Shown here: positions 1-64,000 of the stretch, piece by piece | Layout of the letters: each line of letters begins with the position of its first letter | How positions within the stretch are numbered: the first letter of the stretch is position 1 | Program-made: the position numbers and the translations under genes | The notes under the pieces: generated by a model | What the model saw: only the letters and a program-made list of their open reading frames with translations | What the model was told of the DNA's origin: nothing | The model's database searches: none | Origin: Gammaproteobacteria bacterium | GTDB taxonomy: Bacteria; Pseudomonadota; Gammaproteobacteria; HK1 | DNA length: 64,000 nucleotides | Direction of reading: 5' to 3' | NCBI GenBank assembly: GCA_022826505.1 | Contig: JAJDUQ010000231.1 | Span: forward strand, 1 to 64,000

Positions 1-2
1 TC

Positions 3-908
3 ACGACGAGCCTGACCAGCGTCAACCCCTATATGGGTTGGCATATGCCTGACGGCATGAACCTGTGGACCATTGCCGGCTATGGTTCCGGCGAGGTGGA
101 GCTCGAAGATGACTCTGCGGGTACGCAAGCGAGCGACCTGATGCAGAAGATGGTCGCGGCGGGCGCGAGCGGGCCGCTGGTATCCAGCGATGAGCTGATG
201 GGAGGCGGCTCCACGAACCTGAACCTCAAGGGCGAGGTGGCCTTCACCTGGGCCGATGTCGACGGCTCCGGGACTCTCGAGAGCATGTCGTTGAGTGCCA
301 GCCGGCAGCGGCTGATGCTGGAAGGGGAACACGTCCGGAAGCTCGCCTCAGGCGCAACGTTCACGCCCTCGCTCGAGATCGGCTTGCGCAATGACGGCGG
401 GGACGGCGAGACCGGCAGCAGTATCGAGACTGGAGGCGCCCTGCGCTATGAGGACGCGGAGACGGGGCTGACCGTCGAGGGCCGGGTCCGCACCCTGATC
501 AGCCACAGCGGCGACTACGAGGAGACGGGCGTGAGCGGTCTGGTGCAGATCGCACCGGGCGGATCGGGCCGGGGCCTCGCGCTCGTCGTGCAGCCGGCGT
601 GGGGCCGGACGGGCAGCGGTGTGCACCAGTTGTGGGAGCATGGCGTGACTGCTGGAGCACTACCGGCTGACCAGGCGCGCCTGAATGCGGAGATCGGCTA
701 CGGTCTCGGCGGGGCGCACGGGCTCGGGCTTGTAACGCCCTATGCGGGTCTCGGCCTTGCCAACGAAGGGGCGCAGTCCTGGCGCATCGGCACGCGCTGG
801 CAGGTGTCGGCGTACGGAAGCGTGATCCTCGAAGGCACCCGGTACGAGGCCGCCAACGATAACGGGGCCGCGCACGGCCTGATGCTGCGCGGCGCGCTGC
901 GCTGGTGA
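3..908 (+). CDS. Outer-membrane beta-barrel (autotransporter-like) protein, C-terminal part
   Basis: The reading frame is open from the left edge, so the start lies outside the window; the first ATG at 33 is internal to the frame and not a credible start. The visible 301 residues alternate polar and hydrophobic residues in strand-length runs separated by Gly/Asp/Glu-rich turns, and the chain ends in an aromatic residue (ALRW). This is the beta-signal expected for a barrel inserted by the BAM complex. It resembles the C-terminal barrel of autotransporters or of large repeat-containing surface proteins; the passenger domain, if any, is off-window. No exact family is recognised. Confidence 0.6.
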   Translation, partial: TTSLTSVNPYMGWHMPDGMNLWTIAGYGSGEVELEDDSAGTQASDLMQKMVAAGASGPLVSSDELMGGGSTNLNLKGEVAFTWADVDGSGTLESMSLSASRQRLMLEGEHVRKLASGATFTPSLEIGLRNDGGDGETGSSIETGGALRYEDAETGLTVEGRVRTLISHSGDYEETGVSGLVQIAPGGSGRGLALVVQPAWGRTGSGVHQLWEHGVTAGALPADQARLNAEIGYGLGGAHGLGLVTPYAGLGLANEGAQSWRIGTRWQVSAYGSVILEGTRYEAANDNGAAHGLMLRGALRW

Positions 909-1182
909 CGTCTCGGGAGTCATCCATCGCTCGCGTCTCCCCCGACGCAGGCGATGCCCGTCGCGAGCTTCGAACCGCGACCCTGCGATGTCGCCGATGA
1001 CCGCTCCCCACATCGGTGTTGTGCCGTTCGTCGCCTCCGGCTGGCTGCGAGTGTGGCAGATTTGCCGTTAGGCTATAACGTCGGATGCATCGGGCGCCCC
1101 GTACGGAGCCTTCTCGTGGCTTGGTACCCGATGCCGGTGGCCGGTCCCGGGATGCGCGGCCTCGGGGCGAGGAGCACGATCG

Positions 1183-2523
1183 ATGATCCCGAAACAGGAT
1201 CTGTCCCGACGCCGTTTCATCGCCGGCGGAGCCGCTCTCGCGGCGTTGCCCCTCCTTTCGCACCGCAGCGCCGCGGCGGAGGTCGACGTGGTGGTGGTGG
1301 GGGCGGGCGCGGCCGGACTCGCCGCCACCCGGGACCTGCTCGGCCGGGGAATATCGGTACTCACCCTGGAGGCAAGCTCGAGGGTCGGGGGGCGCGCCCA
1401 CACCGACCTCGCCCTGTTCGGGGTCCCCTATGACATCGGAGCGCACTGGCTGCACCGCGCGGGGACGAACCCCTTCGTACAGCATGCGAAGGACAACGGG
1501 TTCACCGCGTATCCGGCCCCCGACACCGAGACCCTCTACGTCGGCGACCGAAAGGCGACCGAAGGCGAGCACTCCGCCTACACCGCCGCCTACGAGAACG
1601 CCATCCGTGCGATATCGGCTGCCGGCCGTCGGGGCCGGGACGTGAGTCCGGCCTCGGTGGTTCCCGATGCCGGAAGCTGGCACGACCTGGTGCACTTCGC
1701 GATCGGCCCGTACGAGATGGCCAAGGACTTCGACGCCTTTTCCTGCGTCGACTGGTGGAACTCCGACGACGGAAGTGACTTCTATTGCAAGGAGGGCTAC
1801 GGCGCCCTGGTCGCCCACAGCGCCCGGGACCTCGACGTGAGCCTCTCGACGCGCGTGACGTCCATCGACTGGAGCGGAAGCGGCGTCGCGGTCGAGACCG
1901 ACCGGGGTCGCATCCGGGCGAAGGCGTGCATCGTCACCGTCTCCACCGGAGTGCTCGCGAACGAGGACATCGGTTTCGTCCCCGCGTTGCCCGATGAGAT
2001 GGTCGATGCCTTTCACGGCATCAGCATGGGCGTCTACGACCACATCGCGCTGCTCTTCGACGAGAACGTGCTCGGCACCGGACCCGACGAGTACCTCCTG
2101 TACAACGCGCGCACGCGCAGGAAGCATTCGCCGGCACTGATGGGATTGCTGACCAACGTCTCCGGCACCGGCCTGACCCTTGCGGATGTCGGCGGGGACT
2201 TCGCGATGGAGCTCGAGAACGCGGGTGGGGAAGCGGCGATCGACTTCGCGAAGTCGGAGCTGCGCAAGATCTTCGGCGCCGCCATCGACAAGCACCTCGT
2301 CAAGGCCCATTTCACCCGCTGGGGGCACAACACGCTCACGCGCGGCTCCTACGCCTCGGCCCTGCCGGGCGCGTACCGGTTGCGTTCCGTGCTTCGCCGG
2401 CCGGTCGGCGAGCGGGTGTGGTTTGCCGGTGAGGCCTGCAGCACCGACGAGTGGGCGACGGTCGCCGGCGCGCACAAGGTCGGAGTCCGCGTCGCCGAGC
2501 ATGTTGCGATGGCGATGCGATAG
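1183..2523 (+). CDS. Tat-exported flavin amine oxidase (FAD-dependent)
   Basis: A 446-residue protein of the flavin monoamine oxidase family, which oxidises amines (or polyamines) using FAD and O2. Residues 8-14 (SRRRFIA) followed by an Ala/Leu-rich stretch form a twin-arginine signal, so the enzyme should fold with FAD in the cytoplasm and be exported. The dinucleotide-binding motif GAGAAG lies near residue 42, and the R-x-G-G-R motif (SRVGGRAHT) follows. The C-terminal FAD-contacting part is seen in VWFAGEACSTDEWATVAGA. A GAGGAG ribosome site about 7 bases upstream supports the start. It stands alone, transcribed away from the barrel gene. Substrate cannot be read from the sequence. Confidence 0.88.
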   Translation: MIPKQDLSRRRFIAGGAALAALPLLSHRSAAAEVDVVVVGAGAAGLAATRDLLGRGISVLTLEASSRVGGRAHTDLALFGVPYDIGAHWLHRAGTNPFVQHAKDNGFTAYPAPDTETLYVGDRKATEGEHSAYTAAYENAIRAISAAGRRGRDVSPASVVPDAGSWHDLVHFAIGPYEMAKDFDAFSCVDWWNSDDGSDFYCKEGYGALVAHSARDLDVSLSTRVTSIDWSGSGVAVETDRGRIRAKACIVTVSTGVLANEDIGFVPALPDEMVDAFHGISMGVYDHIALLFDENVLGTGPDEYLLYNARTRRKHSPALMGLLTNVSGTGLTLADVGGDFAMELENAGGEAAIDFAKSELRKIFGAAIDKHLVKAHFTRWGHNTLTRGSYASALPGAYRLRSVLRRPVGERVWFAGEACSTDEWATVAGAHKVGVRVAEHVAMAMR

Positions 2524-2582
2524 CCCGCGTGCGTCATCGATTCTCCCGGGATGGGCATCGGGACGACACCGAGGGCCCGCGG

Positions 2583-2786
2583 CTACACCCGGGCCGTGGG
2601 CATCATGAAGAAGGCGTCCCAGGCCTCGTCGTCGAGGGCGATGATGGGGCGCTTGTTCAGGGTTTCGATGGCCGCCGCCTCGCTCGAGCGAAGCACGAAC
2701 TCAGTGCGCGTCATGCCGCGGATGGCGGCCGCTCGGTCGATGAACGCCAGACGTTCGCTGGACATGCGGAAGTTGACCTGAGCCAT
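2583..2786 (-). CDS. DUF1778 (TacA-like) antitoxin, orphan
   Basis: A 67-residue protein with the N-terminal ribbon-helix-helix pattern of DUF1778/TacA antitoxins (VNFRMSSERLAFIDRAA, then GMTRTEFVLRSS). A good ribosome site (AGGAAG) lies before the ATG at 2786; the longer frame upstream is not needed. TacA proteins normally repress their own promoter and neutralise a downstream GNAT acetyltransferase that blocks aminoacyl-tRNA. Here nothing follows: the gene ends 59 bases from the convergent amine oxidase. It is therefore an orphan, either a relic or an in trans anti-toxin. It is somewhat shorter than usual for the family. Confidence 0.75.
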   Translation of the reverse strand: MAQVNFRMSSERLAFIDRAAAIRGMTRTEFVLRSSEAAAIETLNKRPIIALDDEAWDAFFMMPTARV

Positions 2787-3027
2787 TGCGATCTTCCTGC
2801 TACAGGGCGGATGTACACCATCTGTATGGCATACCCACAAGGAGACACCAGAAGCTTGTTCGCAGGACTACGTCAAACGCGAAGAATGTCGTGCGTTGCG
2901 GCAGCGAAGAGGATCTGCAACATGTCGACCCTTCCCACCGTGAACGAGCTCCACAAGCTTCGGTGCGCCGGCATGGCCAAAGCACCGGCCGAACAGCTCG
3001 CCTCCCCTGATGCGTCGACCCGATTCG

Positions 3028-3846
3028 TCAAGAGCTCCCGCAATCCCTTCGGATTGCATCCGCCTCGCGCTGCGCTTCCCGATCGGAATCAATGAAGGAG
3101 TGCGCCCGCCTGGCATATCCGGAGGCGTCGGCGTGCGCCTGCTCGAGTGCGTCTTCGATCCGGGAGTGCACCTGGCGTTGGCCGTCGTCCGTCTCCGATC
3201 GGGCGACGAAGTGTCCCGGATGTGCTCGTCGGACCCACGCGAGCAGCTCACGCGCCCGACGCAGCACACGTGCCTCGGCCCGGCGCGTCACATCCGCGTG
3301 GCGCTGCTCATGCGCGAGCACGTGCGCTCGGAGGCAGTCGTCGTCCTCCAGATCCGCCCGAAGACTGAGACGGCTCGGTTCGTACCCGATGCGGCCTTCC
3401 ACGCTCGATACGCACACCTGACAGCGTTCGTCCAGGCACCGCAGCGCCAGGCCAATCCGGACGTCCATGCGCTCCGTCGTCTCGTGCAGGCCCGCCACCG
3501 TGGCGCCGCGGCGTCGTGGGTGCTGTTGCGGGGGGTCGGCCGGGAAGTACTCGAACGCGCTCGTGGGCTCCCAGAAACCCGACAGCTCGACACGGGCGGG
3601 CTCGCACGGTCCAAGGTCCTGCACGGTGCGTGCGCGGGCCGCAGTCCGCCCGACGGGAGCGGCAGCGTCCGGCACCGTCCAGGGCACCGGCGGCGAGATC
3701 AGAACATCCCGGGCTTCGTCGAGCACCTCGCCGACGGCGTCGATCCAGCGTGCCGGGACACGGTCGACCGGAAGCGACGGTGCGGTGGGTACCACCGCAA
3801 GCACGACTCCTGCCACGGCGAGCAGTCCGATGATGATGCGAATCAT
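3028..3846 (-). CDS. Putative secreted HExxH metalloprotease-like protein (DUF922-like)
   Basis: A 272-residue protein with an N-terminal hydrophobic segment (residues 1-20, signal peptide or anchor). Near residues 175-183 it has HVLAHEQRH, a HExxH zinc-protease motif at 179-183. Two cysteines flank a short strand before it (RCQVCVSS). The arrangement resembles DUF922-type predicted secreted Zn-dependent proteases, where HE(Q/x)xH follows a compact N-terminal fold. The C-terminal third is Arg/Ala/Glu-rich helix. No strong ribosome site is visible at the ATG, so the start is provisional. It is next to an orphan Xre antitoxin, with no operon partner. The family is suggested by the motif only. 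Confidence 0.55.
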   Translation of the reverse strand: MIRIIIGLLAVAGVVLAVVPTAPSLPVDRVPARWIDAVGEVLDEARDVLISPPVPWTVPDAAAPVGRTAARARTVQDLGPCEPARVELSGFWEPTSAFEYFPADPPQQHPRRRGATVAGLHETTERMDVRIGLALRCLDERCQVCVSSVEGRIGYEPSRLSLRADLEDDDCLRAHVLAHEQRHADVTRRAEARVLRRARELLAWVRRAHPGHFVARSETDDGQRQVHSRIEDALEQAHADASGYARRAHSFIDSDREAQREADAIRRDCGSS

Positions 3847-3952
3847 GATCGAGTTTGCAGGTGCAGCGCGCCGCTACCGCGGACGGTCGATACCTGCCCG
3901 CGCAAGTCGCGGGGCTGTTCGGTGGTTGGTGCCAGGTGCGGAGTCGGGCGGG

Positions 3953-4267
3953 TTACGGAGACGCCAAGAGATCGGACATGTCCGGGTATCTCTGCGCCAT
4001 GAGGATGAGGGCCGCGGCTGATTCGGGGGGGCTCGACCGGCTCTGCTCCCAGCGCTCGGCCGTGCGGATGGGCACGCGGATCATGTGCGCGAAGACCACT
4101 CTGGAGACACCCAGACGGTCACGGACGCTACGGATGATCTCTGGCGTGAGCTTCGGGAGGGGCCGTGGCTCGACGCGGACGGTCTTCAAGGTGCGCTTGC
4201 CGGCGCGGTGCTCGCGGACTTCGCGCAGTCCCTCGAGGACCTCGGCGGCGATGTTGCGTTCAGTCAT
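3953..4267 (-). CDS. Xre-family HTH antitoxin (HigA/NadS-like), orphan
   Basis: A 104-residue DNA-binding protein. Residues 41-80 (LTPEIIRSVRDRLGVSRVVFAHMIRVPIRTAERWEQ) read as a HTH in which the recognition helix includes TAERWEQ, the hallmark of the NadS/HigA2 branch whose partners are RelE/HigB ribonucleases. It would autoregulate its promoter. The space between it and ssb (about 116 bp) is too short for a HigB toxin, and I find no RelE-like frame on either side, so the toxin is missing. It lies downstream of ssb on the same strand. Confidence 0.72.
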   Translation of the reverse strand: MTERNIAAEVLEGLREVREHRAGKRTLKTVRVEPRPLPKLTPEIIRSVRDRLGVSRVVFAHMIRVPIRTAERWEQSRSSPPESAAALILMAQRYPDMSDLLASP

Positions 4268-4383
4268 TGTCGATTGCCTCTATGGCCCTGCGCCAGCGCC
4301 CGTCGTCGGATTCTTCCGTGAAAGCCTGGGGTCCCCGGAACGTAGCGACAGGCCCGTCGAGCAGCACTCGCCTTCCCGGCCCG

Positions 4384-4866
4384 TCAGAAGGGAATGTCGT
4401 CGTCGAAGTCGTCCGGTGGACCGCCGCGCGGCGCGGCGGGAGCGGAATCCGACGATCCTCCCGACTGCCACCCCGGGCCCGAATCCTCTTCCCGCCGTCG
4501 CTGCGGCGGCGCACCGCCACCACCGGCTCCCCTGCCCCCGAGCATCTGCATCTCGGATGCGATGATCTCGGTGGTGTAACGGTCCTGCCCGTCCTGCCCC
4601 TGCCACTTGTTGGTGCGAATCTGCCCTTCGATATAACACTGCGAGCCCTTGCGCAGATACTCTGCGGCAATCTCGGCGAGCCGGCTGAAGAAGACCACTC
4701 GGTGCCACTCCGTGCGTTCCTGTCGCTCCCCGCTCTGCCGGTCGCGCCATGAATCGGTGGTCGCCAGCCGGATGTTCGTAACCGCGCTGCCGCTGGCCGT
4801 GTACCGGGTTTCCGGGTCCGCACCGAGGTTGCCGAGCAGAATCACCTTGTTGACGCCCCTGGCCAT
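4384..4866 (-). CDS. ssb: Single-stranded DNA-binding protein
   Basis: A 160-residue SSB that coats single-stranded DNA in replication, repair and recombination. The OB fold spans roughly residues 1-110 ([15 protein letters not shown], then [21 protein letters not shown]). A Gly/Pro/Gln-rich linker follows, and the chain ends in the acidic partner-docking tip [15 protein letters not shown] lies 8 bases before the ATG at 4866, which decides this start over an in-frame TTG two codons upstream that is too close to the ribosome site. The gene sits downstream of the MFS gene, divergent from uvrA, an order common in Gammaproteobacteria. Confidence 0.97.
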
Positions 4867-5200
4867 GAGCAATACCTCCTCTGTGTCGCGATCCGTGCAG
4901 TGAATTCTCGGCGCTGCGGCCCGCCCGCGCGCCCCGGTGCGTGGAGGCGATACTTTACAGGGAGTGGAGGGACACGATCACCGGGCAGACCGCCATCGCG
5001 ATGTCAGCCGTGAGCCCACGCGCGTGCCGACAGTCTTCCCGAATTCCGTCGAGCCGTTCCTCCACGTGCCGTCCGAGCGGACAGAGTCGCCCCGTACAGT
5101 CGCTCCCCCACGCACGGCCCGAGCGGTCACTGCTCGACCGATTCACCGGTTCCCGACGGTGGGCGCGGGCGCGCATCGGTGCAATGCCCGCGCCGGCGCC

Positions 5201-6634
5201 TCACGAACCGGTCGAAGAGAATGCATGAAGGGAGTCGCGATCGAGATTCCGCCGGTCGACCCGCAGCCAGGCGGTACGTTCCTCCACCACCACGACCGCC
5301 TCGATCACCCCCGGCACCGCAAGGAGCCGCGTCGTCAGCGCATCCACGGATTCGCGTTCGACGGCGCCGATGGGCAATTGCTCCACGCTGAGCCGACGAG
5401 GCTCGCGCAGTCCGAACGCAATCAGCAACCAACCGACGCACAGCCCCGCGCACACCGCCAGCACCGCGTCCTCGCCGCCGGCACCAAGCAGCCAGCCGCC
5501 GGCGATACCGCCTGCGAACGCACCCAGATACTGCAACGTCGAGTAGACGCCGAGCGCGGCTCCACGGGCACGCATCGGGGCGACCCTCGACACCATTGCG
5601 GGCAGATTGGCCTCGAGCGTGTTGAACCCGGTGAAGTAGACGACCATGCAGAGAATGAGCACGATGCTGCCGGTCGTCGCTCCGGCAAGCCCGGCCAGCG
5701 CCGCTCCCAGCAGCACGATGCCCAGCAGCATGACGAACCGGGAACGGCTCTTGCGATCAGCGAGGACGATGAGCGGAACGGTGAAGACGACCGAGGCGAG
5801 AAGCACCCCGACGTACACCTTCCAGTGGTCGGCGACGCCGATGCCGGCACGGTCGCGCATCGCGATGGGCAACGCGACGAACGTCGCGACCATCACTGCG
5901 TGCAGGATGAAGATGCCGGCGTTGAGCCGCAGCATCTGCCTGTCGTGCAACGCCGTCACCAGCCCCCCAATCGCGGCCGCACCGGAGTGCGTCATGCGCG
6001 GAGGCGCCGGGACACCGACGAACAGCAGGGCGATGGCCAGGACCGCAAAGGCCGCAGTGACCCAGAACAGTCCGGAGATGCCTGCGGCTGCCGTGATCAT
6101 CGGTCCGATCACCAGCGCGAGCACGAACGCGGCCCCGATGCTCGCACCGATCAGCGCCATCACCCGAGCCCGGTGGGTCTCGCCGGTGACGTCGCTGGCC
6201 AGCGCCATCACCGCGGCCGCGACCGCGCCCATGCCCTGCAGCGCACGTCCGGCGACGATCCCCCAGATGTCGTCGGCGACCGCCGCGACCACGCTGCCAA
6301 GCGCGAACACGAGCAGCCCCGCCGCGATGACCGGCCTGCGCCCGAACCGATCCGACAGCATGCCGAACGGCACCTGGAACACGCCCTGCGTGAGTCCGTA
6401 GATGCCGATCGCGACACCGATGAGCAGCGGCGTGTGCCCGGGGTAATGGTGAGCGTGCACGCTGAACACCGGCAGAAACATGAACAGCCCCAGCATGCGC
6501 AGGGAATAGATGCCGGAGAGCGCGGCGACCGCACGGCGCTCGGCTGGCGACAGCGTGGAGGGAGGTGCGTCGATCACGGTTCCGCGACGATGAACAGGTC
6601 GATTTTGCTTCATGGCCGGCGCGGAACGTAACAT
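5201..6634 (-). CDS. MFS transporter with C-terminal YAM-like domain (YajR type)
   Basis: A 477-residue major facilitator with twelve predicted membrane segments. The MFS A-motif is visible as GMLSDRFGRRPVI between helices 2 and 3. After helix 12 there is a soluble tail of about 70 residues (from PGVIEAVVVVEERTAWLRVD) that resembles the ferredoxin-like YAM domain of E. coli YajR. The substrate is unknown; YajR-type proteins are proton-driven drug/metabolite exporters. An alternative ATG at 6613 gives a protein seven residues shorter; neither start has a clear ribosome site. The gene is divergent from uvrA (47 bp) and upstream of ssb, the usual gammaproteobacterial neighbourhood. Confidence 0.9.
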   Translation of the reverse strand: MLRSAPAMKQNRPVHRRGTVIDAPPSTLSPAERRAVAALSGIYSLRMLGLFMFLPVFSVHAHHYPGHTPLLIGVAIGIYGLTQGVFQVPFGMLSDRFGRRPVIAAGLLVFALGSVVAAVADDIWGIVAGRALQGMGAVAAAVMALASDVTGETHRARVMALIGASIGAAFVLALVIGPMITAAAGISGLFWVTAAFAVLAIALLFVGVPAPPRMTHSGAAAIGGLVTALHDRQMLRLNAGIFILHAVMVATFVALPIAMRDRAGIGVADHWKVYVGVLLASVVFTVPLIVLADRKSRSRFVMLLGIVLLGAALAGLAGATTGSIVLILCMVVYFTGFNTLEANLPAMVSRVAPMRARGAALGVYSTLQYLGAFAGGIAGGWLLGAGGEDAVLAVCAGLCVGWLLIAFGLREPRRLSVEQLPIGAVERESVDALTTRLLAVPGVIEAVVVVEERTAWLRVDRRNLDRDSLHAFSSTGS

Positions 6635-6681
6635 AGCCGATTGGCTTTCCGGGCGCCGAAACGCCCGAATTTCGACGCTTC

Positions 6682-9534
<2,853 letters not shown>

Positions 9535-9744
9535 CCTCGGCGCGCACGCGGGGCACACGGACGGACTACCGAGGTTCGGTGCCGGGGAACCGGACGCCGC
9601 GACGCGACGCACACCACACCGGCGGCATGGAACGGAGCTTCCGGCAGCCCCGCGTCGCCACCGGCCACTCGGCCGGGGCCTCGTGAGAGCCGGCCGCTTC
9701 GTGATTGTCCGGTCACGGTCGAATTCAGCACGGGAGACGAGGGA

Positions 9745-10677
9745 ATGTCAGCACTGATCTGCGGCTCGGTCGCCTACGACACCATCATGGTCTTCCACGA
9801 CCGCTTCAGGAACCACATCCTGCCGGACCAGCTTCACGTCCTGAGCGTCTCGTTCCTCGTCCCGCAACTCCGGCGCGAGTTCGGCGGCTGCGCCGGCAAC
9901 ATTGCGTACAACCTCAAGCTCCTCGACGGCAATCCGCTGCCGATGGCCACCGTCGGCAAGGACTTCGATCCGTACGCCCGGTGGATGGACAAGTGGTCGA
10001 TCGACCACAGCTTCGTCACCCGAATCGACACCGAATACACCGCCCAGGCATTCATCACCACCGACCTCGACGACAACCAGATCACCGCATTCCACCCCGG
10101 CGCGATGAACAGCGCCCACCTCAACGACGTACGCGACGCCCCGCGGGCAAGCATCGGAATCATCTCCCCGGACGGACGCGAGGCGATGGTCGAGCACGCC
10201 TCGCAGTTCGCCGAGTGCGGCACCCCGTTCATCTTCGACCCGGGCCAGGGGCTGCCGCTGTTCGGGGGCGAGGACCTGCTTCGGTTCATCGACCTCGCGA
10301 CATGGCTGACGGTCAACGACTACGAATGGGAGGTGGTGCGCGAGCGCACCGGACTCGACGTGTCCGCGGTGGTGGCGAAGGTAAAGGCGCTGATCGTGAC
10401 CCGCGGCGCCGAGGGGTCGGTGGTGCATACCCGCGACGCCACGTTCGAGATTCCTCCGGCCCGGGCGGGCGACACGGTCGACCCGACGGGCTGCGGCGAC
10501 GCGTACCGGGCCGGCCTCATCCACGGACTCGTCAACGCGATGGACTGGGAGACCACCGGGCGTCTGGCGTCGCTGATGGGTGCCATCAAGGTCGAGCAGC
10601 CCGGCACCCAGAATCACCACTGCACGCGTGCGGATATCGAGAGCCGATTCCGCGAATCGTTCGGTCGGAGCCTGTAG
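9745..10677 (+). CDS. PfkB-family sugar/nucleoside kinase (adenosine kinase-like)
   Basis: A 310-residue ribokinase-fold kinase. The N-terminal glycine pair motif is seen in EFGGCAGNIAYNL and the C-terminal PfkB signature in DPTGCGDAYRAGL, where the second Asp is the catalytic base. The overall pattern (MSALICGSVAYDTIMVF at the start) resembles proteobacterial proteins annotated as adenosine kinase or carbohydrate kinase; the exact substrate is not determinable. A GGGAGACGAGGGA ribosome site precedes the ATG. The gene is monocistronic, convergent with the acyl-CoA dehydrogenase gene. Confidence 0.88.
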   Translation: MSALICGSVAYDTIMVFHDRFRNHILPDQLHVLSVSFLVPQLRREFGGCAGNIAYNLKLLDGNPLPMATVGKDFDPYARWMDKWSIDHSFVTRIDTEYTAQAFITTDLDDNQITAFHPGAMNSAHLNDVRDAPRASIGIISPDGREAMVEHASQFAECGTPFIFDPGQGLPLFGGEDLLRFIDLATWLTVNDYEWEVVRERTGLDVSAVVAKVKALIVTRGAEGSVVHTRDATFEIPPARAGDTVDPTGCGDAYRAGLIHGLVNAMDWETTGRLASLMGAIKVEQPGTQNHHCTRADIESRFRESFGRSL

Positions 10678-11022
10678 GCCGGCTCGGTTCGATCCGGGTC
10701 ACCGCGCAATCTCGCCGACCGGCCTTCGCGGCGCGTGGAACGGCCACTCCGACCGCGACGCGGTCGGAATCGCGGACGAGTCCTGCGCTCAGTGCGGCCA
10801 GGACCATGCCGAACGCCTCGTCAAACTGCGATGCACACCGAGGCGTGCAGGATCGATGGCATTCCAAACGGCTGACGAGGGGCGCTCGGCATTCACGCGC
10901 CGGGTGCACCAGGACCACGACCCGCGCACCCGGATGCCTGAATCCAGAACCGCAGCTCGAGACGTCGAGGAACCGCTTCGGCTGCGCGCAACGGCAGTCC
11001 GAACACCGCTGCGGTTCCCGGC
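10678..11022 (+). other. Intergenic region without recognised gene
   Basis: This is the convergent gap between the PfkB kinase and acyl-CoA dehydrogenase genes. Open frames cross it on both strands, but none has family resemblance or a ribosome site. No terminator-like hairpin with a T tract was found. Confidence 0.5.
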
Positions 11023-12210
11023 TCAGGTGCCCTGACGCGCTTTCTTCGCGATGCGCCTCGCGATCGCCCAGCGGTGCACCTCGTTGGGACCGTCGTAGAT
11101 CCGGAACGGCCGGACCTCGCGCCAGAGCCGTTCGACGAGGGTGTCGGAGGTGATCCCCATCCCGCCGAGAATCTGCATGCACCGGTCGACGACACGGAAC
11201 TCGGCTTCGGAGCAGAACACCTTCGCCATCGAGGATTCCTGACGCGCCTGCCCGCCCTGGTCGAGCACCCACGCCGCCTGCCAGATCACGAGCCGCGCGA
11301 GGTGCATGTCGAGTTCGTTGTCGGCGAGCATGAACCCCACGCCTTCGTGCTCCGCGAGCGGTTTGCCGAACGCCTCGCGCCGCACCGCGTATCCGCAGGC
11401 GATGTCGTGCGCGCGCTTCGCGGCGCCGAGCCACCGCATGCAGTGGGTCAGTCGCGCCGGCGCGAGCCGCACCTGGGCATAGCGGTAGCCCTCGCCGATC
11501 TCGCCGAGCACCTGGTCCGCGGTGACCCGCAGGTCGTTGAACCGGAGCTCGTAGTGCCCTCCGGCGAAGCTCGACTCCAGCGTCTCCTGCCGGCGGACCG
11601 CCTCGATCGCGGGATCGTCGTTGTCGACGAGGAACATCGTCGCGCCGCGGCCGCGCTCGATGCGATCGGAGGTCCGCGCCATGACGATGTTGAGCTTCGC
11701 CCCGTCGTAGCCGGTGATGAACCACTTGGCGCCGCTGATGACCCAGTGGTTGCCGTCCTGGCGGGCGGTGGTGGCGAGCATGCCGGGATCGGACCCGGCG
11801 CCCTCCGGCTCGGTCATGGAGAAGCAGGAGCGGATGTCGCCGGCGGCGAGCGGGCGCAGCCACTGCGCCTTCTGCTCGTGGTTGGCGACGACCTCCAGAA
11901 GATGCATGTTGCCCTCGTCCGGCGCCGCGCAGTTGAGGGCCTGGGGCCCGAGCAAGGAGTACCCGGCCGCCTCGAACACCACCGCCATCGAACGCATGTC
12001 GAGCCCGAGGCCACCCCATTCCTCACCGACCTGCGGCGAGAGCAGGCCCGCTTCGCGTGCCCTGTCCATCAGCTCGCGCTTGAGCGAGTCTTCGAGTCCG
12101 TGCCCACCCTCGCGCGGGTCCCCTTCGCAGGGGATGACCACGTCGCGGACGAACGACTCGGTGCGCGCCTTGAGCGCCTCTAGCTCGGGCGTGAGGCTGA
12201 AGTCGATCAC
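11023..12210 (-). CDS. Acyl-CoA dehydrogenase
   Basis: A 395-residue acyl-CoA dehydrogenase, an FAD enzyme making the alpha-beta double bond in acyl-CoA and passing electrons to ETF. Family landmarks are FSMTEPEGAGSDP (FAD/acyl site), WFITGYDGAK, LGGMGITSDTLVERLWREVR and the terminal RIYDGPNEVHRW, with Glu in the G-P-x-E-V-H position. I start it at the GTG at 12210 (protein begins VIDFSLTPELEAL). This gives the normal family length; the frame stays open to 12804 but there overlaps a well-supported gene on the other strand. The head is separated by about 150 bp from the divergent nucleotidyltransferase-HEPN gene. Substrate chain length cannot be told. Confidence 0.92.
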   Translation of the reverse strand: MIDFSLTPELEALKARTESFVRDVVIPCEGDPREGGHGLEDSLKRELMDRAREAGLLSPQVGEEWGGLGLDMRSMAVVFEAAGYSLLGPQALNCAAPDEGNMHLLEVVANHEQKAQWLRPLAAGDIRSCFSMTEPEGAGSDPGMLATTARQDGNHWVISGAKWFITGYDGAKLNIVMARTSDRIERGRGATMFLVDNDDPAIEAVRRQETLESSFAGGHYELRFNDLRVTADQVLGEIGEGYRYAQVRLAPARLTHCMRWLGAAKRAHDIACGYAVRREAFGKPLAEHEGVGFMLADNELDMHLARLVIWQAAWVLDQGGQARQESSMAKVFCSEAEFRVVDRCMQILGGMGITSDTLVERLWREVRPFRIYDGPNEVHRWAIARRIAKKARQGT

Positions 12211-12285
12211 GGATACGAATCTAGCACGCCGACCGGCCGGCCGGCCGGCACGCACATCGGACCACGAACGCAACACATCGAGACT

Positions 12286-12295
12286 CGTGTACACG
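12286..12295. promoter_or_regulatory. Perfect 10-bp palindrome in divergent promoter region
   Basis: cgtgtacacg lies between the divergent acyl-CoA dehydrogenase and nucleotidyltransferase-HEPN genes, about 60 bases before the latter. Its position would suit a repressor binding site. This is inference only. Confidence 0.3.
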
Positions 12296-12357
12296 TCCGA
12301 CATGCGCATCGCACGAATGCGCGCTACGATTTCGCACCCTCCCCCTGGGACCTGTCG

Positions 12358-13314
12358 ATGAAGGCCGCCACCCATTCGCGCATCAGGCGTACAGCGGTCG
12401 AGGCCGTGGGCTCTATCCCCGGCATCAAGGCCGTGGTGCTGTACGGGTCGAGGGCGCGCGGGACCGCGCGGGCGGCGAGCGACTGGGACATCGCCATCCT
12501 TTCGCATGCGTCGAGCGAGAACGAGCACGCGGCGAGGAGGCTCTTCGACGAGCTCGAACGGGTCCATCCGATCGTGATGAAGCCGGAGTCGATCGAGACG
12601 CACTGCAATACCGGGACCCGCCTCGAGGCGGCGATCGCGCGCCAGGGACAGTTGCTCGCGGGTGAGTGGATCCCGCCGCGATGCCGCAGCGAGGACCTGG
12701 ACGTGACGGCCGAAGACATCGGAGACAACCTCGACATCGCGACGGGCGACGTGCGCAGCGCGTTCGTCGCCCTGTGCGACACGGCGTTCACGGGCAAGAC
12801 CCATGAGCCCAGAATTGTCGAGTACTCACAGCAGGCCGCGGAAACGCTGGCCAAGACCATCATCGCCGGGTTCGGACTCTCGCCGACGGCGGTGCACGAC
12901 CTGAACGCGCTGGCGACACAGCTCGAGAACGCCTACCGCGGGCGCGCCCGTGGCACCGAGGCGCGACGCCGCTTCGCCGCCGCCATCCGAGCGCTCGACG
13001 GCAACACGAAAGCCGCTCACGAGGCCCGCTACCACAAGGGACCGATCGAGGGACCCGCGCGCACGACCGAGCGCATCGCGAACACACTGCGGCTCCAGAC
13101 CGAATGGCTGCGGTGGTACGCGACCCACGATCCCGATATGCGCGTAGCGGCGGTCGCCGCGGGTCGGGACATCGCGGACGCGGCCGGGCTCACCGAAGGG
13201 ATGCGAGGGTTCGATCGGCTCGCCCCCGACCTTCAGGCCCGGGTCCGGGCGTGGGGGGAGGAAGGCCGGTCGATCGCGGACGCGTTCGTATCCGGAATCG
13301 AGAACCGCACGTAG
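12358..13314 (+). CDS. Nucleotidyltransferase-HEPN fusion protein (MNT-HEPN type)
   Basis: A 318-residue protein. Residues 20-50 carry the minimal nucleotidyltransferase signature: GSRARGTARAASDWDIAIL, with G-S at 30-31 and the D-x-D metal pair in DWD. From about residue 118 it has a HEPN-like helical bundle (EYSQQAAETLAKTIIAGFG, then HDLNALATQLE). In MNT-HEPN toxin-antitoxin systems these two domains usually sit on two adjacent genes; the nucleotidyltransferase AMPylates and silences the HEPN RNase. Here they are one polypeptide. I do not see an unambiguous R-x4-6-H RNase motif, so the HEPN half may be inactive or act as substrate-binding domain (as in kanamycin nucleotidyltransferase-like proteins). 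The start has only a weak ribosome site. Confidence 0.7.
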   Translation: MKAATHSRIRRTAVEAVGSIPGIKAVVLYGSRARGTARAASDWDIAILSHASSENEHAARRLFDELERVHPIVMKPESIETHCNTGTRLEAAIARQGQLLAGEWIPPRCRSEDLDVTAEDIGDNLDIATGDVRSAFVALCDTAFTGKTHEPRIVEYSQQAAETLAKTIIAGFGLSPTAVHDLNALATQLENAYRGRARGTEARRRFAAAIRALDGNTKAAHEARYHKGPIEGPARTTERIANTLRLQTEWLRWYATHDPDMRVAAVAAGRDIADAAGLTEGMRGFDRLAPDLQARVRAWGEEGRSIADAFVSGIENRT

Positions 13315-13512
13315 CGATCGTCCCGCCCCCAGCGTCCGCTCATTCGCCCGCCCGGATGGACACGCCGACCGCCACTATCGGTTGTACGCACCTGCGACCG
13401 AGCCAGAGACGTACGGTGGACGAGCCCTGCTCGGACCGAGCTCCGGACCCCGCACCGCGGCAAGCTGCCATACGGCACCAACACCCACGAACGGAATCAA
13501 CGGAGATCGACG

Positions 13513-14292
13513 ATGAGCGAATCACCCCTGAAGGAAATGGCCTCCCACCGCGAGCTGAAGGCCGGCCACTTCGTCTTCGAGTTCGACACCCCGGGAATCG
13601 GGTACATCCTCAAGCACGCGGGCTGCGACTTCACCATCCTCGACACCGAGCACAGCGGCTTCGGAATCGAGACCGTGAGAAGGGTCATGGCCTTCATGCG
13701 CGCCGCCGGACTGCCGACCATCGTGCGTTCGCCCTCGCGGGACTACAAGGACATCGCCCGCACCCTCGACGCCGGTGCCGACGCGGTCATGCTGCCCATG
13801 GTGAGCAACGCCGACGAGGCGAAGTCCATCATCCACTCGATGAAGTACTACCCGGCCGGCGGGCGCGGCGTGATCCTGCGCTCGGCGGTGGACCGCTACA
13901 CGGCGGGGCCGACCATGGAGAAGCTCGCCGCGCAGAACCGCCGCACCATGCTCGTGGTGCAGATCGAGAACGCCGAGGGCGTGGAGAACGCCGAGGCCAT
14001 TGGAGCGCTCGAGGACGTGGACTGCCTGTGGGTCGGCCACTTCGACCTGAGCTGCTCGCTCGGCATCCCCGGCGAGTTCGACCATCCGAAGTTCGTCGAG
14101 GCCATCGACGCCGTCATCACGGCGGGGCGTGCGACGAACACCTCGCTCGGCCGCCTGGTGCCCGACGTCGACACCGGAATCGCGCTCTACAGGCAGGGGT
14201 TCGACTTCATCGCCTACTCGGCCGACGCCTGGGCGCTCGGCGATGCGGTGACGTCCGGCCTGTCCGCCATTCGTGCCGGCTGCGCGGACTGA
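13513..14292 (+). CDS. HpcH/HpaI-family aldolase
   Basis: A 259-residue class II pyruvate aldolase-type protein that cleaves 2-keto-3-deoxy (4-hydroxy-2-oxo) acids to pyruvate plus an aldehyde. Motifs: DTEHSGFGIE (catalytic His region), QIENAEGVEN (metal-binding Glu) and VGHFDLSCSLGIPGEFDHP (metal-binding Asp and the substrate-phosphate-like loop). The gene is 10 bp upstream of a 2-hydroxyacid dehydrogenase gene on the same strand and almost certainly co-transcribed, suggesting one pathway that handles a hydroxy/oxo acid. GGAGATCGACG precedes the ATG. Confidence 0.9.
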   Translation: MSESPLKEMASHRELKAGHFVFEFDTPGIGYILKHAGCDFTILDTEHSGFGIETVRRVMAFMRAAGLPTIVRSPSRDYKDIARTLDAGADAVMLPMVSNADEAKSIIHSMKYYPAGGRGVILRSAVDRYTAGPTMEKLAAQNRRTMLVVQIENAEGVENAEAIGALEDVDCLWVGHFDLSCSLGIPGEFDHPKFVEAIDAVITAGRATNTSLGRLVPDVDTGIALYRQGFDFIAYSADAWALGDAVTSGLSAIRAGCAD

Positions 14293-14302
14293 GGAGCGAG
14301 CC

Positions 14303-15352
14303 ATGTCAGCATTCCGCGTGGCGCTCAGCGCCGACTTCCGCAAGCCCGACGGCAGCCCGAGCTTCCCCGAGTTCGATCTGTCGCCGCTCGAGGACCACCC
14401 CGACATCGACCTGTTCTTCCTGGAACCCGAGCCCGAGATCTCCGCGGCGCAGCTCGCCGACGTCGACGCCCTCATCCTTCTCACGCCACGGGTCGGCGCC
14501 GCAAGCCTGACCCCGAACGGGCGCCTGGCGGTGGTGGCGCGGTTCGGCGTCGGCTACGACAACGTCGACCTCGCGGCGTGCAGCGCCCACGATGTGGCGG
14601 TGGTCATCACCCCGGACGGGGTGCGGCGGCCGGTCGCGGTGTCCATCCTGACGTTCATCCTCGCCCTGTCCGGCAAGCTCTTCGTCAAGGACGCTCTGGC
14701 GCGCCGGGGACCCGCCGGCTGGGCCGAGAAGACCGTGCACAACGGCGTCGGACTGGTGGGCCTCACCCTGGGCTCGGTCGGCATGGGCAACATCGGAGCC
14801 GAGATGTTCCGGCTCGCCCGTCCCCTCGACATGCGCTTCATCGCCCACGACCCCTGCGCCGACCCGGCGCTGGCGGCCGAGTTGGGCGTCTCCCTGACGG
14901 ACCTGGACACGGTATTCCGCGAAGCCGACTTCGTCTGCGTGAACTGTCCGCTCTCGGACGAAACCCACCACCTCGTCGACGCGGACCGTCTGGGACTCAT
15001 GAAGCCGACCGCCTTTCTCGTCAACACGGCACGGGGCCCGATCGTCGACCAGACCGCGCTGACGGAAGCGTTGCGGGAGGGACGGATCGCCGGGGCGGGG
15101 ATCGACGTCTTCGAGCAGGAGCCGCCGGACGCGGACGAACCCCTGCTGGCGCTCGACAACGTCATCGTCACCCCGCACGCGCTGTGCTGGACGGACCAGC
15201 TCTTCGCGGGGAGCGGGGCGGCGGACGTGCGCGCGGCGATGGCCGTGATGGAGGGCCGCGTTCCCGGCGGAATCGTCAACCGGGACGTGGTCGACCGTCC
15301 CGGGTGGAAGGCGAAGCTGGCGGAGTACGCGCGGAAGTTCGGGAGCGGTTGA
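14303..15352 (+). CDS. D-isomer-specific 2-hydroxyacid dehydrogenase
   Basis: A 349-residue NAD(P)-dependent dehydrogenase of the phosphoglycerate dehydrogenase-like superfamily. The nucleotide-binding glycines are seen in GSVGMGNIGAE. The catalytic trio is Arg in VNTARGPIVDQ, Glu in FEQEPPDADEP and His in VTPHALCWTD. The ATG at 14303 follows GAGGAGCGAGCC; an in-frame upstream ATG overlaps the aldolase. It is coupled to the HpcH aldolase gene. The glycine motif is GxxGMGNIG rather than plain GxGxxG, common in this branch. Substrate unknown; glyoxylate/hydroxypyruvate or a sugar-acid derivative is plausible. Confidence 0.88.
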   Translation: MSAFRVALSADFRKPDGSPSFPEFDLSPLEDHPDIDLFFLEPEPEISAAQLADVDALILLTPRVGAASLTPNGRLAVVARFGVGYDNVDLAACSAHDVAVVITPDGVRRPVAVSILTFILALSGKLFVKDALARRGPAGWAEKTVHNGVGLVGLTLGSVGMGNIGAEMFRLARPLDMRFIAHDPCADPALAAELGVSLTDLDTVFREADFVCVNCPLSDETHHLVDADRLGLMKPTAFLVNTARGPIVDQTALTEALREGRIAGAGIDVFEQEPPDADEPLLALDNVIVTPHALCWTDQLFAGSGAADVRAAMAVMEGRVPGGIVNRDVVDRPGWKAKLAEYARKFGSG

Positions 15353-15769
15353 GCGGGACCGGCCAGCTCTCCCCCGGTGCGACGGGCGAATCGAAACTGC
15401 GAAAATGCGTCGTCATTCCGCGAATAGCCTCCTGTCACTATCGCCATCATGTGGACCATTCAGGCTGAGGCGAACCAAGATGCGGAGTGCGCCGTTGATT
15501 CATGTATTGTGTCAACGTGGCCAAGGCAAACATCCCACAAAGGATGTTGCGACACCTGCACGATGCCAAGGCCACTGGCCGGACGCTAACGGCCAAGGCT
15601 TCCAGGCATCGTTGGCATGCCATCCGCTGTGGAGAGGCGAGTCGCTCGGCGCGAGGGATGTCGACTTGGTTTACGTCCTGCAATACCGGCGCTCACGCCC
15701 GACAATTGCGCCGATTTATCGAACGCTGTCCCCATGAGCGGGATTCGACGAGAGATTGAGAGATCGCAA
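15353..15769 (+). other. Intergenic region, island boundary
   Basis: No supported gene. Several open frames of 70-110 codons exist on both strands but lack ribosome sites and resemblance to families. Base composition is visibly less GC-rich than the genes to the left, consistent with a junction to the accessory island that follows. Confidence 0.4.
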
Positions 15770-15895
15770 ATGCCAGTCCATCAGTTCACCTTGATCGTCT
15801 CCGGTCCCGATTTGCAGGAGAAGACGTTGATCGACGCGGTGTTCGAGATCGCGTGTTCCGACCAAACCGGCCCAGAAGCTCTGGCTGGGCTGTGA
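15770..15895 (+). pseudogene. Truncated N-terminus of a small conserved protein
   Basis: An ATG-started frame of 41 codons whose first 30 residues (MPVHQFTLIVSGPDLQEKTL, then IDAVFEIACSD) resemble the N-terminus of a family of small proteins I recall as beginning MPVYxFTLIVxGPDLQ...ALIDALFEAGCDD. Those continue for at least another 40-80 residues, sometimes with a HTH. Here the frame stops soon after the conserved Cys-Ser-Asp and runs into the next gene 7 bases later, so it is most likely the stump of a truncated gene. The resemblance is from memory and not verified. Confidence 0.4.
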
Positions 15896-15902
15896 TGCAA
15901 CG

Positions 15903-17249
15903 ATGACCGGTCGATCCCAGCCTAGGCGCAGCCCGGGAATTCGAAGACCTATCGTCGTCCGGCGGGAGGGAAACCGCCTTCGCTTTGTCGGACGGGTGAA
16001 CGCCCTTGCGCACCGTCAGTTCATGTGGACTCTCCACGAATGCCGCAAGCTCGGCTACCAGGACATCATTCTGGATTTCTCACGGTGCGAGTCGGCATTT
16101 CCAATCGGGATGATTCCGCTGCTTCCGCACACGGACGCGCTTCGACGCGAGGGTGTCGATGTGTCCGTCGAGCTTCCCGGTACCGAACAGCTCGCACGGC
16201 TGTTCCGCAATACCAACTGGGCGCATTTTCTGGAGCCGGAGCGTTATTCGACGAGCGACACGGTGCATGATCGTCACTTGGCGGCTCAGCGTTTCGATGA
16301 CTCCGCCCAGCAGCAACGGCTTGTCAACGAATTCATGGATGTCGTGATGCGCAATTTGACGCTGGAGCGCGATGTCATAGCGGGTCTGGAGTGGTCAATC
16401 AACGAAATCACGGACAACGTGCTCAATCATGCGGAATGCGAAGAAGGCGGAATCGTTCAAGTGAGCACTTTCAGGGAGGCGCGGAAGGTTGCTTTCGGAG
16501 TGGCCGATTCGGGGCAGGGAATCCTGAACTCGCTACGGGAGGGACATCCGAGCCTCCGCAAGGATGCCCAAGCAATCGGTGAGGCGATGAAAGCCGGTGT
16601 GACACGAAATCCCGATGCCGGCCAAGGAAACGGTATCGCAGGCACCTTACGTATTGCAACGATGTCTGGAGGCGCATTCGAAATCACATCAGGACTTGCA
16701 CAGGTTGTCGTTCGGACGGATCCGGCGGACGCACATCCGGATCCTCACTCGGATGCTCAGGTCTACGAAAGAAGGGAGCGACAGAGGCTCCAGGGAACGG
16801 TCGTGTATGCGGAAATCGGTCTTGATGCGAGTTTTCACTTGTCAGATGCGCTTGGATTCTCCGGAGAACCACATCAGCCGGTGGATATCATCGAGTTGCA
16901 GTACGAGACGGAGGGTGGAGACGCCGTGGTGTTGAAACTTCGTGAGGAATCCACAGGGTTCGGATCCAGACCTGCTGGCCGCCAATTGCGCACCAAATGC
17001 ATGAATTTACTGAACGCGGAGCCTTCGAAGCCTCTACTACTGGACTGGACAGCGGTTCCCCTAGTGTCAAGCAGCTTCGCCGACGAGCTTGTCGGTAAGC
17101 TGTTCGCCTCGCTCGGTCCACTTGCGTTCGCCGCGCGGGTGCGTAATGTCGGCATGGAAGCAATGGTCCGCGGCCTCGTTGACAAGGCCATCATGCAGCG
17201 AGCAGCACAAGTGGTCAGTGGTGCAATTGGTGAACGCGACTTCTGCTGA
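15903..17249 (+). CDS. STAS / GHKL-ATPase / DUF4325 (STAS-like) three-domain protein
   Basis: A 448-residue soluble protein with three recognisable parts. Residues about 20-115: a STAS-like fold (DIILDFSRCESAFPIGM). Residues about 135-265: a GHKL (histidine-kinase-like) ATPase with N-box EITDNVLNH (168-176), G1 box DSGQG (202-206) and G2 box GQGNGIAG (240-247). Residues about 300-440: a DUF4325-like STAS domain (LLDWTAVPLVSSSFADELVGKLF). There is no His phosphoacceptor domain, so it is like an anti-sigma/SpoIIAB-type switch rather than a sensor kinase. It starts 7 bp after a truncated small gene and ends 33 bp from the convergent PD-(D/E)XK gene. Role unknown; its position suggests involvement with the R-M locus. 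Confidence 0.72.
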   Translation: MTGRSQPRRSPGIRRPIVVRREGNRLRFVGRVNALAHRQFMWTLHECRKLGYQDIILDFSRCESAFPIGMIPLLPHTDALRREGVDVSVELPGTEQLARLFRNTNWAHFLEPERYSTSDTVHDRHLAAQRFDDSAQQQRLVNEFMDVVMRNLTLERDVIAGLEWSINEITDNVLNHAECEEGGIVQVSTFREARKVAFGVADSGQGILNSLREGHPSLRKDAQAIGEAMKAGVTRNPDAGQGNGIAGTLRIATMSGGAFEITSGLAQVVVRTDPADAHPDPHSDAQVYERRERQRLQGTVVYAEIGLDASFHLSDALGFSGEPHQPVDIIELQYETEGGDAVVLKLREESTGFGSRPAGRQLRTKCMNLLNAEPSKPLLLDWTAVPLVSSSFADELVGKLFASLGPLAFAARVRNVGMEAMVRGLVDKAIMQRAAQVVSGAIGERDFC

Positions 17250-17282
17250 GGCGGCGGAGAATCTTCCCCGTCGATTAGCATC

Positions 17283-18218
17283 CTACGCGAGTCGATCGAC
17301 GATTCGGGAGATCGCTTCGACCACATCGGCCGCTGCCTCCCTGTTCAGCCCGCTCTGTCTCAGGTCTCGTGCCAAGTGACCGAGAATCTCCGCGGGATCT
17401 TTCGCTTCCGCGTGCCGTTTGAAGAACAATATCCAGTGATCGGCCGGAATACCGGCAATCCGCTGCGTCCGCAATGACGAAGTGTAGTCGTCCATGAGAC
17501 CCGCAAGTCGTGCCACCCGACCGAAGTTGTTCCCTCCATCCTTGACCGGCCGGTCTGCGATTCTCGTCTTCGGCGCCGGGTAAGGGCCTACCTCCTCGTC
17601 CAGAGGATTCACCTGCCGCTGGTCCGAGGTGTCGCTCGTCTCCCTAGCGTTCGTCCACCACCAATTGCGGAATTCGGCGACATAGCGAGCCTGTTCGATA
17701 TAGGGCTCGTAGACAACAGGCTCACCCGAAAGAACGTTCTTGAGGTGCCAGGGTACGACCACCAGCAGATCCTGCGGGGCACACGCGGTTGGCGTGACGG
17801 TGTACCTGAAGCTCGGCTCCCTCTCCCGGGAGAGCAGGTACCACCCCTTGAGCTCGATTCCGAGGGCGATCTCTACGGTTCCATCCTGGCCGTGAGCCAG
17901 CAATCTTACGTCCGGAAAGGTCTGTGCCGAACGCACGAATCGGTGCCGAGGCCAGCGATCGTCGGGGTCCCACACCTCCCGGATTCGATTGAGGGTTTCG
18001 ACGACCTGTACTTCGATCGCGCTGCCCAGAACCGCGCTGAGATTGAATAGTTCACCACCGTCGAGACCTTCGATGCGAGTCGCGGTTCGGAAGTAGACCG
18101 GAAGAGCACTGATCGCATCCCTCACATTGCTGACGAGTGTTCCCAGATTGTCCCCTTCGGGAAACACATGTCTCCGCGGCGGTCGTCGCGATGGTGGCTT
18201 CGATCTCCTACGCTTCAC
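17283..18218 (-). CDS. Predicted PD-(D/E)XK restriction endonuclease
   Basis: A 311-residue protein transcribed 60 bp downstream of a DNA methyltransferase gene on the same strand. The nuclease signature is FPDVRLLAH (P102, D103) and, 18 residues on, GIELKGW (E122-x-K124), the classic PD...(D/E)xK spacing. It is followed by a conserved-looking stretch CAPQDLLVVVPWHL and YEPYIEQARYVAEFRNWWW. It would cut DNA at sites left unmethylated by the neighbouring enzyme; no recognition sequence can be read. The start is the GTG at 18218, about 7 bases after GAAGGGGAC. A second GTG lies in the repeat at 18168. Confidence 0.72.
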   Translation of the reverse strand: MKRRRSKPPSRRPPRRHVFPEGDNLGTLVSNVRDAISALPVYFRTATRIEGLDGGELFNLSAVLGSAIEVQVVETLNRIREVWDPDDRWPRHRFVRSAQTFPDVRLLAHGQDGTVEIALGIELKGWYLLSREREPSFRYTVTPTACAPQDLLVVVPWHLKNVLSGEPVVYEPYIEQARYVAEFRNWWWTNARETSDTSDQRQVNPLDEEVGPYPAPKTRIADRPVKDGGNNFGRVARLAGLMDDYTSSLRTQRIAGIPADHWILFFKRHAEAKDPAEILGHLARDLRQSGLNREAAADVVEAISRIVDRLA

Positions 18219-18254
18219 AGATCGTCCCCTTCGGGAAATACATGTCGCTGCGGC
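18145..18254. repeat. Imperfect 36-bp direct repeat at the restriction gene start
   Basis: Copies at 18145-18180 and 18219-18254, 74 bp apart, share the core tccccttcgggaaa and differ at only a handful of positions. The distal copy supplies the GAAGGGGAC ribosome site for the restriction gene; the proximal copy encodes its residues HVFPEGDNL. In the same frame the distal copy would read HVFPEGDDL and then stop. This looks like a local duplication of the gene start, or a pair of protein-binding boxes in the methyltransferase-endonuclease gap. Confidence 0.65.
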
Positions 18255-18278
18255 TGTCCGGCATCCATCGGCGTGACG

Positions 18279-19310
18279 TCACATCCGCAACGGCAACTGA
18301 TCACCTGCGAACCGGCCGGCGAGCCGCTGTTTCGCTAACGACGAAAAGAACGGATCCGGCTCGGCGGCAAAGGCATTCCGGCCCATCTCCACGGCAACGA
18401 CCGACGCGGTACACAGCCCCCCGAACGGCTCCCAGATCGTATCCCCTTCGTTCGAGGCCGCCTTGACGATGCGGCGCATGAACTCCAGCGGTTTCTGATT
18501 CAGGTGCGCAGTCGCGTTCCTTCCAGGGTTGTGCACCCGCGGAGCAACGCGACGGCCATTGCCCCGGTAGCGTTCCGCACCGTTGAGCGGTGGATGCGAC
18601 CAGACATTCGTCAGACCGTGCTCGTGGTGCCATGGATGGCGGAGCCGCGCCCACTGCTTTGGCGTAACGGGGCGTTGGCCGTCAATCGAGTAATAGGGAC
18701 GTCCTGCGGGTTCACCTTGGTCGTTCGCGTAGGCGACGAGCCTGCCCATCATCTCCGCCGGCGGGAAGTACCAGAGCCAGTCCTGGGTGAGGTACTTGCG
18801 AGTGGCGGCGTTCTTCACCCCGCACGCCTCGTTGGCGCGATACAGCGGCATTCCGGTCCGTTGCCATTCCGCGCGCAGCCACTGGCAGGCGGACATCGTG
18901 CCGCTTGGGGTCGTGAACGCAAGCCGTCGCCGGTAGAACGCGCAGACCTCGGTCACAGTCGGCAACCGGCGGATTGTGTCTCCGTTCACGTTGCCGGCGA
19001 TGTGGCTAATCCCCTTGTCCCACAGAATCGTCTGTACGTACTCCCAACCTTCCCGCGCCAGAAGGGGATGCACGGTTGCCCAGCCGATCTCGGTGTTCCA
19101 GAACCAAAGCGTCGTGGCCGGGTGTGCGTGCTTCGACCATGCAACGACGTGTTCGGCGTACCACTCTTCCAGTCCTTCCGGGGTTCGGGGGTCGCCCGGG
19201 AACCCGCCCACACCATATGCACCGTCGGACACGATCAGATCCGGGGATTCCCATTCGCCGTAGGCCTCCTCGGCCGGACCCCGATACAATTTGCCACGCC
19301 CCTTCAACAC
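18279..19310 (-). CDS. DNA methyltransferase (N4-cytosine/N6-adenine type)
   Basis: An amino-methyltransferase of the N4/N6 DNA methylase class using S-adenosylmethionine. The catalytic motif IV is SDGAYGVGGFPGDP, in place of the common (D/N/S)PP(Y/F). The SAM-binding part is C-terminal: LNQKPLEFMRRIVKAA, then DTIWEPFGGLCTASVVAVEMGRNAFAAEPD, equivalent to the D-P-F-x-G-x-G-T pattern. This motif order is the beta-class permutation. I choose the GTG at 19310; the frame is open to a GTG at 19442, but that extension reads like noncoding sequence. It lies upstream of the PD-(D/E)XK gene: together a probable type II R-M pair. Confidence 0.82.
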   Translation of the reverse strand: MLKGRGKLYRGPAEEAYGEWESPDLIVSDGAYGVGGFPGDPRTPEGLEEWYAEHVVAWSKHAHPATTLWFWNTEIGWATVHPLLAREGWEYVQTILWDKGISHIAGNVNGDTIRRLPTVTEVCAFYRRRLAFTTPSGTMSACQWLRAEWQRTGMPLYRANEACGVKNAATRKYLTQDWLWYFPPAEMMGRLVAYANDQGEPAGRPYYSIDGQRPVTPKQWARLRHPWHHEHGLTNVWSHPPLNGAERYRGNGRRVAPRVHNPGRNATAHLNQKPLEFMRRIVKAASNEGDTIWEPFGGLCTASVVAVEMGRNAFAAEPDPFFSSLAKQRLAGRFAGDQLPLRM

Positions 19311-19442
19311 TGCGAGATGTGCTCCATCAGTGGCCCCGGAACCGCAACGGGATGGGATCGCATTGTCGCACACGCTCCGCCCGACGCCATGTATCTCAGG
19401 GCGCGGCTCCCGTAGGTCGCTGTCTGATTGAACAGGCTCCAC

Positions 19443-19698
19443 AGGGCCGTCAAGGCGTAGCCCTGCGTCTGCTCCGCGCGTCCTCCGCCCCGGGTGGAAG
19501 GCACGGCTCGTCGGCTACGAGCGAGAATTTGGCGGCGGCTGATCGGGGGCGCCGGGGGCAACGGCGCGCCCGGCCCGCTCACAGCCCAGTCCGGGACGGT
19601 GGCGCGATGCCGGCCTGTGACACAGCCGGAATCGTCCCCAATATCAGCAATCCTCCCCTTCGAAGAGCTCGACAATCGAGGAGTAGTGTATGTTCGCA
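19443..19698. other. Intergenic region before the broken vapBC locus
   Basis: No recognised gene. The stretch near 19545-19580 is very GC-rich and non-coding in appearance; AT content rises towards 19680-19710, where the vapB promoter is expected. Confidence 0.4.
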
Positions 19699-19708
19699 AT
19701 GTATACAT
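19699..19708. promoter_or_regulatory. Palindromic vapB operator candidate
   Basis: atgtatacat is a perfect 10-bp palindrome 17 bases before the antitoxin start, within an AT-richer patch. VapB-type proteins repress by binding palindromes over their own promoter; the site is a good candidate by position. Confidence 0.4.
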
Positions 19709-19725
19709 CGTTTTGGAGACGCAAG

Positions 19726-19962
19726 ATGGTGCGAACGCAAATCTATCTGACCGAGCGTCAGCTTGACGAGCTTGCCGCCATCGCCAGGCAGCGCAGCACT
19801 CGGCAAAGCGAGGTGATCCCCGAGGCCGTCGACCGCTTCATCGAGTAGCGAAGCCGTCAGGGCCGAGAACACACCTTGCGCGAGACCGCCGGGATCTGGA
19901 GCGATCGACCCGACGCCCCCGACAACGAGGCGATTCGAGGGGCATGGGAGCAAGGCTGGGTC
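19726..19962 (+). pseudogene. VapB-like ribbon-helix-helix antitoxin, broken by an in-frame TAG
   Basis: The ATG at 19726 opens a typical antitoxin (MVRTQIYLTERQLDELAAIA...SEVIPEAVDRFIE), but a TAG at 19846-19848 stops it after 40 residues. The same frame then continues without another stop: RSRQGREHTLRETAGIWSDR, then NEAIRGAWEQGW. This matches the C-terminal toxin-binding tail I know from this antitoxin family. A C-to-T change of a CAG codon would explain the stop. The DNA-binding half could still be made, so autoregulation may survive while toxin neutralisation would not. Confidence 0.78.
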
Positions 19963-20355
19963 GTGCCGAAGCCCGTCCTGGTCGACACCGACGTTCTGAT
20001 CGACTTCCTGCGCGGACACGAGCAGGGCGTGTTCTTCGTCAACCTTGCGTCGGATCGGATCATCCTCTTGTCCATCGTCGTCGCGGAGTTGTACGCAGGG
20101 GTAAGGGGCGGAGAGGGCGACTCGGAACAACGCACGCTGGACAGATTTCTGTCGTAGTTCCGCATCGTTCACGTCACCGCCGGGACTGCGAGACTCGGTG
20201 GGCTCTACAAGCGCGACTATGGAAAGTCGCACGGGATCAGCCTTGCGGATGCAGTCGTGGCGGCGACCACGACCCTGGAGAATGCGGATATGAAGACGCT
20301 CAACGTCAAGCACTACCCCATGTTCAACGCGCTGGAACCGGCCTATCGGAAGTGA
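19963..20355 (+). pseudogene. VapC PIN-domain toxin, broken by an in-frame TAG
   Basis: From a GTG at 19963 the frame gives VDTDVLIDFLRG (first PIN Asp) and SIVVAELYAGVRGGEG (PIN Glu), then a TAG at 20155-20157. It resumes in the same frame as FRIVHVTAG and then KSHGISLADAVVAATT (third PIN Asp), ending at a TGA at 20353-20355. Total length is 130 residues, normal for VapC. With the amber codon the RNase would lack its third acidic residue and be inactive. Toxin and antitoxin are fused in one frame without an intervening native stop. Confidence 0.78.
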
Positions 20356-20391
20356 CCTGAAGCGCAATCAGTCATCCCGTAGCGCAAGCCC

Positions 20392-20640
20392 CTACAATCG
20401 CCTCCACGCCGGTGCCGTGCTCGCGGTAGAGGTCCGGATGAGACCCCGACTGGCCGAAGCAATCGACGACCGGCGGCTCGACCCGATGCCCCCGCGCCGA
20501 GCCGGGTCAGCCGGGCTTCGCGGGGTGTCCGTCATTGACGGCGACGATGCGCGCATCGCGGCCCCCGATCCGCGCCAGAGTCGGTTCGCCGATGTCACGA
20601 CGGACATACCGGTGCCGGGATTCGTCTCGACCATCGAGCA
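20392..20640 (-). pseudogene. Remnant of the C-terminus of a transketolase/E1-like gene
   Basis: Read on the minus strand, this stretch is clearly related in DNA sequence to the 3' end of the intact E1-like gene at 22708-25125. Shared runs include ccgtgctcgcggtagaggtc and ctcgacccgatgcccccg. It has frame disruptions and an internal deletion of roughly 100 bp. The part nearest 20640 corresponds to the VVESNPGAG...[10 protein letters not shown] region (here VVETNPGTG...VTSANRLWRG). It is a diverged, truncated paralogue or partial duplication ending exactly where the PIN toxin gene ends. Confidence 0.75.
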
Positions 20641-21036
20641 TCAACGGCTGGGCAGCACTTCGACGTCCCGGCACCGCAGCAACCGCGCGTCCGCCGTCAC
20701 CAGCGTCAGGTCGTGTACCTTGGCGGTGGCGACGATGAACCGATCCGCGGGGTCCTGGTACGCGGCATCAACGGTGCGGCTGGTGAGCGCGACATCCATC
20801 GTGAGCGGAGCCTCTGCGACAGGGGCAATCGACATCGCCTTGCGAACCCAGCGATGGGGGTCGGGGTCGAGCGCCACCCGGCCACGCTCGGCAAGAAGCA
20901 GCGCTTCCCACACGTTGATCGGGGAGAGATGGAACTCATCCTCCCGGGACCGCAGCGCATGCATCGCGGAATCGCCAATCCGGTCCGGATCGAGGAGACT
21001 CCAAAGCCAGATGTGCGTATCGAGCAGAAACCCCAT
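20641..21036 (-). CDS. PIN-domain RNase toxin (VapC family)
   Basis: A 131-residue PIN-domain protein with the acidic residues in place: MGFLLDTHIWLWSL (Asp6), INVWEALLLAERG (Glu near 44) and QDPADRFIVATA (Asp pair near 97). Such toxins cleave tRNA or rRNA when free of antitoxin. Its ATG follows the antitoxin stop codon directly (TAG then ATG), so the two are translationally coupled. This pair is intact, unlike the vapBC locus 300 bp away. Confidence 0.88.
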   Translation of the reverse strand: MGFLLDTHIWLWSLLDPDRIGDSAMHALRSREDEFHLSPINVWEALLLAERGRVALDPDPHRWVRKAMSIAPVAEAPLTMDVALTSRTVDAAYQDPADRFIVATAKVHDLTLVTADARLLRCRDVEVLPSR

Positions 21037-21273
21037 CTACTCGAGGACTTCCCATTCCGAGAGTTCCGCCGCAGGAGCGACGAGATCACCACGGATCTCG
21101 CCGTACCCCTTCATCGCGCCGAACCAATCCCCGGCTGGACTCGACGGCGGCGGCAGGATCTGGGCGACCGGCTTGCCGAAGCGGGTCACCAGGACAGGCT
21201 TGCGCGTCTTTCCCACCCGGTCGAGAACGGCCAGACAGGTCGCCTTGAACTTCGAGATCTGAATCTCTTCCAT
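21037..21273 (-). CDS. Phd/YefM-family antitoxin
   Basis: A 78-residue antitoxin beginning MEEIQISKFKATCLAVLDRVGKTRKPVLVTRFGKPVAQILP, the typical Phd/YefM N-terminal dimerisation and DNA-binding fold. The C-terminal part, rich in Trp, Gly and Glu (DWFGAMKGYGEIRGDLVAPA...SEWEVLE), is the toxin-wrapping tail. The ATG at 21273 is preferred over the track-length upstream start because all conserved sequence begins there. A short inverted repeat (accatggt) sits about 15 bases upstream and may be the operator. Operon with the PIN toxin. Confidence 0.87.
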   Translation of the reverse strand: MEEIQISKFKATCLAVLDRVGKTRKPVLVTRFGKPVAQILPPPSSPAGDWFGAMKGYGEIRGDLVAPAAELSEWEVLE

Positions 21274-21297
21274 AGGACAGAACGTACCATGGTCCAT

Positions 21298-21669
21298 TTG
21301 AGACTTCTCGACACTGCATCATCAGGGGTCATCATCCGCAGAGGGACGGTGACCTCGCTCGGCACACCGCAAACGTTCCGCCCGCCCGTATCGGAATTGG
21401 GCACTCTCGCAAATTCTCACGACTGACCCGGAAATCTTACCGATTCGCGAAGCGAGGACCCGGAGATGGCTGTTTTCGCAAGGCGTACGCGAGTCAGGGC
21501 CCGCAGGCGTACTTGACCCAACGATCAACAACCTTGGGTCGAGCACCCGGGTCGCGTTCAACGCGGCGAATACAAGAGCGCTTGCGCAGCAAGAATCGGG
21601 CTGACGATCCTAGCTTGCCGATGCAAATCTTCCGACGCCAGCGTTGTGGCGACTGGATCGAGGTCTCCT
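21298..21669. other. Intergenic region without recognised gene
   Basis: Lies between the divergent Phd antitoxin and EamA transporter genes. Open frames on the minus strand here (for example at 21322-21561) have no family resemblance. No terminator or RNA gene was recognised. Confidence 0.4.
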
Positions 21670-22596
21670 GTGCAACAACCCAAGACCATGAACCACACGG
21701 AGTGGGGTCTGCTGATGCTGCTGTCCATTCTGTGGGGCGGCGCCTTCTTCTTCGTCAGGGTCGCGGTTGTCGGGCTGCCGCCGCTGACCGTCGTCCTTGC
21801 CCGCGTCGAAATCGCTGCGGCGATCCTCCTCGGTCTGACCCTGTTCCTCGGCCATTCGCTGCCCTGCAGGATGTCCGCGTGGACACCGTTTCTCGTCATG
21901 GGGCTGCTCAACAATGCAGTGCCGTTCAGCTTTCTCAACGCCGGCCAGACCATGGTCAGCGTTGGTCTGGCGTCGATCATCAACGGCATGACACCGTTGT
22001 TCACTGCCTTGGTGATGGCGTCCTTCCGGGAAGAACGACTGACCATGCACAGGGTGGTCGGTGTTCTGCTGGGCGTCGTCGGCGTGGTTCTCATCAGTCG
22101 CCCGGACGCCGCGTGCATGGCGGATGTGCGGCTTCTGGGCATCGGACTCTGCCTCACCGCAACGCTCGGCTACGGATTTGCTGCGCTGTGGGGGCGTCGG
22201 CACCTTGCTGACGTTCCGCCGCTGAAATCCGCAACGTGCCAACTCCTGTCCTCGACCGTCATCATGGCGGTGGTCGTCGCGATCGTCGATCGACCGTGGA
22301 CTTTGCCGATGCCCGGCGAGGAGGTCTGGATGGCGCTGTTCGGAACCGCCATCGCTTACGTGGTGTTCTTCGAGATTCTCACGCGTGCCGGAGCCAGCAA
22401 CGTGATGCTCGTCACCCTGCTGATCCCGGTGACGGCGTTGCTGCTCGGCAACATGTTCCTTGCCGAACCCATCCCCGCGTACGAGCTCGCGGGTGCGGCA
22501 ATAATTGGCATGGGACTGCTGTCCATTGACGGCCGGCTGCCCCGCAGGGCGATGGGTTTCGTCTCCGAGCGATTGGCCGGCCCTGGAAGGAGCTGA
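21670..22596 (+). CDS. EamA/DMT-superfamily transporter (RhaT/YdcZ-like ten-helix)
   Basis: A 308-residue integral membrane protein with ten predicted helices arranged as two EamA repeats. The first begins GLLMLLSILWGGAFFFVRVAV, with the second repeat from about residue 150 (LLGIGLCLTATLGYGFAALWG). EamA proteins export amino acids, purines or other metabolites. The start chosen is the GTG at 21670, six bases after GAGG; the ATG at 21688 and a GTG at 21646 are alternatives. It is monocistronic, convergent with the E1-like gene. Substrate not inferable. Confidence 0.87.
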   Translation: MQQPKTMNHTEWGLLMLLSILWGGAFFFVRVAVVGLPPLTVVLARVEIAAAILLGLTLFLGHSLPCRMSAWTPFLVMGLLNNAVPFSFLNAGQTMVSVGLASIINGMTPLFTALVMASFREERLTMHRVVGVLLGVVGVVLISRPDAACMADVRLLGIGLCLTATLGYGFAALWGRRHLADVPPLKSATCQLLSSTVIMAVVVAIVDRPWTLPMPGEEVWMALFGTAIAYVVFFEILTRAGASNVMLVTLLIPVTALLLGNMFLAEPIPAYELAGAAIIGMGLLSIDGRLPRRAMGFVSERLAGPGRS

Positions 22597-22707
22597 TGTC
22601 GCACACATCACGGGCTGACGGAACGCTGGCTCCTGAACTCGGACTTGAAAGAAATTCCGTCTGCCGACCCCATCGGCAGCCGCGCGCGTGGGATGGAAGT
22701 CGATGCG

Positions 22708-25125
22708 TCAGGAATTGCAGGCCTCCAGAATCGCCTCCACCCCGATCCCGTGCTCGCGGTAGAGGTCCGGCAGAGACCCCGACTGCCCGAACCGGTCGAC
22801 GCCGAGGGGCTCGACCCGATGCCCCCGCACCGAGCCGAGCCATCCGAGCGTGGCGGGGTGCCCGTCGATGACGGTGACGATGCGCGCGTCGCGCGCGAGC
22901 GGCGCGAGCAGCGCCTCCACGTGGGATTCGACGCCCTCGCTCGCGGCGGTCCCGGCCCTCCGCGCCCGCTGCGCTGCACCCCACCCGCGATACAGCCGAT
23001 CCGCCGAGGTCACGGCGAGCAGCCCGGCGCCAGGATTCGACTCGACCACCGCGGCGTGCGCCTCCATCGCCTCCGGCGCGACCGCACCGGTGTAGACGAC
23101 GGCGAGCGACGCCCCCTCGGCCGGAGGCCGCATCCAGTAGCCTCCGGCGAGGATGTCGCGCTCCAGGGCGGCATCGATCTCCCGGTCCGGCTGATCGACC
23201 TTGCGGGTGCTGAGCCGGAGGTAGACCGAACCGCCGGCGCCGTCGGCCAGCAGGTCGCCCGCGCCGGAGCTGCCGTCGGCCTGCACGTACCGGAACGACC
23301 ACCCGAGAATCGCCAGCAGCTCGTCCGCGAAGGCGGGCTCGAACGATGACAGGTGGTCCTTGCCCATGCCGATCAGGGGCGTGGTGGTCGACTGGTGCGC
23401 GCCGCCCTCCGGCGCGAGCGTGATCCCCGACGGGGTCGCCACGAGGATGAAGCGGGCGTCCTGGTAGAGCGCGTAGTTGAGCGCGTCGAGACCGCGCTCG
23501 ATGAACGGGTCGTAGACGGTCCCGATGGGGATGAGGCGCTCGCCGAACAGCGAATGGGACAGCCCCGCCGCGGCGAGCATCAGGAACAGGTTGTGCTCCG
23601 CAATCCCGAGCTCGACGTGCTGGCCCTTCGGCGAGACCGACCAGCGCTGGAACGAGCCGACCTGCTCCTTCGAGAACATGTCCTCCTGTGCCTTGCGGTG
23701 AAAGAGGCGGCGCCGGTTCACCCATCCGCCGAGGTTGGTGGAGACGGTCACGTCGGGAGAGGTGGTGACGATGCGGTCCGCGAGCGGCCCGCCGGCGCGG
23801 GCGATGGTGTCGAGTGCGCGTCCGAACGTTTCCTGCGTCGAGGTCGACGCCACGCGCCGCGGCGCGATCGTCTCCGCCGCCGGCACCGGGATTGCCGCCG
23901 CCCGCGGGCGCCTCGATACCCACTGGTTGAACGGCACCCCGGCGAGGAACCGGCGCACCTCCGCCTCCTCGTCTTTCATCCCCGCAAACGGCTCCCACTC
24001 CTCGCCCGGCGCCACCCCGTGCGAGGCACGCATCGCCTCGACCTCGTCCGCGCTCATCAACCCCGAGTGATTGTCCTTGTGGCCCGCGAAGGGAAGCCCG
24101 TAGCCCTTGATGGTGTAGGCGAGGAAGCAGGTCGGGCGCTCGTCCGTGACGCCTTCGAACGCCTCCAGCACGCTCTCCATGTCGTGCCCGCCGAGATTGG
24201 TCATCAGCGCACCGAGCTCGTCGTCGTCGTACTCCGAGACCAGCGTCCGCACCCCGCGGCGTGCGCCGATGTCCTCGAGCAGGTGCCCACGCCACGCCGC
24301 CCCGCCCTTGACCACCAGCGCCGAGTAGAGCGAGTTCGGGCAGGCGTCGGTCCACTGGCGAAGCGCCTCGCCGCCGGGACGCGCGAACGCCTCGTGCAGC
24401 CTCTTGCCGTACTTGATGGTGACGACGTCCCATCCCATGCTCGTGAACAGGCGGTTGAACCGTCCGAACAGCCGGTCGCTGATCACCGCGTCGAGGCTCT
24501 GGCGGTTGTAGTCGATCACCCACCAGAGATCGCGCACGTCGTGCTTCCAGCCTTCGAGGAGCGCCTCGTAGACGTTGCCCTCGTCGAGCTCCGCGTCGCC
24601 GACGACCGCGACCATCCTCCCGCGCTTCCCCTGCGGCCCGAGCCGCTCGTGCGCATCGAGGTAGTCCTGCACGAGCGCCGCGAACGTGGTCATCGCGACC
24701 CCGAGTCCGACGGAGCCGGTGGAGATGTCCACGTCGTCGGTGTCCTTGGTGCGCGACGGATAGGACTGCACCCCGCCGAACGCGCGGAAGCGCTCGAGCT
24801 TCTCCCGGGTCTGCCGGCCGAGCAGATACTGGATGGCGTGGAACACCGGGCTCGCGTGCGGCTTCACCGCGACCCGGTCCGACGGGCGGAGCACGTCGAG
24901 GTAGAGCGCGGTCATCAGGGTCGCCACCGACGCCGAACTCGCCTGGTGGCCTCCGACCTTCAGGCCGTCGACGTTCGGCCGGACGTGGTTGGCGTGGTGG
25001 ATCATCCACGTCGAGAGCCAGAGGATCCGGCGCTCCAGCGCGCGCAGCATCGTCAGGCGGTCAGGGCCCGCGACGCGCAACGGCGCGTCGAGGTCGATCA
25101 GCGCATGGGCCAGGGGGTGGTTCAT
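22708..25125 (-). CDS. Homodimeric pyruvate/2-oxoacid dehydrogenase E1-like protein (MdeB-like)
   Basis: An 805-residue thiamine-diphosphate enzyme of the transketolase fold, resembling homodimeric E1 (AceE) and the MdeB 2-oxobutyrate dehydrogenase E1. Landmarks: [19 protein letters not shown] near the start; the ThDP motif [22 protein letters not shown]; the second half with [32 protein letters not shown]; and a transketolase C-terminal domain. It is slightly shorter than AceE (about 887). An ATG at 25125 follows GGAG by 8 bases. It is divergent from an Lrp regulator, as mdeB is controlled by the Lrp-type MdeR in Pseudomonas putida. No E2 or E3 gene is nearby. A degraded fragment of a relative lies at 20.4-20.6 kb. 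Confidence 0.88.
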
Positions 25126-25254
25126 CGGCGCGTGCTCCGGCTCTTTCCTGCAAGTCAGTCTATTCCGGAACATGCGAAATGTGCTTTCAATTCCGCTCGC
25201 AAGAATGGATATTACGCAATAATTTTTCATTATGGTGTCGATGAGAGACAGAAT
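25126..25254. promoter_or_regulatory. AT-rich divergent promoter region (E1 and Lrp regulator)
   Basis: The stretch from about 25185 to 25235 is strongly AT-rich (attacgcaataatttttcat) in contrast to its GC-rich surroundings. Lrp/AsnC proteins bind such imperfect AT-rich repeats, and regulator genes often control a divergent neighbour from this position. The site is inferred from composition and context. Confidence 0.5.
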
Positions 25255-25737
25255 ATGCCCAACGTCTCGTGGGACGCGATCGATCGCAGGATTCTGGAGA
25301 TCATTCAGGAGGAAGCCCGCATCTCGAACGCGGATCTCGCGGGCCGGGTGGGCCTCTCGCCGTCGCCGTGCTGGCGCCGGGTGCGCGCCCTGGAGGACGC
25401 CGAGGTCATCCGCCGCTACGTCACCCTGGTCGATGCCGAGGCCATCGGGCTTCCCATCAACGTCTTTGCGACGGTCGCTCTGGAGAAGCAGGTCGAGGGT
25501 GCGCTGGAGCGGTTCGAACGCGCGGTCGCCGAGCGACCCGAAGTGATGGAGTGCTACCTGATGACCGGCGAGTTCGACTACCTGCTCCGGGTCGTGGTGC
25601 CGAGCCTCGGCGCCTACGAGCGCTTCCTGATGGACCACCTCACCCGCATCGAGGGCATCGCGAGCATCAAGTCGAGCTTCGCGCTCAAGCAGGTGCGCTA
25701 CAAGACGGCGCTGCCGCTCGCGCACATCGAGGGGTAG
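25255..25737 (+). CDS. Lrp/AsnC-family transcriptional regulator
   Basis: A 160-residue regulator. The N-terminal winged HTH is seen as [42 protein letters not shown], including the family hallmark LSxSPCxRRVxxLE. The C-terminal ligand-binding RAM domain includes [20 protein letters not shown]. Such proteins sense amino acids or related acids. It is divergent from the E1-like gene and probably controls it. The ATG at 25255 follows GAGAGA; a long upstream in-frame extension is an antisense shadow of the E1 gene. Confidence 0.93.
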
Positions 25738-25951
25738 GTCCCAGGGGGCAGGTACCAGGGATTCGGGTACGCATTCCGGACCAGGCCGGTCACGCATCGA
25801 CGTGGCCGCGCTCCCGCGTCGTTTCGCTCCGTCAGGTGGATCGGCTTGGCCGGACCGGGCGATCGGCGTCACCGGAACGTGCGGATTCGGGTACCGACTT
25901 GCGGCCCCGGTGTCCGGCCGTTCAGGTCTTTCGGGGCGCACGCAAGGACGA

Positions 25952-25978
25952 TTCGACGGTGTACGGCACTGGTAGAAT
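25952..25978 (+). promoter_or_regulatory. Weak promoter candidate for thrC
   Basis: TAGAAT at 25973-25978 resembles a sigma-70 -10 element, 32 bases before the thrC start. TTCGAC at 25952 is a poor -35 with a short 15-base spacer. Evidence is motif resemblance only. Confidence 0.3.
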
Positions 25979-26010
25979 CGCACCGCGTCGCTGCCTGGAC
26001 CGAACCTCCG

Positions 26011-27414
26011 ATGCGATACGTCAGCACCCGCGGCCGAGCGCCGATTCTCGACTTCGAGGGCGTACTCCTCGCCGGGCTTGCGTCCGACGGCGGGCTGTAT
26101 GTTCCGCAGCGGTGGCCGTCACTTACCCGCGAGGAGCTGCTCTCGTTTCGCGGTCGCGACTACCCGGACGTCGCCCACGCGATCATTTCTCGGTTCACCG
26201 GCGACACCATCGAGCCGTCGGCATTGCGCTCGATCGTCAGTTCGGCGTACGCCGATTTCGGACACGCCGCGGTGGCGCCGCTTGCGCAACTCGGCTCGAA
26301 CCACTGGCTGCTCGAGCTGTTTCACGGACCGACCCTCGCGTTCAAGGACGTTGCGCTGCAGGTGCTCGGACGGCTCTACGACCACTTTCTGGAACTCCAC
26401 GACACCCGGACGACGATCGTCGGAGCCACGTCCGGGGACACCGGCTCCGCCGCCATCGAGGCGATCAAGGGCCGTGAGCGGGCCTCGATCTTCATTCTTC
26501 ATCCGGCGGGACGCGTTTCCGAGGTCCAGCGCCGGCAGATGACCACGGTGGAGACCGGCAACGTCCACAACATCGCGGTCGACGGAACGTTCGACGACTG
26601 CCAGGCGATGCTCAAGGCGATGTTCAACGACGCCGAATTTCGCGACGAGCTCCGGTTGTCCGGGGTGAACTCCATCAACTGGGCGCGCATCGTTCCCCAG
26701 GTCGTCTACTACGTCACCTCCGCACTCGCGCTGGGCGGACCCGATGTTGCCGTCTCGTTCTCGGTGCCGTCGGGGAATTTCGGTGACGTGTTCGCAGGCT
26801 TCGTCGCGCAGCGGATGGGCCTTCCGGTGGACCGTCTGGTGGTCGCGAGCAACGAGAACGACATCCTCACCCGCGCCCTGACCACCGGCGACCACCGGCT
26901 CACCGACGTCACCCCGACGTTGTCCCCGTCGATGGACATCCAGGTCTCCAGCAATTTCGAGCGGCTGCTGTTCGAGATGCACGACCGCGACGCCGAGTAC
27001 ACTGCGGGACTGATGCGCCAGCTCGCCGAACACCGCGGATTCCGTATCGGGGACGATGCCGCCGCGACCGTCCAGTCACTGTTCCACGCCGGCCGCTGCA
27101 CGGAGACAGAGACGATCGAGACCATCGCGGCGGTGCATCGCGACACCGGCATGGTCATCGATCCGCACACCGCGGTGGGGGTTGCGGTGGCGAAACGGCA
27201 ACGCGGCGCGCGCGAGACCCCGATGATCACCCTCGCCACTGCCCACCCGGCCAAGTTTCCAGACGCGGTCGAACGCGCCATCGGTGCCCGCCCCGCCCTG
27301 CCGGACCGTCTCGCGGATCTCCACGAGCGCGAGGAGCGCTGCACGACGCTGCCGAACGACCTGCCCGCGGTGATGGAGCACATACGCAGCCACGCCCCGG
27401 CGTCGACGGCCTGA
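26011..27414 (+). CDS. thrC: Threonine synthase
   Basis: A 467-residue PLP enzyme that converts O-phosphohomoserine to threonine, the last step of threonine biosynthesis. It begins MRYVSTRGRAPILDFEGVLLAGLASDGGLYVP, typical of the gammaproteobacterial/long ThrC class. The PLP lysine is in HGPTLAFKDVALQ; the phosphate-binding loop is GATSGDTGSAAIEA; FSVPSGNFGDVFAG follows. Length fits the family. The ATG at 26011 has no strong ribosome site, but all upstream in-frame sequence is unrelated. It is not linked to thrA or thrB here. Confidence 0.96.
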   Translation: MRYVSTRGRAPILDFEGVLLAGLASDGGLYVPQRWPSLTREELLSFRGRDYPDVAHAIISRFTGDTIEPSALRSIVSSAYADFGHAAVAPLAQLGSNHWLLELFHGPTLAFKDVALQVLGRLYDHFLELHDTRTTIVGATSGDTGSAAIEAIKGRERASIFILHPAGRVSEVQRRQMTTVETGNVHNIAVDGTFDDCQAMLKAMFNDAEFRDELRLSGVNSINWARIVPQVVYYVTSALALGGPDVAVSFSVPSGNFGDVFAGFVAQRMGLPVDRLVVASNENDILTRALTTGDHRLTDVTPTLSPSMDIQVSSNFERLLFEMHDRDAEYTAGLMRQLAEHRGFRIGDDAAATVQSLFHAGRCTETETIETIAAVHRDTGMVIDPHTAVGVAVAKRQRGARETPMITLATAHPAKFPDAVERAIGARPALPDRLADLHEREERCTTLPNDLPAVMEHIRSHAPASTA

Positions 27415-27544
27415 GCGGGCGCCGAGCCGGGCCCCGACGGTCGAAGACCATCGGTCTGCGCGCGCCGCGGTTCCGGCATTGCGCCGATCCGTCTCGACGG
27501 TATCGGGCAGCGACAGCGGGTTCGCTCCCGTCGAGGTTGCGCGG

Positions 27545-28705
27545 TCAGAAGAGATCGACCGCAATCGGACAATGATCCGAGGGCAGGGCGCGGCGTGGGT
27601 CCGCGTCGGCGTCGGTCCACACCACCTGCCGGAAGGACGCCGCGTCCACCCGTTGCCAGGCCCGCGCGTCGAACACGAAGAAGTCGATCGGGTATCGGTA
27701 GTGGCGGGACGTCCCGCGCCAGCAGGCGGGATCGCGGCCGGCGGACAGCCATCGCAGGTCCAATCCCGGCGGGTCGCCATCGGCGATGGCCATCCACAGG
27801 TGGTCGCGCTTTCCGTAACGGTCGATCTCGCGATTGAAATCGCCCAGTACCACGAACGGAACGCCCTCGCGCCAGCGTGCGTCGATCCACGCCTCGAGAG
27901 GCTCGATTTGCCGGGCGAGGGTTCGGCAGGGCCGGCTGCGGGGACTCCTGAGGCTCTTGCTGAAGCACTTCGACTTCAGGTGGACGTTGAACAGGCGAAG
28001 CCTTCGCCCTTCCCGCGAGACCATGAGGTCCACGCCCCAACGGAGCTGGTACCGAGAGCCGGAGCCGAGTCCCAGCGCCTCGTGGTCGCGCTTCACGACC
28101 TGGTCGAACCTTCCCTTGCGCACCGCGAATCCGTTGTAGATGTCGTTGTAGCGCGAGTCGTGACGCCCCGAGAAATGGAGGTCGTAGTCGCGCGGCGAGA
28201 ACACGCGGGCGGCGGCGCGCGGCCCGTTGACTTCCTGAAGGGCGACGACGTCCGCATCGATGGCACGGGCGTAGCGGGCAAGGGTCCGGTAGTCCTCGTC
28301 GCTTCGAGTGACCGCCCCCCGCCACAGGGCACCGCCCGTGCGCCAGTGCAGCCGGTTGAGGTTCCAGGTGGCGATTCGGATCCATTCGGCGGGAGCGGGC
28401 GGCGTGCCGGCCTGCGACCGTTTCACAGCATCGGCGGACATCGGTGCATGACCGGAATCCGACTGGCCGATCGAGATCCCGCCGCCCCCGCTCCCGTCCT
28501 CCCGCAAGTCGTTCGTGCAGCCGGCTCGGCTGGCGCCGGCGCGGTGGCAATGGCAGGTGCCGCTCGCGCGGTGGTTGTGGCAGCCGTCCCCCGCCAGGCC
28601 TCCGGGATGGGCCGGAGCGCTCGCATGGACGAACACAAGCGCCACACAGAGGCACGCCACGAACAGACGCGCGAAGTGCCACTTCGGTCGACCGGTCCGG
28701 CTCAT
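27545..28705 (-). CDS. Secreted endonuclease/exonuclease/phosphatase-family protein with His/Cys-rich N-terminus
   Basis: A 386-residue protein. Residues 8-30 form a signal peptide (ARLFVACLCVALVFVHASAPAH). A short His/Cys segment follows (DGCHNHRASGTCHCHR), resembling a YHYH-type motif that may bind metal. From about residue 105 comes the EEP (DNase I-like) fold: IRIATWNLN, VVALQEVNGP, FNVHLKSKC, FVVLGDFNRE and the terminal SDHCPIAVDL with the catalytic Asp-His. It is probably an extracellular or periplasmic nuclease or phosphodiesterase. The ATG at 28705 starts the signal peptide; upstream frame is noise. Convergent with thrC. Confidence 0.83.
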   Translation of the reverse strand: MSRTGRPKWHFARLFVACLCVALVFVHASAPAHPGGLAGDGCHNHRASGTCHCHRAGASRAGCTNDLREDGSGGGGISIGQSDSGHAPMSADAVKRSQAGTPPAPAEWIRIATWNLNRLHWRTGGALWRGAVTRSDEDYRTLARYARAIDADVVALQEVNGPRAAARVFSPRDYDLHFSGRHDSRYNDIYNGFAVRKGRFDQVVKRDHEALGLGSGSRYQLRWGVDLMVSREGRRLRLFNVHLKSKCFSKSLRSPRSRPCRTLARQIEPLEAWIDARWREGVPFVVLGDFNREIDRYGKRDHLWMAIADGDPPGLDLRWLSAGRDPACWRGTSRHYRYPIDFFVFDARAWQRVDAASFRQVVWTDADADPRRALPSDHCPIAVDLF

Positions 28706-28937
28706 GATCTTGCTCGAATTGCCGCCTCCGTCGGCGGGCGCTCGACTGCGGCTCGTCCCCGGTGGCGAATCACGTGACGTCGGCTCGGTTGCCGGCACGC
28801 ACCCCGCCGCCCGCAGTGCAGAGATCCCACCGCACGACATGCGTCCGATCCGAGCCGGGATCCATCCCGCAAACTTCACCGAACCACGGCCCGGGACGTG
28901 GACGGGCACGATTCGCGGGCCGAGTCGACGACCGGCC

Positions 28938-29327
28938 TCAGCCCTTCGCGGCCCAGGCCTCGACCTCGATGAGCATGTCGGGATTCGCCAGGCCGTCGAT
29001 GATGAGCAGCGTGGAGGCCGGCACGACGTCGGTGCCCAGCATCTTGGTGCGTGCGGCTCGATATTCCTCGATCAACCGCGAATCGATGAGGTACACAACC
29101 AGCTTGACCAAGTCCTCCTTGCGCATCCGGTTCGCACGAAGGCACGCGAGGATGTTGCGAAACACCTGCTCGGCCTGCCGGCGCATGCCGGTCTGGAGCT
29201 TGCCGCTCGCGTTGACACCGACCTGGCCGGACAGGATGAGCCAGGTGGCGTTGGGCGGCACCTTCACCGTATGCGAGTAGGCGCCGAGCGGCGGATGGAC
29301 TTGCTTGGGATTGCTGTACTCGTTCAT
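28938..29327 (-). CDS. RidA (YjgF/YER057c/UK114) family protein
   Basis: A 129-residue protein of the RidA family, trimeric enamine/imine deaminases that detoxify 2-aminoacrylate-type intermediates. Matching features are PPLGAYSHTVKVP near the start, ILSGQVGVNASGKL, QAEQVFRNILACL and the C-terminal IEVEAWAAKG. The substrate-binding Arg usually found near residue 105 is not where I expect it (VPASTLLIIDGL), so it may be one of the non-deaminase Rid subfamilies. GGAGGAAAC precedes the ATG at 29327. Confidence 0.87.
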   Translation of the reverse strand: MNEYSNPKQVHPPLGAYSHTVKVPPNATWLILSGQVGVNASGKLQTGMRRQAEQVFRNILACLRANRMRKEDLVKLVVYLIDSRLIEEYRAARTKMLGTDVVPASTLLIIDGLANPDMLIEVEAWAAKG

Positions 29328-29416
29328 CACGTTTCCTCCGTCATTGCGGCCCTCTGCCGCGAGGCGGTCCCGGGTCTCCCGGGCTGTTCGCGCGCGAATC
29401 CGGTATTTCAGGCTTC

Positions 29417-29908
29417 TCAGGCTTCTCCGGCCTGTTCGAGAATGGTGCGGATGATCTCCCTGGACAGCCTGAAGTCACTTCGCTCCAGTCGCGCGAAGAA
29501 CGATCGGATGCTGCTCGCGAGCCCGGCGTGCCCGGCCGCGAGCAGTACACCGGCCACGCCGGTCACGGCGAGCCCATGCGCTCGGACATGAGACCTGCCG
29601 AGTGGATCGTCCATCAGCACGAGACATGCCCCCGGGTGGTTCCGTGCGAGAGCCAGCGTACTGGATTCGCCGGCGCCAAGGTCCGCGTACTCCACGTCGT
29701 CGGGGTTGGGCACGATGACAATCCATCCATTGCAGATTGCGGCTTCGAGCTCCCGCGCACCCGGCAGATCCCCGCCGGCAAGCACTTCATCGCGAACCGC
29801 CGCCGTCACGGTGACCTTGGGGAACAGCTTCCGAAGCAGACCGAACGCTCCGGCGGAGGCGAGTCCGATCAGCGGGCTCGCGTCCGCGGCGACGAGCCGT
29901 TCCGCCAT
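29417..29908 (-). CDS. DUF3368 PIN-like toxin
   Basis: A 163-residue PIN-fold protein of the DUF3368 type. It starts VAADASPLIGLASAG (first Asp), has VRDEVLAGG, AGESSTLALARNHP (Glu) and CLVLMDDPLGRSHV (Asp pair). DUF3368 proteins pair with UPF0175 antitoxins and are predicted RNases. The gene overlaps the end of the antitoxin gene by 40 bases, so translation is coupled. GGAGGC lies 9 bases before the ATG. Confidence 0.82.
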   Translation of the reverse strand: MAERLVAADASPLIGLASAGAFGLLRKLFPKVTVTAAVRDEVLAGGDLPGARELEAAICNGWIVIVPNPDDVEYADLGAGESSTLALARNHPGACLVLMDDPLGRSHVRAHGLAVTGVAGVLLAAGHAGLASSIRSFFARLERSDFRLSREIIRTILEQAGEA

Positions 29909-30234
29909 GCGGCGATTGCCTCCGTGTCCTCGTGTACCGTGACGGCCGTACCCCGCACCACCGGAATGCCGAGCCGCGACACGTGCCGGATGAACTCGGC
30001 GGGCGCGGCTCCGGAAAACCTCGCAGCCTGCCCGAGCGAAAGGCTCTGCTCACGAAACAATGCCGTGGCAAGCGCCAGGCGGATGCCCGGCTCGGTCAGA
30101 AGCGAATCTTCATCGAGATGCACCAGCAGCGCCTCCGGCTGGTGGCGATTGAGTACCATGACGGGACGCTCCCGCGCCTGGCGAAGCGCCACCGAGGGGT
30201 TGTTCTTCAGTTGACGGACACTGACAGCCTTCAT
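29869..30234 (-). CDS. UPF0175-type antitoxin with Phd-like N-terminus
   Basis: A 121-residue protein in two parts. Residues 1-40 (MKAVSVRQLKNNPSVALRQA...VLNRHQPEALLVHL) look like the Phd/YefM fold that binds operator DNA. Residues 50-90 (IRLALATALFREQSLSLGQAARFSGAAPAEFIRHVSRLGIPVV) are the UPF0175 core, itself a HTH-like domain. The paired DUF3368 toxin follows with overlap. Most UPF0175 antitoxins I know lack a Phd-type head, so this may be a two-domain variant. An interrupted palindrome lies just upstream. Confidence 0.8.
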   Translation of the reverse strand: MKAVSVRQLKNNPSVALRQARERPVMVLNRHQPEALLVHLDEDSLLTEPGIRLALATALFREQSLSLGQAARFSGAAPAEFIRHVSRLGIPVVRGTAVTVHEDTEAIAAWRNGSSPRTRAR

Positions 30235-30251
30235 GGAACAATCTCAACGCA

Positions 30252-30283
30252 GTACCGCTATGTAGGAACATATTGTTAGGTAC
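30252..30283. promoter_or_regulatory. Operator candidate upstream of the UPF0175-DUF3368 operon
   Basis: gtacc at 30252-30256 and ggtac at 30279-30283 flank an inner palindrome aacatattgtt at 30267-30277. The nested symmetry sits 18-49 bases before the antitoxin start in an AT-richer patch, where autorepression would be expected. Inference from position and symmetry. Confidence 0.45.
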
Positions 30284-30517
30284 CACACCGAAACCCGCGC
30301 AAGCCCGACCTTCATCAGCCCGACTTTCATCGCTGCGCCGGCACTGAAGGGCGATGGACTCCCTCCGGCGTCGTCGTCAGAATCGGGGCCGCGCGGCACT
30401 TGGACTCGGAGTGCGGGGGGAAAGGTCGGTGGCCGGGGGGGTGGCTCCATCAGTCGTCCTGTCCCCGGCCGCCAAGTGGACTCCGGTGCGCCGGAGCCGC
30501 CAGCGGGGGGGCGAACC

Positions 30518-32869
30518 ATGAGCAGGGGCTGGATCGGGCGCTCGATCGCGCGCAAGGAGGATCGTCGATTCCTGACGGGCCAGGGGCGCTATACCGACGA
30601 TCTCGTCATTCCGGGCACCGCCCGGGCGACGGTGGTGCGCTCGCCGCATGCGCATGCCCGAATCCTCGATGTCGACACCTCGGCAGCCAGGACGATGGAC
30701 GGCGTGCTCTCGGTGCTCACCGGCAGGGACGTCGAGGGGAAGATCGGCCCCGTGCCGACTCTGGCCCAGGTCCCGCCGTTCGCACGGCTGAATCGCGACG
30801 GTTCTCCAATGCCCGATCCCGGCCAGCCGGCGCTCGCGACGGCAAAGACGCGATACCCGGGCGAGCCGGTCGCGTTCGTCGTCGCGGAGACAGAGGCGCA
30901 AGCCCTCGACGCGGCCGAAGCGGTCGTCGTCGAGTACGAACCTCTGCCGGCGGTGACCACCTACGAGCAGGCGCGCGCTCCCGAATTCCCGGTATGGGAG
31001 GACAACCCCCGCAACGTCACGTTCGACCGGGAACAGGGCGATCGCGAGGCCACCGACGCCGCGTTCGCGGCCGCCGCGCACGTGGTCGAAGTGACCCTCG
31101 TGAACAACCGCATCACCCCGGTCTTTCTCGAGCCCCGATCCTCCATCGCGAGCTACGACGCCGAGAAGGAGACCTGGACCCTCACCCTCGGCTGCCAGAC
31201 CGCGCACGGCATGCGCGGGATCCTCGCAGGCATGCTCGGCATCGAGCCCGAACGCCTGCACGTCATCGTGCCGGACATGGGAGGCGGCTTCGGCGCACGG
31301 GGGACACCGTACCCCGAGTTCGCCCTGCTGCTCGCAGCGGCGAAGCGTACTGGCCGGACCGTGGGCTGGACCGCGACGCGTGCCGAGAGCTTCCTCACCG
31401 ATGCGCAGTCGCGGGACCACCTGCTTCACGGCGCCCTCGCGATCGACGCCGAGGGCCGGTTCACCGCGATGCGGGCGGTTGTCGAATGGCGCCACGGCGC
31501 CTACGTCTCGCCACGCGGCTTCGCGACCATGACGGACTACCTGATTCCCACCATCGGAGGGTCGTACCGCATCCCCACCGGTTACATCGAGATGCGTGGT
31601 CACCCGAGCAATACCACGCCGCAGGCCGCCTACCGCGGCATCGGGCGGGTGGAGTCGAACTACCTCACGGAATCTCTGGTCGACGCCGCCGCCGCCGCGA
31701 CCGGCATCGACGGCATCGAACTCAGGCGACGCAACCTCGTCGGACTGCACGAGATGCCCTGGACCGCGCCGGGCGGCTTCGTCTACCACGACGCCGACCT
31801 TCGGGCGAACCTCGACCGCGCCGTCGAGGCCGTCGACATGGCGGGGTTCGCGGCCCGGCGCGCGGCCGCGGCCGAGCGCGGACGGCTGCGCGGGATCGCG
31901 GCGACGCCCTATGTCGAGAACGACGGCGGCGCCCCCGCCGAATACGCCAAGGTCGAGGCGGACGCCGACGGTACGGTCACGGTGTTCGCCGGAACCCAGA
32001 ACTTCGGAATGGGGCACGAGACGGTGTACGCGCAGATCGCAGCCGACCGACTCGGCATCGACTTCGACGCGATACGTTTCGTCGACGGCGACACCGCGAG
32101 GGTGAAGGAAGGATTCGGATCGCACGGTTCCCGGTCCATGCGGATCGGGGGCACGGCGTGCGTGATGGGCGCCGACCTGATGGTCGAGCGCGGTCGCTCG
32201 CTCGCCGGCGAGATGCTCGAGGCGCCGGGCGCCGACATCGGCTACGACGCCGGTGTGTTCGGCGTCGAAGGCGCCAACCGCTCCGTGACGCTCGCCGAGG
32301 TCGCGCAATTCGCGGCCGACCGCGGCGAGACGCTGAGCGGCGAGCGGCGCTTCACCACCGAGCGCGGATCGCTCGGCAACGGCGCCGCCGCCTGCGAGGT
32401 GGAGATCGACCCCGAAACCGGGGCGGTCGAGATCGTCCGCTACGTCATCGTGTGCGATACCGGCCGCACCATCAACCCGCTGCTCGCCGAGGGACAGCTC
32501 CACGGCGGCGCCGCGCAGGGCATCGGGCAGGCGGCGCTCGAGCAGGTCGTGTACGACCCGGACTCCGGCCAGAACCTGACCGGCAGCCTGATGGACTACG
32601 CAATCCCGCGCGCCGACGACCTGCCGGCACTTGAGGTGGTGATGACCGAGGTGGCGGAGACCGACAACCCCCTCGGCGTGAAGGGAATCGGCGAGGGACC
32701 GACCACCGGCGCCCCCGCCGCGGTGATGGGCGCGGTGCGCGACGCGCTCTCGGTGCTGGGGACTGCCTCCATCGACATGCCCGTGACGCCGGAGAACGTG
32801 TGGCGGGCGATTCGTGCCGCCAGCGCGCAGCAGCAGGATGGGGACTGGTCATCGAACTTTACACATTGA
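30518..32869 (+). CDS. Molybdopterin-dependent dehydrogenase large subunit (CoxL form II / aldehyde-xanthine dehydrogenase type)
   Basis: A 783-residue catalytic subunit of the xanthine dehydrogenase family. Features: start WIGRSIARKEDRRFLTGQGRYTDD; QxxHGMRG and DMGGGFGARG (molybdopterin contacts); AYRGIGRVE, the form II version of the loop that in true CO dehydrogenase reads AYRCSFR; GTQNFGMGHETV; and GIGEGPTTGAPAAV with the catalytic Glu. The C-terminal tail after MPVTPENVWRAIRAAS is short and odd. The FeS and FAD subunits normally encoded alongside are absent on both sides, so the enzyme must use partners from elsewhere or be non-functional. A GC-rich Shine-Dalgarno-like run precedes the ATG. 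A scrap of a paralogue lies at 36.8 kb. Confidence 0.9.
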   Translation: MSRGWIGRSIARKEDRRFLTGQGRYTDDLVIPGTARATVVRSPHAHARILDVDTSAARTMDGVLSVLTGRDVEGKIGPVPTLAQVPPFARLNRDGSPMPDPGQPALATAKTRYPGEPVAFVVAETEAQALDAAEAVVVEYEPLPAVTTYEQARAPEFPVWEDNPRNVTFDREQGDREATDAAFAAAAHVVEVTLVNNRITPVFLEPRSSIASYDAEKETWTLTLGCQTAHGMRGILAGMLGIEPERLHVIVPDMGGGFGARGTPYPEFALLLAAAKRTGRTVGWTATRAESFLTDAQSRDHLLHGALAIDAEGRFTAMRAVVEWRHGAYVSPRGFATMTDYLIPTIGGSYRIPTGYIEMRGHPSNTTPQAAYRGIGRVESNYLTESLVDAAAAATGIDGIELRRRNLVGLHEMPWTAPGGFVYHDADLRANLDRAVEAVDMAGFAARRAAAAERGRLRGIAATPYVENDGGAPAEYAKVEADADGTVTVFAGTQNFGMGHETVYAQIAADRLGIDFDAIRFVDGDTARVKEGFGSHGSRSMRIGGTACVMGADLMVERGRSLAGEMLEAPGADIGYDAGVFGVEGANRSVTLAEVAQFAADRGETLSGERRFTTERGSLGNGAAACEVEIDPETGAVEIVRYVIVCDTGRTINPLLAEGQLHGGAAQGIGQAALEQVVYDPDSGQNLTGSLMDYAIPRADDLPALEVVMTEVAETDNPLGVKGIGEGPTTGAPAAVMGAVRDALSVLGTASIDMPVTPENVWRAIRAASAQQQDGDWSSNFTH

Positions 32870-33011
32870 GACGCTGAGAGAGCGCGGGTGTCGGCGACGC
32901 GCTTGGTGTGGCACAAGGGAAATTGCCGGGAAAATGTGTTTCATCGGCGACGACGGGTACGGTCCGCCGGCTCTCCGCTGGCGGTGGGAGCGCGAAACGC
33001 AGGTCAACGAC

Positions 33012-33094
33012 AATCGTGATCGGACGGGTTTTCAATCACGAATGGACGGCCTTGGAATCACGAATGGACGACACGATAATCGCGATCGGACGGG
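33012..33094. repeat. Cluster of short direct repeats upstream of the AAA/DUF4143 gene
   Basis: Two elements each occur twice in an A-A and B-B nested order. aatcacgaatggacg is exact at 33034-33048 and 33056-33070. aatcg(t/c)gatcggacggg occurs at 33012-33028 and 33078-33094 with one mismatch. The outer pair flanks the inner pair, 45 bases before the start of the ATPase gene. It could be an operator array or debris of a mobile element. Confidence 0.7.
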
Positions 33095-33139
33095 CGAAGG
33101 TGTCTCTACCACCTCGATCGATACAGACGAGATCACGGC

Positions 33140-34366
33140 ATGTTTCCACGTTTTGCCGCCAACAGACTGAGGACGGCTTTTGCCGACACCCCCGTGGTCT
33201 TCCTCATGGGGCCGCGCCAGTGCGGCAAGACCACCCTGATCAAATCGCTGATCGACGACACCTGGACGTACATCACCCTGGACGATCAGGCCCAGTGCGA
33301 GATTGCACGAGCGGACCCGGTGGGATTCGTTCGCAATCTCCCCCTCGAACGGGTCGCGCTGGACAAGGTGCAGCGGGTTCCGGAGCTGTTCGTGTCCATC
33401 AAGCAAGCCGTGGACGAACACAGGAGGCCCGGCCGGTTTCTGCTCACGGGATCGGCCAATGCGCTGCTGCTGCCGAGGCTGTCGGACTCCCTTGCGGGCA
33501 GGATGGAGTCGGTGCGCCTGACGACGCTGTCGGAGTGCGAGATCCGGGGTCGCGAGCCCGCCTTCCTGCCTGCGCTGCTGCAAGGGGAGGCACCCGTGGC
33601 TCGGGACTTGCGGGTAAGGGAGCATCTGCTGCAGCGGCTCGTCAAGGGTTGCTTCCCCGAACCCGTACAGCGGACAAGTGAACGGCGCAGCAGCGTCTGG
33701 TACCGGCAGTACCTCGATACGCTGATCCAGCGGGACATCCGGGACTTCACGCACATCGACCATCCGGGCTCGATGAGCGGATTGTTGAAGCTGGCGGCAT
33801 TCCACACCGGAAAGCTGGTCAATCTGACCGAGCTGGGAAACAGGCTGGAGCTGGACCGTCTGACCGTCAAGAGATACATGGCGTTGCTCGAACAGCTCTT
33901 TCTCGTGGAGCGGCTTCCGGCGTGGCACACCAACGAGTACAAGCGACTGGTCAAGACCCCCAAGATGCACGCCGTCGACACGGGCATGACGTGCGCCGTT
34001 CGCGGCCTGACCCGCAAACGGCTGCTCGAACGGCCCGCCGAACTCGGTGTACTGCTGGAGTCCTGGGTCTACAACGAGTTGCGAAAGCAGGCGGTGTGGC
34101 TTGACGAGCCGCTGAGCTTCCATCACTACCGGGACAAGGACAAGGTGGAGGTCGACATCATCGTCGAGGATGCATCGGGAGAGTGCTTCGGCGTCGAGGT
34201 CAAGGCGGCGGCGACTCTGGCCGCAAGGGACTTCTCCGGCCTGAGGCGTTTTCGAAGCCTCGCGGGAAAGCGATTCAAGCTGGGCGTTCTGCTCTACGAC
34301 GGCGACCATACCACCGCATTCGGCGACGGGTTGTTCGCCGTGCCCATCGGAGCCATCTGGTCGTGA
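33140..34366 (+). CDS. AAA ATPase with DUF4143 C-terminal domain
   Basis: A 408-residue protein. Residues 20-35 carry the Walker A motif (LMGPRQCGKTT). The Walker B region reads VALDKVQRVPELF where relatives have (I/L)DEVQR, so the Glu that activates water is a Lys here. A sensor-like RFLLTGSANALLLPRLSDSLAGR follows. The C-terminal DUF4143 domain holds VEVDIIVED...GECFGVEVKAA, a D...ExK arrangement like PD-(D/E)XK folds. Such proteins are common accessory-genome ATPases; function is unknown though some act in defence or TA-like contexts. It begins after a repeat cluster. Monocistronic. Confidence 0.83.
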   Translation: MFPRFAANRLRTAFADTPVVFLMGPRQCGKTTLIKSLIDDTWTYITLDDQAQCEIARADPVGFVRNLPLERVALDKVQRVPELFVSIKQAVDEHRRPGRFLLTGSANALLLPRLSDSLAGRMESVRLTTLSECEIRGREPAFLPALLQGEAPVARDLRVREHLLQRLVKGCFPEPVQRTSERRSSVWYRQYLDTLIQRDIRDFTHIDHPGSMSGLLKLAAFHTGKLVNLTELGNRLELDRLTVKRYMALLEQLFLVERLPAWHTNEYKRLVKTPKMHAVDTGMTCAVRGLTRKRLLERPAELGVLLESWVYNELRKQAVWLDEPLSFHHYRDKDKVEVDIIVEDASGECFGVEVKAAATLAARDFSGLRRFRSLAGKRFKLGVLLYDGDHTTAFGDGLFAVPIGAIWS

Positions 34367-34650
34367 AGGAGGCCCGGCACACTGCCAGGTGCTGCTTGGA
34401 TTCGAGGGTAATCAGGATCGGAATAGTTAGGAATCTTCAGGACGTTCCCGCCAAGCACCCTCGACCCGCGAATCTTTCCCCTCTCCCACCCCAAGGCCGC
34501 ACCGACTCCCCCTCACCAGCCACACGCCGGCAGCATCCACGCACGAGCTGATCTGCGCTGACCGGCACCGGGGAACGTGAGTGTTGCGGAAGATTCATGA
34601 AGGAGGTGTAGGGTTCCGCCAACTACCCGCCGGCAGCGTGCTGTCGGCTC
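34367..34650. other. Intergenic region without recognised gene
   Basis: Nothing recognised beyond short open frames. It ends in the hairpin at 34651. Confidence 0.4.
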
Positions 34651-34676
34651 AAGGGCCGCTCCGTGGAGCGGCCCTT
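34651..34676 (+). terminator. Strong GC hairpin, probable terminator
   Basis: aagggccgctcc and ggagcggccctt form a perfect 12-bp stem with a two-base loop. It is followed by gccatttt, a weak T tract. It could end transcription from the ATPase gene. Confidence 0.6.
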
Positions 34677-34695
34677 GCCATTTTCAGAGGCAGGC

Positions 34696-34968
34696 ATGCG
34701 GACGAGGGTCTACGTCAACGGCTTCAATCTGTACTACGGAGCCCTCAAGGGGGGAACGGCGGCCGTGCCCTCCCCCGGACATCCGGCCACCGCTCCGCTC
34801 CCGGCCAACCTCTCGCTCTCGGCGGCGCACTCGCGAGGCGGCGACACGGGAAAGCGAGCGGTCGTCAAGACCGAACATGGCTCCGGATGGACGCACACCA
34901 CGGGAATCGCGCATTGCGCGAGCGCCACACATGCGGATACTTCGCGACGGAATCCGGATGTGGATTGA
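34696..34968 (+). pseudogene. NYN-domain protein, N-terminal fragment
   Basis: The frame starts MRTRVYVNGFNLYYGALKGG, which closely matches the start of NYN-domain (PIN-like RNase) proteins, normally M(R)TxxYVDGFNLYYG. After about 20 residues the similarity ends: the remaining 70 codons have a Pro/Ala/His/Ser composition unlike a folded NYN domain and lack its later acidic residues. The family is usually 180-250 residues. Also the usual Asp of VDGFN is Asn here. It is most likely a truncated relic directly before the NERD gene. Confidence 0.6.
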
Positions 34969-34989
34969 CCGGACCGACAAGGAGACGTC

Positions 34990-35712
34990 ATGAAGAGGAC
35001 GGGAAAGAAGAAACCCGCCGGGGGGTGGCTGCATCAGCAGTTCCTTGGCCGTATCGCGACGGCCGGCATGCTCTTCATGGCCGTCGTGGGATGTGCGTTG
35101 GGATTCATGGTGCGAGGATTGTCCGTGTTCGACGGGCCGGCGGGCACACTCGCGTCGTGGGTGGCGACGGGCGCGACGGTTCTGGCGCTCGGCCTCTTCT
35201 ACGCGTACTGCCGCAGCGTCGATGCATCCTGGGGGGCGGGGCTGGCAGCGGAGCAGCAGATTGGCGACTTCATCGACCATGCCGTAGCGCAGCGTGGCTG
35301 CGCGGTCGCGCACGACGTCAAGGAGGCGCTCGGCGGACAGGGCAACGTCGACCATGTCGTGATGACGCCGGCCGGCATCTGGGTGGTGGAGACGAAGTCG
35401 GGCTGGCTGTGCAAGAAGTGGTTTCCTTCAGCGCTGGGCCAGGTGAGCAAGAACGTGCGGCGGGTCCGATGCCATCTGAAGACGTCCCTTCCGGTGCGCG
35501 GTGCCCTAGTGATTGCCGACCGCGACCACGACTCGTTCGAAGCGCAGTACGACGGGAACGGAGAGCCGGTGCAGGCGTTCGGTGCGAAGAAGTTCTGGCG
35601 GGTGCTGCGCGAGGAGTGCGAGCAGGCTGGCGCGGACGCGCAGTCTCCCGAGATGGAGCGGGTGGAGCGCGCGGTGTGGAATCTCGGCTCCACGGGACAC
35701 CTGGAATCGTGA
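34990..35712 (+). CDS. NERD-domain protein with two membrane segments
   Basis: A 240-residue protein. Two hydrophobic helices lie near residues 22-42 (IATAGMLFMAVVGCALGFMV) and 55-76, followed by a cytoplasmic NERD (nuclease-related) domain: GAGLAAEQQIGDFIDHA, then GNVDHVVMTPAGIWVVETKSGWL. The D...ExK arrangement is that of the PD-(D/E)XK superfamily, suggesting membrane-anchored DNA processing or defence. AAGGAGACGTC before the ATG is a good ribosome site. The gene lies between a NYN relic and an apparently degraded region, so it is probably part of an accessory island. Confidence 0.85.
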   Translation: MKRTGKKKPAGGWLHQQFLGRIATAGMLFMAVVGCALGFMVRGLSVFDGPAGTLASWVATGATVLALGLFYAYCRSVDASWGAGLAAEQQIGDFIDHAVAQRGCAVAHDVKEALGGQGNVDHVVMTPAGIWVVETKSGWLCKKWFPSALGQVSKNVRRVRCHLKTSLPVRGALVIADRDHDSFEAQYDGNGEPVQAFGAKKFWRVLREECEQAGADAQSPEMERVERAVWNLGSTGHLES

Positions 35713-36149
35713 CGGGGCCGGCCGCGTTGCCGCGAAGCGCGTCCGGGCTCGACACTACGCAATGGACCGAAACCGGCACCGCGGCGACGAATTGCCGGCG
35801 ACATGATGCTGGCTGTCGCTCGGCGGATGGCCGGCGGCCGGCGGTGCGGGTGCCGTGGAGCGGACGGAGGGCCGAAGGGGGCCAGAGCAAGCTGGCCCGT
35901 AGACAAGGGAACATCTACGGGCATCGCCCTCGTCGGACGATAGCCATCGCCGCGACGGCGCCCCAGGAATGGACGACCGGGGGCGACCGTCCGACGCCGA
36001 CAAACGCGCCATGTCGGGTGTGCCAATCGCTACTCGGGAAAGGCCGTCGATACCTTCATCCCCTCACCGCCGAGGCGCACGACAACATCATCGAGAAACC
36101 GCCCCGCGTACGTCGTGTCCTCCTCGCGGCCGGGTAGAATCGTGGGCCA
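35713..36149. other. Intergenic region, degraded sequence
   Basis: No gene recognised. It holds a perfect inverted repeat (see 35895). Composition is GC-rich, but codon-like periodicity is not obvious in any frame. Confidence 0.4.
35895..35922. repeat. 9-bp perfect inverted repeat (hairpin)
   Basis: gcccgtaga and tctacgggc are separated by a 10-base loop. There is no T tract on either side, so a terminator role is uncertain. Confidence 0.5.
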
Positions 36150-36329
36150 ATGGACCGCAGCGATGCGCGGACCATTGAGCCGTGGCGCTTCCGCAAAGCT
36201 TGCGGCCCGTGTTGCGTCGCTTCAGGCCGCGCCGCCGAGTGGTTGGTGAGAACGCGCGGGAGAGCAGCATGTTGGGAGAATTGCCCCCAATCTGCTGTCT
36301 CCAGTTATAGACAAGACTACATACAATAA
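36150..36329 (+). CDS. Unrecognised 59-residue ORF crossing into AT-rich DNA
   Basis: An ATG-started frame (MDRSDARTIEPWRFRKACGP...) preceded by TAGAAT at 36135-36140, a good -10 element. The first 35 or so codons lie in GC-rich DNA; the last 20 run into the AT-rich patch and stop there. This pattern suggests the 5' end of a native gene cut off by inserted DNA. There is no clear ribosome site and no family resemblance. Confidence 0.25.
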   Translation: MDRSDARTIEPWRFRKACGPCCVASGRAAEWLVRTRGRAACWENCPQSAVSSYRQDYIQ

Positions 36330-36529
36330 GGCGCGCACAGTTTGAAGGAAATAGCACCGTTGCAAGTCGGGGTACACATGTTTGAAATTTTATCGAGATC
36401 AAATTCTTCACAAGCCTTATTGCAATCGGCTATTTTCGAGTATGAACAAAGTACGTCACATTCCTTACGGAGATACCCGGTTGCCTCCGTTTGACAATCT
36501 TCATACACCTGCATCAAAGCGAACTCCAT
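36317..36529 (-). CDS. Small cysteine-rich protein
   Basis: A 70-residue frame (MEFALMQVYEDCQTEATGY...) with nine cysteines spaced at 3 to 12 residues, ending CAPYCM. There is no signal peptide or membrane segment. The ATG at 36529 is preceded by AGGTGAGGG at a good distance, supporting translation; a GTG at 36541 is an alternative. Its promoter would lie inside the AT-rich patch (TATATAAAG upstream). The Cys pattern suggests metal binding or a disulfide-rich fold, like small toxins or zinc knuckles. I recognise no family. Codon use differs completely from its neighbours. Confidence 0.4.
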   Translation of the reverse strand: MEFALMQVYEDCQTEATGYLRKECDVLCSYSKIADCNKACEEFDLDKISNMCTPTCNGAISFKLCAPYCM

Positions 36530-36624
36530 GGTGACCCTCACCTATTCTCTCATTTTGTCTTTATATAACACCAAAGACATTTCTATAAATCCTCTGCTCT
36601 ATCTCCCCGAATCATCCTATCAAC

Positions 36625-36638
36625 GGGCGTAAACGCCC
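36625..36638. repeat. Small hairpin in the AT-rich patch
   Basis: gggcgt and acgccc form a perfect 6-bp stem with a 2-base loop, a GC island inside AT-rich DNA. It lies upstream of the cysteine-rich gene on its strand and may be a terminator or binding site. Confidence 0.4.
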
Positions 36639-36778
36639 ATCAGACCAATACGGAATATACTCATACAGCATCAACCCTTGACGATAGATATTACCTATAG
36701 ATTTGTATCTTTGTAAACACCCTGGGAAAGATCACTGAAATCCCTGTAAAATCAGTCTATTGCGTGATCTACTGCCGC

Positions 36779-36862
36779 ATGCCGGTGACGCCGGAACGCA
36801 TCTGGCGGGCGATTCGTGCCGCAAGCGGGCCCCCGCGCGATGCAGGATCGGGTACCACCTGA
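36779..36862 (+). pseudogene. C-terminal scrap of a molybdopterin dehydrogenase large subunit
   Basis: The 27-codon frame (MPVTPERIWRAIRAASGPP...) matches the last conserved residues of the intact large subunit at 30518-32869 (MPVTPENVWRAIRAAS), with DNA similarity of about 50 bases but clear differences. It starts at the very edge of the AT-rich patch. It is therefore the 3' end of a paralogue whose body has been lost. Confidence 0.75.
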
Positions 36863-37073
36863 CACACTCTCCGAACTGATCGGACAGGATGCAGCACGCC
36901 TGTCGTGATCCGATGTGCTCGACGGTGGTCCTGCAATTCAGGGCATGCTGGATGTTGGAGGCGTTCGTCTCGGGACTCGCCGCTGCGAATCGTCCATCTT
37001 CCGAACCATCCGTTCGGAAATCCGGGTGCCGATTTCAATCCGATCCGTGACCGCGCGGCGCGGTGCAGCACGG

Positions 37074-38576
37074 TCACGACGGCAGCGGCGTGAAGTTGAA
37101 GTCGGGACGCGACAGGATGGCGTCGACGCCACCCAGGCGTTCGATTCGGGCCTGCTGATCGGCGAACGCGATCCGGTCGACGGCTTCCGGGTCGACGATT
37201 CGGTACAGCGCGTCGTAGAGGCGGTTCTGGACGTCGGCGGTCTCCGGCCGCCCGGCCAAGTCGTGCTCCTCGAACGGATCGGCGCCCAGATCGAATAGCT
37301 GCGGCGGATAGCCGACGTAGTGCACCAGCTTCCAGTTGCCCTGGCGCACCATGAACTCGCCGGTCATCGATCCGTCGTCGTGAAGCTCGCTGAAGACCAC
37401 GCGGTCCGCCGGCTGCTCGCGTGCCAGCGTGATCAGGTTGTCGCCGGGCAGGGCCCGCTCGCGCGCGTCCAACGCCCTGCACGTGCTTTCGACCACCGTG
37501 GGGTAGACGTCGACCAGAGAGACCGGGGTGGTGCACCGCCGGCCGGCTGCGACGCCCGGCCCCGCCATCACCAGCGGCACACCGCACGACTCCTCGTACA
37601 TCACCGACTTCCCCCACAGGCCGCGATTACCGAGACTCTCGCCGTGGTCGGAGGTGTAGATGACCAGCGTATCGTCGGCGAAGCCGCTCTCCTCGAGCCC
37701 GGCGAGTATTCGGCCGATCTGGAAGTCGAGGAACGAACACAGCCCGTAGTAGGCGGTCAGACCGGCCCGCAGCCGCTCCGTGTCGAAGTGGTCGTCGTAA
37801 TTCCACCTCTCCCGATAGTGAGCGATGACGGGATGGTCGGGACGGTCGGCTCCCGCGTAGAGCCGCGGCCGCGGCAGGTCCGTGTCGGCGTACAGGTCGT
37901 AGAACTCGTCCGGCGCGATTAGCGGGTAGTGGGGAGACACCATCGAGGAGAACAGCACCCATCGCTTGCCGGCCGCCCGTTCCCTGCGTTCACGCAGCCA
38001 GCGCACCGTGGCATCGGCCACCTGCACGTCGAAGCGAGTGTAGGGCGACCATCCGCGCCCCGCCTCGGTAGCCAGCTCGCGCGCGACCTCGCGCACCCGC
38101 TTGTCCCGGCGCAGCAGACCGTGGGTATCTCCGATGCCATCGACGATCCAGATGGGATGATGCACTTCGCTCATCCCGTTGTCGTCGTCGGCTCCGCGGT
38201 AGTGCAGCTTGCCGATCGACACCATGTCGTGCCCGGCATCCCGCACCCGGTGGTGCCAGGACGGGATGCGGCCGTCGTAGGCGGCGGCGCTGTCCCAGTA
38301 GCCGATTCGGTGGACGTAGTCGCCGGTCGCCAGACTCGCGCGCGAGGGCACGCAGATCGGTGAGTTGCAGTAGGCGTTCTCGAACACGACGCCGCGTGCG
38401 GCCAATGCGTCGATGTTCGGCGTCCGCACCACTGAATTGCCGTAACAGCCGGCGATCTCCCGGCTGTGCTCGTCGGACATCATGAACAGGACGTTCGTGA
38501 TTGACTCGTTCAGACGTCCGACCTCCGACCTGCGACGATCGAACTCGGCGTCCTCGAAAGCCTTGACGTAGGCCAT
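37074..38576 (-). CDS. Sulfatase (choline-sulfatase-like)
   Basis: A 500-residue formylglycine-dependent sulfatase. The sulfatase signature is CVPSRASLATG, where the Cys is converted to formylglycine by FGE. The metal-binding start (NVLFMMSDEHS), IGKLHYRG and the YTSDHGESLGNRGLWGKS segment with the Asp-His pair are all present. There is no signal peptide, so it is cytoplasmic like choline sulfatase (BetC). It is the second gene of a leftward pair, 9 bp downstream of a 2-hydroxyacid dehydrogenase gene. Substrate unknown: small sulfate esters are plausible. No FGE gene is in the window. Confidence 0.92.
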   Translation of the reverse strand: MAYVKAFEDAEFDRRRSEVGRLNESITNVLFMMSDEHSREIAGCYGNSVVRTPNIDALAARGVVFENAYCNSPICVPSRASLATGDYVHRIGYWDSAAAYDGRIPSWHHRVRDAGHDMVSIGKLHYRGADDDNGMSEVHHPIWIVDGIGDTHGLLRRDKRVREVARELATEAGRGWSPYTRFDVQVADATVRWLRERRERAAGKRWVLFSSMVSPHYPLIAPDEFYDLYADTDLPRPRLYAGADRPDHPVIAHYRERWNYDDHFDTERLRAGLTAYYGLCSFLDFQIGRILAGLEESGFADDTLVIYTSDHGESLGNRGLWGKSVMYEESCGVPLVMAGPGVAAGRRCTTPVSLVDVYPTVVESTCRALDARERALPGDNLITLAREQPADRVVFSELHDDGSMTGEFMVRQGNWKLVHYVGYPPQLFDLGADPFEEHDLAGRPETADVQNRLYDALYRIVDPEAVDRIAFADQQARIERLGGVDAILSRPDFNFTPLPS

Positions 38577-38585
38577 GTCGAATGC

Positions 38586-39533
38586 TCACGGCGTGACGCG
38601 ATTGCGCAGCGGCTTACCCGAGCGCCAGCGCTCGAGGTTGTCCGTGAACAGCTCCGCGAACCGGCGGGGCCAGCCATGGATGTTGTCCGACGAGTGCGGG
38701 GTGATCAGCACGTTCGGCATGCTCCACAGCGGGCTCTCGGCGGGCAACGGCTCGGTCTCGAAGACGTCGAGGTATGCCCCCGCGAGGTGACCGGAGTTCA
38801 GTGCGTCGATCAACGCCGTCTCGTCGACCACCGGCCCGCGCGAGGTGTTGACGAGGTACGCGCCGGGCTTCATCGCCGCGAGCGCGGCCCGTGACAGCAT
38901 CCCGCGGGTGGCGGGGTTCAGCCGCACGTGCAGCGACACGAAGTCCGCTCGCGGAAGCAGCGTGCACAGCGCGTCCGGACCGTGCATTTCGTCGGCCGCG
39001 GGATGCGGCTCGGGCGTCCCTCGGATGGCCAGCACCCGCATGCCGAGCGTCCTGGCGTTGCGCGCCACGCACTCCCCGATCTTTCCGAATCCGACCACCA
39101 GGAGCGTGCGGTCACGAAGCGGCGTGAACGCCGCCGGCTTCCACCGGCGCGCTCGTTGCTGCTCGATGTAGTTCAGGAATCCGCAAGAGAGCGCGAGCAT
39201 CCCCCCGGTGACGCTCTCGGCCAGATACGGGGCGAGCACGCCGGCGCCGTTGGTCACGGTGATTCGCTCGGTGTCCCATGGCAGCAGGTGGTCGAAGCCC
39301 GAGCCGCCGACTTGAATCCATCGCACCGACGGGTGCGCGGGGATCGGCGCGTGCGCGGGACCCGGAAATCCGGGGTGCTTGATGGAAAAGGCGACCTCCG
39401 GGTCGTGGCGCGTGAGCGCATCGATGACACCTTGCGGGGTCGTCGCATACAGGAATTCGACATCGGAAAACCGGGCCGCGAGCAGGTCCCGGAAGTGATC
39501 CGGTTCGTTGTGGGCGATCAGCACCGGTGGCAT
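38586..39533 (-). CDS. D-2-hydroxyacid dehydrogenase (GhrA-like)
   Basis: A 315-residue dehydrogenase of the D-isomer-specific 2-hydroxyacid family. The NAD(P) motif is VVGFGKIGECVARNA. Catalytic Arg is in VNTSRGPVVDETAL, Glu in FETEPLPAESPLW and His in ITPHSSDNIHGW. It resembles glyoxylate/hydroxypyruvate reductases. The ATG at 39533 (MPPVLIAHNEPDHF) begins the catalytic domain. Upstream in-frame sequence lacks similarity. It is in an operon with the sulfatase; desulfation followed by oxidation or reduction of the hydroxy acid is a reasonable joint role. It is one of three such dehydrogenases in this window. Confidence 0.92.
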   Translation of the reverse strand: MPPVLIAHNEPDHFRDLLAARFSDVEFLYATTPQGVIDALTRHDPEVAFSIKHPGFPGPAHAPIPAHPSVRWIQVGGSGFDHLLPWDTERITVTNGAGVLAPYLAESVTGGMLALSCGFLNYIEQQRARRWKPAAFTPLRDRTLLVVGFGKIGECVARNARTLGMRVLAIRGTPEPHPAADEMHGPDALCTLLPRADFVSLHVRLNPATRGMLSRAALAAMKPGAYLVNTSRGPVVDETALIDALNSGHLAGAYLDVFETEPLPAESPLWSMPNVLITPHSSDNIHGWPRRFAELFTDNLERWRSGKPLRNRVTP

Positions 39534-40013
39534 GGGCTTGCTCACAAGGTTCGGGGTGGCGCACTCATGCCACATCGAAGGAAGTCTCGCAACGCACGGC
39601 GGGATCCTCCGGCATCGCAGGTTCGCCACGACGCGGCGAATCCGGTCGGACCCGCATCCGCGGCCATGAATCGGAGAGCTTCTTGCGTCAGCCCGCATTT
39701 GTCACCGATTCGCGGCGGCGGACACGGACCCGACAACATCTGCCGCGCTGAACGCGGCCCGGGTGCTCGACCTGGAGCGTCGCGTTCGACCGGTATGGTA
39801 TCGGGAGACTTCCGAATCGCTCAGCATCGGCCGATGGCAACACGTTCGGGCGTTCCGCCAGAATGGAGCGCGATGGTGCGGCTCGCCGCGGAAGCATTCG
39901 ATAAGCTACGCATGCCCCCTTCGGTCCGCGATGGGAACTGGCGCGAATCGGCATCGCAACGCGGCTGGGAGCGCTGTCCGCCGGGGAGACCGTGGCAGGA
40001 GAAGAGAGAACAC
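39534..40013. other. Divergent intergenic region
   Basis: 480 bp between the 2-hydroxyacid dehydrogenase and DoeB-like genes. It should hold promoters for both operons, but I cannot single out convincing -35/-10 pairs. No RNA gene recognised. Confidence 0.4.
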
Positions 40014-41027
40014 ATGACCAATAGCGAGCCGAAGGTCGGCATTTCCATCGACATCGAAGCCGACGGAAAGCAGTTCGGTCATCTGAGCGTGCCTCATTCG
40101 CGCAACGAGTCGGGCTGGGGCGCACTTCACCTGCCCATCGTCTGCATTCGAAACGGCGACGGTCCGACCGTCGTCTTCACCGGCGGCAACCATGGCGACG
40201 AGTACGAGGGGCCGATTGCGCTGCTCAAGCTGGTGCGCACCCTGGAGGCCCGGCAGATTTCGGGTCGGGTGATCACGATACCGGCCCTCAACTTTCCGGC
40301 CGTCATGGACGGGACGCGGGTCTCGCCCATCGACGGCGTCAACATGAACCGCGCGTTTCCAGGCCGACGCGACGGCTCGGTGAGCCAGATGATTGCGCAT
40401 TTCGTCCAGCACCGGCTCCTCCCCGCCTGCGACGCCCTGTTCGACATCCACTCCGGCGGCAAGACCATGATGTTCTCGCCCTTTGCCTGCTACCACCGGC
40501 TCCCGGACGAGGCACTGACCCGACGCGCGAGGGACGCGGTCGCGGCGATGGCCGCACCGATCAGCCTGGAGCTGGTCGAGCTCGATGCCGACGGCATGCT
40601 CGATACCGCGGTCGAGAACATGGGCAAGCTCTTCGTCGGCACGGAGCTGGGCGGAGGAGGCACGACCACCCCCGCGACGATCGCCATCGCCGAGACCGCG
40701 ATCCGCAACCTCCTGGCCCACCTGGGCGTCATCGACGAGAAGCCGCTGAGCCGCGAGGCACGCGGCCTGTCGCCCGGCCGCGAGATGCACATGCCCGAGC
40801 CGGGCTGCTTCCTGATCGCCGACGATGCCGGACTCTACGAGGCGCTGGTCGATCTCGACACCGATGTCCGAGAAGGCGATCCAGTGGGACAGATTCACTT
40901 CCCCGAACGCCCCGGGCGTGAGCCGGCCGTGTATCGGGCCGGGACCTCCGGCACGACGATCGGCCGCACCCACAAGGTGCTGGTCGGCCCCGGCGACTTC
41001 CTGGCCCTCATCGCTCACGACCGATAG
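40014..41027 (+). CDS. Succinylglutamate desuccinylase/aspartoacylase-family deacylase (DoeB-like)
   Basis: A 337-residue zinc deacylase of the M14-related AstE/AspA family. The zinc motif is GGNHGDEYEG (His-x-x-Glu) and the third ligand is His in DIHSGG. The catalytic Glu is probably in GTELGGGG. The layout (ISIDIEADGKQFGHLSVPHS at the start, GVNMNRAFPG) resembles DoeB, which deacetylates N-acetyl-2,4-diaminobutyrate in ectoine catabolism. Other acylated amino acids are possible. GGAGAAGAGAGAACAC precedes the ATG at 40014. It is followed 39 bp later by a homocysteine S-methyltransferase gene. Confidence 0.85.
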   Translation: MTNSEPKVGISIDIEADGKQFGHLSVPHSRNESGWGALHLPIVCIRNGDGPTVVFTGGNHGDEYEGPIALLKLVRTLEARQISGRVITIPALNFPAVMDGTRVSPIDGVNMNRAFPGRRDGSVSQMIAHFVQHRLLPACDALFDIHSGGKTMMFSPFACYHRLPDEALTRRARDAVAAMAAPISLELVELDADGMLDTAVENMGKLFVGTELGGGGTTTPATIAIAETAIRNLLAHLGVIDEKPLSREARGLSPGREMHMPEPGCFLIADDAGLYEALVDLDTDVREGDPVGQIHFPERPGREPAVYRAGTSGTTIGRTHKVLVGPGDFLALIAHDR

Positions 41028-41066
41028 AGGACATTCCCGAATCGCCGTCTGCCGAGGGACAGCCAC

Positions 41067-41969
41067 ATGCAGGACATCGCCGAACGATTCTCCGATCCCC
41101 GCCCCGTCATCCTGGACGGAGCGGTCAGCACCGAGCTCCAGCGCATGGGCGTGCCCATGAGCGCCGACACCTGGAGCGGCCTCGCCGCCCTCACCCACCC
41201 CGAAATTCTGCGCGAGCTGCACACCAGGTACCTGCAGGCCGGAGCCGAGGTGGTCACCGCCAACACCTACGCCGCCGCGCCCCAGCACGTCGCCGCGGCG
41301 GGTTTCGGCGACCGCGCCCGCGAGATCAACCTGCGCTCGGCGGAGCTCGCGCTCGAAGCGCGCGAGGCGGCGGACGCACCGGCCTGGGTCGCCGGTTCGT
41401 TGTCGCTGATGGCACCCGGATTCCGCTCGGCAAACCGGCAGGCACCGCTCGAGCACGCCGAGGGACTCCGCAAGCAGGCGGAGTGGCTGGCCGAAGCGGG
41501 CGTCGATCTCCTGGTGCTGGAAATGCTGCGCGATATCGAATGGAGCGCCGCGGCGGTGGACGCGGCCCTGTCGGCCGGGCTGCCGGTCTGGTCCGGATGG
41601 AGCTGTGTGGTGGACGACCGCGGCACGGTGATGACTCAGGGCACGGTCGGAGAACCGGTATCGCTCGAAGACGCCTTGCGCGAGGTCGCCGGCCGCGGGG
41701 AATGCCTCGTCGCCATCATGCATTCGGAGATCGACGACACCGGGCCCGGGCTGGAATGCGCCCGCCGGGTTTGCGACGCACCGCTCGGTGCATGGCCCAA
41801 CTGCGGGACCATCGAGCCGCCCGACTGGCAGTTCACCGGGGTGGCGACCCCCGAGGCTTTCGCCGATACGGCGCTGCGGTGGGTGGACGACGGCGTGAGG
41901 GTGATTGGCGGGTGCTGCGGCCTCGGACCGGAACACATCCGGGCGATGGTCGATCGACTGAATTCCTGA
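41067..41969 (+). CDS. Homocysteine S-methyltransferase family protein
   Basis: A 300-residue TIM-barrel methyltransferase of the MmuM/BHMT type. It has the start ILDGAVSTELQRMG, the substrate region NTYAAAP and the zinc cysteine pair in VIGGCCGLGPEHIRAM. The first zinc cysteine, usually in GVNC, seems to be in PNCG here. These proteins move a methyl group from S-methylmethionine or a betaine-type donor to homocysteine. With the DoeB-like deacylase upstream and Dpp transport downstream, a role in using methylated amino-acid osmolytes is plausible (inference). GAGGGA precedes the ATG. Confidence 0.88.
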   Translation: MQDIAERFSDPRPVILDGAVSTELQRMGVPMSADTWSGLAALTHPEILRELHTRYLQAGAEVVTANTYAAAPQHVAAAGFGDRAREINLRSAELALEAREAADAPAWVAGSLSLMAPGFRSANRQAPLEHAEGLRKQAEWLAEAGVDLLVLEMLRDIEWSAAAVDAALSAGLPVWSGWSCVVDDRGTVMTQGTVGEPVSLEDALREVAGRGECLVAIMHSEIDDTGPGLECARRVCDAPLGAWPNCGTIEPPDWQFTGVATPEAFADTALRWVDDGVRVIGGCCGLGPEHIRAMVDRLNS

Positions 41970-41988
41970 CCTGCTCTGCGCGGCAACG

Positions 41989-42016
41989 GGCCGCGGGCTG
42001 GGGGAGACCCGCGGCC
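41989..42016. terminator. GC-rich hairpin between convergent genes
   Basis: ggccgcggg and cccgcggcc form a perfect 9-bp stem with a 10-base loop. It lies between the end of the methyltransferase gene and the end of the small membrane protein gene, so it could terminate both. It lacks a T tract. Confidence 0.5.
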
Positions 42017-42033
42017 GTCGCGGATTGCCAGCG

Positions 42034-42120
42034 TCAGGCCGCGACGTGCATCAGCACGGCGAAGATGGCCAGCGACGCGGCGTAGGCGAATCCGACTCGG
42101 GTGGCTGCTTCTACGAACAT
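42034..42120 (-). CDS. 28-residue single-span membrane peptide
   Basis: A very short gene (MFVEAATRVGFAYAASLAIF... ending HVAA) with one hydrophobic helix of about 16 residues. It is backed by three independent signs. First, GAGGAG lies 8 bases before the ATG. Second, a good promoter (TTGAAT, 16 bases, GATAAT) sits at 42177-42204 on the same strand. Third, the stop is followed by a GC hairpin. It is divergent from the LysR gene. No family is recognised; small membrane peptides of this size often regulate a transporter or are subunits of membrane complexes. Confidence 0.6.
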   Translation of the reverse strand: MFVEAATRVGFAYAASLAIFAVLMHVAA

Positions 42121-42176
42121 GGCTCCAATCTCCTCGTTCAGGGCCGCCGGTACATCCGTGGCCTTCCTGGAGCGCA

Positions 42177-42204
42177 ATTATCGGGCCTCTCAAATATAAT
42201 TCAA
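42177..42204 (-). promoter_or_regulatory. Sigma-70-type promoter for the small membrane peptide
   Basis: On the minus strand: -35 TTGAAT (42204-42199), a 16-base spacer and -10 GATAAT (42182-42177), about 57 bases before the start codon. It lies in the sharp AT-rich divergent region next to the LysR promoter. Confidence 0.55.
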
Positions 42205-42231
42205 TTGACTATTTTATATCCTTCATATAAA
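42205..42231 (+). promoter_or_regulatory. Promoter candidate for the LysR gene
   Basis: TTGACT at 42205-42210 and TATAAA at 42226-42231 (15-base spacer; ATAAAT gives 16). It is back to back with the promoter on the other strand, so LysR binding here could control both genes, the standard LysR arrangement. Confidence 0.5.
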
Positions 42232-42263
42232 TTTTATTTAATTGTTTTCCACGACGAAACACC

Positions 42264-43157
42264 ATGAATCTCGTGCAGCTTCGCGCCTTCGACGCCGTCG
42301 CCCGCACCGGCAGCATCACCAGGGCGGCTCGTTACCTCCACGTCACCCAGCCCGCGGTGACGAGCCACATCAAGACCCTCGAGCACACCTATGATGTCGC
42401 CCTTCTGCGCCGTCAGGGTCGTGGGGTCGAACCCACCGAGCTGGGCCACTCGCTGTCCGCCATCTCCCGGGACCTGTTCGCGGCGGAAGACCGCGCAGTG
42501 GAGCTGCTCCGCGCCCACGAGCGTCTCACCCGGGGCACTCTGCGCATCGCGGCCGACGGTCCCTACATCGCGGTGCCCCTGGTGGCGGCGTTCCGGGACC
42601 GATTCCCGGGTGTTCGGGTGTCGGTGGAAATCGCGAGCACCGCACGAGTGCAGGCGAAACTCGAGGCGGAGCAGTGCGACGTCTCGATCCAGGGAAGCCT
42701 TCTCGAGGACGACTCGCTGCACGTGGTCGAGCTGACCGACTTCGAGATCATCGCCTTCGTGAACCGCGCTCACCCCTGGGCCCTCGAAGGTCGCAGGACG
42801 GTCCCGTTCCGGGAGGTCGATCGGCATCCGGTCATCGCGCGGGAAGCGGGCTCGACGATGCGCCGGCGCTTCGACGCGGCCTGCGCCGAGGCCGGCATCG
42901 AGCCCGAGTACTTCCTCGAGACCACCAGCCGAGAGACGGTCAAGGAGGCGGTGGCGGCGGGGCTCGGAATAGGGCTCATCTCCGAGGCCGAGTTGCGGCC
43001 CGATCCGCGCCTGTGGCCGGTGCGACTCACCGGCACCGATCTGCACTATACCGAGCGCGTGGTCAGTCTCCAGCGGCGCCGCACCCTCGCCGTGATTCGG
43101 GAATTCCTGCGCATCGCCGAAGAAATCGGAGTCCGCGAACGCGCGGTGACCGCCTGA
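42264..43157 (+). CDS. LysR-family transcriptional regulator
   Basis: A 297-residue regulator. The N-terminal winged HTH is MNLVQLRAFDAVARTGSITRAARYLHVTQPAVTSHIKTLE. A periplasmic-binding-like effector domain follows (from about residue 93, GTLRIAADGPYIAVPLV). The start of the effector domain resembles CysB/PhnR-type regulators of phosphonate or 2-aminoethylphosphonate genes only loosely. It is divergent from the small membrane peptide gene and upstream of the Dpp-type operon, either of which it may control. Confidence 0.93.
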   Translation: MNLVQLRAFDAVARTGSITRAARYLHVTQPAVTSHIKTLEHTYDVALLRRQGRGVEPTELGHSLSAISRDLFAAEDRAVELLRAHERLTRGTLRIAADGPYIAVPLVAAFRDRFPGVRVSVEIASTARVQAKLEAEQCDVSIQGSLLEDDSLHVVELTDFEIIAFVNRAHPWALEGRRTVPFREVDRHPVIAREAGSTMRRRFDAACAEAGIEPEYFLETTSRETVKEAVAAGLGIGLISEAELRPDPRLWPVRLTGTDLHYTERVVSLQRRRTLAVIREFLRIAEEIGVRERAVTA

Positions 43158-43537
43158 CGCGCACGCCCGGTTCACGGCCGTGGACGCGGCTCGGTGGAAC
43201 TTGCGGGCGCTCGACCGCAACTCGATTCAACGCGCCGATACCGCGTGGGTTCACCAACGCCGCGTTTGCGCGCGAAAACGGCGATTCCTTGGCTCCGGCG
43301 ATTCCGCCGACCCACGAGTTGTCGCCATTTCGTACTCATCGTCGAACCGCCGGAAACGCTCTCGCAATGGTCGCGAAGACGCTTTCATCAGCCGAATGCA
43401 GGTCTCCGCACCGGTTGCCCCCAACCGGTGAAGTGCGGTACTAAGCGGGGGAACGAGAAAGGCCACGAGCGCCGGGGGCGCGGATCGCCCCGTCGAGCAG
43501 CTCACCGCCGCGCCATACGCAGCAGGGAAAAGGCCGC
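43158..43537. other. Intergenic region before the ABC transporter operon
   Basis: 380 bp with no recognised gene. It must contain the operon promoter; no convincing sigma-70 pair stands out. Confidence 0.4.
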
Positions 43538-44488
43538 ATGATCACGAACCTGATCGTCCGTCGAATTCTGCTTGGAATCGTCACCATCTGGGTGATGTCG
43601 GTCCTGGTGTTCTTCGGGATCGAGATCCTGCCCGGCGACGTGGCCGACGCGATTCTCGGGCAGGGCGCCACCCAGGAGACGCTCCACGCAATCCGCACCG
43701 AGCTGGGGCTGTATCGCCCCGCGTACGTGCGCTACTTCGACTGGCTCGGCGGCCTGCTGCGCGGTGATGTCGGCGAGGCGCTCGGCACCGGTCGCTCCAT
43801 CGTCGAGATGATGGCCATCCGGCTGCCGACCACCCTGACCCTCGGCGGCCTCACCGCGGCCATCGCGGTGCCTCTCGCGCTCAGCCTCGGGCTGCTGGCC
43901 GCCATGTACCCGGGATCGTTCTTCGACCGAACCATCACCTTCGGCACCCTCATCGTGATCTCCGGTCCCGAGTTCCTGATCGCAACCCTGCTCGTGATGC
44001 TCTTCGCAATCGAGTTGCGGTGGGTGCCGGCGGTGTCCTACCTCTCGCAGGATCCGACCTTCCAGCAGCTCGCGCGGGCCATGTTCCTGCCGGTGATGAC
44101 GCTGGTGTTCGCGGTGCTCGCGCCCATGACCCGCATGACCCGCAGCGCGGTGCTCAACGTGATGACCTCCCCGGCCATCGAGATGGCAATCCTGAAGGGA
44201 GTGCCGCGCATGAGGATCGTGCTCTGGCATGCGTTGCCGAACGCCTTCGCGCCAATCGTCAACGTCGTCGCCATCAACCTCGCCTACCTCATCACCGGAG
44301 TGGTGGTGGTGGAGGTGATCTTCTCGTTTCCGGGTGTCGCCAAGCTGATGGTCGACGGGGTGCAGAGCCGCGACATCCCGGTGGTGCAGGCGTGCGCGAT
44401 GCTGTTCTGCGCGATCTACGTCGGGTTCTACATCCTGGCCGACGTCATCTCCATCGTGAGCAACCCCCGACTGAGGCATCCCAAGTGA
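43538..44488 (+). CDS. ABC transporter permease, DppB/OppB type
   Basis: A 316-residue permease with six predicted helices. It starts MITNLIVRRILLGIVTIWVMSVLVF, has the OppB-type N-terminal domain, and the EAA loop contacting the ATPase is seen in AILKGVPRMRIVLWHALPNAFAPI. It is the first gene of an operon for uptake of peptides, opines or other modified amino acids. Its stop overlaps the next gene (GTGA). A good ribosome site (AGGGAAAAGG) precedes it. Confidence 0.93.
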   Translation: MITNLIVRRILLGIVTIWVMSVLVFFGIEILPGDVADAILGQGATQETLHAIRTELGLYRPAYVRYFDWLGGLLRGDVGEALGTGRSIVEMMAIRLPTTLTLGGLTAAIAVPLALSLGLLAAMYPGSFFDRTITFGTLIVISGPEFLIATLLVMLFAIELRWVPAVSYLSQDPTFQQLARAMFLPVMTLVFAVLAPMTRMTRSAVLNVMTSPAIEMAILKGVPRMRIVLWHALPNAFAPIVNVVAINLAYLITGVVVVEVIFSFPGVAKLMVDGVQSRDIPVVQACAMLFCAIYVGFYILADVISIVSNPRLRHPK

Positions 44489-45366
44489 ACCAGGTCGCCG
44501 ACACCACCGCGGCCACCCCCGTCCGGCGCGGATTCCAGTTCCCGCCCCTCGGGGTCTACGGATACATCTGCATCCTGATCCTGGTGTTCTGGATCGTGAT
44601 CGCGGTGTTCGCTTCGTACATCGCACCGTATACCGAGAGCGAAATCGTGACCGGGACGTCGTTCGCGCCGATCGGGGCGGAGGGGCTGCTGCTCGGCTCC
44701 GACTACCTGGGACGGGATCTCGCATCGCGGCTCATCCACGGTGCGCAGACCACGTTGACGCTCGCCCTGGTCGCCACCATCCTCGCCTTCGTCCTCGGCG
44801 TGATCACCGGATTCATCGCCGGCATCGCCGGGGGCTGGACCGATTCGGTGATCAGCCGGATCGTCGATGCGTTCATCTCGTTCCCGACCATCATGCTGGC
44901 GCTGCTCATCGTGTCGATCTTCGGCACCTCGCTTCCCGCGCTGGTCTGCGCCATCGGCTTCATCGAGGCGACGAGAGTGTTCCGAATCTCCCGTGCGCTC
45001 GCGGTGAACACCATGACGCAGGACTTCGTGGAAGTAGCCCGGGCGCGCGGCGAGAGCCTGTGGTGGATCCTCTGGAACGAGGTGCTGCCCAATTCGTTCG
45101 TGCCGCTCTCGACCGACTTCGGGCTGCGCTACACGTTCTCGATCCTGTTGCTGAGCGCGCTGTCGTTCCTCGGCCTCGGGGTGCAGCCGCCCGAGGCCGA
45201 CTGGGGTTCGATGGTGAAGGACAACATGACGGGCATCTTCGTCGGGGCGGCGGCGGTGCTGCTGCCGGCACTGTCGATCTTCTCGGTGACCCTGTCGATC
45301 AACTTCCTGGTCGACTGGAACCTCGCCCGCGCCCAGAAGGACATCTCGGACGAGCTGGTGAAATGA
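44485..45366 (+). CDS. ABC transporter permease, DppC/OppC type
   Basis: A 293-residue permease starting at a GTG that overlaps the stop of dppB-like (GTGA). It has the OppC N-terminal segment, a GSDYLGRDLASRLIHGAQTTL motif and the EAA loop VARARGESLWWILWNEVLPNSF, plus LLSALSFLGLGVQPPEADWG near the end. Its own stop overlaps the start of the ATPase gene (ATGA). It forms the channel together with the preceding gene. Confidence 0.93.
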   Translation: MNQVADTTAATPVRRGFQFPPLGVYGYICILILVFWIVIAVFASYIAPYTESEIVTGTSFAPIGAEGLLLGSDYLGRDLASRLIHGAQTTLTLALVATILAFVLGVITGFIAGIAGGWTDSVISRIVDAFISFPTIMLALLIVSIFGTSLPALVCAIGFIEATRVFRISRALAVNTMTQDFVEVARARGESLWWILWNEVLPNSFVPLSTDFGLRYTFSILLLSALSFLGLGVQPPEADWGSMVKDNMTGIFVGAAAVLLPALSIFSVTLSINFLVDWNLARAQKDISDELVK

Positions 45367-47192
45367 CCGCCCTGCTCCAGATTCGGGATCTCCGCATGGA
45401 AGGCCGGCGCCCGTCCGGCGAGTGGATGCCGATCGTCAGCGGCGTCTCGCTCGAAGCCCGCCGCGGCGAGGTGCTCGCCCTCATCGGGGAGTCGGGGGCC
45501 GGGAAGTCGACCATCGCGCTGTCGTCGCTCGCCTATGCCCGTCCGGGCTGCCGGTTCACCGGCGGCGAGGTGCTGTTCGACGGGACCTCGGTGCTCGACC
45601 TCTCGCTCGAGGAGAAACGCGGCATGCGCGGCCGGCGCGTCGCCTACATCGCCCAGTCGGCGGCCGCCGCGTTCAACATCGCGCACACCCTCGAGGATCA
45701 GATTACCGAGGGCCCCTCGGTCCACGCCACGATGTCGCGGGCCGAGGCGGAAGCGCAGATGGCGGATCTGGCCCAGCGCATGCGGCTTCCGGAACCGGAC
45801 CGCATCGGCCGCAAGTACCCGCACCAGGTGAGCGGCGGCCAGCTTCAGCGGCTGCTCGCGGTGATGGCGATGTCGTGCGGACCGGACATGCTCGTGTTCG
45901 ACGAGCCGACCACCGCGATCGACGTCACCACCCAGGTCGAGGTGCTTGCCGCGTTCAAGGACGTGATCCAGCAGTCGGGCGCCGCCGCGCTCTACGTCAC
46001 CCACGATCTCGCGGTCGTCGCGCAGATGGCGGACCGCATCATCGTGCTCTACGGCGGCGAGATCATGGAGCAGGGCGACACCGACCAGATCCTCCACGAG
46101 CCGCAGCACGACTACACCAAACAGCTCATGGCGGCGGTGCGCCCGCCGCCGCGCGCGAGCGCACCCGGAGCCGACCTGGAGTCCAGCCGGCAGCAACCGG
46201 TGCTGTCGCTGCACGGCGTCAACGCGGGGTACGGAGGCGTCAAGGGCGGCAAGCCCGGTGTGCACATTCTCTTCGACGTCGACGTCGACATCCCCCGCGG
46301 ACAGGCGGTCGGAGTGATCGGGGAGTCGGGCTGCGGCAAGTCGACGATGGCGCGCGTCATCTCCGGCCTCACGCCGGCCTTCGAGGGGGAGGTACGGCTC
46401 GACGGCAAGGCGCTCCCCCCCGACGTGAAGCATCGCGACAAGAAGGACCTGCAGCGGGTCCAGCTCGTGCTGCAGATGCCGGACGTCTCGTTCAACCCGA
46501 AGAAGCTCGTGGTGCAGGCGCTCGGCCGGCCGCTCGAGTTCTACCTGGGCATGAACGGCGCGGAACGCGACCGGCGGGTCGGGGAGCTGCTGAACATGGT
46601 GGAGCTGCCGGCCGACTACGCGGGGCGCTACCCGCACGAGCTCTCCGGAGGCGAGAAGCAGCGCGTCAACCTCGCCCGCGCGCTCGCAGCGGAGCCGGAC
46701 GTCATTCTCTGCGACGAGGTGACGTCGGCCCTCGACACCGTGGTCGGCGCCGCGATCATCAAGCTGCTCGAATCCCTGCAGCAACGGCTCGACACCGCTT
46801 TCGTGTTCATCAGCCACGATCTCTCGACGGTGGCCTCGTTCGCGAACCGCATCGTGGTGCTCTATGCGGGCCGGGTCGCCGAGCAGGGTCCGACCCAGCG
46901 CATCCTCTCCCCGCCGCACCACCCGTACACGCGGCTGCTGCTGAACTCGGTGCCGGAGATACGCACCGGCTGGCTGGAGGACCACCGCTCGACCAGGGAA
47001 GCCGAGCAGGCGATGGCAGACGTGGTGAACATCGGCCTGACCGGCTGCCCGTTCCACACCCGCTGCCCCCTGATGATCCCCGGCACCTGCGACGTGGGAA
47101 AACCCCCGGTGCATCGGCTCGAACAGGATCACCGAATCGCCTGTCACCGCGAAGTCGGCGACCTCCTGGAAGAGACGGTCGTCCGCGCCTGA
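45363..47192 (+). CDS. Fused double ABC ATPase of a Dpp/Opp-type importer
   Basis: A 609-residue protein joining DppD and DppF in one chain. Module 1: Walker A GESGAGKST, signature VSGGQLQR and Walker B MLVFDEPTTAID. Module 2: Walker A GESGCGKST, signature LSGGEKQR and Walker B VILCDEVTSALD. The C-terminal oligopeptide-importer domain has cysteines in TGCPFHTRCPLMIPGTC, like the Fe-S-type motif of Opp/Dpp ATPases. It powers the two permeases. The second module from residue about 317 has been duplicated at 49441-50008. Confidence 0.94.
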   Translation: MTALLQIRDLRMEGRRPSGEWMPIVSGVSLEARRGEVLALIGESGAGKSTIALSSLAYARPGCRFTGGEVLFDGTSVLDLSLEEKRGMRGRRVAYIAQSAAAAFNIAHTLEDQITEGPSVHATMSRAEAEAQMADLAQRMRLPEPDRIGRKYPHQVSGGQLQRLLAVMAMSCGPDMLVFDEPTTAIDVTTQVEVLAAFKDVIQQSGAAALYVTHDLAVVAQMADRIIVLYGGEIMEQGDTDQILHEPQHDYTKQLMAAVRPPPRASAPGADLESSRQQPVLSLHGVNAGYGGVKGGKPGVHILFDVDVDIPRGQAVGVIGESGCGKSTMARVISGLTPAFEGEVRLDGKALPPDVKHRDKKDLQRVQLVLQMPDVSFNPKKLVVQALGRPLEFYLGMNGAERDRRVGELLNMVELPADYAGRYPHELSGGEKQRVNLARALAAEPDVILCDEVTSALDTVVGAAIIKLLESLQQRLDTAFVFISHDLSTVASFANRIVVLYAGRVAEQGPTQRILSPPHHPYTRLLLNSVPEIRTGWLEDHRSTREAEQAMADVVNIGLTGCPFHTRCPLMIPGTCDVGKPPVHRLEQDHRIACHREVGDLLEETVVRA

Positions 47193-47432
47193 TTCCCCCG
47201 GCGGCCCGGAAAGCGACCAGCCATCATCTGCGAGTCCGTCCGATTTCCGTGGGACTGGCACCTTCCTGGTTCCTGTCCCGGAGCTTCGATATCTCTCCGG
47301 ATCAGAGTGGACGACCAGTGCGTCATGCGCCGGTCACCCGGTCGCCCGTGACGGACATTCCGCACGAATCCCCGGGCGGCGATCTCGTCCCTGCTCGCCT
47401 TCGCGACGGTCCCCGCCAAGCCATGGACTCCC

Positions 47433-47461
47433 GTGACACCCGTCGCGCCGATTGTTAGTCT
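47433..47461 (+). promoter_or_regulatory. Promoter candidate for the first substrate-binding protein gene
   Basis: GTGACA (47433-47438), a 17-base spacer and TAGTCT (47456-47461). The element and about 20 bases around it (attgttagtctcga) are conserved in the duplicate copy at 50122, while the surrounding leader has diverged. That conservation is the main support for function. Confidence 0.55.
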
Positions 47462-47614
47462 CGATTCGTCAGGCCAGCGCCGGACCCTCCGGCATTGCTC
47501 GTCTCGGCTTGTGGAACCGATTCGCCGCGACGCCCTGCCGAACGCCGGACGCCGATTCACGACCGTCAATGGGCCTGACAACACTCCTCATGCAAGGAAG
47601 GAGGTATTCAAACA

Positions 47615-49213
47615 ATGAACCAGTACATCAAGTACTACCAGAAGGAGTACGAAGCCCGCCGTATCTCCCGACGCGAATTTGCGGGCAGGCTCGGCGCGGC
47701 CGGGGTCGCCGCGACGGCGGCCACCTCCCTGCTCACGGCGTCCGATTCAGTGCTTGCCGATACGCCGGTGAAGGGTGGCCGGATGCGAATCGGCTGGTAT
47801 ACCCACAGCGCCAACGACACGCTCGATACGACCCGCATGCGGACATCACTCGACTACCTGCGGGTGTATCAACTCTCCAGCCAGATCGTGCGTTACACGC
47901 CGAAGGTCACGCTGGAGCCGGATCTCGCCACCGAGTGGGACTCGGACGATCTCAAGACCTGGCGGTTCAAGCTCCGACAAGGTACCGAGTTCCACAACGG
48001 CAAGTCCCTGACCGTCCAGGACTGCATCTACTCCCTGAACCGTCACCGGGGCGAAAATTCCCAGTCGCCCATCAAGCAGTTCATGGACACCATTACGGAG
48101 CTGAAGGCGGACGGCGACTGGCTCGTCGTCGACCTCGAAGCCCCGAACGCCGATTTTCCGATGTACCTCGGGATGTACCAGTCGAACATCGTGCCGGACG
48201 GCTTCGAAGACTTCGACAACCTTGTGGGCACCGGTCCGTTCGTTCTCGACAGCTTCCGGCCCGGGGTCGGCATGCTGGCAAAGAGGAATCCCAACTACCA
48301 CCACGAGGGCTATCCTCACGTCGACGAAGTGGAGAGCTTCGGTATCGGAGACACCGCCGCGCGTGTCAACGCACTCCTCGCAGGCGACATTCACTTCACG
48401 ACTCGTGTCGACCCGAAGTCGATCCCGATTATCGAGGGCGCTCCGAACACGACGATGGCCAATTCACCGTCGAGCCGCCACTTGACGTTCCCGATGGTCT
48501 CCGACCGCCCGCCCGCCGACAACCGTGACTTCCGCCAGGCGATGCGGCTGCTGGTCGACCGCAAGGCGGTTGTCGACAACATTCAGAAGGGCTACGGAAT
48601 GATGGGCAACGACATTCCCATCTCCCCCGCCGATCTGTACTACTGCCCGGAGATTCCACAGCGCGACATCGACCTCGACAAGGCGAAGTTCCATTTGAAG
48701 AAGGCGGGGATGGACGGCGGCACGATCGATCTCCGTACCTCCGAGTCGGCAGGCGGCGTGCAGTCGATCGACATCGCGCTCATGATGAAGGAGAACGCCG
48801 CGAAGATCGGCTTCAACATCAACTTCATCCGCGAACCTGCGGATGGCTACTGGTCGAAAGTATGGTTGAACCCCAGCTTCCCCTTCATCGGCTCGAACTG
48901 GTTTCCACGTGTCACCGCGGATATACGTTTCTCGAGCACCTACATTTCCGGAGTCGATTGGAACGAGGCATTCTGGTCGAATGAGAGATTCGACAAGCTC
49001 GTCAAGATGGCGAGAGGCGTCAAGGACGGTCCGGAACGCAGGGAGATCTACTGCGAGGCGCAGCAGATCATGTGGGACGAGGGCGGCTCGATCATCCCGC
49101 TGTTTACCGATTGGCTCGATGCACGCTCCACGAAGCTCGGCGGCCACCGCAAGCACCCGGTCGGCGAGGGCGACGACCACCGCATCCACGAGTGGGGATA
49201 CCTGATGTCCTGA
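47615..49213 (+). CDS. ABC transporter substrate-binding protein (family 5), copy 1
   Basis: A 532-residue DppA/OppA-type binding protein. The N-terminus has a twin-arginine-like signal (SRREFAGRLGAAGVAATAA) followed by TPVKGGRMRIGWYTHSANDTLD. Family motifs such as WRFKLRQGTEFHNGKSLTVQD and the VGTGPFVLD region are clear. AAGGAGG precedes the ATG. It delivers ligand to the permease operon upstream, with its own promoter and terminator. A paralogue of about the same length lies 2.7 kb downstream. The ligand is unknown: a peptide, opine or modified amino acid. Confidence 0.93.
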   Translation: MNQYIKYYQKEYEARRISRREFAGRLGAAGVAATAATSLLTASDSVLADTPVKGGRMRIGWYTHSANDTLDTTRMRTSLDYLRVYQLSSQIVRYTPKVTLEPDLATEWDSDDLKTWRFKLRQGTEFHNGKSLTVQDCIYSLNRHRGENSQSPIKQFMDTITELKADGDWLVVDLEAPNADFPMYLGMYQSNIVPDGFEDFDNLVGTGPFVLDSFRPGVGMLAKRNPNYHHEGYPHVDEVESFGIGDTAARVNALLAGDIHFTTRVDPKSIPIIEGAPNTTMANSPSSRHLTFPMVSDRPPADNRDFRQAMRLLVDRKAVVDNIQKGYGMMGNDIPISPADLYYCPEIPQRDIDLDKAKFHLKKAGMDGGTIDLRTSESAGGVQSIDIALMMKENAAKIGFNINFIREPADGYWSKVWLNPSFPFIGSNWFPRVTADIRFSSTYISGVDWNEAFWSNERFDKLVKMARGVKDGPERREIYCEAQQIMWDEGGSIIPLFTDWLDARSTKLGGHRKHPVGEGDDHRIHEWGYLMS

Positions 49214-49239
49214 TTCGCGGCCGCACGGCCGCATTCTCG

Positions 49240-49270
49240 AGGGCCGTCGCTGACGCGACGGCCCTTTTTT
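49240..49270 (+). terminator. Rho-independent terminator after binding protein copy 1
   Basis: agggccgtcgc and gcgacggccct form a perfect 11-bp stem with a short loop, followed by a run of six T. It starts 26 bases after the stop codon. The same structure follows copy 2. Confidence 0.9.
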
Positions 49271-49277
49271 CTGCGCG

Positions 49278-49440
49278 CTACCCGATGACGGGCTCGCGCA
49301 ACGCCACCGGCACCCCACCTCGTATGAACACGCGCGGGATTTCGGGGCTGAGGTGGTTCATCAGGCTGTACACCATCCAGCCCGCCGCTTCGGCCATCGC
49401 CCGCAGGGAATTGGCGCCCTCGCGCGCGAACACCTCTCCC
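49278..49440 (-). pseudogene. C-terminal remnant of an alanine-racemase-like gene
   Basis: The minus-strand frame reads EVFAREGANSLRAMAEAAGW, then MVYSLMNHLSPEIPRVF and RGGVPVALREPVIG. This matches the last 53 residues of the intact gene at 52224-53444 (VFGRDGQNSLRAMAAAAGW...). It ends abruptly at 49437 against the duplicated ATPase segment. It is the left-over half of the tandem duplication and cannot be expressed as a protein. Confidence 0.9.
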
Positions 49441-50008
49441 GGTGATCGGAGAATCCGGCTGCGGCAAGTCGACCATGGCGCGCGTCATCTCCGGACTCAC
49501 GCCCGCGTTCGAGGGCGAGGTCAGGCTCGACGGAAAGGCGCTTTCTCCCAACGTGAAGCATCGCGACAAGAAGGACAAGCTGCTGGAGCCGCTGCAGGAG
49601 CGGCTCGACACCGCGTTCGTGTTCATCAGCCACGACCTTTCGACGGTAGCGTCGTTCGCGAATCGCATCGTGGTGCTCTATGCGGGCCGGGTCGCCGAGC
49701 AGGGTCCGACCCAGCGCATCCTCTCCCCGCCGCACCACCCGTACACGCGGCTGCTGCTGAACTCGGTGCCGGAGATGCGCACCGGCTGGCTGGAGGACCA
49801 TCGCTCGACCAGGGAAGCCGAGCAGGCGATGGCAGACGTGGTGAACATCGGCCTGACCGGCTGTCCGTTCCACACCCGCTGTCCGCTCATGATCCCGGGC
49901 ACCTGCGACGTGGAGAAGCCACCGGTGCATCGGCTGGAGCAGGATCACCGAATCGCCTGCCACCGCGACATCGGCGACCTTCTGGAAGCACCGGTCCTCG
50001 ACGCCTGA
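49441..50008 (+). pseudogene. Truncated, internally deleted duplicate of the ABC ATPase second module
   Basis: The frame starts at VIGESGCGKSTMARVISG, corresponding to residue about 317 of the full ATPase. After HRDKKD, an in-frame deletion of about 104 codons removes the Q-loop, LSGGE signature and Walker B, joining directly to KLLEPLQERLDTAFVFISHD. The frame then runs to the normal C-terminus. Without signature and Walker B it cannot hydrolyse ATP as an ABC protein. No start codon or ribosome site is positioned for it. Confidence 0.88.
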
Positions 50009-50121
50009 TTCCCCGACGGCGCTCGGAGTTCGGGGCGTCCGGCCGCGGCTCGGAAGGAAGGTCGTTTCTTCGGGAGCCGGCCGGCGTGAACCGATGCCGA
50101 CCGGGGTACGTACCGCGATTC

Positions 50122-50150
50122 GTGACACCCGCCGCTTCGATTGTTAGTCT
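50122..50150 (+). promoter_or_regulatory. Promoter candidate for the second substrate-binding protein gene
   Basis: GTGACA (50122-50127), a 17-base spacer and TAGTCT (50145-50150), matching the element before copy 1. It lies about 155 bases upstream of the gene, so a leader transcript is expected. Confidence 0.55.
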
Positions 50151-50304
50151 CGACTCGTCAGGCCGGTGCCTGGGACCTCCAGTACTCCCCGTTTCGGCTT
50201 GGGAGGTGCTGCGTCGAGGGGTCCCGCCCAACACCTGAGCACCTGCTGGTGGACTTCAATCGGCCTGATCCAACTCCTCAGACAAGGAAGGAGGGATTCC
50301 AACG

Positions 50305-51912
50305 ATGAACCAATACATCAAGTACTACCAGAATGAATACGAAGCCCGCCGCATCTCCCGTCGTGAATTTGCCGGCAGACTCGGTGCCGCCGGGGTCGCC
50401 GCGACGGCCGCCACATCCCTGCTCACCGCGTCCGACTCGGTGCTCGCCGACACGCCGGTGAAGGGTGGTCGGATGCGAGTCGGCTGGTACACCCACAGCG
50501 CGAACGACACCCTGAACCCGAACCGACTGACCACGTCGCTCGACTTCATGCGGGCGTATCAGGTCTGCAGCCCGATCGTGCGCTACTCGACGAAGATCAC
50601 GGCAGAGCCGGATCTCGCGGAGGAGTGGAACGCATCGGACGACCTGAAAACGTGGCGGTTCAAGATCCGCAAGGGCGTCGAGTTCCACAACGGCAAGTCG
50701 CTGACGATCCAGGACTGCATCTACACCCTGAACCGCCACCGCGGCCCCGACTCCGACTCCATCATCAAGGCGTGGCTGGACACCATCGCGGACATGAAGG
50801 CGGACGGCGACTGGCTCGTCATCGATCTCAAGGCCCCGAACGCCGACTTCCCGATGTATCTCGGCGACATGCACGCGGTCGTGGTTCCCGACGGATTCGA
50901 GGATTTCGACAACCTCGTGGGCACGGGACCCTTCATGCTCGCCGCCGGAGACTTCCGGCCCGGGGTCGGCATGCTCGCGAAGAAGAACCCGAATTACCAC
51001 CACGAGGGCTATCCCCACGTCGACGAGGTGGAGAGCTTCGGCATCGGCGACACCGCGGCGCGCGTCAACGCGCTGCTCGCCGGCGACATCCACATCACGG
51101 TGCGCGTCGATCCGAAGTCGATCCCGATCATCGAGGGTGCGCCGAACACCGCGATGGCGAACTCGCCGTCGAGCCGCCACCTGACGTTTCCGATGGTCTC
51201 CGACCGCCCGCCCACCGACAACCGCGACTTCCGCCAGGCGATGCGGCTGCTGCTCGACCGCCAGGCGGTGCTCGACAACATCCAGAAGGGCTACGGGCTC
51301 ATCGGCAACGACACCCCGATCTCCTCGCTGGATCCCTACTTCTGCCCCGAGATCCCGCAACGCGACATCGACCTCGACAAGGCGAAGTTCCACCTGAAGA
51401 AGGCGGGGATGGACGGCGGCTCGATCAATCTGCACACATCCGAGGCGGCCGGCGGCGTGCAGTCGATCGACATGGCGCTCATGATGAAGGAGAACGCCGC
51501 GAAGATCGGCTTCGACATCAACTTCATCCGGGAGCCGACCGACGGCTATTGGTCGAACATCTGGCTCAAGCGCGACTACCCCATCGTCGGCTGCAACTGG
51601 ATGCCGCGTCCCACCGCGGACCTGCGTTTCTCGCTCGTCTACATCTCGGAGGCGAAGTGGAACGATGCATTCTGGAAGCACGAGAAGTTCGACAAGCTCA
51701 TCGAGCTCGCGAGAGGCACCAAGGACGGCCCGGAGCGCAAGGAGATCTACTGCGAAGCGCAGCAGATCATGTGGGACGAGGGCGGAACCATCATCCCGCT
51801 GTTCACCCACTGGCTCGATGCGCGGTCCACCAACCTCGGCGGCCATCGCAAGCACCCGGTCGGCGAGGGCGACGGATTCCGCATCCACGAGTGGGGGTAC
51901 CTGATGTCCTGA
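50305..51912 (+). CDS. ABC transporter substrate-binding protein (family 5), copy 2
   Basis: A 535-residue paralogue of the preceding binding protein, with the same twin-arginine-like signal (SRREFAGRLGAAGVAATAA) and mostly the same residues. Differences are concentrated in ligand-facing loops: for example NRLTTSLDFMRAYQVCSPIV in place of TRMRTSLDYLRVYQLSSQIV, and NWMPRPTADLRFSLVYISEA in place of NWFPRVTADIRFSSTYISGV. This suggests a shifted ligand range served by the same permease. GGAAGGAGGG precedes the ATG. Confidence 0.93.
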   Translation: MNQYIKYYQNEYEARRISRREFAGRLGAAGVAATAATSLLTASDSVLADTPVKGGRMRVGWYTHSANDTLNPNRLTTSLDFMRAYQVCSPIVRYSTKITAEPDLAEEWNASDDLKTWRFKIRKGVEFHNGKSLTIQDCIYTLNRHRGPDSDSIIKAWLDTIADMKADGDWLVIDLKAPNADFPMYLGDMHAVVVPDGFEDFDNLVGTGPFMLAAGDFRPGVGMLAKKNPNYHHEGYPHVDEVESFGIGDTAARVNALLAGDIHITVRVDPKSIPIIEGAPNTAMANSPSSRHLTFPMVSDRPPTDNRDFRQAMRLLLDRQAVLDNIQKGYGLIGNDTPISSLDPYFCPEIPQRDIDLDKAKFHLKKAGMDGGSINLHTSEAAGGVQSIDMALMMKENAAKIGFDINFIREPTDGYWSNIWLKRDYPIVGCNWMPRPTADLRFSLVYISEAKWNDAFWKHEKFDKLIELARGTKDGPERKEIYCEAQQIMWDEGGTIIPLFTHWLDARSTNLGGHRKHPVGEGDGFRIHEWGYLMS

Positions 51913-51938
51913 TCCGTGACCGGATTGCAGTGTCCTTC

Positions 51939-51969
51939 AGGGCCGTCGCACCCGCGACGGCCCTTTTTT
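51939..51969 (+). terminator. Rho-independent terminator after binding protein copy 2
   Basis: Same 11-bp stem as after copy 1 (agggccgtcgc / gcgacggccct), with loop accc, followed by six T. Confidence 0.9.
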
Positions 51970-52223
51970 CGTGATGCGGGCGGGGGGACACGCCGCCGCC
52001 GAAGAGGTGACGCCTCGGCATCGGCGTCCGGGAAGGCGTCAAGCGCTCGGGCCGGCACCGGCTATGACCGTGGAATGGCCGGTGGGCGTTCCGGTCGGAT
52101 TCGCGCGGGACTCGTCGACGTGACGCGGGCGTCGCCGGCGGGAGAGTCGGCCAGACGGCGTCAATCGGCGATGCCCCTTCGTCCGGACGATCGATTCGCG
52201 CTGCGCCTGCCGCCGGCGGCTCT
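51970..52223. other. Intergenic region between convergent genes
   Basis: 254 bp, GC-rich, no recognised gene. It is longer than the equivalent spacer in unit 1, which has only a few bases between terminator and racemase remnant, so sequence was gained here or lost there. Confidence 0.4.
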
Positions 52224-53444
52224 CTATGCGATACCAGGCTCGCGCAACGCCACCGGCACCCCGCCTCGACAGCACACCCGCGGGATGTCGGGGCTCAAAT
52301 GGTTCATCAGGCTGTAGACCATCCAGCCGGCCGCGGCGGCCATGGCACGCAGGGAGTTCTGGCCATCGCGCCCGAACACCTCGACCACGTCGCCCGCGGC
52401 GGCATCCGTCCCGGTGAGGTCGAGTAGGGCATGGTTGAGGGCGACGGTTCCGACACCGGGCATGATGCGGCCACCGACCCCGTAGCGGGCCTTGTTCGCC
52501 AGCTCGCGGGGCAGAGCGTCGCGAAATCCGATGTGCAGGGTCCCGATCCGCATCGGGGCAGGCGCGGTGAAGGTGCCGAAATAGGTGACGGAGTCTCCCT
52601 TCACAACTTCCTTGACGTACTCGATCCGCGCCTTCATGGAGAGCACCTGACGCAGCTCCAGTCCGGCATCCGTGTCTCCGTCGAACGGGTGGACCCCGTA
52701 GAGGCACATCGCCGGGCGCACCATGTCGAGCCAGGCGCTCGGGTCGTGGAAGATGGCATTGGTGCTGGCCATGGTGCGGATCGGGATCTCGACGCCGCGC
52801 CGCTCGACCTCCGCGCAGACCGACTCGAATCGTTCGAGCATCTCGCGGTCGCGGTCCGGATGCTGCATGAAGCTCGAGAACACGCCGGCGACCCGAACGT
52901 TCGGCATCCGCGCGATTCGCTCGATGAGGTCGGGTGCGAGTTCGTGGTGCACACCGACCCGTCGCAATCCGGTATCGACCTTCACGAACACCTGTGCGAC
53001 TCGGCCCTGCCGGCGTCCCGCCGCATCGAGCCGCAACGCCGCCTCCTCGGTGAACACCGCCATCGTCAATCCCTGCTCGACGACGCGATCGCACTGCTCG
53101 CCGGTGAAGAGCACGTCCATCACCAGGACCTCGCACTCGATCCCGGACGCGCGCAACCGCTCGGCCTCGAGGAGCTTCGCGACCATCACCCACCGGATAC
53201 CCTCGCCGACCAGATGCGCGGTGATCGGAACGAGCCCGTGGCCATAGGCGTCGTTCTTCACCACCGGCATGACTTCCACTTCGGTTCCGACCCGTTCCCG
53301 GATGCGTGCGAGATTGAAGCTGAGGTGGTCGAGATCGAGCTCGATCCACGACGAGAATTCGTCCAGCCTGCGCGTGATCTCCGCAGCGCTCGGCTGGGAG
53401 CGAAACCACGGGTGGGATTCGGACATCGGCGTTGATCCGTTCAT
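52224..53444 (-). CDS. Alanine-racemase-like fold-type III PLP protein
   Basis: A 406-residue PLP protein of the alanine racemase family. The PLP lysine is in MPVVKNDAYGHGL. The TIM barrel includes VFVKVDTGLRRVGV and TMASTNAIFHDP, and a C-terminal beta domain follows. The segment that in alanine racemases reads GY(G/A)DG(Y/W)PR, carrying the catalytic tyrosine, is IGFRDALPR here. The later GRxSMD motif is replaced by GRIMPGVGTVAL. The enzyme is therefore probably not a standard alanine racemase. The start is the ATG at 53444; ATG 53426 is an alternative. Its end was duplicated at 49278. Confidence 0.82.
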   Translation of the reverse strand: MNGSTPMSESHPWFRSQPSAAEITRRLDEFSSWIELDLDHLSFNLARIRERVGTEVEVMPVVKNDAYGHGLVPITAHLVGEGIRWVMVAKLLEAERLRASGIECEVLVMDVLFTGEQCDRVVEQGLTMAVFTEEAALRLDAAGRRQGRVAQVFVKVDTGLRRVGVHHELAPDLIERIARMPNVRVAGVFSSFMQHPDRDREMLERFESVCAEVERRGVEIPIRTMASTNAIFHDPSAWLDMVRPAMCLYGVHPFDGDTDAGLELRQVLSMKARIEYVKEVVKGDSVTYFGTFTAPAPMRIGTLHIGFRDALPRELANKARYGVGGRIMPGVGTVALNHALLDLTGTDAAAGDVVEVFGRDGQNSLRAMAAAAGWMVYSLMNHLSPDIPRVCCRGGVPVALREPGIA

Positions 53445-53569
53445 GTCGGGCGAGCAGACTGAGCATATCCGTATCGGGTTTCTCGGGCGACTCGGGTGGT
53501 TTCCACCGGCAGGGTCATTGCGGTCCCGTGCAGTCCCGGGCTTCGTCCCAAATCTCCGACGGAGGAACC

Positions 53570-54388
53570 TTGAACACTGGCCGGCATTTGCTCCAGGCAC
53601 TGCGCACGTTCACCGCCCTGCTGCTGGTGGGAATGCTTGCCGCGGCCACGGCGGGCGTGTATCGCGTGACCTGCAAGGGCATCTTCAAGCTGTCCTCCGA
53701 CACCACCAGCAATTCGTGTTCCGAAAGCGGCAAGCTCGACGACACGAACGGCCGATTCCTGCCCAGCTTCTCCGAGGCGCATGCGGATCTCGGGCGCGGC
53801 GTGCTCTCCGCCACCGCGGGCGGCGGCGCGATCCGGGACGTCGGATACGACGGGCGCCAGGCAACGTCCGTGATTATCGAACGATTCCGGCTGAACGGCT
53901 CCTGGACGGGCGCGATGCCCGTCGAAATTGTCATGAAGCTTCGCTATCGATTCGAAGGCGATGGTGAGTCGAGGCTCGGAGTGCTGCTGAGAAGCTCCTC
54001 CGCCCGGGCGGTTCGGGGCGAGCACCAGGCCGGGATGTGGATGCGTTACACCGGACTCGGCGGTGCGGTGGTGCTCGCGGAAAACACACGAGGCCGTTTC
54101 GAGCAACCCGCCGACGGCAGCATCGCGAGTCGAACGACCATCGAGCTGAAGGTCATCCAGCGAATCGACGCGGCGACCCCCAATCTCGAAGTCCGCGCCG
54201 ATCTCGCGGCGTACGCGATGCCGAACCTGGGACTGTTCGAGGAATCCCTCACGTCGCTGGTTGACGCCAAAGGCGAAATCGAGCTTGCCGCACCCTGCCC
54301 TTTTCGCATCGAAGCTCCCTCGGCCATGATCGCCTGGAACGCGAGAACCGACATCAGGAATTTGCGCGATCCGGGCTTTCGGTGCTGA
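53570..54388 (+). CDS. Secreted hypothetical protein
   Basis: A 272-residue protein starting at a TTG at 53570, six bases after GGAGGAACC, which decides the start. Residues 9-30 form a signal peptide (LRTFTALLLVGMLAAATAG). The mature part looks beta-rich (RFRLNGSWTGAMPVEIVMKLRYRFEG; MWMRYTGLGGAVVLAEN), with cysteines near both ends (CKGIFKLSSDTTSNSC and FRC). No family is recognised. It is divergent from the racemase-like gene by about 125 bp. Confidence 0.6.
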   Translation: MNTGRHLLQALRTFTALLLVGMLAAATAGVYRVTCKGIFKLSSDTTSNSCSESGKLDDTNGRFLPSFSEAHADLGRGVLSATAGGGAIRDVGYDGRQATSVIIERFRLNGSWTGAMPVEIVMKLRYRFEGDGESRLGVLLRSSSARAVRGEHQAGMWMRYTGLGGAVVLAENTRGRFEQPADGSIASRTTIELKVIQRIDAATPNLEVRADLAAYAMPNLGLFEESLTSLVDAKGEIELAAPCPFRIEAPSAMIAWNARTDIRNLRDPGFRC

Positions 54389-54521
54389 CAGGGAACGACC
54401 CTGTCGGAGGTACGCTCGCCTGTTTTGCGGCGTCGCTCGTCACCTCGCGCGGTCTTCCGCCGCTGCGTCCAGGACGGCAATGCAGAGCGGCGACAGCATC
54501 TGTTACCATCGTGCGCACAAT

Positions 54522-54779
54522 ATGAAGACCATATCAATCACAATAGACGAGCCACTACTCCAGCGCCTGGATCAAGCTGCGCGGGACGCCCACAAGACTC
54601 GGTCGGACCTGTTTCGCATGGCATTGTCGGAGTGGCTCGCCGCGGCGCGGCGACGCCAGTTGGCCGCCGAAGACCGGGCTGGGTACGCATCGCAACCAGT
54701 TGGACTGAACGAGTTCGACGGTCTCATCAATGCACAGGGCGTCGACACGTGGGACACCAGTGAGGGAAGTCGCTGGTGA
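54522..54779 (+). CDS. MazE-like ribbon-helix-helix antitoxin
   Basis: An 85-residue antitoxin: MKTISITIDEPLLQRLDQAARDAHKTRSDLFRMAL is the ribbon-helix-helix DNA-binding part, and the tail after residue 55 would block the toxin. The palindrome gtgcgcac lies just before the start and may be part of the operator. Its stop overlaps the toxin start (GTGA), so the two are coupled. Confidence 0.87.
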   Translation: MKTISITIDEPLLQRLDQAARDAHKTRSDLFRMALSEWLAAARRRQLAAEDRAGYASQPVGLNEFDGLINAQGVDTWDTSEGSRW

Positions 54780-55090
54780 GGCGCGGCGAGATCTGGATGT
54801 TCCGGTTCGCGGCGCCCGACAAGCAACGTCCGGTGCTGCTCCTGACCCGCTCCGACATGATTCCAGTGCTGAATACGGTCACCGTCGCACCACTCACACG
54901 CACGATTCGCGGCGTGGCGTCCGAGGTCGTCGTCGGTATCGACAGCGGGCTGAAGACCGATTCGGCCGTTAACCTGCACCACGTCGTCACCATCCCGAAG
55001 ACAGGGCTGCGGCAATTCATCGGCACCGTACCTCCGGAAATTCTTGGGCGGATCCGTGCGGCGCTGCTATTTGCCTTCGGATTCGATTGA
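54776..55090 (+). CDS. MazF/PemK-family endoribonuclease toxin
   Basis: A 104-residue toxin starting MRRGEIWMFRFAAPDKQRPVLLLTRSD, the MazF/PemK signature with the catalytic Arg (RPVLLL). The following VAPLTRTIRGVASEVVVG supplies the second catalytic Thr/Ser strand, and VNLHHVVTIPKTGLRQFIG is the third. Such enzymes cut mRNA at short sequences when the antitoxin is degraded. It is intact. Confidence 0.92.
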   Translation: MRRGEIWMFRFAAPDKQRPVLLLTRSDMIPVLNTVTVAPLTRTIRGVASEVVVGIDSGLKTDSAVNLHHVVTIPKTGLRQFIGTVPPEILGRIRAALLFAFGFD

Positions 55091-55160
55091 TTCCGGGAGC
55101 AGCCATCGAGACGCCAAAGGCAAACTGCTTCAAGGACGGCTCAAGACCAGGACGGACACG

Positions 55161-56135
55161 ATGAACGCGAAAACCACGGTGGTCATACAGGGCGTTGATT
55201 CTTCCGGCGAGGTGCCCGGCATCGAGGCGATCGAGACCGATGCCACGATTCGATGCGCGAACGACCTTGATGCACTGCGTGCGGCGCTGCCGGGTGCCGA
55301 GGTACTGCTCGGATGGAAGTTCGCCGCGGACGACATCGCGCGCGCCTTCGACCGCGCGGACCGGCTGCGGTGGATTCAGTGGGCCGGCGCCGGGGTGGAC
55401 GCCGCCATGTTCCCCGCCCTGGTCGCGAGCGACGTGACGCTGACCAATGTTCGCGGCGTATTCGACCAGCCGATGGCGGAGTACACGCTGGGCATGATTC
55501 TCGCCTTCGCGAAAGGCTTCCGCCGGACCGACACCCTGCAGCGCGAGCGGAAATGGCAGCACCGCCTGACCGAGCCGGTTGCAGGCACGAAGGCGCTGGT
55601 CGTGGGCGCAGGCAGCATTGGACGCGCGATTGCCCGCACGCTGCGAGGGGCCGGGATCGAAGTGGAAGGCGTCGGACGCACCGCCCGCGACGGCGACCCC
55701 GATTTCGGACGCGTTCACGACAACTCGGATTTGAACCAGGCCCTCGGGTCCGCAGATTGGGTGGTGCTGATCACTCCGCTCACCGCACAGACCCGCAACC
55801 TGTTCGATGCAGCCCGCTTTGCCGCGATGAAACCCACCGCGCGCTTCTTCAACCTGGGTCGCGGCGCGCTGGTCGACGAACCGGCCATGATCGAGGCGCT
55901 CCGAAGCGGAGTCATCGCCGGCGCGGGTCTCGACGTCTTCGTCGATGAGCCCTTGCCGGCGGACAGTCCGCTGTGGGGAATGGACAACGTGTTCGTCTCG
56001 CCGCACATGTCCGGCGACTTCCACGGCCACAAGGCGGCCATGGCGAAGATGTTCATCGAGAACTTTCGGCGCTATCGCGCCGGCAAGCCGCTCGCGAACG
56101 TCGTCGACAAAGGACTCGGGTTCGTTCCTCGATAA
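55161..56135 (+). CDS. D-2-hydroxyacid dehydrogenase
   Basis: A 324-residue dehydrogenase. The NAD(P) motif is VVGAGSIGRAIARTL. Catalytic Arg is in FNLGRGALVDEPAM, Glu in FVDEPLPADSPLW and His in VSPHMSGDFHGH. The ATG at 55161 begins MNAKTTVVIQG; an upstream in-frame stretch overlaps the MazF gene region and lacks similarity. It is convergent with the F420 operon. It is the third member of this family in the window and the most similar to the one at 38586 in its C-terminal motif (LPADSPLW). Confidence 0.9.
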   Translation: MNAKTTVVIQGVDSSGEVPGIEAIETDATIRCANDLDALRAALPGAEVLLGWKFAADDIARAFDRADRLRWIQWAGAGVDAAMFPALVASDVTLTNVRGVFDQPMAEYTLGMILAFAKGFRRTDTLQRERKWQHRLTEPVAGTKALVVGAGSIGRAIARTLRGAGIEVEGVGRTARDGDPDFGRVHDNSDLNQALGSADWVVLITPLTAQTRNLFDAARFAAMKPTARFFNLGRGALVDEPAMIEALRSGVIAGAGLDVFVDEPLPADSPLWGMDNVFVSPHMSGDFHGHKAAMAKMFIENFRRYRAGKPLANVVDKGLGFVPR

Positions 56136-56294
56136 CACGCTGAAACGCCGTCCCGCCCGGCGTCTCGCCGCCGCGCGACGCGTGCCGCACACGCGCGACC
56201 AGGTTCATCGCCGGTCGGTGCCATCCGTCTGCGGACACGACCGCACGGATGGACATCACTGCGCCGCCGGCGTGCACCGCTCTGCCCGAGGGCG

Positions 56295-57299
56295 TCACGG
56301 CATTCCGCGATGACTCCATCCCATGCGAGACCGGAGTTCGTCGGCAAAGCCGAGCACCGCGCGCGCGAGGGCATGCTTGTCCGCGTCGCTCCGCATCATC
56401 GTTGGAACGACGCGCACGGGACGCTCGAATTCGGGTGCGTCGCTCGAATCCGCAGAGTCGATGACCCATGCGTCGACTACGCCGTCGTAGTGCTGTTCGA
56501 TGCTTCGATTCGAGACATCGAATCCGAGCTCGCGCATCATCTTTGCAGTGGGGCCTTTCACCGCACTGCCTCCGATGATCGGCGAGACACCGAGCACCGG
56601 GACCCCGGCGGCATGGATCGCGTCCTTCATTCCGGACACCGACAGGATCGGATCGATGCTGATGAAGGGGTTGGAAGGACACACGACCACGCATCGGAGT
56701 GCGGGGTCGGCGAGCGCCTCGAGCACGGCGTTGCACGGACGGGCGTTATCGGCGCCTTCGAATTTGAAGCCGGTCACCGCCGGCTCGCATCGGTCCCGCA
56801 CGAAGTAGTGCTGGAACGCGAGGCGGCCATCCGGCGTCATCACGACCGTGCGCACCTCTTCGTCGCACGCGGGCACCACCCGTGCGTGCACTCCGAGGCG
56901 GCGCGCGATGTCTCCACAGATGTTCGACCACGGCTCGCCGCCCGCGAGTCGGCGCGTGCGTTCGACGTGCAGGGCGAGGTCTCCGTCTCCGAGCCGGAAC
57001 CAGGTCTCGCCGCCGAGATCCGACAGCGCCCGCATGAACGTCCACGTTTCTCCGGCGCGCCCCCAGCCGGTCTCCGGGTTCGCGATGCCGGCCAGCGTGT
57101 AGAGGACGGTGTCGGTGTCGGGGCAAACGCGCAGCCCCAGGTGGTCGAAGTCGTCTCCGGGATTGCAGACCACGGTGAGCGATCCGGGGGGGAGGACGCG
57201 GTATAGGCCGAGCGCGAGCTTTGCGCCGCCGATGCCTCCGGACAGCGCCGCGACCGAGCCGGCGCTCACCGATGGACAGGGAGAACTAGAAGTCTGCAA
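56295..57299 (-). CDS. cofD: 2-phospho-L-lactate transferase (CofD/FbiA)
   Basis: A 334-residue enzyme that joins the activated phospholactyl-type side chain to FO, making F420-0 (or its dehydro form). Motifs: SGGIGGAKLALGL near residue 20, VCNPGDDFDHLGLRVCPDTDTVLYTLAG, and VCPSNPFISIDPILSV. The start is uncertain: a TTG at 57299 opens the frame, with a GTG at 57269 as an alternative; neither has a strong ribosome site. Translation may depend on the gene 10 bases upstream. It is the last gene of the F420 biosynthesis operon. The guanylyltransferase (CofC/FbiD) that feeds it is not in the window. Confidence 0.95.
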   Translation of the reverse strand: MQTSSSPCPSVSAGSVAALSGGIGGAKLALGLYRVLPPGSLTVVCNPGDDFDHLGLRVCPDTDTVLYTLAGIANPETGWGRAGETWTFMRALSDLGGETWFRLGDGDLALHVERTRRLAGGEPWSNICGDIARRLGVHARVVPACDEEVRTVVMTPDGRLAFQHYFVRDRCEPAVTGFKFEGADNARPCNAVLEALADPALRCVVVCPSNPFISIDPILSVSGMKDAIHAAGVPVLGVSPIIGGSAVKGPTAKMMRELGFDVSNRSIEQHYDGVVDAWVIDSADSSDAPEFERPVRVVPTMMRSDADKHALARAVLGFADELRSRMGWSHRGMP

Positions 57300-57309
57300 G
57301 AGTCATGAC

Positions 57310-57552
57310 TCACGCTCGTAACTCATTGCTCGCCGCCCGGTCCCTGAGTTGTGCCAGTGAGGTCCAGCTTGCCTCCCCCGGAGGCTTGGCATGGACATGC
57401 ATCCAACCGTTGACGTGCACCGTGTTCCCGCGGACGTGCTCAATGACGGTCATGACGGCTCCAGACGGCGTAGAGAATCCCTCCCCGTCGAAATTCAGCT
57501 TGCCACCGGACATCGATCGAAGCGTGAGCATCACCACCGGTCCGCCGTTCAT
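57310..57552 (-). CDS. 80-residue unknown protein in the F420 operon
   Basis: An 80-residue frame (MNGGPVVMLTLRSMSGGKLN...) whose ATG overlaps the stop codon of cofE (ATGA) and whose stop is 10 bases before cofD. This spacing strongly suggests it is a translated, coupled operon member. It is probably a small beta-rich domain (FDGEGFSTPSGAVMTVIEHV, then GNTVHVNGWMHVHAK), with several His in the second half. I do not recognise the family. It may help side-chain addition or be a small F420-related binding protein. Confidence 0.5.
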   Translation of the reverse strand: MNGGPVVMLTLRSMSGGKLNFDGEGFSTPSGAVMTVIEHVRGNTVHVNGWMHVHAKPPGEASWTSLAQLRDRAASNELRA

Positions 57553-58334
57553 CGGAAGAGATCCCGCTCGCGTTCCCGCACCAGCGCTCGCGCTGGCACC
57601 GCTGTGGCGCTCCACCGCAGCCCCCGCACGTGGACTGCCGGCACTCCCTCTGCGCCTTCGCCGGCGACGAGGTTGGCGGCCGACGCGATCTGGTCGGCGA
57701 AGCCGGTCAACGTGACCTTGAGCGGCACCCCGAACAGATCCGGATCACCTCGAAGATCGGTGAGGGAGGGCAAGCCGGCGGCGCCGATCGCGATGCCCGC
57801 CACTCCGTCGCGCCACGCTCGGCCCACGCTGTCGCTGACGACCACCGCGAGACGGCATCCGAACCGTGCTTCGAGCGAGCGATGCATCGCCGCCGCGCTC
57901 GCGTCCGGATCGAGCGGCAGCAGGAGCACCGACTCGTCGTCGCTCGAATGACCGACGTTCGATCGGTCGACGCCGGAGTTCGCCATGACATGCCCGCTGC
58001 GGTGCTCTGTGATCAGCACGCCATGGCCGTGGGCGACGACCTCGTTCGACTCTCGGAGCACGACCTCGATCATGCGCGGGTCCTTTCCGAGCGACGCCGC
58101 GAGCTCCATCGCGCGTGCGTACGGCTCCACGTCGGCGAGCCGCACCCTACGTCCTTCCGCCTTGGACACGATCTTCTGGGTCACGACCAGGACATCGAAG
58201 TCGGCCGGGGTGATGCCGGCGCCTTCGATCGCATCGCCGACGAGCCGTGCGACGTCGTCTCCTTCAAGCACCATGGGAATGCCCGCGAGGGGCGTCAACA
58301 TGACGGAACCGGTCTGCGCCATTGGAATGTTCAT
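57549..58334 (-). CDS. cofE: Coenzyme F420-0:L-glutamate ligase (CofE)
   Basis: A 261-residue GTP-dependent ligase that adds the first gamma-linked glutamates to F420-0. Matching segments: MLTPLAGIPMVLEGDDVARLV, VLVVTQKIVSKAEGR, EVVAHGHGVLITEHRSGHVMANSGVDRSN and the later VVVSDSVGRAWRDGVAGIAIG AAGL run. It corresponds to the CofE domain only; the FMN-reductase-like second domain of mycobacterial FbiB is absent. It lies 89 bp downstream of fbiC. Confidence 0.95.
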   Translation of the reverse strand: MNIPMAQTGSVMLTPLAGIPMVLEGDDVARLVGDAIEGAGITPADFDVLVVTQKIVSKAEGRRVRLADVEPYARAMELAASLGKDPRMIEVVLRESNEVVAHGHGVLITEHRSGHVMANSGVDRSNVGHSSDDESVLLLPLDPDASAAAMHRSLEARFGCRLAVVVSDSVGRAWRDGVAGIAIGAAGLPSLTDLRGDPDLFGVPLKVTLTGFADQIASAANLVAGEGAEGVPAVHVRGLRWSATAVPARALVRERERDLFR

Positions 58335-58423
58335 GGGCCTGCGAATTTCCCTGACCGCGGGAATGACGCCATGAGACCTCGGTCTGCACTTCCCACCAGC
58401 GTACGCCCACAGACCGGCAGGCG

Positions 58424-60955
58424 TCAGCCGATTCCGGACCTCACCAGCGGCACTGACGAGTCCCGTTCGAACCGCTTCGCACGCCGATACACCGGCTCCA
58501 TCAGCGCCGGAGCGCCGAACGAGGCGTCACGGCGTCTTGGCGGCGCATCCGTGTAGCGGGTGGTGCGCTGCCGCGGCGTGCGCCCGGCCTCGCGAATGAC
58601 GGATTCGAGCCGCTCCGGCGGCATCTCCTGACCGAAACCGGCCCCCGCCGCCCGGGTGATCGATTCGTTCATCAGGGTCCCGCCGACATCGTTGGCGCCT
58701 GCCGCGAGCGCGAGACGCATGCCGTCCGGTCCCATCTTCACCCACGAGGTCTGGATGTTCTCGATCCAGGGATCGAGCGCGAGCCTGGCGACCGCGTGCA
58801 TCAGCACCGCTTCGCGCAGCGTCGGTCCGCGACGGGCGCGTCCACGCAGGTACATCGGTGACTCCATGTGCACGAAGGGGAGCGGTACGAACTCGGTGAA
58901 TCCGCCTGTACGCTCCGCCAGATGGCGCACCCGCAGCAGGTGCCGCGCCCAGTTCCGGTAGCCGTCGACGTGCCCGAACATGATGGTGGCGGTCGAACCG
59001 AGACCGACGCGGTGGGCCGACTCCATGACCTCGAGCCACTCCGCGGTGGTGATCTTGTCCGGGCACAGCACGCGGCGAACCTCGTCGTCGAGAATCTCGG
59101 CCGCGGTTCCGGGCAGCGATCCGAGTCCCGCCTCCCGAAGGCGCCCGAGATAGTCGTCAAGCTCGACGCCGAGCGTCCGCGCTCCCTGCCAGACTTCCAG
59201 CGGAGAGAAGGCGTGTACGTGCACCTCCGGCGCCGCGTCCTTCACTGCGCGGCAGATCGAGAGATACGTCTCGCCGGTGTAGTCGGGATGGATACCGCCC
59301 TGGAGGCAGATTTCCGTCGCCCCCCGGTCCCACGCCTCGCGGGTTCGGCGCGCAATCTCGGCGAGGTCCAGGTCGTAGGGTCGGCCGCGAAGGTTCGCGC
59401 TCAAACGTCCCTTGGAAAATGCGCAGAACCGGCACTTGAAATAGCACACGTTGGTGTAGTTGATGTTGCGGTTGACGACGTAGCTCACCACGTCGCCGTT
59501 GCGCTCGCGTCGCAGCGCATCGGCCGCCTCGCAGACCGCGCGGGCTTCGCCACCCCGCGCGTCGAACAGGCGCACGATCTGCCACTCCTCCAGGGGTGCG
59601 CCCTCGCGCACGCGATCGAGTGCATGGGCGAGCGAACGAGAGGCCCGGCGTCGTGGGAGGCCTGTCCCGAACAAGGCCGGGCCGCGGTTCGCGGCCGTCG
59701 CATCGCCGATCGGCTTGCGCGGGTGCTCCGTACCTCCGCTCGCGACGGTGGGTGTCGGGGGCTGTTCGGCATCTCCCGCGTACCAACCGGAATCCCGCCC
59801 GAGTCCATGGCCGTCGCTCGCGGCGAGCACCGCGCTGCGCAGTCCGGCATCGACCCATCGTTCGAGATCGGCCACGAACCTTGGATGAACCGGGAGACGC
59901 GGCGCGAGCGACTTGCCCGCCAATTCGGTCGCGTGCTCCAGCTCGACCAGATGCGGCCATGGCGCCTCGGGGTTCACATGATCAGGAGTCACCGGCGACA
60001 CCCCGCCCCAGTCGTCGAGCCCCGCCTCGACGAGCCGGCCGAGCACCCCGGGGCGCAGGTTCGGAGGCGCCTGGACACTCGTGCCCGGCCCCAGGACGAG
60101 CCGGGCGACCGCGATGGTCCACAGATGGTCCTCGAGCGAAGGCTCCGTTGCCGCCGCCATCGGCGTGCCGGGCTTCGCCCGGAAATTCTGCACGATCACC
60201 TCCTGGATGTGTCCGTGCCGTTCCTCCAGATCGCGGATCGCAAGCAGCGCCTCGACGCGCTCGCGTCGGGTTTCGCCGATCCCGATGAGAACCCCGGTGG
60301 TGAAGGGCACCGCGAGCTCTCCGGCTCGTTCCATGGTGGCGAGCCTCACTGCGGGATCCTTGTCCGGCGAGCCGTAGTGGGGACCTCCCTTCTCGCACAG
60401 CCGGCGGGACGAGGATTCGAGCATGATTCCCGCCGACACGGAAACCTCGCGAAGCCGCACCAGTTCCTCGCGGGTCATCACTCCGGGATTCACGTGCGGC
60501 AACAGCCCCGTCTCTTCGTGGACCCGCCGCGCGACGTGCACCAGATAGTCGATGGTCGATTCGAATCCCATGCGCACGAGCGCCTCGCGCGCTACCCGAT
60601 ACCTGCGCTCGGGCTGATCACCCAGCGTGAACAGGGCCTCGGTACACCCGGCCTCGGCGCCGCGCTGCGCGATGTCGACGGCCTCGCCCACCGCGAGATA
60701 CGGCGCGCGGACGTTGCCCGGGGTTTTCGCGAAGGTGCAGTAACGGCACACGTCACGGCAGAGCTCGGTGAGGGGGATGAAGATCTTGGGCGAGTAGGTC
60801 ACGACATCGCCGGTACGACGATCGCGCACCGTGCGCGCCGCATCCATCAATGCGTCCGCATCCTCGAAGGCGGCGAGCGCGAGTGCCTGCTCGTCGTCGA
60901 GACGATGCCCGCTTGCCGCGGAGTCGAGAATCGAGTCCTTCGTCATGGTCGTCAC
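58424..60955 (-). CDS. fbiC: Bifunctional FO synthase (CofG-CofH fusion)
   Basis: An 843-residue two-module radical-SAM enzyme that makes the deazaflavin FO from tyrosine and a ribityl-diaminouracil. The CofG half is N-terminal with CRDVCRYCTFAK (C-x3-C-x2-C cluster), and the CofH half from about residue 470 has CYFKCRFCAFSKG. Both 4Fe-4S motifs are intact. The fused form is the one used by Actinobacteria and some Proteobacteria; archaea have separate proteins. The frame opens at a GTG (60955); the ATG at 60946 is an equally good start. First committed gene of the F420 operon. Confidence 0.96.
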   Translation of the reverse strand: MTTMTKDSILDSAASGHRLDDEQALALAAFEDADALMDAARTVRDRRTGDVVTYSPKIFIPLTELCRDVCRYCTFAKTPGNVRAPYLAVGEAVDIAQRGAEAGCTEALFTLGDQPERRYRVAREALVRMGFESTIDYLVHVARRVHEETGLLPHVNPGVMTREELVRLREVSVSAGIMLESSSRRLCEKGGPHYGSPDKDPAVRLATMERAGELAVPFTTGVLIGIGETRRERVEALLAIRDLEERHGHIQEVIVQNFRAKPGTPMAAATEPSLEDHLWTIAVARLVLGPGTSVQAPPNLRPGVLGRLVEAGLDDWGGVSPVTPDHVNPEAPWPHLVELEHATELAGKSLAPRLPVHPRFVADLERWVDAGLRSAVLAASDGHGLGRDSGWYAGDAEQPPTPTVASGGTEHPRKPIGDATAANRGPALFGTGLPRRRASRSLAHALDRVREGAPLEEWQIVRLFDARGGEARAVCEAADALRRERNGDVVSYVVNRNINYTNVCYFKCRFCAFSKGRLSANLRGRPYDLDLAEIARRTREAWDRGATEICLQGGIHPDYTGETYLSICRAVKDAAPEVHVHAFSPLEVWQGARTLGVELDDYLGRLREAGLGSLPGTAAEILDDEVRRVLCPDKITTAEWLEVMESAHRVGLGSTATIMFGHVDGYRNWARHLLRVRHLAERTGGFTEFVPLPFVHMESPMYLRGRARRGPTLREAVLMHAVARLALDPWIENIQTSWVKMGPDGMRLALAAGANDVGGTLMNESITRAAGAGFGQEMPPERLESVIREAGRTPRQRTTRYTDAPPRRRDASFGAPALMEPVYRRAKRFERDSSVPLVRSGIG

Positions 60956-61006
60956 CGAGTCCGATTCGTGTCCGGGTACCGGGGGAGGAGCCGCGCGGCG
61001 GTGCGA

Positions 61007-62002
61007 TCAGCCGAGCTGCGGAACCACGTCTTCCATGAACATCTGCATCTGCTCGAAGCGAGCATCGAGTGTATCGCCCACGATGTGCAATACATTGAAG
61101 TGGTCGATTCCCTGCGCCATCACCGCGGCGATTTTCGCGGCAACCGACTCGGGGGTACCGACCCAGTTGGCGGCAATCTGCCGGTCGAGGTCCAGTCCCC
61201 GCTGCGCGCGATACTGTCCGAACCGGCTCTCGCGATACGCGGCCGCCGCCGCCTCGTGGGTCTTCGCGAGGAACAGCTCGGCCTCGGCCAGGACATCGAA
61301 CTCCTCTATTGTTCGCCCGTACGTACCGGCCCGCTCGGCCAGCGCATGCTTGCGTTCCGCCGCGATGTCGTACGGAGCCATCAACGCGTTGCCGAACCTC
61401 GCGATGCGATCGAGTGCGCCTTCGTTGCGCCCCACCATGCAGAACGGCAGCGGATCCTGGACCGGCTTCGGATCGAGCGCGACGCCACGAATGGCGACGT
61501 ACTCTCCTTCGAATGACACCGGGTCGGGGCCGGAGGCGAGCAATCGCCGCAGAACTTCGGTGAACTCCGTCGCCATGTTGCCCCGATGCGCACGCGCGCG
61601 CCACGCCGCAACCGCCCGGAATTCCGTCCGCCACGCACCGAGTCCGAGGCCGAGCAGGAACCGGCCTCCTGACAGCCGGTCCAGCGTTGCCGCCTGCTTG
61701 GCGAGAATGACCGGATCGCGATAGGGGAGGATGATGATGCCGGTGCCGAGCCCGATCCGGCTGGTCTCCGCCGCGGCGTAGGCCAGGGTAATCATCGGTT
61801 CGTACCAGCTCGGACGCTCCCCGGCGCGTACTCCGCTCTCGGAGGTCGGCGTCAGGAAGTCGGTGGCCCAGACCGCCTCGTAGCCGAGCCGTTCGGCCAG
61901 CTTGACGCACTCGACGACGTCATCGGGCTCGGCAAATCCGCAGGGCACGAACACGCCCTCGCGGCACGTGGGAATCTCGACGTCGAAGCGAATGCCGCTC
62001 AC
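61007..62002 (-). CDS. LLM-class (luciferase-like) F420-dependent oxidoreductase
   Basis: A 331-residue TIM-barrel oxidoreductase of the luciferase-like monooxygenase superfamily. Features: CVKLAERLGYEAVWATDFLTP, IGLGTGIIILPYRDPVILAKQAATLDRLSGGRFLLGLGLGAW, then VGTPESVAAKIA near the end. Members use FMN or F420; the position directly upstream of fbiC favours F420 (inference). I choose the GTG at 62002, 8 bases after AGGA; the frame is open to a GTG at 62056. Substrate unknown. Confidence 0.85.
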   Translation of the reverse strand: MSGIRFDVEIPTCREGVFVPCGFAEPDDVVECVKLAERLGYEAVWATDFLTPTSESGVRAGERPSWYEPMITLAYAAAETSRIGLGTGIIILPYRDPVILAKQAATLDRLSGGRFLLGLGLGAWRTEFRAVAAWRARAHRGNMATEFTEVLRRLLASGPDPVSFEGEYVAIRGVALDPKPVQDPLPFCMVGRNEGALDRIARFGNALMAPYDIAAERKHALAERAGTYGRTIEEFDVLAEAELFLAKTHEAAAAAYRESRFGQYRAQRGLDLDRQIAANWVGTPESVAAKIAAVMAQGIDHFNVLHIVGDTLDARFEQMQMFMEDVVPQLG

Positions 62003-62069
62003 GCACTGCGTCCTGTTCGGGCTTGTTCCGTAGGGCTCGTCACGCCGGAAGTACACCCCAACTCATGGC

Positions 62070-62079
62070 CTTGTACAAG
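62070..62079. promoter_or_regulatory. Perfect 10-bp palindrome in the divergent F420 promoter region
   Basis: cttgtacaag lies between the LLM/fbiC operon and the pgl/fgd operon, in a 242-bp divergent region. It is a candidate binding site for a regulator coordinating both sides. Inference from symmetry and place. Confidence 0.35.
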
Positions 62080-62244
62080 CATTCGAGGTGAGTGAACGCG
62101 ACCGCGGCGAGCCGGCTGCGCACTCGCCTCTCGCCAGGTCGCCCGCGGCATGGCCAATCACGCAGGATCCGACACCCACGGCAGCGACGCGGTTATCATT
62201 GCCGCTCCCCGATGCCTTGCGCCATTCGCAGGACAACCTTCCTG

Positions 62245-62958
62245 ATGCTGAAAGTCGAAACGTCCCGCAACGATGCCGAGGTAGCCGCGGCCGCGGCAGC
62301 CCACATTGCGGTGCGAGCCAGGGCCGCGGTGTCCGTACACGGCGTTTTCTGTCTGGCCCTCAGCGGCGGACGCACCCCCTGGAAGATGCTCGAACGTCTG
62401 GTCGGACTCGAACTCCCATGGGACGTCATGCACGTATTCCAGGTCGACGAGCGTGTGGCACCGCATGGAGACACGGACCGCAACGCCACGAGGCTGACGG
62501 CAATTCTGGGGGCGTCCGGCCTCCCGTACACGAACCTGCACCTCATGCCGGTGACCGATGAGGACCGTGGCAGAGGATGCGACACGTACTCGCGGACAAT
62601 CGCTCGCCACACCCACGACGGCCGTCTCGATCTGGTGCATCTCGGACTCGGCGAGGACGGTCATACCGCATCGCTGGTGCCCGGAGACCGGGTCGTCGAC
62701 GTCGCCGACCGGGACGTCGCGATGGCCGGACCCTACCAGGGAAGGCTGCGGATGACCCTGACCTGTGCGGCGATCGACAAGGCTGCGGAACGCATGTGGG
62801 TAGTCACCGGTGCGTCGAAGGCCGCAATGCTCGCGAGGCTGGAGGCGGGTGACACGACCATTCCTGCCGGACGTGTCACCCGGCGGGACTCGATCGTCTT
62901 CGCCGACGACGCGGCGATGCACGGCCCCGACGCGGTCCCGAACCATCCGGACACATGA
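62245..62958 (+). CDS. pgl: 6-phosphogluconolactonase
   Basis: A 237-residue lactonase of the NagB/6PGL family, which hydrolyses 6-phosphogluconolactone to 6-phosphogluconate. Motifs: FCLALSGGRTPWKML, VDERVAPHGDTDRNATRL (the DERxV/S...N pattern), VHLGLGEDGHTASLVPG and the final VVTGASKAAML. The ATG at 62245 gives the usual length and fits family N-termini; longer frame upstream is noise. It lies 59 bp upstream of the F420-dependent glucose-6-phosphate dehydrogenase gene, whose product is its substrate, so the two act in sequence. Confidence 0.92.
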   Translation: MLKVETSRNDAEVAAAAAAHIAVRARAAVSVHGVFCLALSGGRTPWKMLERLVGLELPWDVMHVFQVDERVAPHGDTDRNATRLTAILGASGLPYTNLHLMPVTDEDRGRGCDTYSRTIARHTHDGRLDLVHLGLGEDGHTASLVPGDRVVDVADRDVAMAGPYQGRLRMTLTCAAIDKAAERMWVVTGASKAAMLARLEAGDTTIPAGRVTRRDSIVFADDAAMHGPDAVPNHPDT

Positions 62959-63017
62959 ACGGGTACCGGAAACGGGCCACCACCAACCGAATTCATCACT
63001 GACCAGGGAAACACACG

Positions 63018-64000
63018 ATGCTGAAGCTAGGGTACAAGGCCTCCGCGGAACAGTTCGGACCCCGCGATCTGCTCGAATTCTCCGTGCACGCCGAGGAGGC
63101 GGGATTCGATTCGATCATGGTGAGCGATCACTTCCAGCCCTGGCGTCACACCGGCGGCCATGCCCCCTACTCCATCTCCTGGCTCGGGGCGCTGGGCGAG
63201 CGCACATCGAAGGCGATCATCGGCACCAGCGTGGTCACTCCCACCTTCCGCTACCACCCCTCGATCGTCGCGCAGGCGATGGGCACACTGGGCGCGATGT
63301 ACCCGGGCCGGGTCATGCTCGGGGTCGGCACCGGCGAATCGTTGAACGAGGTGCCGTCCATCGGCTGCGAGTGGCCGGCATTTCGCGAGCGGTTCCGGCG
63401 GCTCAAGGAATCCATCGAGCTGATGCGCAGGCTCTGGACCGAGGAGCGGGTGACGTACGAGGGCGAGTACTACCGCACCGAGAGCGCGACCATCTACGAC
63501 CGTCCCGAAATCCCGGTTCCGCTGTATGTCGCGGCGTCCGGGGCGGTCGCTTCCAGGCTCGCCGGCCGAGTCGCGGACGGATTCATCTGCACCAGCGGCA
63601 AGAAGCCCGAGCTCTACTCCGAGACGCTGCTGCCGGCGGTCCGCGAAGGCATGTCCAAGGCCGTCCGTGCGCAGGGAAGTGTCGAGCTGATGATCGAGAT
63701 GAAGGTCTCGTTCGACACCGATCGGCACCGGGCGATGGAAGATACCCGGCACTGGGCGGCGCTCGCGCTCTCGCCGGAAGAGAAGATGGGGGTGGAGGAT
63801 CCCGCGGAAATGGAGCGCCTCGCCGATGCGCTTTCGGCGGAGCGTGCCGCAAGCCGATGGATCGTGTCGACCGACGTGGACGAGCACATCGAGCGAATCG
63901 CGCCGTACGTCGAGCTCGGCTTCCGGCACCTCGTGTTCCACGCACCGGGGACGAATCAGCGACGATTCATCGACCTTTACGCGGAGAAGGTGATGCCGGA
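63018..64000 (+). CDS. fgd: F420-dependent glucose-6-phosphate dehydrogenase (cut by window end)
   Basis: Translation from the ATG at 63018 (CAGGGAAACACACG upstream) gives 327 residues with no stop before the edge; the family is about 336, so only the last few codons are missing. It matches FGD throughout: LKLGYKASAEQFGPRDLLE, VSDHFQPWRHTGGHAPYS (catalytic His40-type and Trp44-type region), GTSVVTPTFRYHPSIVAQA, LGVGTGESLNEVP and DGFICTSGKKPELYSE. FGD oxidises glucose 6-phosphate to 6-phosphogluconolactone and reduces F420 to F420H2. It follows pgl. Confidence 0.93.
   Translation, partial: MLKLGYKASAEQFGPRDLLEFSVHAEEAGFDSIMVSDHFQPWRHTGGHAPYSISWLGALGERTSKAIIGTSVVTPTFRYHPSIVAQAMGTLGAMYPGRVMLGVGTGESLNEVPSIGCEWPAFRERFRRLKESIELMRRLWTEERVTYEGEYYRTESATIYDRPEIPVPLYVAASGAVASRLAGRVADGFICTSGKKPELYSETLLPAVREGMSKAVRAQGSVELMIEMKVSFDTDRHRAMEDTRHWAALALSPEEKMGVEDPAEMERLADALSAERAASRWIVSTDVDEHIERIAPYVELGFRHLVFHAPGTNQRRFIDLYAEKVMP

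Follow-up and report, generated by a model that had tools for sequence, protein, structure and literature searches.

A fused STAS-GHKL-DUF4325 protein beside a probable type II restriction-modification pair: a candidate one-chain counterpart of the CapK/CapS and VapK/VapS switches

In the 64,000 nucleotides of gammaproteobacterial DNA analyzed here (the window), a gene encoding a STAS-GHKL-DUF4325 protein lies next to a DNA methylase gene and the gene of a probable restriction endonuclease. This raises the question of whether the three genes form one system, in which the first gates restriction, as had been proposed in an earlier note made from the sequence, or whether the putative kinase is a switch of its own. 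The layout described in that note proved correct in coordinates, strands and the convergent gap (Table 1): the kinase and endonuclease genes are arranged tail to tail with 33 bp separating their stop codons, and the endonuclease gene is located downstream of the methylase gene on the same strand. Judged by GC3, all three genes look foreign, the kinase gene most (62%, compared to 69% for the nuclease, 77% for the methylase, and 91-93% for two flanking genes). Because transcription is convergent and GC3 differs between the kinase and the restriction-modification (R-M) genes, we favour a separate arrival of the kinase gene and the R-M pair. A promoter and terminator scan yielded nothing exceeding the shuffled-sequence background. 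Taken alone, the adjacency of kinase and R-M genes in the window probably arose by chance in a locus rich in defence genes.

Table 1. Features of the kinase/R-M locus in the window
Feature	Position	Strand	Basis
STAS-GHKL-DUF4325 protein, 448 aa (one-chain kinase + STAS-like domain)	15903-17249	+	Pfam, profiles, AlphaFold2/Foldseek
N-terminal STAS domain, residues ~18-112	15954..16238	+	TM1442/SpoIIAA profile match; AlphaFold2/Foldseek
GHKL kinase domain, SpoIIAB-like, residues ~125-306	16275..16820	+	Pfam, AlphaFold2, Foldseek
N-box E168-x-x-x-N172	16404..16418	+	E168 and N172 invariant; in SpoIIAB-type serine kinases, the catalytic Glu and the Asn that binds Mg
DUF4325 STAS-like domain, proposed phospho-acceptor, residues ~340-440	16920..17222	+	PF14213; VapS 9z7o_A, 7e-4
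S389-S390-S391	17067..17075	+	invariant in fused members; VapS S48 aligns with S390
Probable type II restriction endonuclease, 311 aa	17283-18218	-	E69 / PD102-103 / E122-x-K124; weak PADLOC REase_II
N6/N4 DNA methylase, motif IV SDGAYG, motif I EPFGG	18279-19310	-	PF01555

The proposed switch architecture, a GHKL ATPase between two STAS-like domains, was borne out by domain searches and by the structure model. In Pfam, the protein matched HATPase_c_2 (5e-6; 27.0 bits, marginally below the curated cut-off of 27.4) and DUF4325 (1.2e-5, exceeding the cut-off), while the N-terminal STAS domain had no Pfam match and was supported by profile comparison, which linked it to TM1442 (8e-4) and SpoIIAA. 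The AlphaFold2 model of the 448-aa protein reached a pLDDT of 88.8 and a pTM of 0.86. With Foldseek, its GHKL middle domain matched SpoIIAB (1tid_C, TM 0.71 on target length), and STAS matches comprised RsbV, TM1442, MlaB, and SpoIIAA. Neither an HTH nor a wHTH was recognized in the protein with Pfam or in the model. The motifs of a GHKL serine kinase are intact (N-box E168/N172, D202-x-x-x-G206, and G242-x-G244), and E168, N172, D202, G206, G242, and G244 are invariant in 25 fused members of the family, as is the DUF4325 motif S389-S390-S391-x-x-D-E. The GHKL motif residues are retained in split kinases as well, and W106 is nearly invariant.

In the N-terminal STAS domain, the canonical phospho-serine position is taken by P67; therefore, this domain probably serves in sensing or dimerization and not as the substrate. 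When the family profile was compared to solved structures, the best match, though a remote one (E 7e-4), was Escherichia VapS (9z7o_A) on the DUF4325 part. In this alignment, the VapS phospho-serine S48 corresponds to S390, given that the numbering of the chain and that of the paper differ by an 18-residue tag, an offset deduced from the lengths of 134 and 116. Since some split partners carry Q or H at the S390 position and keep S391 alone, the acceptor may be either S390 or S391.

When 84,980 species genomes were scanned, 22 relatives with 35-69% identity were obtained from Bacteroidota, Acidobacteriota, Nitrospirota, Pseudomonadota, Firmicutes, and other phyla; together with viral contigs, plasmids, and further genomes, 33 kinase loci were collected in all. 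Whole-genome sampling found family matches in roughly 0.5-1% or less of the sampled genomes. Besides the fused form, we found split forms, in which a kinase of 297-344 aa is followed by a DUF4325-type gene of 90-124 aa, on plasmids of Pseudomonas (344 + 103 aa) and Alicyclobacillus and in phages of Marinitoga and Clostridioides. In Marinitoga phage MPV1 (321 + 124 aa), the second gene is annotated as ‘anti-sigma factor’. By gene order and annotation, we also counted Francisella phage KIRK, in which a 293-aa hypothetical gene precedes a 112-aa DUF4325 gene (PMC7924643), as a split pair. The occurrence of one domain pair in both split and fused forms argues for a functional interplay between kinase and DUF4325.

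Such kinase-substrate pairs have recently been described as immune switches. In CapK+CapS and in VapKSC, a STAS-GHKL kinase phosphorylates a serine of a separate STAS protein (Chambers et al., EMBO J 2026, PMC13373217). CapK is activated by ssDNA, with W68 of CapK and F54 of VapK as contact residue; phosphorylation of CapS releases a promoter and that of VapS the VapC toxin, and VapKSC confers about 2-log phage protection (PMC13373217). The window protein shares with CapKS, which is linked to immune operons, the STAS-GHKL kinase and, in its DUF4325 domain, a putative STAS substrate. However, CapKS consists of two genes, CapK with an N-terminal HTH and CapS with a wHTH DNA-binding domain, whereas the window protein is one chain with no recognized HTH or wHTH and no fixed downstream operon. 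VapKSC resembles the window protein in that VapK, a STAS-GHKL protein, lacks an HTH, VapS consists of a single STAS domain plus tail, and the conserved SSS of the window protein falls on the VapS phospho-site (S390 versus S48), but it comprises three separate genes including a VapC/PIN toxin. We rejected membership in VapKSC, as kinase and STAS are fused in the window protein and PIN genes are not conserved nearby: one occurs within 10 kb of the kinase in only 1 of 21 genome-collection relatives, in addition to locus L107 and the window, where the PIN genes are located past the R-M pair. VapS relatives were not found on the plasmids and viral contigs searched.

We regard the fused form as a probable one-chain variant of a known kinase-substrate switch. 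Motifs, structure model, two-gene equivalents, and the VapS alignment all support this relationship to CapK/CapS and VapK/VapS. The claim of the earlier note that the system had not been described calls for correction: the split pairs CapKS and VapKSC, including capKS beside R-M systems, were published in 2026 (PMC13373217), but a literature search revealed no description of the fused STAS-GHKL-DUF4325 form. DUF4325 itself was named in only two papers of the literature covered by a text search.

Overall, we consider it fairly probable that the window protein is a self-contained, mobile kinase-substrate switch, the fused counterpart of CapK/VapK plus CapS/VapS, which lies beside an independent R-M system. 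We infer kinase activity, acceptor serine, ssDNA signal, and effector output as follows. One chain would combine an N-terminal STAS domain, a GHKL serine kinase of the SpoIIAB/CapK type, and DUF4325 as the substrate of this kinase. An infection or DNA-damage signal, by analogy ssDNA held between the N-terminal STAS and GHKL domains, would activate the kinase. The active kinase would then phosphorylate DUF4325 on one serine of its SSS loop, and the phosphorylated domain would alter its dimer or partner contacts and thereby control an effector. We propose that the gene travels as a mobile cassette, found in phages, in defence loci, and in R-M loci alike. Such a protein would unite in one portable unit the kinase and the target that are two genes in the newly found immune switch, and would offer a single-chain system for studying signal and phospho-switch of CapK/VapK-type regulation.

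The kinase neighbourhoods bear on how such a switch might be used. Clustering of neighbours across 25 kinase loci revealed no common partner, only chance or same-lineage pairs, and neither an effector gene nor a wHTH or PIN gene proved to be conserved as a partner in the kinase neighbourhoods. Most family copies stand alone, among them those carried by phages and those inserted amid housekeeping genes (such as ATP synthase, uvrB, aconitase-like, and propionyl-CoA carboxylase-like genes). R-M genes or their remnants are immediate neighbours in 5 of the 33 kinase loci, the window included. In L057, the kinase gene (X) is embedded in an hsdR-X-hsdM-hsdS operon with overlaps of 11 and 14 nt (the short hsdS piece was assigned by eye). 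The kinase gene lies between type III Res and Mod genes in L037 (Res assigned by eye), 185 bp downstream of HsdR in the extended type I locus L042, which also carries HsdS, a PsyrT/DpdF-type helicase, and a DprA-like gene, and downstream of an HsdR C-terminal remnant and a DUF4411 PIN gene in L107. Among the other contexts, the kinase gene adjoins RhuM and AbiE genes in L108 and overlaps an apparent fic gene in L117 (by eye). The first set of neighbourhoods had been mostly free of R-M genes, and the later loci L057 and L107 brought back part of the link. The earlier note had asked whether the kinase recurs beside the same endonuclease and methylase families. It recurs with R-M genes of other types, type III in L037 and type I in L042, L057, and L107, but not with the endonuclease and methylase families of the window, which did not co-occur with it at the other loci tested; most copies are situated in unrelated neighbourhoods without R-M genes, which the note had named as evidence against its reading.

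In a wider reading, the fused protein would be a general plug-in controller, inserted into R-M loci of types I, II, and III, that raises or lowers restriction (or a backup defence) on sensing ssDNA or damaged DNA and, in hsdR-X-hsdM-hsdS, acts directly on the restriction complex. As a general rule this appears unlikely; control of restriction by the kinase in some loci, above all in the L057 type I operon, is a possibility. The presence of the kinase inside R-M operons makes restriction control during DNA damage directly testable.

It is likewise unlikely that the protein acts on its own, as a single-gene factor that phages carry as cargo and that provides phage defence or superinfection exclusion, with R-M and Gabija neighbours merely reflecting defence islands. 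The solo kinase genes of phage contigs L053-L056, which occupy positions where accessory genes are typically found, and of a Clostridium-type prophage (L116) are in line with such a factor, as are the solo insertions amid housekeeping genes and the defence neighbours: the kinase gene is located upstream of Gabija in L034 and adjoins genes for a KAP/PifA protein in L033, and an FRG-type protein in L038. However, no effector domain was recognized in the protein, and its known relatives use a separate effector. In addition, the enrichment of defence genes around the kinase is suggestive and not significant: strong dedicated matches were found beside L034, L042, L037, and L033 and a weaker one beside L038, compared to generic defence matches for 2 of 20 control ORFs of the same contigs, and the tested neighbours contained a few hand-picked genes, such as L037 Mod and additional genes from L031, L034, and L042.

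We then return to the window itself and the reading of the earlier note, according to which the kinase is the dedicated controller of the endonuclease/methylase pair in a three-gene system. The methylase matches PF01555 (N6_N4_Mtase, 2.4e-13); its reading frame is open to 19442, and the GTG at 19310 (343 aa) fits better as the start because homologue matches begin just inside it. The endonuclease has no Pfam match, a weak PADLOC match to REase_II (1.6e-5), and an AlphaFold2 model too poor to establish the fold (pLDDT 59), but its residues E69, P102-D103, and E122-x-K124 are conserved without exception among 10 homologues. Relatives of the pair (nuclease ~40-49%, methylase ~47-63% identical), in the order methylase then nuclease, are present on nine plasmid records, on seven IMG/VR contigs (L058-L064, with hardly any difference between L061 and L064), and in a single further genome (L003). 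Gene-by-gene reading covered six of the plasmids (Rhodococcus, Cutibacterium, Gordonia, Micrococcus, Cupriavidus, and an uncultured plasmid). The kinase was absent from all 14 other loci with both methylase and nuclease that were examined on plasmids, phages, and genomes, as well as from L011, which contains a nuclease relative alone. Reciprocal tblastn detected no co-occurrence of kinase and pair among the loci tested outside the window's own genome, and an N6/N4-methylase was found within 8 kb of the kinase only in L037 among 21 genomes.

We regard the pair as a predicted type II system that forms a stable unit of two genes on mobile elements. The minus-strand pair in the window resembles other type II systems with a methylase followed by a PD-(D/E)XK endonuclease, two-gene operons of plasmids and phages, and differs from them in its kinase neighbour, which is no part of the pair elsewhere. 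A fixed three-gene system is consequently not upheld, and dedicated control of the pair by the kinase is improbable. The 33-bp convergent neighbourhood, the relatives embedded in other R-M loci (most strikingly L057, and also L037 and L042), and the location of ~20% of capKS loci (88 of 443) directly downstream of R-M systems (PMC13373217) speak for it. Against it stand, apart from the missing co-occurrence, the opposite transcription and differing GC3, and the closest relatives (58-69% identity), which lie beside ATP synthase genes, type III R-M genes, and other housekeeping genes. An ordinary type II R-M system independent of the kinase remains the best explanation of the window pair.

Least probable of all is an ordinary RsbW/SpoIIAB-type anti-sigma or antagonist module of the stress response acting on a host sigma factor: the GHKL fold near SpoIIAB and the STAS fold near RsbV/SpoIIAA agree with it, but no sigma factor gene was recognized adjoining the kinase in any neighbourhood that was read, a housekeeping regulator would hardly be so patchily distributed, scattered across phyla, and carried by phages, and DUF4325 matches VapS best. 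SpoIIAB/SpoIIAA and RsbW/RsbV share folds and motifs with the window protein, namely a GHKL serine kinase and a STAS phospho-acceptor (a putative one in the window protein), but consist of separate chains with a sigma factor as target; to our knowledge, these partner switches do not occur as mobile cargo.

A match to the DISARM protein DrmA (PADLOC PDLC02567, 7e-37) was also rejected. It covers profile positions 109-396 only, an N-terminal extension outside the SF2 helicase region (about 637-1750), and true DrmA matches start at ~637-754 or later; a fused kinase-DrmA protein was not found in 299 genomes. Two phage protein families listed in PHROGs with ‘unknown function’ correspond to the family described here. 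The kinase-only phrog_3364 (304 positions) matches the STAS-GHKL part in 6 of 6 members tested, and the longer phrog_5816 (441 positions) matches part of 5 of 6, so that the proposed switch provides a testable function for both.

The N-terminal part of the PADLOC profile for DrmA of DISARM (PDLC02567, positions ~25-396 of 1750) matches STAS-GHKL-DUF4325 proteins, so that members of this kinase family can be wrongly labelled as DrmA. The same match hints that the kinase module is fused to a DrmA helicase somewhere. Two DrmA-like helicase matches lie elsewhere in the genome from which the window derives, one of them with an internal TGA.

The family member in the type I operon of L057 overlaps the reading frames of both flanking genes. 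The record that carries this locus, MT837999, is labelled as phage, although the stretch looks like a bacterial restriction-modification locus. At L117, the fic-like gene overlaps the start of the family member by 10 bp, and the wider match to this copy contains one internal TAA. The kinase gene occupies an identical position in Hyphomicrobium and Bradyrhizobium, next to a gene that reads like propionyl-CoA carboxylase; this is possibly a common insertion site.

Features in the window and at related loci (L, loci in other genomes, viral contigs or plasmids; G000, the window's own genome)
Location	Feature	Remark
L057 4280-5599	kinase family member (X)	type I R-M operon, hsdR-X-hsdM-hsdS
L117 6736-9029	fic-like gene and family member	
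L043 2170-3462	kinase gene	Hyphomicrobium
L044 8010-9278	kinase gene	Bradyrhizobium
L059 2755-4843	methylase-nuclease pair, same as window's	inserted between what look like phage terminase and portal genes
G000:C197:30733-33537	DrmA-like helicase match	outside window
G000:C281:19053-21431	DrmA-like helicase match	outside window
window 15617-15895	small ORF	ends 7 bp upstream of kinase gene
window 12358-13314	single protein, nucleotidyltransferase and HEPN domains	
window 19720-20360	ribbon-helix-helix-like antitoxin, then PIN toxin	antitoxin read by eye
window 20641-21036	second PIN-domain gene (VapC-type), - strand	

The small ORF preceding the window kinase had no match in Pfam, NCBIfam or PADLOC. 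Its final 41 residues resemble the beginning of a small antitoxin-like protein that has been cut short, and may be a relic of one. Among the toxin-antitoxin-type genes elsewhere in the window, the first PIN toxin appears frameshifted or truncated, its profile match spanning only positions 1-55 of 120, and the nucleotidyltransferase-HEPN protein resembles an MNT-HEPN toxin-antitoxin pair in fused form.
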